Positions 1 through 38,946 of a stretch of DNA of 38,946 bases are shown one piece after another. This DNA comes from Sulfurimonas sp. GTDB taxonomy: Bacteria > Campylobacterota > Campylobacteria > Campylobacterales > Sulfurimonadaceae. Each line of letters opens with the position of its first letter. Positions within the stretch are counted from its first letter, which is position 1. Under the pieces are notes generated by a model. That model worked only from the letters and a program-made list of their open reading frames with translations, searched no databases and was not told where the DNA came from. The position numbers were made by a program, and so were the translations under genes. The stretch is from positions 1 through 38,946 of the forward strand of contig JAQUFE010000018.1 in the NCBI GenBank assembly GCA_028684815.1. Direction: 5' to 3'.

Positions 1-30
1 TTTTCTTTCTTGACGGTTTTTAGACCAAAG

Positions 31-107
31 TGTCCGAATCATTTCCGTCATCACTGTCCGAATGATACCGTCATGGGTGTCCGAACTGAAGTGTCATAGG
101 TGTCCGA
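31..107. mobile_element. Four TGTCCGA repeats, probable end of an IS21-type element
   Basis: The heptamer TGTCCGA occurs at 31, 55, 78 and 101, a spacing of 23-24 bp, about two helical turns, and CCGTCA follows the first two copies. Regularly spaced terminal repeats bound by the transposase are typical of IS21-family ends. The rest of such an element would lie to the left, outside the window. No transposase reading frame is visible here, so the family assignment is an inference from repeat layout only. Confidence 0.4.
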
Positions 108-121
108 TTTGCTCCGTTTTT

Positions 122-345
122 TGCAGTATTTTTTAGTCAAATGAGTAAAAAATTGGTAAGTTAGATTAGGCGCAAATTGCACTTGTTTTTAGAATTGGAG
201 TAGTATTACAGATGAGCAGATTGTTGAATAAATTCTAGATTCAAGAAAGATACTAAACTACAAAACACTAGCATAAGTGTTTTCTATACAATTACAAAGT
301 CTTGTGTAGTAGTTTAATCGGGTGTTACACCTACTACATACATTG
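122..345 (+). pseudogene. Decayed IS30-type transposase C-terminal fragments (left cluster)
   Basis: This gene-free stretch holds two overlapping remnants. About 130-170 reads FFSQMSKKLVS followed by a stop, the end of a transposase. About 208-300 reads DEQIVE, a stop, then SRKILNYKT..VF, matching the LNxRPRKxLxYKTPxEVF tail I know from IS30-family transposases. Stops interrupt both and no intact frame remains. A related pair lies at 811-1040 in the same direction. The elements are long dead; only their 3' ends remain, so transposition ability is lost. Confidence 0.55.
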
Positions 346-384
346 GTGTCTTCTGTTGGTTGTATGATATGTAAAGATGAAAAG

Positions 385-738
385 TCAGATTGTCACAAAA
401 AAAATGTACTGCTTTTGCTCATGGTTTTCGCCAAACCCAACAACACTCATAAGAGGATGTTCATTTGAGATTTTTATCATTACCTCATACATCATAGCTT
501 GCATATCTAAAGAGTTAACACATTCTAATAAAACCTTTGACGTAATTTTTTCATCCAAAAATCCTAAATGTAGCTGCTTAGTGTCATGATCAACATACAA
601 AGACGTAATAGCTTTTTCACCTGCATTTTGAAAATCTTTATTATCATCTTCTTTTAAAAGCATAGCCAGTAGTGTATAGTCTTCAGAGTTTTGTATATTC
701 TCGCGCATATCACCTATCATATCTATAACATATTTCAT
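385..738 (-). CDS. Hypothetical protein, 117 aa
   Basis: I do not recognise this protein. It starts MKYVIDMIGDM, has no signal peptide or membrane segment, and is acidic and soluble in character. A good ribosome site (AAAGGGCGAGA) lies directly before the ATG, which supports a real gene. It stands alone between two clusters of dead IS30-type fragments (122-345 and 811-1040), so it may be cargo left behind by insertion-sequence activity, or an old resident gene around which the elements accumulated. Nothing in the sequence favours a function. A 70-residue frame on the other strand over the same bases is a shadow. Confidence 0.6.
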   Translation of the reverse strand: MKYVIDMIGDMRENIQNSEDYTLLAMLLKEDDNKDFQNAGEKAITSLYVDHDTKQLHLGFLDEKITSKVLLECVNSLDMQAMMYEVMIKISNEHPLMSVVGFGENHEQKQYIFFVTI

Positions 739-810
739 TCTCGCCCTTTAAAAATCAGTTATTTAGTAAAAGTATAGAATATTTTCCTAAGAAAATATAG
801 TTCAAGCATA

Positions 811-1040
811 TTATAGATGAACAAATTGTTGAAATTCAGAATAAGTTAAATGGCAGACCTAAAAAGTTTTAAGTTGTAAAACGTCTGCAGAAGTGTTTTT
901 CTATACAATTGCAAAATATTATGTAGCAGCTTAATCAGGTGTTGCACTTACTCCTTGAATTAGCGAAACTCCGTATGAAGTTTTTTAGTCAAATGAGTAA
1001 AAGATTGGCAAGCTAGAGTAGGTAAATATTGTAGATGCTA
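811..1040 (+). pseudogene. Decayed IS30-type transposase C-terminal fragments (right cluster)
   Basis: From 811 one frame reads DEQIVEIQNKLNGRPKKF and then, after a frame change, CKTSAEVFFYTIAKYYVAA: the IS30-type tail motif LNxRPKK..KTPxEVF. At about 966-1015 a second fragment reads ETPYEVF and, in another frame, FFSQMSKRLAS plus a stop, nearly the same as the fragment at 130-170. The 739-1137 gap otherwise contains nothing I can name. Base substitutions and frameshifts make both fragments non-functional. The parallel with 122-345 shows that the two clusters derive from the same element family. Confidence 0.55.
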
Positions 1041-1127
1041 GTAGGATTTAGAATTGTTGTTTTATGTTTATCGAAGTATATGCTTTTATAAAGAGTTGTG
1101 GTGTTATATAAAGGTAGAAGTGCAGAG

Positions 1128-1153
1128 ACTTAGAAGATTATTTTCTTCTAAGT
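1128..1153 (-). other. Stem-loop across the rplS stop codon
   Basis: Arms ACTTAGAAGA and TCTTCTAAGT form a perfect 10-bp stem around a 6-nt loop that includes the rplS stop. No T-run follows on the leftward strand, so it is more likely a 3'-end-protecting structure or an incomplete terminator than a full intrinsic terminator. Confidence 0.4.
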
Positions 1154-1497
1154 TCTTTAATACGAGCTTTTTTACCAGCAAGATCACGAAGATAAAATAG
1201 TTTTGCACGACGAACACGGCCGCGACGTATAACTGTTATCTCATTAATAGAATCAGTATAGATTGGGAAGATTCTCTCAATACCAATACCGTTAGCTCCA
1301 ATTTTACGAACTGTAACAGTTTGACCTGTTCCTTGTCCTCTTTTTGAAATACAAACACCCTCGTAGTTTTGTACACGAGACTTGTCACCCTCTTTAATCG
1401 TTACTGCTAAACGTACAGTATCACCAGCACGAAAGTCAGGAATTGTTTTCTCTGCTACTTGTGCTTTTTCAAAGTTTTCTATGTACTTATTTCTCAT
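1138..1497 (-). CDS. rplS: 50S ribosomal protein L19
   Basis: Structural protein of the large ribosomal subunit, at the interface with the 30S subunit. The 119 residues match the family's usual 114-120 and carry its hallmarks: [11 protein letters not shown] near residue 23, [16 protein letters not shown] around 40-55, and the basic C-terminus [20 protein letters not shown]. It is the last gene of the leftward rpsP-khpA-rimM-trmD-rplS cluster, the standard order. Unusually, its ribosome site TTAAGGAA is the end of dispersed repeat family A and can be hidden in a hairpin (1507-1533), so L19 translation may be controlled separately from trmD upstream. Identification is certain; the control is inferred. 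Confidence 0.98.
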
Positions 1498-1500
1498 AAG

Positions 1501-1650
1501 ATAATTCCTTAATTTTATTTCATAAAATGAAGGAAACCTTGTCTATTTAAACGATATCGAAAATGTACCAACAAAGGTACAATATTTCCGACATCTGAGT
1601 TAATAGTTGGTTTCCCTTCAGCAGGAAGTTCGTCGCACTAATGCGACTGC
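1501..1650. repeat. Dispersed hairpin repeat family A, copy 1
   Basis: Fills the trmD-rplS gap. It shares with copies 2 (6700-6942) and 3 (10184-10428) the end box CCTTAATTTTATTTCATAAAATGAAGG, given here with the note that positions 1507-1533 hold it, and the block GGTTTCC..CAGGAAG near 1609-1628. A terminal 6-bp hairpin GTCGCA/TGCGAC (1632-1647) covers the last codons and stop of trmD. The central part (about 1552-1594) is a diverged imperfect hairpin around GTACC/GGTAC. No protein is encoded; the copies vary in the middle and are conserved at the gene-start end. Confidence 0.7.
1507..1533 (-). promoter_or_regulatory. Hairpin hiding the rplS Shine-Dalgarno
   Basis: In the leftward RNA, CCTT pairs with the AAGG of the ribosome site, followed by a C/T mismatch, a 7-bp helix ATTTTAT/ATAAAAT and a GAA loop. 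An upstream AAGG (at 1537-1540 on this strand, TTT spacer) could compete for the same CCTT. The start codon follows after about 7 nt. The structure recurs before two other genes. Regulation is inferred from structure only. Confidence 0.5.
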
Positions 1651-2333
1651 ATTCTATGCTTTAAAAGCTGCTCTGGCCTGAAGAATTTTGTCTTGCACTC
1701 AGACAGGGCTAATTTTAGTGAGCGAATTCTACTGTGATTTCCCTTTAAATATTCTGATGAGACAAAAAAACCTCTAAAGTTTTGTGGTTTAGAAAAAGAT
1801 GGCGCCTCTAATAAAGGAGTCTCAAAACTCTCAATATCCAAAGATTCACTATTACCGAGAACTCCATCAATATTTCTACTTATTGCATCACACATCACAA
1901 GAGATGCAAGCTCCCCGCCTGTTAAGATATAGTCTCCAATGGAGAAGACTTCATCTGCAAACTCTTCTATAACTCTCTCATCAATTCCCTCGTATCTTCC
2001 ACTCACAAAAGCTATATGGGATTTTTTGGAGAGCCTTTTTGCATCACTCTGCACAAAAGGTTTAGCCACAGGAGTTAAAAAAACTATATGAACTTCTTCA
2101 TCCTGTTTTTTTAAATCACTTAGTGCATCAAAAAGTGGTTGAGGGTTCATAACCATCCCAGCCCCACCGCCGACTGCACTGTCATCAACTTTGTTATGCT
2201 TGTTATCACTAAACTCTCTAGGGTCAAGAAAGTTTATGTGAATGATATCTTTTTCAATCGCTCTTCTTAGTATGGAGTCACTAAAGTAACCCTCTACTAT
2301 ATTTTTAAAAAGCGTTACAAAAGTAAAATTCAT
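1638..2333 (-). CDS. trmD: tRNA (guanine-37-N1)-methyltransferase
   Basis: Uses S-adenosylmethionine to methylate G37 next to the anticodon of certain tRNAs, preventing +1 frameshifting. At 231 residues it has the expected length. The knotted SPOUT core is evident: [11 protein letters not shown] near residue 110 and [17 protein letters not shown] about 131-147. Its start codon overlaps the rimM stop by one base, implying translational coupling. The last three codons and the stop lie inside the terminal hairpin of repeat family A copy 1, so the extreme C-terminus (QSH) is supplied by the repeat. Function is certain. Confidence 0.97.
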
Positions 2334-2896
2334 TATGAAGCTTCTAAGATATCCATCGCGCCATCTACGATAATGTTTTTTTTATTAATATCAACACTTA
2401 CTAAAAATGGCTTATGAAATGGAAGCAAGAAACTCTTTACATGTCCAGCATCTACAAGCACTTGTGATGTTTTTACAAAAAGATAATTGCTTATTGTTAT
2501 CCTTTGCACTTCATCAACTAAACCTAAAAGTTTGCCATTCTCATAAACTTCACAACCCTCTAAATCAAACCAAAAATATTCTCCCTCATTTAAGTGGCAG
2601 TTTTTTCTTGTCTCTTCTCTAGTTGTGTAGAGTTTTATATTTGTAAACTTCTTCGCATCTTCAACACTATTTACACCAGCTATTTTAATAAGCCCTTTTT
2701 CGTGATTTACTTCACTTAAGGTAAGTGTTGTGTTTTTATTTGTTAAAAAGCTAGAGTTTTTTTGAAATTGTTCAGGAAAGTCTGAATGGTCATGAAGCTT
2801 CATATCACCTTTTATACCGACAGTTTTGCCGATTGTAGCGATATGAAGTCTAGGTTCTTTAAACTGGTTCGACATTGATTTTATAGCTAACGCCAT
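2333..2896 (-). CDS. rimM: Ribosome maturation factor RimM
   Basis: Assists assembly of the 30S head by binding S19. The N-terminal beta-barrel is recognised by [19 protein letters not shown] and the C-terminal PRC-barrel part by [32 protein letters not shown]. The frame opens at 2896 and overlaps khpA by 38 bp; starting instead at the methionine at 2875 (MSNQF) would shorten the overlap and give a more typical RimM N-terminus. Neither start has a strong ribosome site, so translation is probably coupled to khpA. It lies in the standard rpsP-khpA-rimM-trmD order. Confidence 0.95.
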
Positions 2897-3095
2897 CTTT
2901 TGCTTTACAGCCAGATATGACGGTTTTTATAGCACCAATCATCTTGCCTTCTTTGCCTATGAGTTTACCTACATCAGCTTGGTTGGCATAAAGAACTATC
3001 TCAGTTATTTCATCGCCTTGTTTTGTTTGTACTTTTATATCTTCTGGGTAGGTAGCTATAAGTTTTGCAAACTGAGCGACAAAATCACAAATCAT
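2859..3095 (-). CDS. khpA: KH-domain RNA-binding protein KhpA
   Basis: A single-domain KH protein of 78 residues that binds RNA; in other bacteria it works with KhpB in post-transcriptional control. The KH signature is clear: DVGKLIGKEGKMIGAIKTVI around residues 41-60, with the GxxG loop at 47-50. It sits two bases after rpsP and overlaps rimM, the usual arrangement. It was long annotated as an uncharacterised protein (YlqC or UPF0109). The targets in this organism cannot be read from the sequence. Confidence 0.93.
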   Translation of the reverse strand: MICDFVAQFAKLIATYPEDIKVQTKQGDEITEIVLYANQADVGKLIGKEGKMIGAIKTVISGCKAKDGVSYKINVEPV

Positions 3096-3097
3096 AA

Positions 3098-3325
3098 TTA
3101 ACGACCAGTTATCTTTTTAACACGATCACTCATTTGAGCACCAACACTCAACCAATAATCTAGTCTTTCATTATCAACTACTACTGTCTTTTCAGCTACC
3201 ATTGGATTATAGTGTCCAATTAGTTCAATCCAACCACCATCTCTTCTTTTGTGATTATCTGTTACCGCGATACGGTAAAATGGCTGTTTTTTTCTTCCCA
3301 TACGAGTAAGTCTAATTACTGTCAT
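3098..3325 (-). CDS. rpsP: 30S ribosomal protein S16
   Basis: Small-subunit protein needed for assembly of the 5' domain of 16S rRNA. The 75-residue product opens with the diagnostic [30 protein letters not shown] (read in two parts: residues 1-15 and 16-30) and has [10 protein letters not shown] at 32-41. It is the first gene after a 275-bp gap that follows ffh, with a ribosome site AAGGAACAAAAT before the ATG. The gap probably carries the promoter of the rpsP-rplS cluster, though no clear -10 box was identified. Confidence 0.97.
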
Positions 3326-3354
3326 ATTTTGTTCCTTATGTTATGTTTTAATTT

Positions 3355-3562
3355 TTTTGGAGGTTTTTGCAGAATAAAATATACAAGAAGTAGTTTTATT
3401 GTGCCTCTTACCGCCGCCGAGTAAATCTTTTTCTATTTCGGCTACATTTTACTTTGTAAAATATGCTCGCTATAGTGATTTTCACGATATGCGTCTTATA
3501 TCTTAAAAGTTTTTAAGATACCTTCTAATCACAGAGGGATTATTTCAGAAGTTATTACGATG
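3355..3562. repeat. Hairpin-rich intergenic stretch between ffh and rpsP
   Basis: Several short palindromes follow each other: ATTTTAC/GTAAAAT with a TTT loop (3446-3462), a perfect 10-bp stem TATCTTAAAA/TTTTAAGATA with only GT between (3499-3520), TAATC/GATTA (3526-3542), and a wobble palindrome GGTGGAATTCTACC (3562-3575). The block GTGCCTCTTAC near 3401 recurs in repeat family A copies 2 and 3, so this may be a diverged or partial member. No gene is visible. Confidence 0.4.
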
Positions 3563-3600
3563 GTGGAATTCTACCTTTTTTTTACTTAAATGTAAATCAT

Positions 3601-4950
3601 TTAGCGAGGAATTGCTCCAGCGCCTCCACCCATTTGCCCCATCATTGCCTGCAGGTCTCTCATACCATTTTTACCAGAAAATCTCTTTGCCATCTTTCCA
3701 GCATTTTTAAACTGTTTTATCATTCTGTTAATCTCTACGATTTCTAAGCCACAACCCTTTGCTATTCGTCCTTTTCTAGAGTTGTTTAATAGATCTGGGT
3801 TTTCTCTCTCTTTTAGAGTCATTGAAGAAACCATCGATTTGATATTTTTTAATTCGCTTGAGTTTTCCATATCAAAGTCTTTTAGAGCTTTTGACATATT
3901 TCCCATACCAGGAATCATCCCCATAAGAGACTTCATGCTGCCCATTTTTTTCATACTTTCCATCTGTTCTAAAAAGTCATTGAAGTTAAACTTACCTTTT
4001 TGTATCTTTTTTGTAAGTTTTTTAGCCTGTTTCTCATCAATCGCACCAGCAGTTTTCTCAGCTAAGCCCTCTATATCTCCAAAGCCCATCAGACGGTTAA
4101 CAACGCGATCTGGCAAAAAGACTTCTAAGTCTTGCATCTTCTCGCCACTTCCTATAAAACGAAGTGGGACTTCAACTTGAGATGAAAGGCCCAGAGCTAC
4201 TCCGCCTTTTGAATCTCCATCGTATTTTGAGAGGATAACACCATCAATACCGATTTTCTCTTTAAATGTAGTTGCAGTCTTTACTGCATCTTGACCAGTC
4301 ATTGAGTCCGCTACATAGAAAATCTCATTTGGTTTTGCCGCTTCTTTTACACATTTGAGCTCATCCATGAGTTCATCATCAATTGCTAAACGACCAGCTG
4401 TATCAATGAGCACTACATCATAGATGCCACTTTTCGCTTTTTTAAGAGCCCCGCTTACAACATCTACAGGATTTTTAGTAGCCTCATCTTCGTATAACTC
4501 GACATCTATTTGGGTTGTGATTTGGCGAAGTTGTTCTACTGCTGCTAGTCTTTGTAAGTCAGCTGCAACAACAAGAACTTTTTTCTGTTTTGATTTTAAA
4601 TAATAGGCTAATTTTCCAGTAGTAGTTGTCTTTCCTGAACCTTGAAGTCCTGTCATAAGTATAACAGTTGGCGGATTTGGTGCAAAAACAAAACCTTTGC
4701 TTCCTCCTACTTCTAAAAGTTTATGTAGGGTAATTCTTAGAGCTTCAAGGAACTGATCTTTTCCTATCTCGCCCTTTCTTGTCTCGATGCCAACTTCATC
4801 AATGAGTTGTTTTACAACTTTGTGGTTTACATCTGCTTTTAGGAGTGACTTTTTAAGTTCATCTAAAGCTTTTCCTAGAGCTTTTTCATCATCAAATGTG
4901 CGAATCTTTTTTATCGCCGCTGTAAAAGAGTTAGTTAGTGTATCAAACAT
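3601..4950 (-). CDS. ffh: Signal recognition particle protein Ffh
   Basis: GTPase of the signal recognition particle: binds 4.5S RNA and signal sequences of nascent membrane proteins and docks with FtsY. Domains run in order N (about 1-85), G with LMTGLQGSGKTTTTGKLA (P-loop) and LIDTAGRLAIDDEL, and a methionine-rich M domain from about 300 (GMIPGMGNMSKAL, QAMMGQMGGG). I place the start at 4950 (MFDTLTNSF), because GAGG lies 6-7 bases upstream and family members start this way; the frame is open four codons further to 4962. About 449 residues, normal length. First gene of this conserved block. Confidence 0.97.
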   Translation of the reverse strand: MFDTLTNSFTAAIKKIRTFDDEKALGKALDELKKSLLKADVNHKVVKQLIDEVGIETRKGEIGKDQFLEALRITLHKLLEVGGSKGFVFAPNPPTVILMTGLQGSGKTTTTGKLAYYLKSKQKKVLVVAADLQRLAAVEQLRQITTQIDVELYEDEATKNPVDVVSGALKKAKSGIYDVVLIDTAGRLAIDDELMDELKCVKEAAKPNEIFYVADSMTGQDAVKTATTFKEKIGIDGVILSKYDGDSKGGVALGLSSQVEVPLRFIGSGEKMQDLEVFLPDRVVNRLMGFGDIEGLAEKTAGAIDEKQAKKLTKKIQKGKFNFNDFLEQMESMKKMGSMKSLMGMIPGMGNMSKALKDFDMENSSELKNIKSMVSSMTLKERENPDLLNNSRKGRIAKGCGLEIVEINRMIKQFKNAGKMAKRFSGKNGMRDLQAMMGQMGGGAGAIPR

Positions 4951-5013
4951 AAAATGCCTCATTATTCTTTATATAATTTTGGCGATTATAGCGAAATAGG
5001 ACTTTTGGTTTAT

Positions 5014-5970
5014 TTAATCTTTTGCTGCATAAGAAATTAGCTCTAACTTCTCACTTCTTTTTAGCTGTTTTATAGCGTATTCTCTTTGCATCGCGTGAAC
5101 TTTATCATCGCAATTCTCGAAATAAACAAGTTCAACTGGTCTCTTGGCTCTTGTAAATTTTGCACCTAAATTTGAACTATTATGCTCTTTTACTCTTCTT
5201 TTTATATCTGTCGTTACCCCTGTATAAAGGGTGTTGTCTGCACATTTTAGGACATATACCTTCCAAGGGCTTATTGGCGTCACAAAAATATCTTTTTCTT
5301 CATTTTTATAAAAGAGAGCATCTCCACTTTGACAATACTTCATAGTATATGCACAAGTGATGGCATCTAGCATATCCTCAAACTCTTTTAAAGCTTTGCC
5401 TTTTAAGAGTTTCGCATCTGTTTTTAATATTTTATGATTAGATATTACTTTTTGGAGATATTTTGTATAGATGCCAAGTTGTTCTCGTATAAACTCAACA
5501 CTTCTACCTTTCTTTCTTTTATATGGTAGGATTTTTTGAGCATTAAAAAGCATGGCTATTGTTGAATGCGGATAGACTTCAAAGATAACTTTTTCAGAGT
5601 TATAGTCTCTTTTAAAGCCACGACTTTTCAGTTTTTTATATAACTCTTCACTTCTAATGGTTGGACTGTACTTTGTAAGTAGCTTGCGGTTTACTGGGAG
5701 CATAGAGATTTTATACTTCGCAAAGTCTTTGTTAAAGCTCTTTTCGCACACTCTGTTTCCATCTTCATTAAAGATCTCAAGCGGAGCATCTACACCTACA
5801 AAGATTTTTTTGTCTTGATATTTGTCTATCTCTTGAACTATTTCATCTATACTCTTTAGAAGTTTGATATCTACTATCTTAAGAGAATTTTTTAAAGGCA
5901 CTAAAACACAAAAGCCTGAGAGATTTTTCTCTCCCCAAGCCAAATCAATGCCGATATAGATGCTATTCAA
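5014..5970 (-). CDS. DUF429 domain fused to a GIY-YIG nuclease domain
   Basis: A 318-residue protein with two parts. Residues 1 to about 230 resemble DUF429, a predicted RNase H-like nuclease fold, with Asp in GIDLAWG (D9) and GVDAPLE (D61). Residues 236-312 are a complete GIY-YIG domain of the small YhbQ/UPF0213 kind: VYVLKC, LYTGVTTDIKRRVKEHN, KFTRAKRPVELVY, and REYAIKQLKR with the expected Arg and Glu. Each part is usually a separate protein, so two metal-dependent nuclease-type folds are joined here. The start is TTG, overlapping the end of the rluA-like gene by 8 bp. DNA-structure or repair activity is plausible; substrate unknown. Confidence 0.8.
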   Translation of the reverse strand: MNSIYIGIDLAWGEKNLSGFCVLVPLKNSLKIVDIKLLKSIDEIVQEIDKYQDKKIFVGVDAPLEIFNEDGNRVCEKSFNKDFAKYKISMLPVNRKLLTKYSPTIRSEELYKKLKSRGFKRDYNSEKVIFEVYPHSTIAMLFNAQKILPYKRKKGRSVEFIREQLGIYTKYLQKVISNHKILKTDAKLLKGKALKEFEDMLDAITCAYTMKYCQSGDALFYKNEEKDIFVTPISPWKVYVLKCADNTLYTGVTTDIKRRVKEHNSSNLGAKFTRAKRPVELVYFENCDDKVHAMQREYAIKQLKRSEKLELISYAAKD

Positions 5971-6697
5971 AGTCTATAAAAACCTTAGGTTCAGGTGCAA
6001 TAAACTCCATCCCAAGAAGTCTGACTTTATAGGCGTGAAGCATCACTCTTTTTGCTCGTCTTCCGCCGTATTGCTCATCTCCGATGATTGAGTGGTCGAT
6101 GTAACGAAGATGTGTTCTTATCTGATGTGTTCTTCCATGATGGATAACGCAGTTTATCTTTGTCTTATTTGCACTCACTAAGTCTGGAGTTATCTCAGTT
6201 CTTGCAGGTTTTCCTTTGCCTGAGACATTTGAATAGGCTTTGTTATTTTTTTTCTGAGTCAAAATCGGTTTATCAACCTCTATCGGCTCACTAATAATAC
6301 CCTCAACCCATGCAATATACTCTTTATAAACATTGTCTTTTTTAAACTCAGTTATAGCTTTTTGTCTAAACTCTTCATTTTTTACAAGCATCAAAACACC
6401 GCTTGTCTCGCGGTCAAGTCTGTGAAGTAAAACCGCTGGTTTAAGCTGTCTCTCTATCTCATCTGAGTTTACAAATGCAGGTTTATCCACTACTATAATA
6501 TCATCATTCTCAAAGATTGGCTTAATTTTCTCAACCTTTTGAACTTTAAAAACTGTCTTTGCATCTAGCTCTCCACGAGCTATTACAACCTTGCTATTTC
6601 CTACATAAACCAATCCACGATCAATCATAGATTTAGCTTGAGAGTTTGAAATACCCTCTTGTAGAGATAATATTTTATACGCTTTTTCTTTAGCCAT
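5963..6697 (-). CDS. RluA-family pseudouridine synthase
   Basis: Converts specific uridines of rRNA or tRNA to pseudouridine. An S4-like RNA-binding segment occupies residues 1-60 (QEGISNSQAKSMIDRGLVYV), and the catalytic domain follows with the motif HRLDRETSGVLML, whose Asp is the nucleophile, then HHGRTHQIRTHLRY and GDEQYGG. At 244 residues it is slightly short for RluA/RluD but intact. The target uridine cannot be named. It sits between waaA and the DUF429 fusion, as I recall for Campylobacter. The ribosome site AAGGAA is provided by repeat family A copy 2 and can be masked by a hairpin (6707-6731). Confidence 0.92.
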   Translation of the reverse strand: MAKEKAYKILSLQEGISNSQAKSMIDRGLVYVGNSKVVIARGELDAKTVFKVQKVEKIKPIFENDDIIVVDKPAFVNSDEIERQLKPAVLLHRLDRETSGVLMLVKNEEFRQKAITEFKKDNVYKEYIAWVEGIISEPIEVDKPILTQKKNNKAYSNVSGKGKPARTEITPDLVSANKTKINCVIHHGRTHQIRTHLRYIDHSIIGDEQYGGRRAKRVMLHAYKVRLLGMEFIAPEPKVFIDFE

Positions 6698-6699
6698 AA

Positions 6700-6942
6700 C
6701 TCTGTTCCTTAATTTATTTTATAAATGAAGGGGGTCCTTCATCTATTTTGTCACAGTATCGGAAGTAATTCCGATACCTACGCTAATACCCCAAGGGTAC
6801 TTCTTTCAGGGCGCGCTGGGTTTCCTTCGGCAGGAAGCTCTTGGCGCTTGTGCCTCTTAGACTACCTTTTCAAGCTTTTGGGAACCGCGAATTTGTTTGG
6901 AAGTGTGGCATTTAAGCTCAAACTCCGAACAAGTTTGTGGTT
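6700..6942. repeat. Dispersed hairpin repeat family A, copy 2
   Basis: Fills the gap between waaA and the rluA-like gene. From the gene-start end: the Shine-Dalgarno hairpin box (6707-6731), a perfect 9-bp hairpin GTATCGGAA/TTCCGATAC with GTAA loop (6756-6777), TACCC/GGGTA, the GGTTTCCTTCGGCAGGAAGC block, GGCGCTTGTGCC, and a 19-bp helix between 6883-6901 and 6924-6942 that keeps every pair if four G-U pairs are allowed. Modules are shared with copy 3 but in a different combination. An 85-residue open frame on the + strand is only translated repeat. Confidence 0.75.
6707..6731 (-). promoter_or_regulatory. Hairpin hiding the rluA-like gene's Shine-Dalgarno
   Basis: Same layout as at 1507-1533: CCTT/AAGG, a C/T mismatch, then ATTTAT/ATAAAT (one pair shorter on both sides than in copies 1 and 3, a compensatory change) and an AAA loop. 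Competing fold: ATGAAGG/CCTTCAT with ACCC loop, a 7-bp perfect stem using the same CCTT. Two exclusive structures, one exposing and one hiding the ribosome site. Confidence 0.55.
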
Positions 6943-6953
6943 ACATTTTAGAA

Positions 6954-8120
6954 TTACGACTCTAAAATCTTCTTTATTATAGGTTCTAAATCTATCTTTT
7001 GCTCAACCATTGATGGTGGTAACTCTTTTGCTGCGACTAGAGCCTTATGAATCTCCTCAGCTTCAACATACTGAACATGATGCACATATTTATAAAGCTC
7101 TTTTTGGTCGTAAAAATGTTTTCCCGTTATGATTTTACATCCAAAAAAAGCAGGTTCAAGAGGATTGTGCCCACCAACATCTTCTCTAAAAGCTCCACCT
7201 ACTATGGCGATATCTGAGATATTGTAGATATTGTTTAACTCTCCCATAGCATCTACTAAGATTATCTGGGCATCAAAATTTTGCACTTCTGAGAACCTAG
7301 AAATGCTAAGAGAGTTCTCTTGTGCATATCTTTTAAGCAGTTCATACACACTAAGAAATCTCTCAGGATGCCTAGGGACTACTATAAGCTTTGCATCTAC
7401 TTGTTTTTTATACTCAACAAACGACTTTAAAATCGGCTCTTCTTCGCCCTCATGAGTACTCGCAGCCACGATAGTCTCTTCGAGTGGCTTTTCATACTCT
7501 TTTGATTTGCTGATTTTTCCAGCTAGTTTAATGTTTCCAATCACCTCAATATTTTTAGCTCCTAGTGCTAAAAATCGGTTCTTATCCACTTCACTTTGCG
7601 CATAAATAATCTCAACATTATCTAATAATCTTTTATAAAACCATGCAAATTGAAGATACTTTTTTACACTCTTGTCTGAGATGCGAGCATTTAACATCAC
7701 AACTCTAGTTCCACTACTTCTAGCCGCCACAAAGAGCATATACCAAAACTCAGCCTCTAAAACCACTAGGAGTTTTTGTTTTTTTATCCAAAATGGAAGC
7801 AGCATCTCATATGGAAGAAATCTAACATCTGCATCATATTTCTTTGCCTCATTTTGACCAGTTTGCGTGATAGTTGTTATCTTTATATCTTCTGATTTTA
7901 CAAGCTCTAAGATTGGTTTTAGCGCTTTTGCTTCACCTAGCGAGCAGACATGAAACCAGATGCCATCTTCTTTTTCAAATTTTTTGTTATTAAAGAGAAA
8001 AAAACGTGCTGGAATTGATTTTTTGTATTTTTGCTTAAAAGATAGATAGACTAAGAGTGGCAACGCTACGAGATATAGCACCACGCTTAGAACATAATAG
8101 AGTAGAGAAAAAGGGTTCAA
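6954..8120 (-). CDS. waaA: 3-deoxy-D-manno-octulosonic acid (Kdo) transferase
   Basis: Transfers Kdo from CMP-Kdo to lipid A precursor at the inner face of the cytoplasmic membrane, the first core step of lipopolysaccharide. The 388 residues begin with a membrane anchor (LLYYVLSVVLYLVALPLLVYL split over residues 6-26). The N-terminal GT30 domain shows IWFHVCSLGEAKA, with the acidic residue of the family, and the C-terminal nucleotide-sugar part shows IVGGAFREDVGGHNPLEPA and ITGKHFYDQKE. The partner gene kdsA, which makes the Kdo precursor, is at 26038 in this window. The stop lies just beyond repeat family A copy 2. Confidence 0.95.
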   Translation of the reverse strand: MNPFSLLYYVLSVVLYLVALPLLVYLSFKQKYKKSIPARFFLFNNKKFEKEDGIWFHVCSLGEAKALKPILELVKSEDIKITTITQTGQNEAKKYDADVRFLPYEMLLPFWIKKQKLLVVLEAEFWYMLFVAARSSGTRVVMLNARISDKSVKKYLQFAWFYKRLLDNVEIIYAQSEVDKNRFLALGAKNIEVIGNIKLAGKISKSKEYEKPLEETIVAASTHEGEEEPILKSFVEYKKQVDAKLIVVPRHPERFLSVYELLKRYAQENSLSISRFSEVQNFDAQIILVDAMGELNNIYNISDIAIVGGAFREDVGGHNPLEPAFFGCKIITGKHFYDQKELYKYVHHVQYVEAEEIHKALVAAKELPPSMVEQKIDLEPIIKKILES

Positions 8121-8123
8121 GCC

Positions 8124-8840
8124 CTACTCGTTAGCTGATACTTCTATGTGCAAGATTCGACCACAGTGAGGACAAGTGATAATCTCATCAGCTTTAATAA
8201 CATCCGCTAAAATCTTATCACTAAGTAGCATATTACAACCTAAACAAGCCTCTTCTTCCACTCTTACAACTGTAGTGTTTTTAGCCCAACGACGAATCTT
8301 TTGATAAAAAGCTAAACCTTTTTGGTTTGTAGTAGATAAAAGCTTCTCTTTTTGCAAAAAAACTTCTTGTCTCTCTTTGTTGATTACTTTAAGTTTCTCA
8401 TCAACTTCAGCTTTTACAGACTCTAAGTTTGAATCTATCTCTGATAAAGATGCTTTTGCAGACTCAACTTGATCTTTCTTTGCACCAATGATTCTCTCAA
8501 GTCTTTCAATCTCTTCGTTAGCAAATGAGATTTGTTCTTTTGCTATCTCTTCTTCTAGTTGAAGAGATTTCATCTCTCTCTCAGTCTTAATCTCAGCGCT
8601 TTTTTTACTGTTGTCTTGAAGCTTAGTAGAGAGCTCTTTTAGATGCAGCTCATTTTTATGCTTTTTTAACTCTTCTGCTTTTATTTCATTGCTTAAATTT
8701 TCAATATCTGTATCAATACTCTGTTTTTTTGCAAGTGCAGCCTCATATTTAGAGTTAGCCTCTTCTATCTGAGGTTCGAAGGCATCAATCTCTTTATCTA
8801 TAAAAGATAGGTCTATTAGTTGTTTAAGGTGCTGGTTCAT
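8124..8840 (-). CDS. flgZ: Zinc-ribbon coiled-coil protein, HP0958/FlgZ type
   Basis: A 238-residue protein: a long coiled coil over roughly residues 1-180 and a C-terminal zinc ribbon with Cys199, Cys202, Cys223 and Cys226 (CLGC..CPHC). This is the architecture of Helicobacter pylori HP0958, which stabilises sigma-54 (RpoN) and binds flagellin mRNA and is needed for flagellum formation. It lies between waaA and the Nif3 gene, the order I recall for Campylobacter and Helicobacter. The flagellar role here is taken from that homologue; no flagellar gene is in the window. Confidence 0.85.
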   Translation of the reverse strand: MNQHLKQLIDLSFIDKEIDAFEPQIEEANSKYEAALAKKQSIDTDIENLSNEIKAEELKKHKNELHLKELSTKLQDNSKKSAEIKTEREMKSLQLEEEIAKEQISFANEEIERLERIIGAKKDQVESAKASLSEIDSNLESVKAEVDEKLKVINKERQEVFLQKEKLLSTTNQKGLAFYQKIRRWAKNTTVVRVEEEACLGCNMLLSDKILADVIKADEIITCPHCGRILHIEVSANE

Positions 8841-8855
8841 TAGTCTCCTTTTGGA

Positions 8856-9578
8856 TTAAATATATGTGAACGGGTTCTTAGATGATGAAATTATAGCTTC
8901 TAAACCTAAAATTTTCAAATGCTCGTGTAAAATCTGTGCAAAAAAGCGTTCACTCTCAAAATGTCCTATATCAATTAGTGATAGATTTATACTCATAGCC
9001 TCCATGGCATCGTGATATTTCACATCTCCAGTTAAAAAGCAATCTGCATCTATAGACTTAAGAAGTGAGCATCCTGAGCCTGTTGTAAGTGCTACTCTTT
9101 TTACTCTTTGTGAACTTTTTACACATTTTGCATGTGGAAGTCCAAAAGCTAAAGCCACCTTTTTTGCAAAACTGTCAAAATCTTCATCAACATCAAGATA
9201 AGCTACAAAGCCATCTTTTTGCGCTATTTCATAACCTAAAACCTGAGTTGCTACATATTCATTTAGATGAGTTTGGTCAAAGTTTGTATGCATTGCAATA
9301 TTTGAGATATTTTTTTGTATCATTTTTTGGATGAGATTTGCAGGGTATTTGCTAAATTCTAACTGTCTAAGCCCGCCAAATATAAGCGGATGATGGGTTA
9401 TAAGAAGAGTCCCCTCTTCCATGGAATCTATCAAAGCCTCATCAACATCGATGCTCAGCATTATCTTTTTAACTTCTTGGTTAAAATCTCCTAAGAGAAG
9501 TCCTGAGTTATCCCATGATTCTTGAAGCTCAAATGGTGATAAGTTATCTAAAAATTCATATATTTGTGATATTTTCAT
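8856..9578 (-). CDS. Nif3-like dinuclear metal-centre protein
   Basis: Nif3/YbgI family, 240 residues, forming a toroidal hexamer with two metal ions per subunit. Visible metal-site signatures are QESWDNSGLLLGD near the N-terminus, LLITHHPLIFGGL (His-His) about residues 58-70, AMHTNFD about 96-102, and IDIGHFESERFF near 200 with the final His and Glu. The biochemical role of the family is still debated (a hydrolase acting on GTP or folate derivatives has been suggested). It starts one base before the TPR gene's stop and precedes flgZ; all read leftward as one operon. Confidence 0.92.
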   Translation of the reverse strand: MKISQIYEFLDNLSPFELQESWDNSGLLLGDFNQEVKKIMLSIDVDEALIDSMEEGTLLITHHPLIFGGLRQLEFSKYPANLIQKMIQKNISNIAMHTNFDQTHLNEYVATQVLGYEIAQKDGFVAYLDVDEDFDSFAKKVALAFGLPHAKCVKSSQRVKRVALTTGSGCSLLKSIDADCFLTGDVKYHDAMEAMSINLSLIDIGHFESERFFAQILHEHLKILGLEAIISSSKNPFTYI

Positions 9579-10181
9579 CTAAAGTTTCTCCAATTCCTCT
9601 CTAGCTTCTGTAAAGTCCGCATCAAGTTCTAATGCTTTTTTATACATCTCTTTTGCTTCATCAATATGTTTCATATCTACTAAAAGATTTCCAAAGTTAT
9701 AGTAAGTTATAGGATTATTTGCATCTATGTCTAAAGAAGCTTCAAGCTGAAGTTTAGCAGAGGCAAACTCACCCCTTTTTCTATATATAGAAGCCATAGA
9801 GTTGTGAATATATTCATTGTTTTTATCTACTTCAAGAGCTTCTTTGTAGTAGTTTAACGCCTCATCATTATCATCGATTTGTTGAAAAATATACCCTATT
9901 TTAAAGAGTGTATCTGGGTTGTTTGACTCTTTTGCATTAGCTTCTATAAGTAACGCCAACGCTTTTTGATAATCTTTTTGCTCATAAGCCTCATCTGCCT
10001 TTGCTATCAAAGCTTCTGGGTCAAATGGAGAGAATGTTTTAGCAGTTTTTTGCTCACTTTGATTTGTACGGTTTGTGTTGTCATTTTTTTCTTCTGGGTC
10101 TTGAAGTGTTTGAACATGTTGAAAGATTCTATATGCAAAAAAACCTGAAGCTATTAGCATTAGAAGTTGTAGTGTTGTCAT
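9579..10181 (-). CDS. Membrane-anchored TPR protein
   Basis: A 200-residue protein with one N-terminal membrane segment (LQLLMLIASGFFAYRIF, about 4-20), a polar linker rich in Asn and Gln (31-48), and about four tetratricopeptide repeats from 60 to the end (for example ALALLIEANAKESNNPDTLFK, split at ANA, and EALNYYKEALEVDKNNEYIH). TPR units mediate protein-protein contacts; the partner is unknown. It ends one base before the Nif3 gene. Its Shine-Dalgarno is the tip of repeat family A copy 3 and can be sequestered (10192-10218). Confidence 0.85.
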   Translation of the reverse strand: MTTLQLLMLIASGFFAYRIFQHVQTLQDPEEKNDNTNRTNQSEQKTAKTFSPFDPEALIAKADEAYEQKDYQKALALLIEANAKESNNPDTLFKIGYIFQQIDDNDEALNYYKEALEVDKNNEYIHNSMASIYRKRGEFASAKLQLEASLDIDANNPITYYNFGNLLVDMKHIDEAKEMYKKALELDADFTEAREELEKL

Positions 10182-10183
10182 AT

Positions 10184-10428
10184 CTGTAATTCCTTAATTT
10201 TATTTCATAAAATGAAGGAGCCCTTCATTTGATTTTGTCACGGTATCGGAAGTAATTCCGATACCTACGCTAACGCTTGGTTTCCTTCGGCAGGAAGCCC
10301 TCGGCACTTGTGCCTCTTACTGTTTTGTTACAGTATCGGAAGTAATTCCGATACCTACGCTAATACCCCAAGGGTACTTCCTTCGGGGCGCGCTGGGTTT
10401 TGCTTAGCTCAAAGCACTAGTGCTTTAT
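10184..10428. repeat. Dispersed hairpin repeat family A, copy 3 (double unit)
   Basis: Fills the gap between the M23 peptidase gene and the TPR gene. It carries the Shine-Dalgarno hairpin box (10192-10218), then two units each starting with the perfect hairpin GTATCGGAA/TTCCGATAC (10243-10264 and 10333-10354, 90 bp apart). Unit one continues with GGTTTCCTTCGGCAGGAAGCC and GGCAC/GTGCC, unit two with TACCC/GGGTA and GGGGCGCGCTGGG, ending in the 16-bp perfect palindrome AAAGCACTAGTGCTTT (10411-10426). Copy 2 looks like a recombinant of these two units. Confidence 0.75.
10192..10218 (-). promoter_or_regulatory. Hairpin hiding the TPR gene's Shine-Dalgarno
   Basis: CCTT/AAGG plus a 7-bp helix ATTTTAT/ATAAAAT with a GAA loop covers the ribosome site of the TPR gene. 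The same CCTT can instead join the upstream hairpin ATGAAGG-GCT-CCTTCAT (7 perfect pairs), freeing the ribosome site. It is the third occurrence of the same arrangement. Confidence 0.55.
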
Positions 10429-10433
10429 AGAAT

Positions 10434-11282
10434 TCAAAATAAGTTTTTATTTAGTAGTTCTATAAGTTGGAGTGGATCTACTTGCTCTGATGCTACTCTG
10501 GCACTAAAGTGAAGATGTGGGCCTGTCACTCTTCCGCTATTGCCTGATAAGCCAATAGTCTCTCCTTTTTTCACCTCTTGACCTTTTTTTACATCAAACT
10601 TACTCATATGAAAATAGCAAGTGTAGATGCCATGCCCATGATCAATTATAACACTTCCGCCTGAGTAAAATCTATCTTTAACTAGGGCGATAACTCCATC
10701 ATTGCTCGCAACTATTGGAGTTCCAACACTTGCTCTATAGTCAGTCCCGCTATGATAGCCTTTTAGAGTGTCGTTATAGACTCTAGCCTTTCCAAACTCA
10801 CTAGTTATCTTACTCTGCATCGGAGCTATAAACTTAGATGAGATATAGCTCTTTGGAGTTGAAGTGTTATAGACTTTCATGGCCTCGGCATACTCTCTTT
10901 CTGCTCTGTTTTTATCTTTTTGGCTTAATGTGACTTTTGATTGTTGTACTTTTAATGTCTCTTTTTTGTAAAGCCCATCTTTTACTTCTAAGGCTACTGT
11001 TTTACTCATCTCTTTTGCGTCTTGCTTATAAAGGAGTTTAATAGTTTTGTTGGATGGTTTTTCATAATAACTGATGGGAATAAGAGCGTAATATCTCTTT
11101 GCATCTATTGGATGCTCGTAAACTTTGTACTCTTTTTTATCTAAGATAAGTTTTTCATACAAAATTCCATCTTTTTTTTCAAACTCCCAAAAGACTGTCT
11201 TCCCATTTGCAATGCTTTGCTCTGGCATCTCTATAGAAAAGAGCGTAGATGCAAAGAGCAAAAAGAATATTAAATATCTCAT
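10434..11282 (-). CDS. M23-family murein endopeptidase
   Basis: Periplasmic zinc peptidase (LytM fold) that cuts peptidoglycan cross-bridges and so affects cell shape or division. The 282 residues begin with a signal peptide ([16 protein letters not shown]). After a beta-rich N-terminal domain and a short helical linker (about 118-140), the M23 domain shows the zinc ligands H177xxxD181 (HSGTD) and HLH at 256-258 (GPHLHF). All catalytic residues are present, so it should be active. It overlaps smpB by 4 bp (ATGA), indicating co-translation. In related bacteria such proteins (Csd/Pgp group) set helical cell shape, but a specific match cannot be claimed. Confidence 0.9.
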
Positions 11283-11734
11283 TTATACTCCTTGATGGCT
11301 CTTTGAACATCTCGCTTCATATCTTTTTGTTTTAAATCTTCTCTCTTGTCATGAAGTTGTTTACCTTTTGCGATGGCAATCTGTATCTTTACTAAATTTC
11401 TTGCATTAAAGTAGAGTTGCAAAGGCACAATTGTGTACCCGTCTCTCTCTACTGCCTTTCTCAACTTTAGTATCTCTTTTTTATGCAAAAGAAGCTTTCT
11501 ATTGCCTCTCTCTTCGTGAGTATAGTAGTGATGAGTGGTCTCTAATCTTCCAATATGAGCGTTAAAGAGAAATGCCTCACCTTTTACAAAACGGATAAAA
11601 CTATCTTTTAAGTTTACTCTATTTGCGCGGATGCCTTTTACTTCACTTCCACTCAGAACTAAGCCCGCTTCAAATTTCTCTTCTAAAAAGTAATCAAAAT
11701 AGGCTTTTTTATTTTTTGCTATGGTCTCGCCCAT
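11279..11734 (-). CDS. smpB: SsrA-binding protein SmpB
   Basis: Binds tmRNA and brings it to ribosomes stalled on broken mRNA, allowing tagging and release. At 151 residues the length is normal. Signatures: [32 protein letters not shown] (residues 5-36, read in parts), FLFNAHI near 55, and the C-terminal [19 protein letters not shown] tail that enters the decoding centre. A ribosome site AAAAAAGGAAAA precedes the ATG. The ssrA gene itself is not in this window, while an SspB-like adaptor for ssrA-tagged proteins is at 16851. Confidence 0.97.
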
Positions 11735-11830
11735 AATTAATTTTCCTTTTTTAAAATATATTTTTGATATCTTATCATCTATTATTAAAGCTTTAGATTA
11801 GTTAGACAAATCCGATAAAATAAAACTCTT

Positions 11831-11836
11831 ATTATA
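11831..11836 (-). promoter_or_regulatory. Possible -10 box for smpB
   Basis: TATAAT on the leftward strand about 95 bp before the smpB start, in an AT-rich gap after ispE. No convincing -35 box, which is normal for this phylum. Confidence 0.3.
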
Positions 11837-11896
11837 TAGCCATGCTTTGCACTGTGAGGCTTTAAAACAAAACACTCTTTACAAGCCTTCTCTACT

Positions 11897-11965
11897 AGGT
11901 TCATCGTGAAGAACGTCATTAGATAGCGTTCCTAAAAACCTCACTTGCAAAATGAGTCGCCCTAA
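11897..11965. repeat. Dispersed repeat family D, copy 1, overlapping the ispE 3' end
   Basis: The stretch GGTTCATCGTGAAGAACG..TAGCGTTCCTAAAA resembles the two copies after recG (33541-33583 and 33641-33686: TCATCGTAGAACATGCC..TTAGCATTCCTAAAAGC). On the leftward strand it encodes roughly the last dozen residues of ispE and its stop. Similarity is partial, so membership is probable rather than certain. Confidence 0.45.
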
Positions 11966-12719
11966 AAAAACTACTTCCGCTTCCACTAAAGTGAAATCCT
12001 GCTCTATAGTGCTCTTTTAACTCTTTATACTCTTGCATCGCTGGTTTAAAAAGGTCATTTGCTTCATCTATACTCATACTTTGTAAGATTTCTAGCGAGC
12101 TTTTGTTTTTTAACTCATAAGCTTTAAATCCATCTATAGGGTCATAAAAATTTTCTCTATAACTTTGGTAAACTTTTGGAGTGCTAATCTCTACTTTTGG
12201 AGTATATATCTCAAACTCTAACAACTCTTCTTTAAACTCTTCGACTATTTCGCCAACACCGCTAACATTTGCACTACCATAACCATAAACAAAAAAAGCG
12301 ACATCCGCACCAACTCTTGAGCCGATTTTTGCTAGTTCATTATTACTAAGTCCAAGATGCAAAACTTCATTACACATCTTAAGGTAAGTTGCCCCGTTGC
12401 TACTTCCGCCACCTAGCCCTGCAAATGTTGGGATATTTTTATCTACTTTTATGGCGTAACTTCTCATGAGTTTTTCTAGTGATTCTGAAGACGTTGCATC
12501 TAGGAGAGCTTTATAGGCTTTATATATGGTATTTTGTTCTGTAGCACAAGAAAAGTCACCTATAATTTCAAAACCATCTTTTGTTTTAGGAGCGAAAGAG
12601 AGTTCATCATAAAGAGTATCTACTCTCATAAAACGAGATATTATCTCATGATAATTCTCTCTTTTTCCTGTTATTTTTAAAAAGATATTTACTTTTGCAT
12701 AGGCTTTGTAAATCTTCAT
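11919..12719 (-). CDS. ispE: 4-diphosphocytidyl-2-C-methyl-D-erythritol kinase
   Basis: GHMP kinase of the non-mevalonate (MEP) isoprenoid pathway; phosphorylates CDP-methylerythritol with ATP in the cytoplasm. Visible motifs are KAYAKVNIFLKITGKRENYHEI at the N-terminus (read in two parts), the ATP-binding PTFAGLGGGSSNGATYL, and the C-terminal FSGSGSSFFR. At 266 residues it has the usual length. The last 10-12 residues (after SFFRAT) come from a dispersed repeat (family D), an odd but probably harmless tail. csrA ends 4 bp upstream. The order uvrD-truB-csrA-ispE-smpB agrees with Campylobacter. Confidence 0.95.
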   Translation of the reverse strand: MKIYKAYAKVNIFLKITGKRENYHEIISRFMRVDTLYDELSFAPKTKDGFEIIGDFSCATEQNTIYKAYKALLDATSSESLEKLMRSYAIKVDKNIPTFAGLGGGSSNGATYLKMCNEVLHLGLSNNELAKIGSRVGADVAFFVYGYGSANVSGVGEIVEEFKEELLEFEIYTPKVEISTPKVYQSYRENFYDPIDGFKAYELKNKSSLEILQSMSIDEANDLFKPAMQEYKELKEHYRAGFHFSGSGSSFFRATHFASEVFRNAI

Positions 12720-12723
12720 TTTT

Positions 12724-12954
12724 TTACTTTTTTAAAATCTTACTAAGGAAATTCAAGCCAGTTGTATTTTGCTCTTTTGAAGCTGCTATATTTGAATATC
12801 TTACATCTTCTATAAGTTCATTTCTAATGATATCTACATCTCTTGGAGCATCGATGCCAAGCTTCACAACACCCTTGTCTATAGATATAACTTTTATACT
12901 TATATTGTCGCCAATAATAATAGACTCATCGAGTTTTCTAGCTAATACTAACAT
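12724..12954 (-). CDS. csrA: Carbon storage regulator CsrA
   Basis: Dimeric RNA-binding protein that binds GGA sites in mRNA leaders and controls translation; in Campylobacter it affects motility, biofilm and stress traits. The 76 residues show the full family pattern MLVLARKLDESIIIGD..IKVISI..VKLGIDAPRDVDIIRNEL, with the Arg important for RNA binding in APRDVDIIRNE. The C-terminal tail beyond residue 60 is a little longer than in E. coli. It overlaps truB by 7 bp and precedes ispE. Targets may include mRNAs with GGA in hairpin loops, such as the AGGA loops of repeat family C, but that is only a possibility. Confidence 0.96.
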   Translation of the reverse strand: MLVLARKLDESIIIGDNISIKVISIDKGVVKLGIDAPRDVDIIRNELIEDVRYSNIAASKEQNTTGLNFLSKILKK

Positions 12955-13772
12955 GTGTATATCCTGCCTAGTTCATATTTGACGCTTTTTTCTACTATAT
13001 TTACAATAGATATATTATCACCATTATCAAGCCAATAGTATCCATCTTCTTGCATCTGTAAATCTTCTATAGCAAGAACTCTTCCATATTTGATATTATC
13101 GTAATCTCCTGAGTAGAAATTCTGAGGAATATTTAGCGATTTTTTAATATCAAGAGCCTTCTCATCCTCATAAACAAACTGTCCCTCACTCAGCCTCTCT
13201 AAGGCACTAAGGCTCCCATGAGACACTCCCAAGCTTTGAGCTATGATTCGTCCAAGTGATCGGATATAAGTGCCCTCAGAGACAACTGCTTCAAAAGTTA
13301 CAAAAGGGTGACAATAACTTATAAGCTTTGTTTCATAGATGCTAGAGTTGATTTTGTTAAGTGTGAACTCTCTGCCAGCTCTAGCTAAGTCATAAGCTCT
13401 CTGTCCATTTATGCGTTTTGCACTAAAAATAGGCGGTTCATACTCTAAGTCACCCATTAATGATTCTATGGACTCTTTAACTCTTTTTTCATCAAGTTCG
13501 TCTATTATATCAACACTCTCTATCATTTCAGTGTCTAAAGATGGAGATGCAGCACCTAGCCAAAGAGTAGCTCTATAGCTCTTTGGAGTTTTGTTTAAAA
13601 AACGAAAAAGCTTTGTATGTGATCCAAAACCTACAAGTAAAACACCTTTCGCAAAAGGGTCAAGTGTTCCTGAAAAACCTGCTTTTTTATCTTTATATTT
13701 TCGTTTTAATTTTGATAGAAAAAAGTTTGAACCAATCCCTGTAGGTTTATACGCTACAAAGAGTCTATTCAT
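12948..13772 (-). CDS. truB: tRNA pseudouridine(55) synthase
   Basis: Makes pseudouridine 55 in the T-loop of tRNAs. The 274 residues carry FVAYKPTGIGSNFFLSKLKR at the start and the catalytic block KAGFSGTLDPFAKGVLLVGFG, in which GTLDPFA holds the nucleophilic Asp, then RATLWLGAASPSLDTE and SEGTYIRSLGRIIA. It overlaps uvrD by 4 bp (ATGA) and csrA by 7 bp, so the three genes are probably translated in a coupled way. It is a little shorter than E. coli TruB because the C-terminal PUA part is reduced, as is usual for this group. Confidence 0.96.
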   Translation of the reverse strand: MNRLFVAYKPTGIGSNFFLSKLKRKYKDKKAGFSGTLDPFAKGVLLVGFGSHTKLFRFLNKTPKSYRATLWLGAASPSLDTEMIESVDIIDELDEKRVKESIESLMGDLEYEPPIFSAKRINGQRAYDLARAGREFTLNKINSSIYETKLISYCHPFVTFEAVVSEGTYIRSLGRIIAQSLGVSHGSLSALERLSEGQFVYEDEKALDIKKSLNIPQNFYSGDYDNIKYGRVLAIEDLQMQEDGYYWLDNGDNISIVNIVEKSVKYELGRIYTC

Positions 13773-15817
13773 AGTCTCTCTACAAAAGATGCAAGTATGT
13801 CTCTTTTTGTGCCTGCAAAATTTATATTTAGCTTAAATTCTCTTCCACTCTTTGCCACACCAGTTACTCTACCAGTTCCAAAGACTTTATGACGAACTAA
13901 ATCACCCTTTTTAAAAGCTGTGTTTTTTTCTAACTTTAGTGAACCCTCACAAAGTCCAGATTCATTGAAAAACCTACTTTTTTCTAAATCACTTCTTCTG
14001 CCCTTGTAGAACCTGCTTAGTGCGTGTGAAAGAGTAAGAGTCTCTTTTGCCCTTGTAAAAGAGACATAGCCTAAGCGTCTCTCCTCTTCTAAATCACTTC
14101 CCTCTCCCACAAGAGGTAAAAAACCCTCTTCAAGTCCTATGATAAAAATATGATCAAATTCCAAACCTTTTGAAGCGTGGATACTCATCATATAGATGCT
14201 CTCGCCTTCCACTTGGTCTTGTTCGCTTTGAAGTGTAAGTTCATTTAGAAACTCATCTAAACCTGATTCTGGTGATTTTTTAACAAAGTCACGAAAAAGT
14301 CCGTAAAACTCATCCATATTTAAGACTCTATCAGCCTCATCAACCATCCCCGTGTAGATCTCTTTTAGTTTAAATGTATCTTCTAGAACATCTATAAACT
14401 CATAAGTTGACTCAGTTGCAACTCTTGAGACTTCTTCAATATTTTTTATAAAGTCTTTGAGAGTTTTTGCATTTTTTTTCTTTACTAGAGCTTCTAGCTC
14501 AGCGAGTGAGGCTGTTTTAATATACTCATAGATAGATGAAGATGCTCTGTGGGCTGCAAGTTCAATCTTTTCTACACTAGCTTTTCCTAAGCCTCTCTTT
14601 GGCTTATTTACAACTCTTTTAAAAGAAAAATCATCATGAAAATTTGTAATGATTCTTATATAACTTATAAGATCTTTTATCTCAGCTCTATCATAAAACC
14701 TGAGTCCTCCAACTAACTTATAGGCAATCCTAGAGCGGTTTAGTCCCTCTTCTATAGAGCGGCTCAAAACGTTTACTCGGTAGAGTATCGCTATGTCATT
14801 TGGTCTTACTCCTGAGTCTAGAAGATTTTTTATCTTTGCGGCTATCTTTCTTGCCTCTTCATTTTCATCATAAGAGTTGAGTATTGTTACATCCTCACCA
14901 GCACCTCTAGTTGCTATTAATTTTTTGCCGAGTCTTGAGCGGTTATGCTCTATTAGCGCGTTTGCAACTTTAAGGATTGGCTCTTTTGAGCGGTAATTAT
15001 TTTCAAGTTTAAAAACAGATGTGCCAATAAAATCTTCATGAAACTCCATGATATTTCTTATATTTGCACCACGCCAACCATAGATGCTCTGATCATCATC
15101 TCCAACTACGCAGATATTGTTATGTGAGGTACAAAGTTTTTGCAGCAACTTTAGTTGCAACTCATTTGTATCTTGATACTCATCTATCATGATGTAGTTA
15201 TATTTTTTTGATGTTGCCTCTGCCAGATCTGGATTTTCATCTAAAAGCCTATATGTAAGTGCGATAAGATCATCAAAATCAACTAAGTTGTTCTCTCTTA
15301 GATAAGTTTCATACTCTTCATAAATCTTTGCAATCTGCTGATAGTTAAAAAATTCCGCTTGTTTATAGGCGTCGTCTGGGCTAAGAAGTGAGTTTTTATA
15401 TCTTGAAATTTCGCTTGCAATTAGTGGAGTTGGTATCTCTGAGTTTATTTTTTTAATGATTCTTTTTTTATCATCTGTATCTATAACTACGAAGTTATTT
15501 TGCCGATTTAGAAGATGTATATGAAACTTTAAAAAGAGTAGTCCAAACTTATGAAAAGTACATAGAAGCGGAGGATATGAGGCATCACCTATCATATTAA
15601 GAGCTCGCTCTCGCATCTCTTTTGCTGCTTTGTTTGTAAAGGTAAGCGTCAGAGTACTAGAAGCCGGAATGCCCAGAATCTGTATAAGGTAAGCTAGGCG
15701 GGAGACTATTGTCGTAGTTTTTCCACTTCCTGCTCCTGCTAATATAAGCACAGGACCTTCTGATTGTTTTACCGCTTGAGTTTGAGAATCGTTAAGTTTT
15801 TCAAATATTTTTTGCAT
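13769..15817 (-). CDS. uvrD: ATP-dependent DNA helicase UvrD/Rep type
   Basis: Superfamily 1A 3'-5' helicase used in nucleotide excision repair and in clearing stalled forks. At 682 residues it shows the series of motifs: GPVLILAGAGSGKTTTIVSRL (I, P-loop, split at SGK), TFTNKAAKEM (Ia), IMIDEYQDTNELQ (II), CVVGDDDQSIYGWRGA (III), KLENNYRS (IV), MSIHASKGLEFDHIF (V) and YVSFTRAKETL (VI). The C-terminus (KGDLVRHKVFGTGRVTGV) is the Tudor-like domain of UvrD/PcrA that binds RNA polymerase. First gene of the uvrD-truB-csrA-ispE run, divergent from the LysR gene. Confidence 0.94.
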   Translation of the reverse strand: MQKIFEKLNDSQTQAVKQSEGPVLILAGAGSGKTTTIVSRLAYLIQILGIPASSTLTLTFTNKAAKEMRERALNMIGDASYPPLLCTFHKFGLLFLKFHIHLLNRQNNFVVIDTDDKKRIIKKINSEIPTPLIASEISRYKNSLLSPDDAYKQAEFFNYQQIAKIYEEYETYLRENNLVDFDDLIALTYRLLDENPDLAEATSKKYNYIMIDEYQDTNELQLKLLQKLCTSHNNICVVGDDDQSIYGWRGANIRNIMEFHEDFIGTSVFKLENNYRSKEPILKVANALIEHNRSRLGKKLIATRGAGEDVTILNSYDENEEARKIAAKIKNLLDSGVRPNDIAILYRVNVLSRSIEEGLNRSRIAYKLVGGLRFYDRAEIKDLISYIRIITNFHDDFSFKRVVNKPKRGLGKASVEKIELAAHRASSSIYEYIKTASLAELEALVKKKNAKTLKDFIKNIEEVSRVATESTYEFIDVLEDTFKLKEIYTGMVDEADRVLNMDEFYGLFRDFVKKSPESGLDEFLNELTLQSEQDQVEGESIYMMSIHASKGLEFDHIFIIGLEEGFLPLVGEGSDLEEERRLGYVSFTRAKETLTLSHALSRFYKGRRSDLEKSRFFNESGLCEGSLKLEKNTAFKKGDLVRHKVFGTGRVTGVAKSGREFKLNINFAGTKRDILASFVERL

Positions 15818-15851
15818 CTGTTTTAGCTCTAATTTATTGTTAATTTAGTTT

Positions 15852-15857
15852 ATTATA
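15852..15857 (-). promoter_or_regulatory. Probable -10 box of the uvrD operon
   Basis: TATAAT on the leftward strand, about 35 bp before the uvrD start, in the very AT-rich region shared with the divergent LysR gene. Confidence 0.45.
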
Positions 15858-15909
15858 ACTAAATACTTATAAATTATACAAAACTATTGCAATAATTATA
15901 ATTTTGGGT

Positions 15910-15915
15910 TATAAT
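15910..15915 (+). promoter_or_regulatory. Probable -10 box of the LysR-family gene
   Basis: TATAAT preceded by TGGGT, 32 bp before the ATG. A second similar stretch (ATTATAATTTT) lies 16 bp upstream. Autoregulation from this divergent region is usual for LysR genes but no clear T-N11-A operator was picked out. Confidence 0.45.
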
Positions 15916-15947
15916 TTTAACTATTCATTAAACTTATAGGAATTATT

Positions 15948-16850
15948 ATGTTAAAAGATTTTGCCAAACTGCAGACCTTCTTAATGGTTATAAAAGAAAA
16001 GAGTTTTTCTAAGGCATCAGCGAAACTAGGTATATCTCAACCAGCGGTTACTCAACAGATAAAGTTCATAGAAGACTATCTTGATACTAAAATTGTTGAG
16101 CGAAAAAAAAATGGTATCTTACTCACTAAAGAGGGTGAAGATTTATATAGAATTGCAACAAAGTTAGATAAAGCCATCACTAGTGGCGAGAAAGAGCTTC
16201 TTAAGATCATAAACAAAGAGTTCACTTTCATCATGGGTGCTTCAAATGCCATTGGAAATTATGTACTTCCTAATTATCTAGGCGAAATCAAAAAAAGAAT
16301 AGGTAATGAAGTCTATATGCATGTAGATTTATCTTCAAATATTATAGATCAACTAGAAGAGAAAAAGATAGATTTAGCTCTTATAGAGTCACCTGTTTTT
16401 AGAGATGGCATAGTATATAGAGAGTGGGTCCAAGATGAACTTGTGCTTTTCTCAAACCAGCCTATCAAAAAGCAAGTAGGCGCAGAAGAACTTTTTGATT
16501 TTGACTGGATTTGTAGGAATGAAGATTCTCATACTAGAAAGCTCACTTCTGAAGTTTTTGAAGAGATGGGTGTTCAATGTGCAAACTTCAATGTTTTAGC
16601 CGTTTTAGCATCTCCTACTTCTATAAAAGAGTCCATACTAAATGCAGACAAAAATGCCTCAAGACCACTTGTTTCTATCATGTCTCGCCACGTTATACTC
16701 TCAGAACTAGATTCAGGAAGACTCTTTGAAGCTAGGCTTAAAAACTACAAGATAGAGAGAAAATTCTTTATCGCTTACCTAAAAGAGAGAAAGCATGATG
16801 CTTTTGTAGATAATGTTGTAAACTACCTACTCTCTCTCAATAAAATATAA
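15948..16850 (+). CDS. LysR-family transcriptional regulator
   Basis: A 300-residue DNA-binding regulator. The N-terminal winged helix-turn-helix (5-65) is clear: FLMVIKEKSFSKASAKLGISQPAVTQQIKFIE, with the recognition helix around SQPAVTQQI. The effector domain follows from about residue 90 (FIMGASNAIGNYVLPNYL..). It resembles the CysB/CbbR-like proteins of Campylobacterota, but the ligand cannot be read from the sequence. It is divergent from uvrD and converges with the SspB-like gene, whose stop is adjacent, so no obvious target gene is linked. A ribosome site ATAGGAATT precedes the ATG. Confidence 0.92.
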   Translation: MLKDFAKLQTFLMVIKEKSFSKASAKLGISQPAVTQQIKFIEDYLDTKIVERKKNGILLTKEGEDLYRIATKLDKAITSGEKELLKIINKEFTFIMGASNAIGNYVLPNYLGEIKKRIGNEVYMHVDLSSNIIDQLEEKKIDLALIESPVFRDGIVYREWVQDELVLFSNQPIKKQVGAEELFDFDWICRNEDSHTRKLTSEVFEEMGVQCANFNVLAVLASPTSIKESILNADKNASRPLVSIMSRHVILSELDSGRLFEARLKNYKIERKFFIAYLKERKHDAFVDNVVNYLLSLNKI

Positions 16851-17315
16851 TTATTTTTTATCTTTCATAAACCTAGAATTTTCTGGGTTTGAGAGAAATG
16901 AAGCCATCGAATCTTCAACCCCTTTTTTATCTACTATCTTTTTAGGTTTTTGCTCAATTTTTTGATTTGATAGATTTATGAGAATTGGAGTCTCATCTAC
17001 TATGATTTGCATAATGCTATAAAGTGGCACACTTACCATACTACCAAAGTTCTCAACTCCAAAACCAGCCTCAAATACCAAACAATCATCTTTTATATGC
17101 GCAGTCTCAAAAGTGTAACCTGCTAAAAAAAAGAGTGTAAGTGGACGAAACTCTGAGATTATATCTTTTGGAAGAGCAGGATTGAACTCAACATCTTCTA
17201 TCTTACAAAGAATTCCAAAATTTTGTTCTTCTTTAAAAAAATGAACGATGACTTCTTGTGTATGTTTTTGCATCAGTTGTGCAAACTCTTTGTTGTTCGT
17301 GAGGCTTTCTAACAA
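16851..17315 (-). CDS. SspB-like ClpXP adaptor protein
   Basis: A 154-residue protein whose core (about 20-115) resembles stringent starvation protein B, which hands ssrA-tagged proteins to ClpXP. The best matching stretch is FEAGFGVENFGSMVSVPLYSIMQII (residues about 80-104, compare RFGG..RQVSVPLAAVLAI in E. coli). A flexible polar linker follows, and the C-terminus RFMKDKK could serve as the short ClpX-binding tail. It overlaps the PabC-like gene by 7 bp. Similarity was judged by eye, so the function is probable only. smpB at 11279 belongs to the same tagging pathway. Confidence 0.6.
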   Translation of the reverse strand: MLESLTNNKEFAQLMQKHTQEVIVHFFKEEQNFGILCKIEDVEFNPALPKDIISEFRPLTLFFLAGYTFETAHIKDDCLVFEAGFGVENFGSMVSVPLYSIMQIIVDETPILINLSNQKIEQKPKKIVDKKGVEDSMASFLSNPENSRFMKDKK

Positions 17316-17899
17316 ATAATATCCTTTATATTTTCTAGTGCAATTATATCAAAATCTATCATCGCATTCATAAGTGCTAAACCTGAATATAAAGCTAGCT
17401 CATCAACCCTTATATCTTTTAATACTATTTTTCCCTCATCAATAAGCCTTGCTCTTGTAGTTCCACAGAGTAGAGGTTCTTTAGGGCTATACCAGAGTCC
17501 ATCTCTAAAAAAAGCAACGTTTGCGATAGTTGTGTCAGTTATAAGTGAATCTTTTACTATCAAAACATCATCACTTTGGCATCTTTGTTCAAAAAGTTTA
17601 TCAAGATGCTCTCTTGAAGTTGACTTGTAAGTATATAAGATTTTATCATCATAAACTAGCTTTAGGCTCTTTATCTCTCTCTTTTTATACTTATGAAACT
17701 CTACATCTATACTCTTTGCAGAGTAAACAACTCTGCATCTATAGAGAGCTAAACTAGGCGGCTTTATATACTCTTTTAAGCTTTTAAACTCTTTTATACC
17801 AAGAGATTTTAGAACTTTCTCATATCTTTTTTGATGATACTCTAGATGCTGTGCTTCTGCATTTATAACTCGAATAGTCTCAAAAAAAGTCTTTTTCAT
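17309..17899 (-). CDS. Class IV aminotransferase, PabC-like
   Basis: PLP-dependent fold-type IV enzyme of 196 residues, probably aminodeoxychorismate lyase (4-aminobenzoate for folate). Features: MKKTFFETIRV, ALYRCRVVYS, the Lys in LYTYKSTSRE that should bind PLP, SDDVLIVKDSLITDTTIANVAFFRDG (residues about 110-135), and LCGTTRARLIDEG, the phosphate-binding turn. It is shorter than E. coli PabC (269), as are related epsilonproteobacterial proteins. A branched-chain or D-amino-acid role cannot be ruled out. Upstream of and overlapping the SspB-like gene. Confidence 0.75.
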   Translation of the reverse strand: MKKTFFETIRVINAEAQHLEYHQKRYEKVLKSLGIKEFKSLKEYIKPPSLALYRCRVVYSAKSIDVEFHKYKKREIKSLKLVYDDKILYTYKSTSREHLDKLFEQRCQSDDVLIVKDSLITDTTIANVAFFRDGLWYSPKEPLLCGTTRARLIDEGKIVLKDIRVDELALYSGLALMNAMIDFDIIALENIKDIIC

Positions 17900-17986
17900 A
17901 TCTTCACTTACTTACTAGTTTTTGGTGCGAAATCAGTTATTAACTTAAAAACTATAAAATTATATCAAAAATAAAAAGAGGTTGTG

Positions 17987-18244
17987 ATGGCTGAGTATTT
18001 TAGTGATGGTAAAAAGTTAGTAGATGTTGAGTATGACGACATTCCAACTATCAATGACACCATTGATGGCATGAGAGTTCTCTCTAACGACAAAAGAGCA
18101 GAAGATGAAAATGCTATGTTTTTGCTAGAGCCAAACGGAAATATCTCCTGCTATGTTTTTGATGAAATCTTTATAGTAGGAAAAGTAAGCGGTTTTGAAA
18201 CTCTAGTAGATGCTATACAAGCATGGAATAGCCAAGAGATATAG
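17987..18244 (+). CDS. Small conserved-type hypothetical protein, 85 aa
   Basis: I do not recognise this family. The product is acidic and soluble (MAEYFSDGKKLVDVEYDDIPT..), without signal peptide or membrane segment. The ATG at 17987 is preceded by AGAGG at good distance; a GTG directly before it (17984) is in frame but less likely. The gene stands alone, divergent from the PabC-like gene and ending two bases before the convergent CopD-like gene. Good ribosome site and coding-like composition support it as real. Confidence 0.7.
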   Translation: MAEYFSDGKKLVDVEYDDIPTINDTIDGMRVLSNDKRAEDENAMFLLEPNGNISCYVFDEIFIVGKVSGFETLVDAIQAWNSQEI

Positions 18245-18246
18245 AG

Positions 18247-18702
18247 CTAAGAGAGTATATGCCTTAGCTGCATTGCGTACCATAAGACAATAAGGTTTAA
18301 AAAGAAAATCATCATAGAACTTGCTCTTGAGACTATCTTTTGTAGAGTTGAGCGTTCAGCTTTATGTGTCTTTAGCGCAATTCTCATATGGACAATAGTA
18401 AAAATTGTAATTGCCCCAACAAAAAAGAGTTTGTTGCTCATCATATAGCCGAGTTTTGACTCATCAGCATTAATAGTTAAAACCTCTATAAGGTTAAAAT
18501 TGAAAAAAAGAAATGTCCCAGTACTAAGTAAGACTACAAGCCAAAAAGTCTCAAAATATCCATAAAGTGGACCTAAATACTCATATGTTTGTGCTTGAGC
18601 TTCTTTTCCCTTTAGTAAAATCCCTAAAGCAAACAGCAAAAGTGCCCCACCTATCCACGCAGTTGCCGCTAAAATATGTATATAGAGTACTACATCTACC
18701 AC
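18247..18702 (-). CDS. Four-helix membrane protein, CopD/DUF2269-like
   Basis: A 151-residue integral membrane protein with four predicted helices (about 5-27, 48-70, 88-108, 128-147). The first holds YIHILAATAWIGGALL, a His-containing pattern seen in CopD-like and other small haem- or metal-associated membrane families. His at 8 and His near 106 (TIVHMRIALK) could bind haem or copper, but this is inferred. The start is GTG (GTGGTAGATG) after AAGAGGAAAA. Its predicted 5' leader is dispersed repeat family B copy 1. Family assignment is tentative. Confidence 0.65.
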   Translation of the reverse strand: MVDVVLYIHILAATAWIGGALLLFALGILLKGKEAQAQTYEYLGPLYGYFETFWLVVLLSTGTFLFFNFNLIEVLTINADESKLGYMMSNKLFFVGAITIFTIVHMRIALKTHKAERSTLQKIVSRASSMMIFFLNLIVLWYAMQLRHILS

Positions 18703-18735
18703 ACTTTTTTCCTCTTAAATAATTTATTTTTTAAT

Positions 18736-18838
18736 TGAACTTTCTGATTAATCTATAAACTAAATTCCGTGTCAAGCACTAGATAACGGGACATGCGTCA
18801 TCCTGAACTTGAATGGGATCCAACTTAATAATTGTTCA
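18736..18838. repeat. Dispersed repeat family B, copy 1
   Basis: Begins TGAACTTTCTGATTAATC and ends GGATCCAACTTAATAATTGT; the same ends occur inverted at 23284-23356. This copy holds an extra internal block of about 35 bp with CGTCATCCTGAACTTG, a motif frequent in intergenic palindromes of many bacteria. It lies between a -10 box (18847-18852) and the CopD-like start codon, so it would form that gene's 5' leader. Confidence 0.7.
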
Positions 18839-18846
18839 AACACTCA

Positions 18847-18852
18847 ATTATA
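18847..18852 (-). promoter_or_regulatory. Probable -10 box of the CopD-like gene
   Basis: TATAAT on the leftward strand just upstream of repeat B copy 1, giving a predicted leader of about 140 nt. Confidence 0.4.
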
Positions 18853-18867
18853 GTGTAATATATAATG

Positions 18868-18909
18868 AAAAAAGAGATCCAAACGCAAGCATTTGCAGTT
18901 TATCTCTTT
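18868..18909 (-). terminator. Intrinsic terminator of trpS
   Basis: In the leftward RNA, AAAGAGAT pairs with ATCTCTTT, enclosing a second helix AAACtGCAA/TTGCgTTT with an ATGC loop, and the 3' arm runs into TTTTTT. The 5' arm overlaps the last codons of trpS. Confidence 0.8.
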
Positions 18910-19874
18910 GTAGCTGGTATCCCCGTTACTTCTCTAATCTTCTCTATCATAGGAAGCGCTACAGCTCTAGCTTTTATAGCCCCTGCATCTAAAATATCTC
19001 TAACCTCATCTTGATGAGCTTCGTAGTAAGCTCTCTTTTCTCTAAACTCTCTAAAATACTCCCAGATAACTTCGCCTAGATAGAGTTTAAAATGACCATG
19101 TCCCTCGCCACCTCTTTTGTATCTCTCTTGAAGAGCCACTAACTCATCGCCCTTTAAAAAGAGTTTTGCCATATTGTAAACATTACAGTCTGCAAACTCT
19201 TTTGGCGCTTCTAGTGCTACATTCTCAGTCACTATCTTTTTTATAGTCTTCATCTGTTCTTTTTCTTGCCCAAAAATATTTACAACATTGTTATAACTCT
19301 TTGACATCTTTTGCCCATCGATGCCTGGGACTGTCTGAATTTCCTCTTGGATGCGAAACTCTGGAATAGTAAAGATTTCTCCATAAGCGTTGTTAAACTT
19401 TATGGCTATATCTCTTGCCATCTCAACATGCTGAATCTGATCCTTTCCAACAGGGACAACGTCAGATGCGAAGATTAAAATATCAGCTGCCATTAAAACA
19501 GGATAAGAGAAGAGTGAGTGATTTGCAGCTATGCCTTTTGCAGTTTTGTCTTTATAACTGTGAGCGCGCTCTAACAGCCCCATAGGTGTAAAAGATGATA
19601 AAATCCAGTAAAGTTCTAGTACCTCTTTTACATCTGACTGTATCCAAAAAGTTGATTTGTTTGGGTCGATGCCAAGAGCTAAGAAATCAGTTGCACACTG
19701 CATCGTAAGTTTTGCTAATCTCTCTCCATCGCTAACACTAGTCATCGCATGATAGTTTGCAATAAAGGCAAACGTCTCACTTGACGCTTGCGCATCTACC
19801 ATCTGCTTTATTGAACCAAAGTAGTTTCCTATGTGCAAATCACCTGATGGCTGAATTCCTGTAAATACTCTCAT
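18900..19874 (-). CDS. trpS: Tryptophanyl-tRNA synthetase
   Basis: Charges tRNA-Trp with tryptophan using ATP. Class I synthetase of 324 residues with the HIGH-like motif PSGDLHIGNYFG (9-20) and KMSKS at 189-193, plus MAADILIFASDVVPVGKDQ. Length and motifs are complete, so it is functional. It is a single-gene leftward unit: a -10 box with extended TG lies 28 bp upstream, and a strong terminator follows at the stop. Divergent from the short hpf gene. Confidence 0.97.
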   Translation of the reverse strand: MRVFTGIQPSGDLHIGNYFGSIKQMVDAQASSETFAFIANYHAMTSVSDGERLAKLTMQCATDFLALGIDPNKSTFWIQSDVKEVLELYWILSSFTPMGLLERAHSYKDKTAKGIAANHSLFSYPVLMAADILIFASDVVPVGKDQIQHVEMARDIAIKFNNAYGEIFTIPEFRIQEEIQTVPGIDGQKMSKSYNNVVNIFGQEKEQMKTIKKIVTENVALEAPKEFADCNVYNMAKLFLKGDELVALQERYKRGGEGHGHFKLYLGEVIWEYFREFREKRAYYEAHQDEVRDILDAGAIKARAVALPMIEKIREVTGIPATKR

Positions 19875-19901
19875 CTTCTAAAATCCTAAATTTTTTACAT
19901 T

Positions 19902-19907
19902 ATTATA
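19902..19907 (-). promoter_or_regulatory. Probable extended -10 promoter of trpS
   Basis: TGCTATAAT on the leftward strand (extended -10, TGnTATAAT), about 27 bp before the trpS ATG. Confidence 0.5.
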
Positions 19908-19980
19908 GCAGTCTCAGCTTTATTTGGCTATTATTTTCTGATATATATGATTGCCAATGGCTACAAAAAAAGGAAATATA

Positions 19981-20310
19981 ATGGGTGTACAAATTCGTTC
20001 AAAAGATGTAAAATTAAGTGAAAACAATAGAGCTCTAATAGAATCAGCAATTGAGGGATTTTCAAGATACTCACTTGATATTACAAGTGTAAATGTTATG
20101 GTAAAAACTGAGAAGAAGGGGATTTCTGTGGAGTTTGATATTCGCATCTCTCACAATGAGCCAGTTATTATAAGCCAGTCGGATGAAGATTTAGAGACAG
20201 CTATTGACTTAGCATCTGAGAGAGCTTCAAAAGCACTTCGTCGTCTTCATACTAAGATAATAGATCACGGTAAGATGTCTATAAAAGATCTAGAAGCACT
20301 AGACTCATAA
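19981..20310 (+). CDS. hpf: Short ribosome hibernation promoting factor
   Basis: A 109-residue protein of the HPF/RaiA (S30AE) family that binds in the decoding channel of idle ribosomes. It shows MGVQIRSKDVKLSENNRALIESAIEGFSRY (residues 1-30), VEFDIRISHN, and SDEDLETAIDLASERASKALRRLHTK. It lacks the C-terminal dimerisation domain found in the second copy at 33707, so it corresponds to the short form. The start is placed at 19981 because AAAAAAGGAAA lies just upstream; an in-frame ATG at 19951 is not preceded by a ribosome site. Followed after 13 bp by an outer-membrane protein gene. Confidence 0.88.
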   Translation: MGVQIRSKDVKLSENNRALIESAIEGFSRYSLDITSVNVMVKTEKKGISVEFDIRISHNEPVIISQSDEDLETAIDLASERASKALRRLHTKIIDHGKMSIKDLEALDS

Positions 20311-20323
20311 GTTAGGTGGTGAA

Positions 20324-20923
20324 TTGAAATACTTACTTTTACTTTTTCTCGCTTTACTTCTTAGTGCTAATGATAATTATTCACTAAGAGTCGCACACGG
20401 TAAAGTCACTTCTAGTGACTTTGGTCAGATATTAGCTTTAGATATAGAATCTTTTAAACCTACTTTAAAAGTCACATCTTTAGATGCTGGGTATCTCTTA
20501 AAAAAAGATGCTCTTGACCTACCACTTGATTTTTATCTAAAGGGTGGTTTGTCTTATTTTGATGAAGCCTCACTACAGAGCGATGTTTATGAGGGGACTA
20601 TATATATAAAAGTCTACTACAACATTGATTTTTGGCAAAATAGAGTTAGATTTGGCCTTGGAGAGGGTGTCTCATACACAAGTGGGACTCTCTACTTTGA
20701 GAAACTAGAAGCAATTAAGAAAAGTGATAATAACTCTAAGTTTTTAAACTATATAGATTTTAGTTTGGATTTTGATTTAGGTAGACTTGTTAGGTCTGAG
20801 GCTCTAAAGGATACTTATATTGGAGTTGCTATAAAGCATCGTTCAGGTATTTTTGGTCTTATTAACAATGTGAGACATGGTGGTTCTAACTATAATGTTC
20901 TAACACTAGAGAAAAACTTTTAA
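20324..20923 (+). CDS. Small outer-membrane beta-barrel protein, PagL-like C-terminus
   Basis: A 199-residue exported protein with signal peptide MKYLLLLFLALLLSAND. The remainder has alternating polar/hydrophobic beta-strand patterns (FYLKGGLSYFDEAS, IYIKVYYNIDFW, RVRFGLGEGVSYTSGTLYF) and ends in Phe, as outer-membrane barrels do. The C-terminal YIGVAIKHRSGIFGLIN, with His then Ser, recalls the catalytic His-Ser of PagL-type lipid A deacylases, but the rest is not clearly alike, so an enzymatic role is only a suggestion. The start is TTG (GAATTGAAATAC) after TAGGTGG, 13 bp behind hpf, so the two are probably co-transcribed. Confidence 0.7.
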   Translation: MKYLLLLFLALLLSANDNYSLRVAHGKVTSSDFGQILALDIESFKPTLKVTSLDAGYLLKKDALDLPLDFYLKGGLSYFDEASLQSDVYEGTIYIKVYYNIDFWQNRVRFGLGEGVSYTSGTLYFEKLEAIKKSDNNSKFLNYIDFSLDFDLGRLVRSEALKDTYIGVAIKHRSGIFGLINNVRHGGSNYNVLTLEKNF

Positions 20924-20964
20924 ACACTAATCAATGATTAGTATTTAACTACCTTTTTAAAATA

Positions 20965-22443
20965 TTACTTTTCGCCTTTTTTCTTCGCTTTGAAGAGTAG
21001 TGGCGTTCCAGTAAAGTTAAAGGCCTCTCTTAGTTTGTTAGTTAAGTATCTTCTATATGTAAAGTGCAAACCGCTTGGTTTGTTCATGATGATAGCTATC
21101 TTTGGTGGTCTTGTCTCATATTGAGTCGCATAGTAGATGCGGATAACTTGCCCACTTACACTTGGGAGTGTATGACGTCTTAGAGCTTTTTCTATCACTT
21201 CATTTATCTTTGATGTTGGTATTCTTTGAGAGTAGTTTTCATTTATCTCTAAAATCATATCGTGAAGTTTATCTACTCTTTGATGCGACTTTGCAGATAG
21301 TGTGATGATAGGTGCGTATGCAAGAAATTTAAATCTATCTCTTACTTCTCTTATGATTTTATCATGCTCATCTCTTTTTGAGATATCCCACTTATTTAAA
21401 ACTATAATGGAAGCTAAACGATTGCTATCAACAAGCCCTGCGATTTTCTCATCTAAATCTAAAAAAGGCTCACTTGCATCTAAGACTATAAGTGCCATAT
21501 TTGAATTTTCTAGCATCTCTGTTGTTCTCATAAGAGCATATTTCTCGATGCCTAAAATCTTACCTCTTCTTCTAAGACCTGCCGTATCAACAAAAGTGAG
21601 TTGTTTACCTTTGTAATCTACAGTCTCATCAATCGGGTCTATGGTAGTTCCAGCCACACTGCTTACAACTGAGCGCTCTTCACCCAAAAGTGCATTTAAA
21701 AGTGAGCTTTTTCCAACATTTGTTCGCCCAATGATGGCTATCTTGATATGGTTTACATCATCTTCATCATACTCTTTTATAAGGTCATTGTTTGCAAAAA
21801 TAGAGTCATCCTCTACCTCTTCTTCATCCCAGTAAATATACTCATCACTATCTTGATCTTCGTGAGAGTGTTGTGCGAAAAACTCATCATCATCGATGGC
21901 GTCTTCTTCAACAACTCTTATATCATCTTCTTCACCCTCTTCTTTTACAATGTCACTATCAGGAACCTTAGAAGCTATCCACTCTAAAAGCTCAACTGTA
22001 TTTCTATTGTGTGAAACTGAGATGCCAAAGATAGCATCAGTTCCAAACTCATAAAAATCCCAAAGATTATCTTTCATCTTGTCGTTGTCTATCTTATTTA
22101 CAACTAGGGCTACATCTTTTCCTAAGTTTTGAAGTTCGTAAAAGAGTTTTTTATCCTCTTCTTCTGGGATACTTTTTCCATCTACTACGTAAAGAATGAT
22201 GTCAGCCATATAAGCCGCTTTAAGTGACATCTCTTTTATCTTCTCAAATAACTCGCAGCCCTTATCAAGTCCGCCAGTATCTAAAAGTTCTACCTGTTTG
22301 TTTATGATTATGGCATTTCTTCTTTTTATATCTCTAGTAGTTCCAGCTATGTCAGATGTAATAGCATCTCTTTTTTTCACTAAACGATTAAAAAGTGAGC
22401 TTTTTCCAACGTTGGGACGACCAATAATTGCGATTTTTTTCAT
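20965..22443 (-). CDS. der: GTPase Der (EngA)
   Basis: Double-GTPase needed for 50S ribosome assembly. The 492 residues hold G domain 1 (GRPNVGKSSLFNRL, DTGGLD, NKID), a long acidic linker about 165-232 rich in Asp and Glu, G domain 2 (GRTNVGKSSLLNALLGEERS, DTAGLRRRGK, NKWD), and the C-terminal KH-like domain that contacts rRNA (LHFTYRRYLTNKLREAFNFTG, residues about 463-483). The linker is notably longer and more acidic than in E. coli Der. A -10 box lies 41 bp upstream. Confidence 0.96.
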   Translation of the reverse strand: MKKIAIIGRPNVGKSSLFNRLVKKRDAITSDIAGTTRDIKRRNAIIINKQVELLDTGGLDKGCELFEKIKEMSLKAAYMADIILYVVDGKSIPEEEDKKLFYELQNLGKDVALVVNKIDNDKMKDNLWDFYEFGTDAIFGISVSHNRNTVELLEWIASKVPDSDIVKEEGEEDDIRVVEEDAIDDDEFFAQHSHEDQDSDEYIYWDEEEVEDDSIFANNDLIKEYDEDDVNHIKIAIIGRTNVGKSSLLNALLGEERSVVSSVAGTTIDPIDETVDYKGKQLTFVDTAGLRRRGKILGIEKYALMRTTEMLENSNMALIVLDASEPFLDLDEKIAGLVDSNRLASIIVLNKWDISKRDEHDKIIREVRDRFKFLAYAPIITLSAKSHQRVDKLHDMILEINENYSQRIPTSKINEVIEKALRRHTLPSVSGQVIRIYYATQYETRPPKIAIIMNKPSGLHFTYRRYLTNKLREAFNFTGTPLLFKAKKKGEK

Positions 22444-22483
22444 GAGTTTTATGCCTTATGAGGTAGGTAGTTATATTTATGAA

Positions 22484-22489
22484 ATTATA
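22484..22489 (-). promoter_or_regulatory. Probable -10 box of der
   Basis: TATAAT within GGATATAATTTC on the leftward strand, about 41 bp before the der ATG. Confidence 0.45.
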
Positions 22490-22522
22490 TCCAAAATAAA
22501 GCAGGGTTGTTAGAGTTCATCT

Positions 22523-22550
22523 AAAGCTCTTGAAATAACGAGCTTTTTTT
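22523..22550 (+). terminator. Terminator-like hairpin reading rightward with no known gene
   Basis: AAAGCTC/GAGCTTT form a perfect 7-bp stem with a 10-nt loop, followed by further T residues (TTTTTTT in total from the arm), the form of an intrinsic terminator for + strand transcription. The flanking genes der and LPP20 both read leftward, so it may end an antisense or small RNA. Confidence 0.5.
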
Positions 22551-22617
22551 AAGTAGGTTTTTACTGTTTTTATTGGAGTTTATTTTACGCTAGCAAGGTG
22601 GTTTTTTCTTTTATAGA

Positions 22618-22640
22618 GCAGGTTGTAAGATACAACCTGC
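22618..22640 (-). terminator. Strong stem-loop downstream of the LPP20 gene
   Basis: GCAGGTTGTA/TACAACCTGC, a perfect 10-bp stem with a 3-nt loop, 38 bp after the stop of the lipoprotein gene. No T-run follows on the leftward strand, so it may protect the 3' end or act with another factor. Confidence 0.45.
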
Positions 22641-22677
22641 CATAACAAATAGCGCTTTTTTTAAAGGGCTAAAAAAT

Positions 22678-23256
22678 TTAGTTAGTTGGAAACTCTTTTT
22701 CTAAATCCTCAAGGGCATTTTTAGATTGAAACTGTTGCCATAGAGCTTCATCATTTTTAAAGCTAGTCTTAACCGCTTGTTTTACTTCACCATTTACTTT
22801 AGCTTCTGGCACTGTAACTAACATATATATAGCACCTGATGGAGCAGTCCACATATCAACGCCTTTTGAGCCTTGCAAATCAACTTTTGCAACTTGTTTT
22901 GATACAGCAGTATTTACTTGATCTACCACTTCACTACTTGAAACACCTGTAGCACGGGTAAAAGTTTCCACTTTATCTTTAACCTGAACCTGAATTTGTT
23001 GAGCTAAGTCTGAACGACCATTTGCAAGAGCAACTCTTCTCATGTGACCCATCCCAGCTGCACTTTTAGAAGCTATACCAACACCAGCATAAGCACCCTT
23101 AACTATAGGGACACACGCCCAGCTTGGAGCTAACTTATTTTCTATTTTACAACGGTTATCAAAAACATCTTCTTGTGATTCTGGCGTAGCCCCACACCCT
23201 GTAATAGTTGTAGCTACTAAACCTGCTAACACGATTGATGATAAAGTTTTAATCAC
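22678..23256 (-). CDS. LPP20-family outer-membrane lipoprotein
   Basis: A 192-residue lipoprotein. The type II signal peptide (VIKTLSSIVLAGLVATTITG) ends at Cys21 (lipobox ITGC), so it is lipid-anchored. The body, PSWACVPIVKGAYAGVGIA and GRSDLAQQIQVQVKDKVETF, fits the LPP20 family of Helicobacter. The correct start is GTG at 23256, placed 4-5 bases after AAAGGAGA. The frame extends to 23319, but those extra 21 codons translate repeat family B and can be dismissed. Its leader consists largely of repeat B copy 2. Monocistronic, between two stem-loops and the divergent phosphoribosyltransferase gene. Confidence 0.85.
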   Translation of the reverse strand: MIKTLSSIVLAGLVATTITGCGATPESQEDVFDNRCKIENKLAPSWACVPIVKGAYAGVGIASKSAAGMGHMRRVALANGRSDLAQQIQVQVKDKVETFTRATGVSSSEVVDQVNTAVSKQVAKVDLQGSKGVDMWTAPSGAIYMLVTVPEAKVNGEVKQAVKTSFKNDEALWQQFQSKNALEDLEKEFPTN

Positions 23257-23283
23257 ACAATCTCCTTTTAATGATTGAATGCT

Positions 23284-23356
23284 CTGAACAATTCTTAAGT
23301 TGGATCCCAAATCAAGCACGGGATTTATTTTATAGATTAATCAGAAAGTTCGATTA
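23284..23356. repeat. Dispersed repeat family B, copy 2
   Basis: Inverted relative to copy 1 (18736-18838): its reverse complement begins GAACTTTCTGATTAATC and ends GGATCCAACTTAAGAATTGT. It contains ATCCCGTGCTTGATTTGGGAT, an imperfect hairpin, and lacks the 35-bp insert of copy 1. It lies between the -10 box at 23360 and the LPP20 start. Confidence 0.7.
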
Positions 23357-23359
23357 AAG

Positions 23360-23365
23360 ATTATA
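23360..23365 (-). promoter_or_regulatory. Probable -10 box of the LPP20 gene
   Basis: TATAAT on the leftward strand, about 104 bp before the GTG start; the leader it implies is formed mainly by repeat B copy 2. Confidence 0.4.
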
Positions 23366-23412
23366 CTACGATTAGTCTTAAACAATATTTATCAACTATG
23401 GGCATAATTCTG

Positions 23413-23418
23413 TATAAT
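23413..23418 (+). promoter_or_regulatory. -10 box placed for a leaderless mRNA (phosphoribosyltransferase)
   Basis: TATAAT is separated from the ATG at 23425 by only six bases (ACCGCT), so transcription should begin at or next to the start codon. TTATCA lies 18 bp upstream as a weak -35. No ribosome site exists before either candidate ATG. Confidence 0.55.
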
Positions 23419-23424
23419 ACCGCT

Positions 23425-23871
23425 ATGAAACAGTACCATTATGATAACTTTAAAACAGATACAAACAAACTGCTCCTAGAGGTAAAAGAGTTCCAACCAG
23501 AGGTCTTAATTGGCATTGCTAGAGGTGGACTTACTCTCTCTCATGCCATAGCAGAAGGACTAAATGTCAGGAATGTGCAGACATTAAACACTGAGCTTTA
23601 TGACAAATCAAAAAAAAGAGACAAGATTTGCATAAACGAAGGGTGCAGACTTGAAAATATACAAAGAGTGTTAATTGTAGATGACATCTCAGATAGCGGA
23701 AAAACACTCAAAGCCATAGTCAAGTTACTCAGCGCAAATCATCCAAAAGTAGAGTTTAAAACCGCTACACTTTTTTATAAAAAAACATCAGTTTATGAAC
23801 CTGATTTTTGGATAAATGAAGCAGATGATTGGATAGATTTTTTTTGGGAGAGAGACTTCAATGTGAATTGA
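23425..23871 (+). CDS. Phosphoribosyltransferase-family protein
   Basis: A 148-residue type I phosphoribosyltransferase. The PRPP-binding loop VLIVDDISDSGKTL is at 82-95 and an upstream LIGIARGGLTLSHAIAEGL at 28-46 supplies the pyrophosphate loop. Similar to xanthine/guanine-type salvage enzymes, but the base cannot be predicted; the C-terminal DEADDWIDFFWE-like end (EADDWIDFFWERD) fits the XGPRT/HPRT-like group. The start is taken as 23425 (MKQYHYDNF) because an upstream in-frame ATG at 23398 lies before the -10 box and has no ribosome site. The transcript would then be leaderless. Confidence 0.85.
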   Translation: MKQYHYDNFKTDTNKLLLEVKEFQPEVLIGIARGGLTLSHAIAEGLNVRNVQTLNTELYDKSKKRDKICINEGCRLENIQRVLIVDDISDSGKTLKAIVKLLSANHPKVEFKTATLFYKKTSVYEPDFWINEADDWIDFFWERDFNVN

Positions 23872-23902
23872 ACTCAGGAGAAGGCAGTCTGAACTATAAA
23901 CT

Positions 23903-24256
23903 TTAGTGCCCTCCGTGCTCTTTTGTAAAGTCAGTCTCATAGATATAGTCAGATATCTCTTTTAAAGCATCTAACTCATAACTAAGATTTGGCATCAGTC
24001 CGTACTTTGCTATGGCATCTAACATAAGTGAAGTCTCTTCTTTTGGCTCTTTTACCCATGTCGCCATATAGTCTGAAAACTCTTCCTTATCCGCAAATGC
24101 GCTAAGATATTTCTCTCTTATCTCTACAGTAGAAGGTGCTGATATCGCTTTTGTCTCATGATGGCAGGTCACGCAGTTTCCATGAAACAGAAGCGAACCA
24201 TATTCGCTTGCATTTAAACTTAGACAAAAAAGAGAAGTTAATATAATTTTTTTGAT
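23903..24256 (-). CDS. Periplasmic monohaem cytochrome c, probable ATC start
   Basis: About 117 residues: a signal peptide (IKKIILTSLFCLSLNASEYG) and one haem c motif C28-V-T-C31-H32. Without canonical start codons the reading frame appears to begin only at GTG 24172, which would remove the signal peptide and the first haem Cys and so cannot be the real product. In frame, AAGGAA lies 6-7 bases before ATC at 24256, exactly where ATG would be expected (ATCAAAAAAATT for MKKI). I therefore infer initiation at ATC, or a point mutation. A Met in GLMPN could be the second haem ligand. It follows the TerB/J gene by 12 bp. Confidence 0.7.
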   Translation of the reverse strand: MKKIILTSLFCLSLNASEYGSLLFHGNCVTCHHETKAISAPSTVEIREKYLSAFADKEEFSDYMATWVKEPKEETSLMLDAIAKYGLMPNLSYELDALKEISDYIYETDFTKEHGGH

Positions 24257-24268
24257 ACTTTGTTCCTT

Positions 24269-25021
24269 TTAAGATTTTGCTTTTTTTATCATCTCATAAG
24301 CTTGATTTATCTCTTGAGTCTTTGCCGTCGCTTCTTGCATATACTTCTCGCTTTTTCCCTGAGACTTAATAATATCAGGATGATACTCACGAACAAGTTT
24401 TCTATAAGCTTTTTTAACAGTAGCCATATCATCGTCTTCTTTTACACCTAAAAGTTTATAAGCGTCAGATATATTCGCTTTTGGTTGGATGTTTTGCATC
24501 ATCTTCTCAAACTGGTCGTATATGGCATGATAAGCATCTGGATTAAACTCAAAGGCACTTGCAATAGTTTGAAGAACTAAGTCTTCGCTAGCAGATACTT
24601 CACCATCAACAAAAGCCAACTGAATCAAAAAACCCATAAACTGTTGCTGTTTTGACTTATCTCTTTTTATGGCTTGCCCTAGTTTATTAGCTATCTCTTG
24701 CGTATTGTGAGTCTTATCTTTTTCATCATCAAATATCTCTTTTAAGATACTCTTTGTTTTGCTTGGTTCTGGGAAAACATTTGAGATGTCGTCAAACATG
24801 TGACCAACAAGTTCAGCCTCAAGTGCATCTACTCTTCCATCAGCCTTTGCAACCTTTGCAACTAATGCTACAAAAAGCCCCAAATCACTCTTAGCTAACG
24901 CCTCTTTTGTAATAGAGAAATTTTTAAAAGCCTCTTGTGAGTACGCTGTGTACTTAGAATAACTCTTAAAAATCCAGTAGAAAAAACCGCCAATAACTAG
25001 CAGTAGTATTAAATTGCCCAT
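24269..25021 (-). CDS. Membrane-anchored TerB/DnaJ-domain co-chaperone (DjlA-like)
   Basis: A 250-residue protein with one N-terminal membrane helix (LILLLVIGGFFYWIF, 4-18), a TerB-like helical domain (about 40-180; LVAKVAKADGRVDALEAELV, IQLAFVDGEVSASEDLVL), and a C-terminal J domain (about 186-250) with YKLLGVKEDDDMATVKKAYR and the HPD motif in REYHPD, which activates DnaK. The order TM-TerB-J is that of DjlA. The client is unknown. The cytochrome c gene follows 12 bp downstream in the same direction, so a shared transcript is likely. Confidence 0.87.
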   Translation of the reverse strand: MGNLILLLVIGGFFYWIFKSYSKYTAYSQEAFKNFSITKEALAKSDLGLFVALVAKVAKADGRVDALEAELVGHMFDDISNVFPEPSKTKSILKEIFDDEKDKTHNTQEIANKLGQAIKRDKSKQQQFMGFLIQLAFVDGEVSASEDLVLQTIASAFEFNPDAYHAIYDQFEKMMQNIQPKANISDAYKLLGVKEDDDMATVKKAYRKLVREYHPDIIKSQGKSEKYMQEATAKTQEINQAYEMIKKAKS

Positions 25022-25084
25022 AAATTTCCTTTTTTAATTGTCGCAATTATACGAAATAGAAGTTAATAACTTACTTTTCATTGG

Positions 25085-25090
25085 TATAAT
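25085..25090 (+). promoter_or_regulatory. -10 box placed for a leaderless mRNA (EamA transporter)
   Basis: TATAAT with seven bases (GCGACTT) before the ATG at 25098. TTAATA 16 bp upstream may serve as -35. Same geometry as at 23413. Confidence 0.45.
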
Positions 25091-25097
25091 GCGACTT

Positions 25098-25985
25098 ATG
25101 AATAGAATTAGAAGTTTAAATAAGGGCGTAAAATATATGCTCTTAGCCTCCTTTATGTTCGCCATTATGGGAGCCTTTGCAAAGTTGGCTTCAGAGCATA
25201 TGTCTTCACTTGAAGTTGTTTTTTTTAGAAATCTCTTTGGCGTAGTCCTTATCGGATTTACAATATATAAAAACCCTATGAAGCAGATTGGCGGAAAACC
25301 TTTTTTACTCTTTTTTCGTGGACTGATGGGCTTTAGCGCACTACTTGCCTACTTTTACAATATCGCAAATATCCCACTTGGAGATGCGGTAACTTACTCA
25401 AAAACCGCACCCATTTTTACTGCTATCTTTGCTTGGGCATTTTTAAGCGAAAAACTCTCTTTATCTGCTTGGCTTGCTGTGTTTTTAGGGTTTTGTGGGA
25501 TTGTTTTAATTGCCCAACCTGACGCTATTGGCTTTACAAAATATGACCTGCTTGGCATCTTTAGTGGAGTAGGAGCCGCTCTTGCTTACACTTCCATCAG
25601 AGAGCTTAGAAAGTATTATGACACAAGGGTTATTGTGCTCTCTTTTACGCTAGTAGGAACTCTAGGGCCTATATTTCTTTTTATACTCTCAGAATTTGTA
25701 GATCTGCCATCTTTAGACTTTATGCTAGGCAAATTTATAATGCCAAGTGGCGTGGTTTGGCTCTATATCATAGGTCTTGGGGTTCTTGGCACTCTCTCAC
25801 AATACTATATGACAAAAGCTTATGGAGAGACAAAAGCTGGGATAGTTGGGGCTGTGAGTTACACAAATATAGTCTTTGCCATCTTTGTTGGAGTGCTTTT
25901 AGGCGACTCACTTCCAACCTTTTTAACCACACTCGGAATCTTACTAGTTGTTGCTGCTGGAATTATGGTAGCTAGAGATAAATAA
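25098..25985 (+). CDS. EamA/DMT-family transporter
   Basis: An integral membrane protein of about 295 residues with ten predicted helices in two EamA repeats, for example YMLLASFMFAIMGAFAKLA, VTYSKTAPIFTAIFAWAFL, and in the second half AGIVGAVSYTNIVFAIFVGVLLG (part of 245-270). Drug/metabolite exporters of this kind carry amino acids, nucleotides or other small molecules; the substrate is not predictable. Start choice: 25098 (MNRIRSLNKG) fits the -10 box; ATG 25137 has AAGGGCG upstream and is the alternative; the frame also opens at 25038 before the promoter, which I reject. Divergent from the TerB/J gene. Confidence 0.88.
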   Translation: MNRIRSLNKGVKYMLLASFMFAIMGAFAKLASEHMSSLEVVFFRNLFGVVLIGFTIYKNPMKQIGGKPFLLFFRGLMGFSALLAYFYNIANIPLGDAVTYSKTAPIFTAIFAWAFLSEKLSLSAWLAVFLGFCGIVLIAQPDAIGFTKYDLLGIFSGVGAALAYTSIRELRKYYDTRVIVLSFTLVGTLGPIFLFILSEFVDLPSLDFMLGKFIMPSGVVWLYIIGLGVLGTLSQYYMTKAYGETKAGIVGAVSYTNIVFAIFVGVLLGDSLPTFLTTLGILLVVAAGIMVARDK

Positions 25986-25994
25986 CTAATATGA

Positions 25995-26000
25995 TATAAT
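25995..26000 (+). promoter_or_regulatory. Probable -10 box of the kdsA-ribH-nusB run
   Basis: TATAAT 37 bp before the kdsA start, with AAGG as ribosome site in the leader. Confidence 0.45.
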
Positions 26001-26037
26001 CCTTTCGAATTTTTAAACCCTATTTTAAGGTAGATGA

Positions 26038-26829
26038 ATGCTATTACTAAGTGGACCTTGTGTTATTGAGAGTGAAGAAAATATTTTTAAAATCGCTAAA
26101 TCTTTGGAAAAATACCATGCAGATGAGTCTATAGACTTCTATTTTAAAGCTAGTTTTGACAAAGCCAATAGAACTTCATTAGAGAGTTTTCGCGGACTTG
26201 GAATGGATGAGGGGCTTAGGATTTTGCAAAAAGTAAAAGATGATTTTGGTTATAAAGTCGTGACCGATGTACATGAGTCAATTCAAGTTCCAGTAGTTGC
26301 AGAAGTGGCAGATATGTTACAGATTCCTGCATTTTTATGCCGTCAAACAGATTTACTTGTTGCTTGTGCAAAAACTGATGCTAAGATAAACATCAAAAAA
26401 GGTCAGTTTTTAAGTGGAGATGCGATGATATATCCACTTCTAAAAGTCCTTCAAACTAGAGGATGCAAAGACGCTAGTTATGAAAATGCTAAAAAGCACG
26501 GTGTCTATCTTTGCGAGAGAGGAAACTCTTTTGGATATGGAAATATGGTTGTAGATATGCGAAACTTAGTTACCATGAGAGAGTTCGCACCTGTTATCTT
26601 TGACGCTACTCACTCAGTTCAGATGCCAACAGCAGTAGGCGGAAAAACTGGTGGAGATAGCTCATTTGTTCCATACTTAGCAAAAGCAGCTGCGGCTGTT
26701 GGAGTTGATGGCTTTTTTATGGAGACACATTTTGACCCTAGCATCTCGCTTAGCGATGGAGCAAATATGATAAAATTGGATGAGTTAGAAAATCTAATAA
26801 AAACAATTAAGAAAATAAGAGAGATTTAG
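26038..26829 (+). CDS. kdsA: 3-deoxy-8-phosphooctulonate synthase
   Basis: Condenses phosphoenolpyruvate and arabinose-5-phosphate to Kdo-8-phosphate for lipopolysaccharide. The 263 residues include [10 protein letters not shown] at the start, [37 protein letters not shown], and [12 protein letters not shown] near the C-terminus. Cys in SGPCVIE is the metal ligand of metal-dependent KdsA enzymes. Family length is normal. The order kdsA-ribH-nusB matches Campylobacter. A 94-bp tandem palindromic repeat is inserted between kdsA and ribH. The product feeds WaaA (6954). Confidence 0.96.
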
Positions 26830-26836
26830 AGCTTCT

Positions 26837-27115
26837 TCTCGTTCCCACTGTCCTCGGTGCGAACGCATATAAAGTAGATGTTAAAGATATATGCATTCCA
26901 CCTCAGGAGAGGATGGAACGAGAAAAAGTTTCTCGTTCCCACCGTCCTCGGTGGGAACGCATATAAAGTAGATGCTAAAGATATATGCATTCCACCTCAG
27001 GAGAGGATGGAACGAGAAAAAGTTTCTCGTTCCCACCGTCCTCGGTGGGAACGCATATAAAGTAGATGCTAAAGATATATGCATTCCACCTCAGGAGAGG
27101 ATGGAACGAGAAAGA
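26837..27115. repeat. Repeat family C: three tandem 94-bp palindromic units
   Basis: Units start at 26837, 26931 and 27025. The second and third are practically identical; the first differs at a few bases. Each is a long imperfect inverted repeat: outer arms TTTCTCGTTCC/GGAACGAGAAA, inner arms GGTGGGAACGCATAT and ATATGCATTCCACC, and a 16-nt centre. An alternative fold has hairpins CGTTCCCACCG/CGGTGGGAACG with loop TCCT and CCTC/GAGG with loop AGGA, whose loops are complementary. This accounts for the whole 324-bp gap between kdsA and ribH; small open frames inside are translated repeat. Confidence 0.9.
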
Positions 27116-27153
27116 CTCCAAAATAGTAGTAAACATAAATATAAGGAAAACAG

Positions 27154-27618
27154 ATGAAGTTGATCGAAGGTAAGTTAAAAGTTGTAAATGGTAAAAAAAT
27201 TGCCATAGTTAGTACGAGATGGAACCACTTTATAGTTGATAGATTAGTTGAGGGTGCAAAAGATGCATTTGCTCGCCACGGCGGAGATGATAGCGATCTT
27301 ACTCATGTTTTAGTGCCAGGTGCATTTGAGCTTCCAATGATAGTTGACCAACTTCTCTCATCAGGCAAATACGATGCTATCTGTGCTTTGGGTGCAGTTA
27401 TCCGCGGGGCAACTCCACACTTTGATTATGTATCTGCTGAGGCTACAAAAGGCATCGCTACTATGAGTCTAAAGTACCAAAAACCAGTATCTTTTGGACT
27501 GCTTACAACTGACACAATCGAGCAAGCGATAGAGAGAGCTGGAACAAAAGCTGGGAATAAAGGTTTTGAAGCAATGACTACGGTTATTGAAATGATTGAC
27601 CTTTACGAGAACCTATAA
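27154..27618 (+). CDS. ribH: 6,7-dimethyl-8-ribityllumazine synthase
   Basis: Penultimate enzyme of riboflavin synthesis; forms large icosahedral or pentameric shells. The 154 residues show [33 protein letters not shown] and the active-site block [26 protein letters not shown] (residues about 79-104), with [23 protein letters not shown] near the end (His/Arg positions conserved). Its TAA overlaps the nusB ATG by one base (TAATG). Preceded by AAGGAAAACAG. No FMN riboswitch was seen upstream; the gap is occupied by repeat family C. Confidence 0.97.
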
Positions 27619-28025
27619 TGGCTACTCGTCATCACGCTCGTATGGCGGTAGTGAGCCTTTTATACGCTTATGATTTGGGAAATGGAAATATTGCTGAACA
27701 TACAGATGAGATACTTGAAGAAAAAAAGATTCGTAACAAGCAAAAAGACTTTGCATTAGGTCTTTTTGATGGAGTAATGCAAAATCTTGAAGTTTGTGAC
27801 GCAGCCATCATAAAGCACTTAAAAGATTGGGATTTCGAGAGACTTGGATCCATAGAAAGAGCTACACTTAGGCTTGCAACATATGAGATTTTATTTGGCG
27901 AACTTGACTCTGCTGTGGTTATAAACGAGGCAGTTGAGATTACAAAAGCATTTGGAACTGAGCAATCTCCTAAGTTTATAAATGGTGTCTTAGATGCCAT
28001 CTCTAAAGATAAAGAAGTTGCATAA
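27618..28025 (+). CDS. nusB: Transcription antitermination factor NusB
   Basis: Part of the rRNA antitermination complex with NusE (S10), binding boxA RNA. All-helical protein of 135 residues: ATRHHARMAVVSLLYAYD, GVMQNLEVCDAAIIKHLKDWDFERLGSIERATLRLATYEIL (residues about 50-90), and AVVINEAVEITKAFGTEQSPKFINGVLDAI. Coupled to ribH by a one-base stop-start overlap, the usual pairing in this phylum. A 240-residue antisense frame over this gene and the next is a shadow. Confidence 0.95.
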   Translation: MATRHHARMAVVSLLYAYDLGNGNIAEHTDEILEEKKIRNKQKDFALGLFDGVMQNLEVCDAAIIKHLKDWDFERLGSIERATLRLATYEILFGELDSAVVINEAVEITKAFGTEQSPKFINGVLDAISKDKEVA

Positions 28026-28028
28026 AGT

Positions 28029-28454
28029 ATGAAAAATCTTTTCCTACTTTTAGCTTTTCTAGTAAACTTAAGTGCTAGTGATTTAAAAGTAGTAAAGAGC
28101 AACCATAGCGTCTCACAGACTATCCAAAACATCAAAGAAATTGTCACCTCAAAGGGTTTTGAAGTCTTTGCCATCATCGACCATGAGCAAAATGCTAAAG
28201 CTGTTGAGATGCAGCTACCTGAGGCTAAAGTTATACTCTTTGGGAATCCAAAAGCTGGTACAAAACTGATGCAAGAAGACATCTTGAGTGCACTAGATTT
28301 GCCTCTGCGTGTTTTAGTTTTTAAAGAGTCTGGCGTCAAAATTGCATATAGAGATGTAAGCACTCTTAAGACAGATTTTAAACTTAGCAATAATAAACAA
28401 CTAGACGCTATGGATAAAGGTCTAAGTGCTATTATCGATGAAGCTAGAAAATAA
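28029..28454 (+). CDS. Exported DUF302-domain protein
   Basis: A 141-residue protein with signal peptide MKNLFLLLAFLVNLSASD, so periplasmic. The rest is a DUF302 domain: SVSQTIQNIKEIVTSKGFEVFAIIDHEQNA (about 28-57), VILFGNPKAGTKLMQED and LPLRVLVFKESGVKIAYRD. Function of the family is not established; small-ligand or metal binding has been suggested. It starts 3 bp after nusB and overlaps nothing, so it may belong to the kdsA operon. mqnC follows 10 bp later. Confidence 0.88.
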   Translation: MKNLFLLLAFLVNLSASDLKVVKSNHSVSQTIQNIKEIVTSKGFEVFAIIDHEQNAKAVEMQLPEAKVILFGNPKAGTKLMQEDILSALDLPLRVLVFKESGVKIAYRDVSTLKTDFKLSNNKQLDAMDKGLSAIIDEARK

Positions 28455-28464
28455 AGAGAGAATT

Positions 28465-29514
28465 ATGAAGAGACTAAGTAAAGAAGAAGCGCTAGACTTA
28501 ATCAAAAATGCTGACTTAAAAGAACTTGGCATCATGGCATCTAAGCGCAAGAAAGAGTTGCATCCAAAAGGCATTACAACTTTTGTAGTAGATAGAAATA
28601 TCAACTATACAAATATCTGCTGGGTTGATTGCAAGTTTTGCGCTTTTTATAGACATGAAAAAGATGCAGATGCTTATGTCTTAACATTTGATGAGATAGA
28701 TGCAAAAATAGATGAGCTACTAGAAATCGGTGGAACTCAAATCCTCTTTCAAGGCGGAGTTCATCCAAAACTAAAGATAGAGTGGTATGAAGATTTGGTT
28801 GGGCATATCCATACTAAATATCCGCAAATCACTATTCATGGTTTTTCATCTATCGAGATAGATTTCATCGCAAAAGTCTCTCGCATAAGTGTTGAAGAGG
28901 TGCTGCAGAGACTAAAAATCAAAGGTTTGGCATCTATCCCAGGAGCTGGAGCTGAGATACTTAGTGACAAGGTTCGTGATATCATTGCACCAAAAAAGAT
29001 AGACTCAGAAGTGTGGATAGATATACATAGAAAAGCCCATAAACTTGACATCATGAGTACAGCTACTATGATGTATGGAACTGTTGAGAGTGATGAGGAT
29101 ATTATCGAGCATTTTGATATGATAAGACGTCTTCAAGATGAGACTGGTGGCTTTCGCGCCTTTATCATGTGGAGTTTTCAAGGGCAAAATACTGAGCTTT
29201 TAAGACTCATCCCAGATATGGATAAACCCTCTTCAAACAGATATTTAAGACTCTTAGCAGTCGCAAGACTATACTTAGACAATGTGCCAAATATCCAAAG
29301 CTCATGGGTAACTCAAGGTGCATATATCGGTCAGATGGCACTTAGATTTGGGGCAAATGACTTAGGTTCTACTATGATGGAAGAAAATGTAGTAAGTAGT
29401 GCTGGTGCAGCTTACTCAATGGCAAAAGAACAAATGGTCGAACTTATAAAAGATATAGGTGAGATTCCAGCTGTAAGGAATACAGCTTATGAAACACTAG
29501 AGAGGTTTGCTTAA
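28465..29514 (+). CDS. mqnC: Cyclic dehypoxanthine futalosine synthase
   Basis: Radical-SAM enzyme of the futalosine menaquinone pathway; converts dehypoxanthine futalosine to its cyclic form. Of 349 residues, the cluster motif is C52xxxC56xxC59 (ICWVDCKFCAFYR). NINYTNICW and IMWSFQGQNTELLR fit MqnC rather than MqnE, though the two are related. The start is 28465 (MKRLSKEEAL) after AAGAGAG; the frame is open from 28426 inside the DUF302 gene. Menaquinone by this route is standard for Campylobacterota and serves anaerobic or sulfur-based respiration. Confidence 0.92.
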   Translation: MKRLSKEEALDLIKNADLKELGIMASKRKKELHPKGITTFVVDRNINYTNICWVDCKFCAFYRHEKDADAYVLTFDEIDAKIDELLEIGGTQILFQGGVHPKLKIEWYEDLVGHIHTKYPQITIHGFSSIEIDFIAKVSRISVEEVLQRLKIKGLASIPGAGAEILSDKVRDIIAPKKIDSEVWIDIHRKAHKLDIMSTATMMYGTVESDEDIIEHFDMIRRLQDETGGFRAFIMWSFQGQNTELLRLIPDMDKPSSNRYLRLLAVARLYLDNVPNIQSSWVTQGAYIGQMALRFGANDLGSTMMEENVVSSAGAAYSMAKEQMVELIKDIGEIPAVRNTAYETLERFA

Positions 29515-29583
29515 GCAAAATCTCGCCTTTTGTGATATGAATATTTACTAAGCATTGCTTAGAAAATAGGAGAACATAATAAA

Positions 29584-30870
29584 ATGATGAAAAAGATTTT
29601 CTTTACTTTACTAATGATGGGACAAATAATAATGGCAACGACAATACAATACATAGAAACTGAGAACTTTAAAGTTCCAGTAATTTTTGAAGAAGATAGA
29701 AGACTCCCTCTAGTAAACATGCAGTTTATCTTCCAAAATAGTGGAAGCATAACAGATACTAAAAAAGCAGGTCTTGCAAAGTTTAGTGCAAAAATACTTG
29801 GAGAGGGAACAAAAGAGCTTGGTTCATCTGCTTTTGCAGAGTCACTAGAGAGTAGAGCTATACATATCTCATCTCATGCAGGGAGTGAAACTTTTGTGAT
29901 GGAACTTGGATGCTTAAAAGAGGAGTTTGGCACAGGGCTAGAAAAACTTCAAGCACTTCTAAGTGATCCAAATATAAGTGAAGATGCACTTAAAAAAGTA
30001 AAGACTACAACTCTAGGCTCACTAAGCTCTAAGCAAAATGACTTTGACTATGTAGCATCTAATGAGTTAAAGAGACTTCTGTTTAAAGATACTCCGCTTG
30101 CAAATCCATCTTCTGGAACACTGAAGAGCGTTGAGAGTATTGAGCTTAAAGATGTTAAGAACTTTTTAGAGGAGCATCTAGTTAGCTCAAAGCTTATCAT
30201 TGCAATTGGTGGCGATATAGATATAGAAGAATCAAAAAAAGAGATACAAAAGATTATAGCTTCGATGCCAAAGGGAGAGCTAAAAAAACTTGCTCACTAT
30301 GAGGTAAATAAAAAAGTGCAAGAGAGTATCTTAAAAAGAGAGACTGAGCAGGCCTATGTCTATTTTGGCTCGCCATACAATATAGACTACGATTCTGTGG
30401 ATTATTACAAAGCTAAAGTTGCTACTTTTATACTTGGAACTGGTGGTTTTGGCTCGCGTCTAATGGAAGAGATAAGAGTAAAACAAGGCTTGGCGTATTC
30501 TGCTTATGCAAGACTAAGTGTGAGCAAATCAAGTAGCTATTTAACTGGTTATTTGCAAACAAAACTAGACTCTCTTGAAGTTGCACAAAAGAGTGTAAAA
30601 GAGGTTATTGCAGAGTTTGTAAAGAGTGGTGTTACAGAAGACGAGCTAGAGCAGACTAAAAAGTTTCTTCTAGGAAGTGAGCCACTTAGAGCTGAGACAA
30701 TGAGTCAAAGACTAAACCGCACATTTATGGAGTTTTACAAAGGTCAAGAACTAGGTCACTCACAAAAAGAGTTAGAGCTTATAAAGAAATTGACACTCAA
30801 AGATTTAAATGAGTTTATCAAAAACCACAAAGAGATTTTAGAGCTAAGTTTTGCGATAGTTACTAAGTAA
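29584..30870 (+). CDS. M16-family peptidase homologue lacking the zinc motif
   Basis: A 428-residue exported protein (signal peptide about 1-18, MMKKIFFTLLMMGQIIMA). Two M16 domains are visible, the second with GGFGSRLMEEIRVKQGLAYSAYA (residues about 287-309). Where active members have HxxEH, this protein has GLAKFSAK at 63-70, and no HxxEH occurs anywhere, so it should not cut peptides by itself. Such catalytically dead M16 proteins usually pair with an active one, which is not in this window. A short hairpin (29548-29562) and AGGAG precede it. Confidence 0.88.
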   Translation: MMKKIFFTLLMMGQIIMATTIQYIETENFKVPVIFEEDRRLPLVNMQFIFQNSGSITDTKKAGLAKFSAKILGEGTKELGSSAFAESLESRAIHISSHAGSETFVMELGCLKEEFGTGLEKLQALLSDPNISEDALKKVKTTTLGSLSSKQNDFDYVASNELKRLLFKDTPLANPSSGTLKSVESIELKDVKNFLEEHLVSSKLIIAIGGDIDIEESKKEIQKIIASMPKGELKKLAHYEVNKKVQESILKRETEQAYVYFGSPYNIDYDSVDYYKAKVATFILGTGGFGSRLMEEIRVKQGLAYSAYARLSVSKSSSYLTGYLQTKLDSLEVAQKSVKEVIAEFVKSGVTEDELEQTKKFLLGSEPLRAETMSQRLNRTFMEFYKGQELGHSQKELELIKKLTLKDLNEFIKNHKEILELSFAIVTK

Positions 30871-30935
30871 ATTTTTTCTTAGCAAAGATAAAAATAGATG
30901 AATAATATAGGCATCAAAAACAAAATCTAAAATAG

Positions 30936-30964
30936 TTATCATTTGAGCAAAAATCTTGTATAAT
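30936..30964 (+). promoter_or_regulatory. Promoter of the toxin-antitoxin pair
   Basis: TTATCA (30936-30941) and TATAAT (30959-30964) with a 17-bp spacer. It is the best -35/-10 pair in the window. An inverted repeat TAATAAC/GTTATTA (30970-30976, 30993-30999) follows around the ribosome site and could be the operator for self-repression. Confidence 0.6.
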
Positions 30965-30998
30965 AGGTGTAATAACATGCGTAATTAAGGAGGTTATT

Positions 30999-31316
30999 AT
31001 GGTTGTTTATAATGCAAATGAATTATTTAGTACAACAGAAGTTGCAAAAAATTTTGCAACTATTGCATCTAAACTATATAAAAAAGAGTTGGAGAAGATA
31101 GGAATTTTAAAAAATAATAAACTTGATCTTATATTATTAAAAAGTGAAGATTTTGAAAAGATAGTTAGAAAAGAAGTTGAAAAGGCACTCTTTGAGAAAG
31201 ATAGACAATTCGTATCTACACAAGTAGAAAAAATTAAAGGCAATGTAGCTAGGTTCTACTCTCTAGAAGAAACAGAGGCAAAGCTTGAAGCAGTTATAAA
31301 AGCGTATGAAAATTAG
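30999..31316 (+). CDS. Antitoxin, Phd/YefM-like
   Basis: A 105-residue protein paired with the toxin gene that overlaps its end by 11 bp. The N-terminus ELFSTTEVAKNFATIASKL resembles the Phd/YefM DNA-binding fold (sxxeaxxnfsxll), followed by KLDLILLKSEDFEKIV and a helical tail that should wrap the toxin. It would neutralise the toxin and repress its own promoter. AAGGAGG directly before the ATG is a very strong ribosome site, stronger than for other genes here, as expected for an antitoxin that must be made in excess. Family assignment rests on pattern and context. Confidence 0.75.
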   Translation: MVVYNANELFSTTEVAKNFATIASKLYKKELEKIGILKNNKLDLILLKSEDFEKIVRKEVEKALFEKDRQFVSTQVEKIKGNVARFYSLEETEAKLEAVIKAYEN

Positions 31317-31599
31317 ATTTGAAGAGAGTTTTATTGATTCTTTAGCTTTAAAATTAGAGTACATCGCAAAAGATAACCCTTTAGCAGCTAGAAAATTTAA
31401 AGATGAGTTAATTGCATCATGTAGAGATATTATACACATGCCATATAAACATAGAAAATCAATCTACCATGATGATGAAAATATTAGAGATTTGATATTT
31501 AAAGGCTACACTATTATTTATATGATTGAAGATGAGTTAATATCTATTTTTGCACTTATTCACCAAGAAAAATATAATTATAATCGTAGCAACTCATAA
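31306..31599 (+). CDS. Toxin, RelE/ParE superfamily
   Basis: A 97-residue small basic protein: MKIRFEESFIDSLALKLEYIAKDNPLAARKFKDEL, then MPYKHRKSIYHDDENIRDLIFKGYTIIYMIEDE and ISIFALIHQEKYN (read over residues 1-35, 45-77 and 80-93). This fits the ParE/RelE fold, nearer to ParE-type proteins with the GYTIIY strand. Toxins of this fold either inhibit gyrase (ParE) or cleave ribosome-bound mRNA (RelE); which one cannot be told. Overlap with the antitoxin gene fixes the pair as a type II module. No mobile-element remains were seen next to it. Confidence 0.8.
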   Translation: MKIRFEESFIDSLALKLEYIAKDNPLAARKFKDELIASCRDIIHMPYKHRKSIYHDDENIRDLIFKGYTIIYMIEDELISIFALIHQEKYNYNRSNS

Positions 31600-31709
31600 A
31601 ACCAAAGCTTTTTTCAAAGTTTATTTTTTTAGCATTATATGACACTTTGCAATACTTTTGCGTGAGATTTATAAAATAGGGTAGCATTAGGTACTTTAAG
31701 GATAATAAG

Positions 31710-33497
31710 ATGAATCTCACAAAAGATATGCAAGCAAAGTTTAAAAAACTAGGTGTTAACTCTTGGTGCGAACTTGCTTTAAATATCCCTCACTCTTATG
31801 AAGATTTAACACTGCACTCTAAGATAGAGTTAGCAAAACCACAACTCATAGATGCTACAGTTGAATCGGTTTTTCGCTCTGCAAACTCCATACAGATAAC
31901 TTTTTTTGCGCACAATTTAGGTCATACCCTAAATGGCGTAATGTTTCGCCCAAAACCATATATGCTCCATCAGTTTAAAGTGGGGGAGAGAGATTATTTT
32001 TATGGAGTTATAAACTGTAACGCTGGGCTTTGCAGCATGTCAATGCCTAGAAAAACAGCAAATGTTGGCGCTATTACTCCTAAGTACAAGTCAGCACTAA
32101 GGTCTGATGTGATGGCTCGCCTCATTCAAAACAATCTCACACTAGAGGCTCTTTTAAATGAGGGTTTAAAAGAAGCCATAGCAGAAGAGATTCTATCTCT
32201 ACACTTTCCTAAAACTATTATGAACCTAAAAGAGTTAGATATAAAAACCATAGATGCACTAAAGTATTTGGAACTTTTTTGCTATATGAGAGTGCTCTCT
32301 AAAAAAAGAAGATACTTTAAACCATTGGTAAGTGTGGCATCTGAGTTTAAGTCGTGGGCATCTACTCTTCCCTTTACTCTAACAGATGAGCAGATACAAA
32401 CTATAGAAGATATACAAAAAGACTTCGCAAAAGATGTAGCTTCAAAGCGGATGATAGTTGGAGATGTTGGAAGTGGTAAGACTATGGTTATCTTGGCATC
32501 TGCCTTTATGATGCTGCCTCATCGCTCTATACTGATGGCACCAACTACTATTTTGGCAAATCAACTCTTTGAAGAGGCACAAAAATTTCTTCCTCATATA
32601 AAGTCTGCCTTAGTTACAAACAAGTCTAAAAAATTAGATTTATCTGAGTATGACTTTATTATAGGAACTCATGCCCTACTCTACAGAGAGCTACCAGATG
32701 CAGCTTTAGTTATGGTTGATGAGCAGCATCGTTTTGGAACTGCTCAACGAAATCTCTTAGAGAAAATTGTAAGCGAGGGAGCATTAAAGCCTCACTTTTT
32801 ACAATTTAGTGCAACTCCCATCCCTAGAACTCAAGCCATGATAGAGACAGCGCACATAGATGTAAGCCTAATCACAACTACTCCATTTGTAAAAAATATC
32901 TCAAGCAAAGTTATTGGCAAGAGTGACTTTAAAGAGCTACTTTTGCATATAAAAGAGGAGATAGGCAAAAATAATCAAGTGCTTTTAGTCTATCCTCTAG
33001 TTGAGCAGAGTGAGTTTTTCGACTACCAAAGTATAGAAGAAGCAAGAGGATACTGGGAGAAAAACTTCGAGAATGTCTATGTAACACATGGTAAGGACAA
33101 ACAAAAAGAAGAAGTTTTACTAGACTTTAGAGAGAGAGGCGACATCCTTATAGCTACAACTGTGGTAGAGGTTGGCATCTCGCTTCCACGGCTTAGCACT
33201 GTGGTTATTGTTGGTGCTGAAAGACTAGGTCTCTCAACTTTGCATCAGCTAAGAGGAAGAGTGAGTAGGACTGGACTTCAAGGATATTGTTATCTATATA
33301 CGAACCAAAAGAGCTCTGAAAGATTAGAGAGATTTGTAGAGACTATTAGTGGTTTTGATATTGCAAATCTTGATTTGAAGTTTAGAAAAGGTGGCGATTT
33401 GCTAAAAGGTGCTACTCAGAGTGGAAGTCAGTTTAAGTGGGTGGATTTAGCAGAAGATGAAGAGATAGTAAAGTGTGTAAAAGATGATTTAAAGTGA
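31710..33497 (+). CDS. recG: ATP-dependent DNA helicase RecG
   Basis: Reverses stalled replication forks and processes Holliday and R-loop structures. The 595 residues are shorter than E. coli RecG (693) but like other Campylobacterota proteins. An OB-fold wedge domain lies near 40-110; helicase motifs: GDVGSGKT (251-258), IIGTHALL, VDEQHRFG (DExH), FSATPIPRT, VEVGISLPRLSTVVIVGAERLGLSTLHQLRGRVSR (motifs V-VI; residues about 490-525). The C-terminus is intact. It follows the toxin-antitoxin pair; the gap contains no clear terminator. Confidence 0.95.
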   Translation: MNLTKDMQAKFKKLGVNSWCELALNIPHSYEDLTLHSKIELAKPQLIDATVESVFRSANSIQITFFAHNLGHTLNGVMFRPKPYMLHQFKVGERDYFYGVINCNAGLCSMSMPRKTANVGAITPKYKSALRSDVMARLIQNNLTLEALLNEGLKEAIAEEILSLHFPKTIMNLKELDIKTIDALKYLELFCYMRVLSKKRRYFKPLVSVASEFKSWASTLPFTLTDEQIQTIEDIQKDFAKDVASKRMIVGDVGSGKTMVILASAFMMLPHRSILMAPTTILANQLFEEAQKFLPHIKSALVTNKSKKLDLSEYDFIIGTHALLYRELPDAALVMVDEQHRFGTAQRNLLEKIVSEGALKPHFLQFSATPIPRTQAMIETAHIDVSLITTTPFVKNISSKVIGKSDFKELLLHIKEEIGKNNQVLLVYPLVEQSEFFDYQSIEEARGYWEKNFENVYVTHGKDKQKEEVLLDFRERGDILIATTVVEVGISLPRLSTVVIVGAERLGLSTLHQLRGRVSRTGLQGYCYLYTNQKSSERLERFVETISGFDIANLDLKFRKGGDLLKGATQSGSQFKWVDLAEDEEIVKCVKDDLK

Positions 33498-33540
33498 TTA
33501 TATAGAGTTTATAAATTGAATTTTAAGGTCACTCTGCGTG

Positions 33541-33686
33541 AAGCTCATCGTAGAACATGCCAAGAGTTAGCATTCCTAAAAGCATCGTTTGGGCGAGATA
33601 AGAACTCTTTGCAAGCGAGGTTTAACCTCGCAAACTAGGCGAGGTTCATCCGTAGAACATGCCATTATTTAAGCACGCCTAAAAGC
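33541..33686. repeat. Dispersed repeat family D, two direct copies
   Basis: Two related copies, 33541-33583 and 33641-33686, share TCATCGTAGAACATGCC (second copy with one extra C) and CCTAAAAGC. Between them is an 8-bp palindrome GCGAGGTT/AACCTCGC (33615-33622, 33624-33631). Copy 1 of this family ends ispE (11897-11965). The repeats occupy the gap between convergent recG and the long hpf gene. Confidence 0.6.
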
Positions 33687-33695
33687 CTAATTTGC

Positions 33696-33719
33696 AAAAA
33701 AACGGCTTAATATAAGCCG
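33696..33719 (-). terminator. Intrinsic terminator of the long hpf gene
   Basis: Leftward strand: CGGCTT/AAGCCG, 6-bp stem with a 5-nt loop, followed by TTTTTTT. The 5' arm includes the hpf stop codon. Confidence 0.8.
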
Positions 33720-34240
33720 AATCTTCCGTCATTTCTTTTGTATAGAACACGAGTTTTATCTTCGTTATCTAAAAAGATTTCAAATAGCTTTCCGCTCTCT
33801 TTTAGGTCATTTAGTACATCTTCAACTTCACGAGGCTTGTAAAGGTCTAACTCTACTGGAATAATCTCATCTTCGCTAGCTTCTGCTTCTGCTTTAATAT
33901 CTACACTTTCAGCTTTCATCTCGTTGATGCCAGATTGACGATGAGTTACCTCTTTGTCATGCATACGTCTGATAGCTTTTTGTGCTCTTGCTATTGCAAG
34001 GTCAATAGCTGCATATAAGTCAGGATCACTCTGTTTAATAACAACTGAATTTTTGTGTGCAAGATTTATAACAAACTCAACCACAGAGTGTTCTTTACCC
34101 TTTTTTGTTTGTGTAGATGCTACAACATTTACAGATATAATATCCATGTTGTACTTAGCCAATGTCTCAATAGAAGTATTCATGTGAGCTTTGATAGGCT
34201 CAGTTAGTTCTAACTGTCTTCCTGCTAGAGAAATATTCAT
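33707..34240 (-). CDS. hpf: Long ribosome hibernation promoting factor
   Basis: A 177-residue S30AE protein. Residues 1-105 are the ribosome-binding domain (MNISLAGRQLELTEPIKAHM, QSDPDLYAAIDLAIARAQKAIRRMHDKE); an acidic linker follows (about 112-128), then the C-terminal dimerisation domain (about 130-177; KLFEIFLDNEDKTRVLYKRNDGRFGLY), which joins two ribosomes into 100S particles. This is the second HPF in the window; the short form is at 19981. A -10 box lies 34-39 bp upstream, and a terminator overlaps its stop, so it can be expressed on its own, apart from the pilin genes. Confidence 0.93.
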   Translation of the reverse strand: MNISLAGRQLELTEPIKAHMNTSIETLAKYNMDIISVNVVASTQTKKGKEHSVVEFVINLAHKNSVVIKQSDPDLYAAIDLAIARAQKAIRRMHDKEVTHRQSGINEMKAESVDIKAEAEASEDEIIPVELDLYKPREVEDVLNDLKESGKLFEIFLDNEDKTRVLYKRNDGRFGLY

Positions 34241-34273
34241 TGATAGTCCTTTATTTAATAGTTTAGTTTTGGA

Positions 34274-34279
34274 ATTATA
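34274..34279 (-). promoter_or_regulatory. Probable -10 box of the long hpf gene
   Basis: TATAAT within GATATAATTCC on the leftward strand, 34 bp before the start codon and after the pilin-operon stop. Confidence 0.45.
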
Positions 34280-34299
34280 TCATTAAAAGCTTATTATAG

Positions 34300-34782
34300 C
34301 TACAGTTTTTGTACGCTTCTTCTGAAGTAACGTATAGGTTCTGTTGCTACTGCATCTTTAGTCGTGATTGTTATATCCATCAGAACAGTTCCATTTTGTT
34401 CAGGGGTTGTAATGATAAAATATTTATCGCATCCTGTTACTTCTGCACTATAAACATACTTCATAGTAACCTTTGCTTGAAATAGGCTCTCTTTACCTAA
34501 CTCATCAGGAAAGTCTGTCTCAAAGCTATTTAAACAGCCATCTTCTGCAATGTTTGTTTTTGCAATTTCTAAAAGTGCTAACTCCGCTGCACTCTTAGAG
34601 TATAAAACAGCTTGTTCATAGAGATATGTGTCGGTTGTTGTCTTAGCAGTTTGTGTGGTTAGAGATAGAGAAAATGCCATAATAGTTGAGATGATAACTA
34701 TGGCGATTATTGCCATAATCATAGCAAAGCCAGAGCGATGCAGAGAATTTCTTTTATTTAAAATATAGTTTTTTCTTTGCAT
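34300..34782 (-). CDS. MshP/PilX-like minor pilin
   Basis: A 160-residue protein with a prepilin-type N-terminus: basic leader MQRKNYILNKRNSLHRSG and then FAMIMAIIAIVIISTIMAFSL, cleaved after Gly by the prepilin peptidase. Position 5 of the mature part is Met, not the usual Glu, as in the GspK/PilX class at pilus tips. The rest resembles MshP-type proteins (AELALLEIA). It overlaps the preceding pilin gene by 25 bp and is the last gene of the pilin run. It probably initiates or tips the filament; this is inferred from family and position. Confidence 0.75.
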   Translation of the reverse strand: MQRKNYILNKRNSLHRSGFAMIMAIIAIVIISTIMAFSLSLTTQTAKTTTDTYLYEQAVLYSKSAAELALLEIAKTNIAEDGCLNSFETDFPDELGKESLFQAKVTMKYVYSAEVTGCDKYFIITTPEQNGTVLMDITITTKDAVATEPIRYFRRSVQKL

Positions 34783-35672
34783 AACGAATAGCCTCCATCT
34801 TCACTTTTATCAATAATATCACTCTTGACACAAACCTGAATCTTCACAACAGAACCGATAGCCTTAAATCTAAAGGTACTAACATTTTGCATTATTAGAT
34901 GATTTTTTGTTGCACTACCATCAGCTTTAACTAAATAGGTATCGCCATTCCAAGGCTGATAATCATAATGTAGACTTAAGCTACCATCATCTGAGTGAAC
35001 CACAGCATAAGCTGTCCAAGCAAGTTGATAGAACTCATATACATCAACTCCTGCAAAACTATTACTCTCCTTAGTTGCACCATTTACAGGGATAAACTCA
35101 TCATTTTTATCACTTGCTTTAATAGGATGCACTACATAGTTTTGAGTTGTGATAGGGTTTCCATCCCACCCATATCCGCCTATATCACTATCAGAACCTA
35201 CAAAATACAAAGCAGCATCATTTATACTTGTTCCGCTTCCATGAGATAGTGCTTCAATCTGCTCACTAAGCGCTGTTGTGTTTGTCTCTGGAGACTTCAA
35301 AAGAGTAGCTGTTGAAGCATTTAAGTCTATAATTGCGCTCCATAGTGGCAATGACGTTCCACGAAAGCCCTCTATATCACTTGCTACCCACTCTAAAACT
35401 GTTGCTTTATCATCAAGGGTAGAACTTGCCAATGATTCAAATTTTACACCTGGTTGTCTTGCAATGATTGAGTCTTTGATTCTATACTGCAGTCTTGAGG
35501 CAATGGTCTCTACTGCCATAGTACTTTGAGATTGCAAGACATTGTTAGTTTTTGATAGTATGAAATTATTGTAGGCTTGAGCTAAAAACTCTACACCAAA
35601 CTTAGCCAAAATCCCCATGATTACTATAACAAAGATGAGTTCTATCATTGTAAAAGCAGACCGATTTTTCAC
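34758..35672 (-). CDS. MshO-like minor pilin
   Basis: A 304-residue type IV pilin-like protein: short leader MKNRSA, then FTMIELIFVIVIMGILAKFG with the conserved Glu at position 5. This is large for a pilin, and large size with the N-terminal methylation motif fits MshO-type or PulJ-like minor pilins. The C-terminal part contains GGYGWDGNPITTQ and two Cys late in the chain (VCVKSDII.., SLCKEKT) that may form a disulfide. One-base overlap with the upstream pilin gene and 25-bp overlap with the next suggest a tight operon. Confidence 0.78.
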   Translation of the reverse strand: MKNRSAFTMIELIFVIVIMGILAKFGVEFLAQAYNNFILSKTNNVLQSQSTMAVETIASRLQYRIKDSIIARQPGVKFESLASSTLDDKATVLEWVASDIEGFRGTSLPLWSAIIDLNASTATLLKSPETNTTALSEQIEALSHGSGTSINDAALYFVGSDSDIGGYGWDGNPITTQNYVVHPIKASDKNDEFIPVNGATKESNSFAGVDVYEFYQLAWTAYAVVHSDDGSLSLHYDYQPWNGDTYLVKADGSATKNHLIMQNVSTFRFKAIGSVVKIQVCVKSDIIDKSEDGGYSLCKEKTIF

Positions 35673-36289
35673 TAAAGAGTCCTCTTATAGTAGTCTATCT
35701 CACCAACATTAGCACTCTGCATCTTAAGTATAGTTACAACTTCTTCCTTTGAATTAGTTACTTCTATTTGCATATATTTTATATCATTTATTTGTTCTAC
35801 AAAAAGTGAACTCTTATAATTATCTTTATATCCACTTGCTTGAGGATTGGTAGAGAGAAACATATGTCTATTTGTGTGGACGGCATTGTTTAAATTTGGA
35901 TAGATGTTGTTTGGTTCATTTACTGCAACGATTGTGCTGCTATCTAAACACCTTCTATGCAGAGGTTGAGCAATATGCCCAGGTCTAAGTCTATGTCTTG
36001 GACTACTACTATTATTTTCACACATAGAACCAATATCTATAACTCTTGAGAGATGACTTCTATTATTATCATGCATGGAGTTAGCATCCCAGTATCCAGC
36101 AGATGCATTCATTAGCTCCGTAGAGGCTGCAAATATGGCCTCAGAGACCATACTATTTTCGATGCCTCTGTTATTTACCTGAGTCATCATAGGAAGAGAG
36201 ATAACAGCTATGGAGATAATCACAATAGCAAAAATTAACTCTATTAGAGTAAAAGCTCTTCTGCTTAGCCCTTTAGCTCCATTTACCAC
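35672..36289 (-). CDS. Type IV prepilin-like protein (MshD/PilV-like)
   Basis: A 205-residue protein with leader MVNGAKGLSRRA and the mature N-terminus FTLIELIFAIVIISIAVISLP (Glu5 present). The body has HRLRPGHIAQPLHRRC and ends with IEVTNSKEEVVTILKMQSANVGEID. Size and position agree with a minor pilin of the MSHA or type II class. It overlaps the stop of the big upstream gene by 7 bp. The leader is a little long because an alternative internal start is not available; the ATG has AGGAGAAGC upstream. Confidence 0.78.
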   Translation of the reverse strand: MVNGAKGLSRRAFTLIELIFAIVIISIAVISLPMMTQVNNRGIENSMVSEAIFAASTELMNASAGYWDANSMHDNNRSHLSRVIDIGSMCENNSSSPRHRLRPGHIAQPLHRRCLDSSTIVAVNEPNNIYPNLNNAVHTNRHMFLSTNPQASGYKDNYKSSLFVEQINDIKYMQIEVTNSKEEVVTILKMQSANVGEIDYYKRTL

Positions 36290-38946
36290 ATGCTTCTCCT
36301 ATTAGTATTGGTCACATTATGATCTTTTGTGACTGTGTTAGTATCATGTTTACCGCTCCAGCCACCACTTTCTCTAGAAAACTCAACAGAAAATTCATTT
36401 GTTGTAGCATCTGGATTTTTTGGATTGTGTATTAACCAACTAGAGGCATTATTCTCCATGGTGGTTTTGTATGGGTAACCAAAAGTTCTATCATCATAGT
36501 TTAGTTTTACTGTAGATATGTGAGGTGTATTTTCATCCCTATCATCAAAGCTCTCCACTACTAAAGTATTGCCTTTTTCAGATATCGCATCATTGGTAAT
36601 ATTGCCATCACTTAGCGTGTTGTGCTTTGAGTTTATAAACCATCTTAAATCATTTGTATTATTTGAATCTAGTCCATCAGGAAGTAGTGATTTATTGCTA
36701 TCATCACCAAAACAGTACGCTTCGTAGTAGATAAAAGCTCTTCCACTATCACCAACATACCTCTGTCTTGGCGCATGAGTCCTACCATAGATAAATGTTG
36801 CGTTATTATCAGCAACTTCCTTTCCTTCAATATTTACTGTTTTACCATTAGCAGTATAACTTGATATAGCGGTTAAATTTATATCACTCCCCTTTACCAC
36901 AAATGGATTTATAGGTGTATCTACGGCTCTGTTAAAGTTAAAAGATAATTGGCTAATAATTTCATCATCACTTATAGAAATTTTTTTTACGCCTTTTTCA
37001 AAATCTAGATTTTGACTTACCTCTATCTCATTTATCTTTGGTTGTAACTCTGTTGCTTTTGTAATAGTAGGTACAGCAACACGAATACTTACCCTGTTTT
37101 GCCAAGACTCTTTATCAAAGTTTTGTGTTGTCTCATTTAACCTATTTTGAGCTGTTAGTGTAAGAGAGAGTGGCGCTGACATATTAAGATCACTAGAGAG
37201 ATATGTAAAAGAAGAATCTTTATTATTATGCAAAACTACATCACTTAAGGCAAAGTGGCTTGGTATAAAAGTAGCATCTATGTCTCCACATATCCAAGCC
37301 CCTGTTGAGCTACATTCTGGGTATGTATCTTCATTTTCTATATCAACCATCGCCCATGCTTTATCTATCATTTTGATATTGACCTTGGCAACATCTGTAA
37401 ATGCCATACCAATATCAGCTTGACCATCTATTATGGTAAAGGGCGTTGATGCAAACTCAAGTGAGCCTTTTAACTCTTCTTTTATATCTCCATTAGGCGT
37501 ATACAGAGTTTTTCCTAAAGTTAAAAAATTATTGTTAGAAGCAGAAATATTATAGTTAGGAGTTGGTGTACTTTCTCCATACTGTGAAGCTATAAGAGGA
37601 AACTTATATATTTGTGCAGAAGTTAAAAGCTCTATATTTTCGCCTACTGGTTTACTAAGCACAAACCTATCTGGACGCAGTGCAAAGCTATCTACTGAAC
37701 AAGCATGTTTTATTTCATCATTTTCCTCATAGCTTATTTTAAATAGTGCGGCTCTTGTAGCTTTGCTATAGTTAAATTGCTTCACCTGATTAGTTCCGCT
37801 AAAGTTAAGACTTGTAATATTAAAGATAGGGACGGAATTATCACACTTTTTCTGTTTAATAGCATCACTATCTTCATTAGAATATGGATTTTCTATAAGA
37901 GAAATTTTTAACTCTCCCACAAAAGATTGTAGAGCATTCATACTCTCATTTAAGGATATGATTTTTACACTAAAAGGTCTATTTACTACTTGTGTTGTTA
38001 GCCATGTATTTGAGCTTTTAGGATTGTTATAATCACCATTTCCACCATTTATGTTTACAACATTAAACTTTCCTAGTACACCAACTACGCCTAAAGAGGT
38101 GTTAATATCAGCACAAAGTCCTATGTTAATGGGCGATTCATCCCCAAAACGAACGCCTATTTGGGGATTTTCATAAGAGACTTTATAGATATTGTTGATA
38201 TTTATGTCACCTTTTTGAAGAATTTTTGCTTGAAATGTTACAAACGCTTTATTACTATCTGAAGCAGTATAGTTAGGAGTTAGCTTACCGCCATGGGTTG
38301 AACTCGCACCTACTCCAACTCTCCATTTTGCTCTATTTGTAGCAGAGAGAAACTCAGCTAAGTCATCTCCTTGCTTATCTGTCTTACTTGTAAAAGCAGA
38401 TTCATATACATTTCGCATCTGCATAGAGTTAGGAATATATTCAAGGTTTTTATCATCTAACTCTACAGTGATTTCAACTTTATCAGCAGGCTCTAGGCTT
38501 ATGTCTGCTACATCTTTTTTCATATTAGATATCCATGTCCCCACACTAATTGTGTCGCCAACTTTTGCATCTTCTATTGCATTTCCATCTATGGCAAATA
38601 ACTCTTGTCTATAGCAAACTCTAGGCTCATACAAGTTAGTTGAAAAAATTGCCAAACTTGGAAAGTAATCATCGCGAGTTGTTGAGAATTTAATTTCAGC
38701 TCTATAATCACCGTTTTTGACCAAATTTAAACCACCTACTCCTACATCAAATGTTTGAACATCTATACCTAGATTATTTGTGTAACTAGGATATCTGATT
38801 ATATCATCTGAGATGTGCGAGAAAAAAGCGTTATCCTTTTCATTCCCATATTGATGTCCTATTGCTGTGTTGTTTAGATATAACCTATCTTTAACAATGG
38901 CTCTATCACCCTCTCCCACAAAGATTGAGACTTTAGACACAACCTC
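36283..38946 (-). CDS. Very large MshQ/DUF6701-like surface protein, 5' end outside window
   Basis: At least 887 residues; the frame is still open at the right edge (EVV before the first GTG), so the start and signal sequence are missing. Visible parts: a DUF11-like stretch (VGDTISVGTWISNMKKDVAD..YIPNSMQMRN) near the visible N-terminus, several beta-sandwich regions, and FIYGRTHAPRQRYVGDSGRAFIYYEAYCFG (about residues 745-774), resembling the DUF6701 domain of MshQ. Rich in Asn, Thr and Ser, with few Cys, as in surface adhesins. It is the first of four overlapping genes with three minor pilins and may be displayed on, or used with, that pilus. MshQ similarity is by eye. Confidence 0.6.
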   Translation of the reverse strand, partial: EVVSKVSIFVGEGDRAIVKDRLYLNNTAIGHQYGNEKDNAFFSHISDDIIRYPSYTNNLGIDVQTFDVGVGGLNLVKNGDYRAEIKFSTTRDDYFPSLAIFSTNLYEPRVCYRQELFAIDGNAIEDAKVGDTISVGTWISNMKKDVADISLEPADKVEITVELDDKNLEYIPNSMQMRNVYESAFTSKTDKQGDDLAEFLSATNRAKWRVGVGASSTHGGKLTPNYTASDSNKAFVTFQAKILQKGDININNIYKVSYENPQIGVRFGDESPINIGLCADINTSLGVVGVLGKFNVVNINGGNGDYNNPKSSNTWLTTQVVNRPFSVKIISLNESMNALQSFVGELKISLIENPYSNEDSDAIKQKKCDNSVPIFNITSLNFSGTNQVKQFNYSKATRAALFKISYEENDEIKHACSVDSFALRPDRFVLSKPVGENIELLTSAQIYKFPLIASQYGESTPTPNYNISASNNNFLTLGKTLYTPNGDIKEELKGSLEFASTPFTIIDGQADIGMAFTDVAKVNIKMIDKAWAMVDIENEDTYPECSSTGAWICGDIDATFIPSHFALSDVVLHNNKDSSFTYLSSDLNMSAPLSLTLTAQNRLNETTQNFDKESWQNRVSIRVAVPTITKATELQPKINEIEVSQNLDFEKGVKKISISDDEIISQLSFNFNRAVDTPINPFVVKGSDINLTAISSYTANGKTVNIEGKEVADNNATFIYGRTHAPRQRYVGDSGRAFIYYEAYCFGDDSNKSLLPDGLDSNNTNDLRWFINSKHNTLSDGNITNDAISEKGNTLVVESFDDRDENTPHISTVKLNYDDRTFGYPYKTTMENNASSWLIHNPKNPDATTNEFSVEFSRESGGWSGKHDTNTVTKDHNVTNTNRRSMW

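Follow-up and report, generated by a model that had tools for sequence, protein, structure and literature searches.

A modular Sulfurimonas repeat family that ends at Shine-Dalgarno sequences and can form two competing hairpins

Overview

The leaders of three genes in the window, i.e., the 38,946 nucleotides of contig JAQUFE010000018.1 from a Sulfurimonas sp. genome (GCA_028684815.1), belong, judging by their sequences, to a modular repeat family restricted to the genus Sulfurimonas. For the terminal module of this repeat, termed D, two hairpins are possible that exclude each other: P2, which closes the Shine-Dalgarno (SD) sequence of the gene that follows, and P1, which frees it. As a structure, the portable, bistable leader is well supported by comparison of the copies, and from it we infer an effect of the element on translation. 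On balance we lean towards the reading that the repeat, ending directly 5' of the SD, sets, and may switch, initiation of the gene behind it.

The three leaders of the window

Pfam matches identify the three genes as those of ribosomal protein L19 (rplS), a pseudouridine synthase (RluA-like) and a TPR protein. Their leaders contain the following features:

10179-10181, minus strand: ATG of the TPR gene (ORF 9579-10181)
10192-10195, minus strand: SD sequence AAGG of the TPR gene, the 3' strand of P2
10192-10218, minus strand: P2 of the TPR leader (SD closed); CCUU/AAGG, one-by-one C.U mismatch, 7-bp A-U helix, GAA loop
10210-10230, minus strand: P1 of the TPR leader (SD open); AAAUGAAGG / CCUUCAUUU, GCU loop, CCUU common to P2
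10242-10265, minus strand: module C of the TPR leader, GTAG-tagged palindrome GTATCGGAATTACTTCCGATAC
10272-10320, minus strand: module A of the TPR leader, GGCACAAGTGCC hairpin and TTCC/GGAA hairpin (assigned partly by inspection)
10323-10400, minus strand: upstream part of the TPR array, second module C (10323-10363) and module B (GCGCGCCCCGAAGGAAGTACCCTTGGGG)
6707-6731, minus strand: P2 of the RluA-like gene leader, 6-bp A-U helix; SD AAGG at 6707-6710, ORF 5963-6697
6725-6742, minus strand: P1 of the RluA-like gene leader, AUGAAGG/CCUUCAU and one more pair outside
6756-6778, minus strand: module C of the RluA-like gene leader; modules B and A run on to about 6862
1507-1533, minus strand: P2 of the rplS leader; SD AAGG at 1507-1510, ORF 1138-1497
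1537-1540, minus strand: degenerate P1 arm of the rplS leader, AAGG only; P2 is the predicted ground state
1545-1656, minus strand: degenerate C and A modules between trmD and rplS
1638-2333, minus strand: trmD ORF, its stop codon inside module A

As the first-pass annotation had claimed, all three leaders read AAGG - CCTT - helix - AAGG(SD) - ATG on the minus strand, with P2 at the positions listed and the AAGG about 9-10 nt from the ATG. The seven pairs of ATGAAGG/CCTTCAT that it described in two copies extend to nine perfect pairs in the TPR leader (10210-10218 with 10222-10230) and eight in the RluA-like leader (GAUGAAGG/CCUUCAUU); the rplS leader has AAGG/CCTT only. In the leftward RNA the TPR leader is AAAUGAAGG GCU CCUUCAUUUUAUGAAAUAAAAUUAAGG, with the AUG 10 nt on. 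Folded alone, the TPR and RluA-like modules are predicted to prefer the upstream P1 (-7.9 and -8.7 kcal/mol, respectively), leaving AAGG free, and the rplS module, with most of P1 lost, the SD-closing P2 (-4.8 kcal/mol). When longer flanks are included, at 20 C, the two states of the TPR copy are predicted to be nearly balanced (open, -13.9 kcal/mol; closed, -15.4 kcal/mol).

Modular architecture of the repeat

The family is composed of hairpin modules A, B and C, followed by the terminal D, and its head-to-tail modules fill intergenic gaps of about 80-690 nt. Module A consists of GGCAC..GTGCC, then TTCC..GGAA; module B is GCGCGCCCCGAAGGAAGTACCCTTGGGG; module C comprises CGTAG, a variable palindrome and CGTGACAAAAT; and module D terminates at AAGG. 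The CGTAG and palindrome are present in most copies. We rejected an integron attC site as a candidate, since GTTAGCG presumably does not fit the R' box. Copies of A-C without D, at luxS, rplK, glyA and clpX, also end at the SD and ATG, so D is optional; guide-type targeting through the CCTT of the element is weakened by these same copies. A leader peptide in D (ATGAAGG...) was rejected, its frame differing from copy to copy.

Several further arrangements were observed. A small hairpin, GGTACCCCTTGAGGGTAT, occurs within the loops of other array hairpins, both in module C (loci L007 and L035) and in module D (L054 and L297), and looks like a nested hairpin insertion. The nifU-like (L203) and luxS (L124) leaders of genome G000 have lost the D hairpin and kept ATAAAATTAAGG, as if the hairpin had been deleted between two ATAAAAT repeats. 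Another hairpin repeat (AGTTCCAACGCTCCGCGTTGGAACT ... CCCACGCAGAGCGTGGGAG) shares intergenic gaps with the family at L012 and L020. Finally, a 23S rRNA gene contains an A-C module (L310, about 601-655; G012 contig 1, 465619-465673), with the Rfam LSU match running across the stretch; the module resembles a 23S intervening sequence made of this repeat family.

Range and placement of the copies

Copies were gathered by BLAST, pattern and profile searches. The genome of the window has 50 BLAST matches to the repeat and 64 hits with a sequence-only profile; most other Sulfurimonas genomes tested have 1-17 hits. BLAST found no match in 16 genomes from other families of the order, and a profile recheck of three other-family genomes gave a marginal hit in one (E 7e-4). 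The exact P2 pattern occurs only in contigs labelled Sulfurimonas or wider groups, besides three contigs of one genome titled "bacterium".

The first-pass annotation had named proximity to start codons as a point on which its proposal would stand or fall. Among 112 D copies, which were collected without the P2 hairpin pattern and parsed with A[AG]GG as anchor, 107 stop 3-17 nt 5' of an ORF start codon, an arrangement that we estimate at roughly 1% by chance (about 2,300 genes in 2.27 Mb, same strand). The other five comprise three internal tandem copies and two that precede short-gene starts (rpmF and a gene beginning MSKEEI). Copies at the SD have one orientation only, and apparent copies away from starts proved to be antisense matches of the near-palindrome. 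The genes behind D span many families, including rplS, rplL, rpmA, ilvC, dnaK and hypA.

Upstream of most copies in this genome lies a gene on the same strand, e.g., trmD before rplS; rplJ before rplL and rplU before rpmA are further pairs, which we take from recognisable sequence to be so named. This arrangement is consistent with a role in mRNA processing or stability, wherein A-C and P1 would be cut or would protect the 5' end and so provide a separate, stabler mRNA for downstream operon genes (rplL, rpmA, rplS and dnaK), the pairing with the SD being secondary. The targets include proteins probably needed in excess over the product of the upstream gene (e.g., rplL after rplJ), near its 5' side D contains a strong hairpin, P1, and RNases target the ERIC and Correia repeats (as cited in passages of PMC3049150). 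Nevertheless, the better conserved helix is P2 rather than P1, and P2 is locked to the SD; we thus regard this explanation as improbable.

The helix predicted to close the SD sequence

P2 consists of 4 bp of CCUU with the AAGG of the SD, a one-by-one mismatch and an A-U-rich helix of 6-8 bp, usually with a 3-nt loop. Its covariation was assessed in the commonest geometry, represented by 48 distinct sequences, in which 97.5% of the P2 cells are paired and 36 are doubly changed, as compared to 8.7 in shuffles. The covariation score is 0.238 versus 0.090 in shuffled sets (0/500), slid controls reaching at most 0.053; relatedness among the copies is only partly removed in these tests and in the P1 tests below. 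Covariation across many copies, on which the first-pass annotation had also made its proposal depend, is therefore present in P2, and in P1 for the main class only. Between the window copies, the change that it had called compensatory (ATTTAT/ATAAAT versus ATTTTAT/ATAAAAT) amounts to a helix shorter by one base pair, each arm having lost one nucleotide, rather than to a substitution; true compensatory substitutions occur in other copies. Across rpmA orthologs, for example, both sides of P2 changed at two positions (AAATTTGG/CCAAATTT, AAAATTGG/CCAATTTT and AAATTTAG/CTAAATTT).

The mismatch is mostly retained, as C.U, A.A, G.A or U.C, and is paired in some copies. G.U pairs outnumber A.C in P2 (25 versus 6), as expected for sense-strand RNA; the excess is seen in both helices, the P2 figure being the safer since the P1 register was optimised with G.U allowed. 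CCTT:AAGG itself hardly varies, and the case for pairing of the SD strand thus rests mainly on the geometry, on the helix that adjoins it above and on G.U substitutions.

Four rpmA leaders (L126, L270, L283 and L259) have an unusually stable SD-closing hairpin, fully paired in the first three, with a GGGAACC or AGGAACT tip and no clear P1. They are a candidate for separate control of L27.

The helix predicted to free the SD sequence

P1 is formed by the upstream (A)AUGAAGG and CCUUCAU(U), and so takes up the CCUU strand of P2. Since the MAFFT columns put P1 out of register, it was examined by swapping arms between copies. In class 1, the main class (77 copies), the own arm gives -8.80 kcal/mol, as compared to -7.85 kcal/mol with the arms of other genomes (0/2000); in the 33 copies of class 2 no P1 covariation was detected (374/2000 in the arm swap). 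Among hypA orthologs, a U-A pair of P1 becomes C-G while an A-U pair of P2 becomes G.U. Some copies, such as rplS in the window and rpmA, have a weak P1 or none, so that not every copy is two-state. The two-state pairing proposed by the first-pass annotation therefore holds in part: P2 and the competing P1 both covary, the latter in the main class only.

Energy balance and temperature

For 107 leaders at 20 C, the SD-open and P2-closed states are close in predicted energy: their best structures have mean values of -19.06 and -19.82 kcal/mol, respectively, and the open one is better in 49. When the P1 arm is cut off, the predicted probability that the SD is unpaired falls from 0.35 to 0.10 (0.47 in ordinary AAGG genes), which indicates a tendency of the element to close the SD, counteracted by P1.

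The A-U-rich SD hairpin with its conserved mismatch might suggest an RNA thermometer or ion sensor, and indeed predicted opening of the SD rises with temperature, from 0.29 to 0.59 between 5 and 55 C. This rise is about as steep as in ordinary Sulfurimonas genes (0.44 to 0.67), and the leaders are thus predicted to be no more responsive than these, contrary to the special temperature sensing that had been envisaged. Rfam gave no match to the repeat above the gathering threshold, and none to a thermometer family. We consider such a sensor very improbable.

Origin and spread

The trmD and rplS genes overlap in eight relatives (AAGCATAGAACAAGGAAATCTTATG type), whereas in G000, G007, G014, G011, G020 and L092 the element or a remnant lies directly before AAGGA. 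The trmD frame of G000 now stops within the element, and the rplS spacer is 2-3 nt longer when occupied. In the case of ilvC, the promoter GTATAATGCGACAAATTTTT is conserved and the element lies between promoter and SD; its left end could not be placed, as the leaders have diverged. The spacer AAGGAAATGAA-ATG is identical in G014 (occupied) and in G007 and G023 (empty). The SD and spacer, common to occupied and empty relatives, therefore look resident, and the element appears to contribute the scaffold and the anti-SD arm, not a whole ribosome site. The earlier idea of a mobile repeat that brings a ready-made switch is correspondingly narrowed: the dispersed repeat and its P2 and P1 hairpins stand, the SD and spacer of ilvC apparently being resident.

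For 29 of 37 G000 copies the nearest neighbour is in the same genome (12.2 expected), and for 29 of 73 copies elsewhere it is the same gene in another genome (1.2 expected). On this sequence comparison, copies have been amplified in this genome, and elsewhere many have been inherited with their gene. The nifU-like gene, dnaK, fabG and rplI differ between species in the class of their copy, 1 or 2, suggesting that these sites were occupied more than once or that copies were replaced.

These patterns could also reflect a selfish, SD-directed element that inserts, or formerly inserted, next to AAGGA, its hairpins serving as DNA ends for transposition; effects on translation would be incidental, and copies would survive at SDs since other sites are harmful. 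Such an origin would account for the element standing exactly at the SD of rplS, with no visible target duplication, where the empty genes overlap, and for the equal ilvC spacers, the species-specific amplification, the GTAG-tagged palindrome also known from RAYT-borne REPs and the D-less A-C copies at SDs. Against it, hairpin compensation among orthologs long after insertion, together with the excess of G.U over A.C, suggests selection on the RNA in place. No element was present in the flanks of 15 Y1_Tnp loci from 25 genomes, several element-bearing genomes lack any Y1 hit, and no autonomous partner was found; mobilisation by IS200/RAYT was rejected, the Y1 genes being unlinked to the element. 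We consider the selfish explanation possible but rather doubtful.

Comparison with known repeats and leaders

Like the GTAG-tagged, RAYT-associated REP palindromes (PMC3733652), module C has a palindrome after GTAG and many clustered extragenic copies. The Sulfurimonas units differ in being head-to-tail, with extra modules, in one orientation and located upstream of genes and at their start codons, in contrast to the mainly downstream location of REPs; although both the GTAG tag and the palindrome are present, no RAYT linkage was seen. The BOX elements of Streptococcus pneumoniae are likewise modular (boxA-boxB-boxC), with repeatable modules and a folded RNA that can affect the downstream gene, but the passages of PMC3049150 that describe them do not present them as SD-anchored or as having an SD/anti-SD helix pair. 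With bacterial MITEs (reviewed in PMC10969869) the element shares short, non-coding, intergenic, dispersed and non-autonomous copies and species-level amplification (29/37), yet no terminal inverted repeats or target duplication were recognised in the occupied/empty comparisons of trmD-rplS and ilvC, and its insertion point is fixed at the SD. SD-sequestering riboswitch and thermometer leaders also have mutually exclusive helices by which the SD is hidden or exposed; in the element such helices are conserved, that of P1 in the main class only, and one of them contains the SD. Unlike those leaders, the element is dispersed over dozens of unrelated genes and matches no Rfam family. Our literature search, which had most subscription papers outside its reach, found no description of the Sulfurimonas repeat family; in the part of RepRanger available, REPs are counted in S. 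gotlandica without being described.

Proposed role and implications

In the leader reading that we favour, the element would be transcribed as a 5' leader or intercistronic RNA. P1, made first, would leave the SD open; where P1 is missing, melted or out-competed, P2 would close it, and the element would set, possibly switch, translation initiation of whichever gene follows. The housekeeping targets, without an obvious common signal, count against a leader switch, as do the dispensability of module D, the absence of P1 covariation in class 2 and the loss of P1 from some conserved copies (rpmA, and rplS in the window). Our guess is that most copies tune initiation or stability constitutively and that regulated switching is possible in some. 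A genus-wide mobile, SD-directed RNA leader that places dozens of unrelated core genes under the same bistable switch, rewiring their translation initiation as one regulon with a common signal, seems unlikely to us.

The usual view of palindromic repeats is that of 3' or neutral debris. The present family, by contrast, is located exactly at the ribosome sites of core genes throughout the genus, among them genes for ribosomal proteins, chaperones and biosynthesis, and compensatory changes keep restoring its RNA structure. Such a family would provide a clear example, in nature, of translational control built from a dispersed repeat, and its more than one hundred existing variants of a single bistable leader can be used to test the effects of SD hairpins on expression.

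Follow-up and report, generated by a model that had tools for sequence, protein, structure and literature searches.

The 38,946-nucleotide stretch analysed here (the window; contig JAQUFE010000018.1 of Sulfurimonas sp. assembly GCA_028684815.1) carries on its minus strand a class I cytochrome c gene (23903..24256) with a signal peptide, a CVTCH haem motif and a YGLMP distal methionine. Read from 24256 to the stop codon at 23903..23905, the frame specifies 117 residues that begin IKKIILTSLFCLSLNASEYGSLLFHGNCVTCH and end in HGGH, and its DNA is single-copy within the source genome. Immediately 5' on the same strand lies a DjlA-like gene with TerB and DnaJ domains (24269..25021), which ends in a TAA (24269..24271) that is in the cytochrome frame. 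The earliest canonical in-frame start is a GTG (24170..24172, minus strand) located 3' of the first haem cysteine codon, and the minus strand holds no in-frame ATG, GTG or TTG between the TAA and this GTG. The proposed start is instead an ATC (24254..24256, minus strand), which is separated by a 6-nt spacer from the Shine-Dalgarno sequence AAGGAA (24263..24268, minus strand); the predicted duplex energy is -5.8 kcal/mol with an assumed anti-Shine-Dalgarno sequence, as no 16S rRNA was found in the source genome. The first-pass annotation had proposed this ATC start on the grounds that the frame upstream of the GTG encodes a signal peptide and the first cysteine of CVTCH, that AAGGAA is well placed before the ATC, that canonical codons are lacking upstream, and that canonical rules would yield an 89-residue product devoid of a signal and with a broken haem motif. 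Each of these observations held on inspection of the translation, of the frame back to the TAA and of the open reading frame listing, in which the canonical call is an 89-residue product (MTCHHETK...) without the first haem cysteine. Translation of the secreted haem protein very probably begins at the ATC.

Searches of the genus recovered orthologues at E<=1e-20 in 72 of 135 genomes; two collection searches placed the close relatives under a single genus code, and the four named records among them are Sulfurimonas MAGs. No relative was found in the viral contigs searched. We compared 76 loci, comprising these 72 orthologues, a further MAG, NORP168, and three weaker relatives outside the genus, with none dropped; outside this set remained weaker paralogous cytochromes and named repeats of included loci (L033-L035). 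As NORP168 and G155 have the same coding sequence, the set holds 75 distinct sequences. At the start position we observed ATG in 53 loci, GTG in 10, TTG in two, ATA in nine and ATC in two, i.e., a canonical codon in 65 of the 76 and ATA or ATC (collectively ATH) in 11, or in 10 of the 75 distinct sequences (eight ATA and two ATC). Where a locus offered several canonical candidates, the script took an ATG lying 25-34 codons before the haem cysteine if one was present. The ATC is shared by the window gene and G069, the relative nearest to it (81% identity), and the greater frequency of ATA among the ATH loci (nine vs two) is a point that the first-pass annotation lacked. The ATH codons sit 27 or 28 codons before the haem cysteine, matching the 27-33 codons typical of the canonical starts, and not one of the 11 ATH loci has a canonical in-frame start from the upstream stop through codon 22 before that cysteine. 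A TTG further downstream could possibly initiate a shorter signal in G016 (18 codons before the cysteine) and in G182 (21 codons); the window gene has no TTG of this type. The comparison of homologues that had been suggested for the start region, which would have told against the ATC had their start regions differed, instead showed starts at the equivalent position, with ATC in the closest homologue and ATA in nine others, and the presence of ATC or ATA in close relatives, where most orthologues have ATG, GTG or TTG, makes the non-canonical start look like a real evolved feature rather than a sequencing slip.

The combination of signal peptide, CxxCH and distal methionine is that of class I cytochromes c. 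CxxCH is present in all 76 loci, the script having required it, and each of the 11 ATH loci keeps it intact; Met-Pro at the expected distal ligand site is found in 75 of the 76. The best of five AlphaFold models has a pLDDT of 82.4 (the other four 54.8-63.7), and the first 34 Foldseek matches are cytochromes or cytochrome-bearing complexes (probability up to 1.00, best E 0.042), headed by a Rhodothermus cytochrome c and followed by c-551, c6 and c555. The Pfam Cytochrom_C profile scores 14.7 bits, under its cut-off of 21.3, and the NCBIfam scores likewise fall under their cut-offs. Given the CxxCH and Met-Pro motifs and the match of the model to cytochromes c, the product is most likely a periplasmic class I-type electron carrier.

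The relationship of this gene to its upstream neighbor had not been recognized in the first-pass annotation. The neighboring protein matches the Pfam TerB and DnaJ domains above cut-off and the NCBIfam co-chaperone DjlA with 125.8 bits, below the cut-off of 162. A DjlA-like gene ends just 5' of the cytochrome in 63 of the 76 loci; the 13 loci in which this neighbor was not found all have canonical starts (ATG 11, GTG 2). Each of the 11 ATH loci has its start either overlapping the upstream stop or a few nucleotides behind it: in every one of the nine ATA loci the TAA stop of the DjlA-like gene overlaps the ATA as ATAA, and in both ATC loci the stop lies 11 or 12 nt upstream of the ATC. Of the remaining 52 coupled loci, four show the canonical version of the same overlap (ATGA in two, GTGA in two). 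At L018, L074, L081 and L087 (G086, G160, G178 and G167, respectively) the chosen cytochrome ATG is nested in the 3' end of the DjlA-like gene and begins 11 nt ahead of the first base of that gene's stop.

A 75-row tree computed from the mature cytochrome and the C-terminal portion of the DjlA-like protein (G087 was omitted for lack of data) confines the ATH loci to two clades, A and B, in which they make up 11 of 15 rows. Clade A (support 99/95) unites eight ATH rows with G193, which is coupled and starts with an ATG within an ATGA overlap, indicating that ATA is not obligatory. Clade B (support 97/88) has three ATH rows and three ATG rows (G041, G058 and G030), which have lost the DjlA-like neighbor and have a different gene upstream; within clades A and B this association of neighbor loss with ATG represents one lineage only. 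The tree requires a minimum of four changes between ATH and canonical starts. Two independent origins of ATA were considered and are unsupported: forcing A and B together costs just 0.45 log units (p-AU 0.496). ATA may therefore have arisen once, and the nine ATAA overlaps are accordingly not nine independent events.

The codons in front of the GTG evolve as coding sequence. Over the 29 aligned codons upstream of it, the window gene and G069 differ with pS 9.0/18.3 and pN 7.0/68.7 (Fisher p 0.0005, counts rounded), a ratio about equal to that of the remaining gene (pS 27.5/53.3, pN 19.5/213.7). In the ten codons comprising the haem cysteine and the nine before it, pS is 5/7 and pN 0/23; the preceding stretch, with pN/pS of 0.31-0.89 over 21 clade A pairs, evolves in a signal-peptide-like manner. 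The substitution pattern thus places the codons upstream of the GTG under purifying selection. The signals themselves are no less hydrophobic in the ATH loci (mean best 10-mer 2.81) than in the others (2.52).

We compared 163 open reading frames, some of them not real genes, with G069 contig C7; they came from the window and from ten additional stretches of the source genome. In three of them a long segment upstream showed clear purifying selection, and the cytochrome is the sole clean case of a non-canonical start among the 163. The other two were rejected: one (L166) reflects an assembly gap of N, and the other (L167) has an intact ATG followed by a one-base frameshift. The latter is a PAS-domain gene (L167 1390-1971, G000 contig C97) with an intact ATG region, in which a one-base difference from G069 breaks the frame; it is either a pseudogene or an assembly error. 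Elsewhere in the window, an intergenic region (26836-27117) contains a 94-nt unit repeated three times in tandem, the copies being 95-97% alike and with inverted-repeat pieces; 15 matches to this unit, the three tandem copies included, are listed in the source genome.

With respect to the initiation machinery, the Shine-Dalgarno sequences of the ATH loci are not significantly stronger than those of the canonical loci (-3.88 vs -3.25 kcal/mol, p 0.26); the two ATC loci taken alone have strong ones, at -5.8 and -5.6 kcal/mol. A special initiator tRNA was rejected, as ARAGORN, applied to 30 of the 42 tRNA places of the source genome, identified ordinary Met(CAU) tRNAs, two of them with the initiator-like arm CGGG-CTCATAA-CCCG, and found no Ile(UAU) tRNA in these places. 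Starts with ATT, ATA or ATC are known for infC in other bacteria. Here, infC is present in all 16 genomes queried; the script's pattern missed eight of these genes, and in the eight that were read (G011, G074, G000, G060, G073, G182, G069 and G061) the first candidate start is TTG rather than ATH, which speaks against a parallel with this gene in those eight genomes.

Taken together, we consider it likely, with good confidence, that the locus holds an intact cytochrome c gene, directly behind the DjlA-like gene, whose translation starts at ATC 24256; the position of this start is well supported. Initiation at ATC or ATA would insert formylmethionine, presumably via the ordinary initiator tRNA, and the position of the start close behind or overlapping the DjlA-like gene would favor translational coupling, in which ribosomes terminating on that gene would assist initiation of the cytochrome. 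In an ancestor or a sister line, ATGA may have become ATAA, a single base turning ATG into ATA and TGA into TAA, with ribosomes that finish the DjlA-like gene, aided by AAGG, still able to initiate at the ATA. In the lineage of the window, the upstream stop would have shifted 11-12 nt upstream and the Shine-Dalgarno sequence become AAGGA(A), the start now being ATC. Bacterial AUA and AUU starts function at a fraction of AUG (PMC13009471, PMC13068326), and cytochrome output is probably reduced with ATC or ATA. IF3 discriminates against non-canonical starts (PMC2268962, PMC5472188), and re-initiation after a stop is also sensitive to it, with a milder effect in the presence of a Shine-Dalgarno sequence (PMC2268962); initiation of the cytochrome would likewise be expected to respond to IF3.

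One reading, which has almost an even chance of being correct, sees ATA and ATC as a passive leftover: a single G-to-A substitution within an ATGA overlap could persist since coupling still secured enough output, and weakness of the start was not itself selected. This reading competes solely with selection for weakness and leaves the ATC/ATA start itself untouched. The ATG of G193 in the same clade, the lack of Shine-Dalgarno compensation and the ATG of the three relatives without the upstream gene all fit it; however, both ATC species have no overlap and, with ATG one base away and no stop at stake, still keep ATC. We advance more tentatively that AUAA may act as a functional stop/start overlap, in which a ribosome terminating at UAA re-engages the AUA, coupling thereby licensing a start that would otherwise be too weak, with ATA or ATC kept beside the upstream gene and ATG regained after separation.

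Beyond these, a start codon would be unnecessary if readthrough or frameshifting from the DjlA-like gene produced a fusion. The two genes of the window do share one frame across the TAA, and A AAA AAG occurs within the open overlap of G185 and G182. However, in G069 the frames differ and an extra in-frame TAG lies 3 nt before the ATC; the final in-frame stop ahead of the cytochrome sits at -6 in seven of the 11 ATH loci, leaving in the ATA loci among those seven just a 7-nt zone open, with no common slippery motif; and the signal peptide would end up internal to the fusion. We thus regard a fusion as improbable. Still less probable, and close to refuted, is a sequencing or assembly error that conceals a true ATG: the assembly is indeed a draft of 101 contigs, and another of its genes seems to be frameshifted by one base, but the nearest relative also has ATC and two of the nine ATA loci come from single-contig genomes (G061 and G185). 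That the true product starts at GTG 24172, for all that it is the earliest canonical start in frame, or that the gene is decaying, is hardly credible, as the first haem cysteine and the signal would be lost, the GTG is replaced by GTA in G061 and G025, the codons upstream of it are under purifying selection and the haem motif is intact in every ATH locus.

Conserved ATA and ATC starts are seldom documented, and gene callers restricted to ATG, GTG and TTG cannot propose them; the canonical call here results in a cytochrome without its signal peptide and with its haem motif halved. If the AUAA reading is true, annotation pipelines would be overlooking a class of coupled genes in which ATA overlaps a TAA stop. 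At a single site the genus offers a natural series of ATG, GTG, TTG, ATA and ATC starts, the upstream gene being present or absent, and the effect of coupling on start-codon choice is therefore directly testable.

Conserved non-canonical starts are already known, for instance in Staphylococcus aureus ccpN, Listeria rnhC and Streptomyces sigR. The natural starts reported in PMC13009471 include AUA in ccpN of S. aureus and Bacillus, and AUU in cvfC1 and AUA in infC and citZ of S. aureus; these cases were demonstrated by Ribo-Ret and reporters, and yield about 10% of AUG output in poor medium, with ccpN reaching up to 30% in rich medium. As in the Sulfurimonas cytochrome, these AUA/AUU codons are preceded by a Shine-Dalgarno sequence, and ccpN and cvfC1 are conserved across species; unlike it, they have extended Shine-Dalgarno sequences, whereas the cytochrome has an ordinary one and an ATA overlapping the upstream stop. 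In Listeria (PMC13068326), rnhC has a fixed natural ATC start, infC starts with ATT, and rsbW shows ATG-to-ATA/ATT changes; the rsbW ATA lies within the rsbV/rsbW overlap, and a single base change therefore affects two genes. That ATA, however, was mostly laboratory-selected, occurring also in two related strains, and the overlap is of 17 bp, whereas in Sulfurimonas the ATA is distributed over two clades of one genus and shares bases with the stop codon itself. A genus-wide non-canonical start with rare third-base variation is likewise displayed by Streptomyces sigR (GTC), with GTC/GTT as against ATA/ATC here, but sigR is the upstream partner and its repression by IF3 has been demonstrated (PMC5472188). 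An architectural parallel is offered by the ATGA/TGATG termination-reinitiation pairs (PMC6728339), which are tandem genes that share start and stop bases and usually have the Shine-Dalgarno sequence inside the upstream gene; the cytochrome departs from them in its non-canonical start, and a word search of the main text of that paper returned neither ATAA nor AUA. Among the best-ranked matches listed from one literature library, there was no Sulfurimonas case and no bacterial AUAA case. Against this background, what appears new is the ATAA overlap together with the spread of ATG, ATA and ATC inside a single genus.
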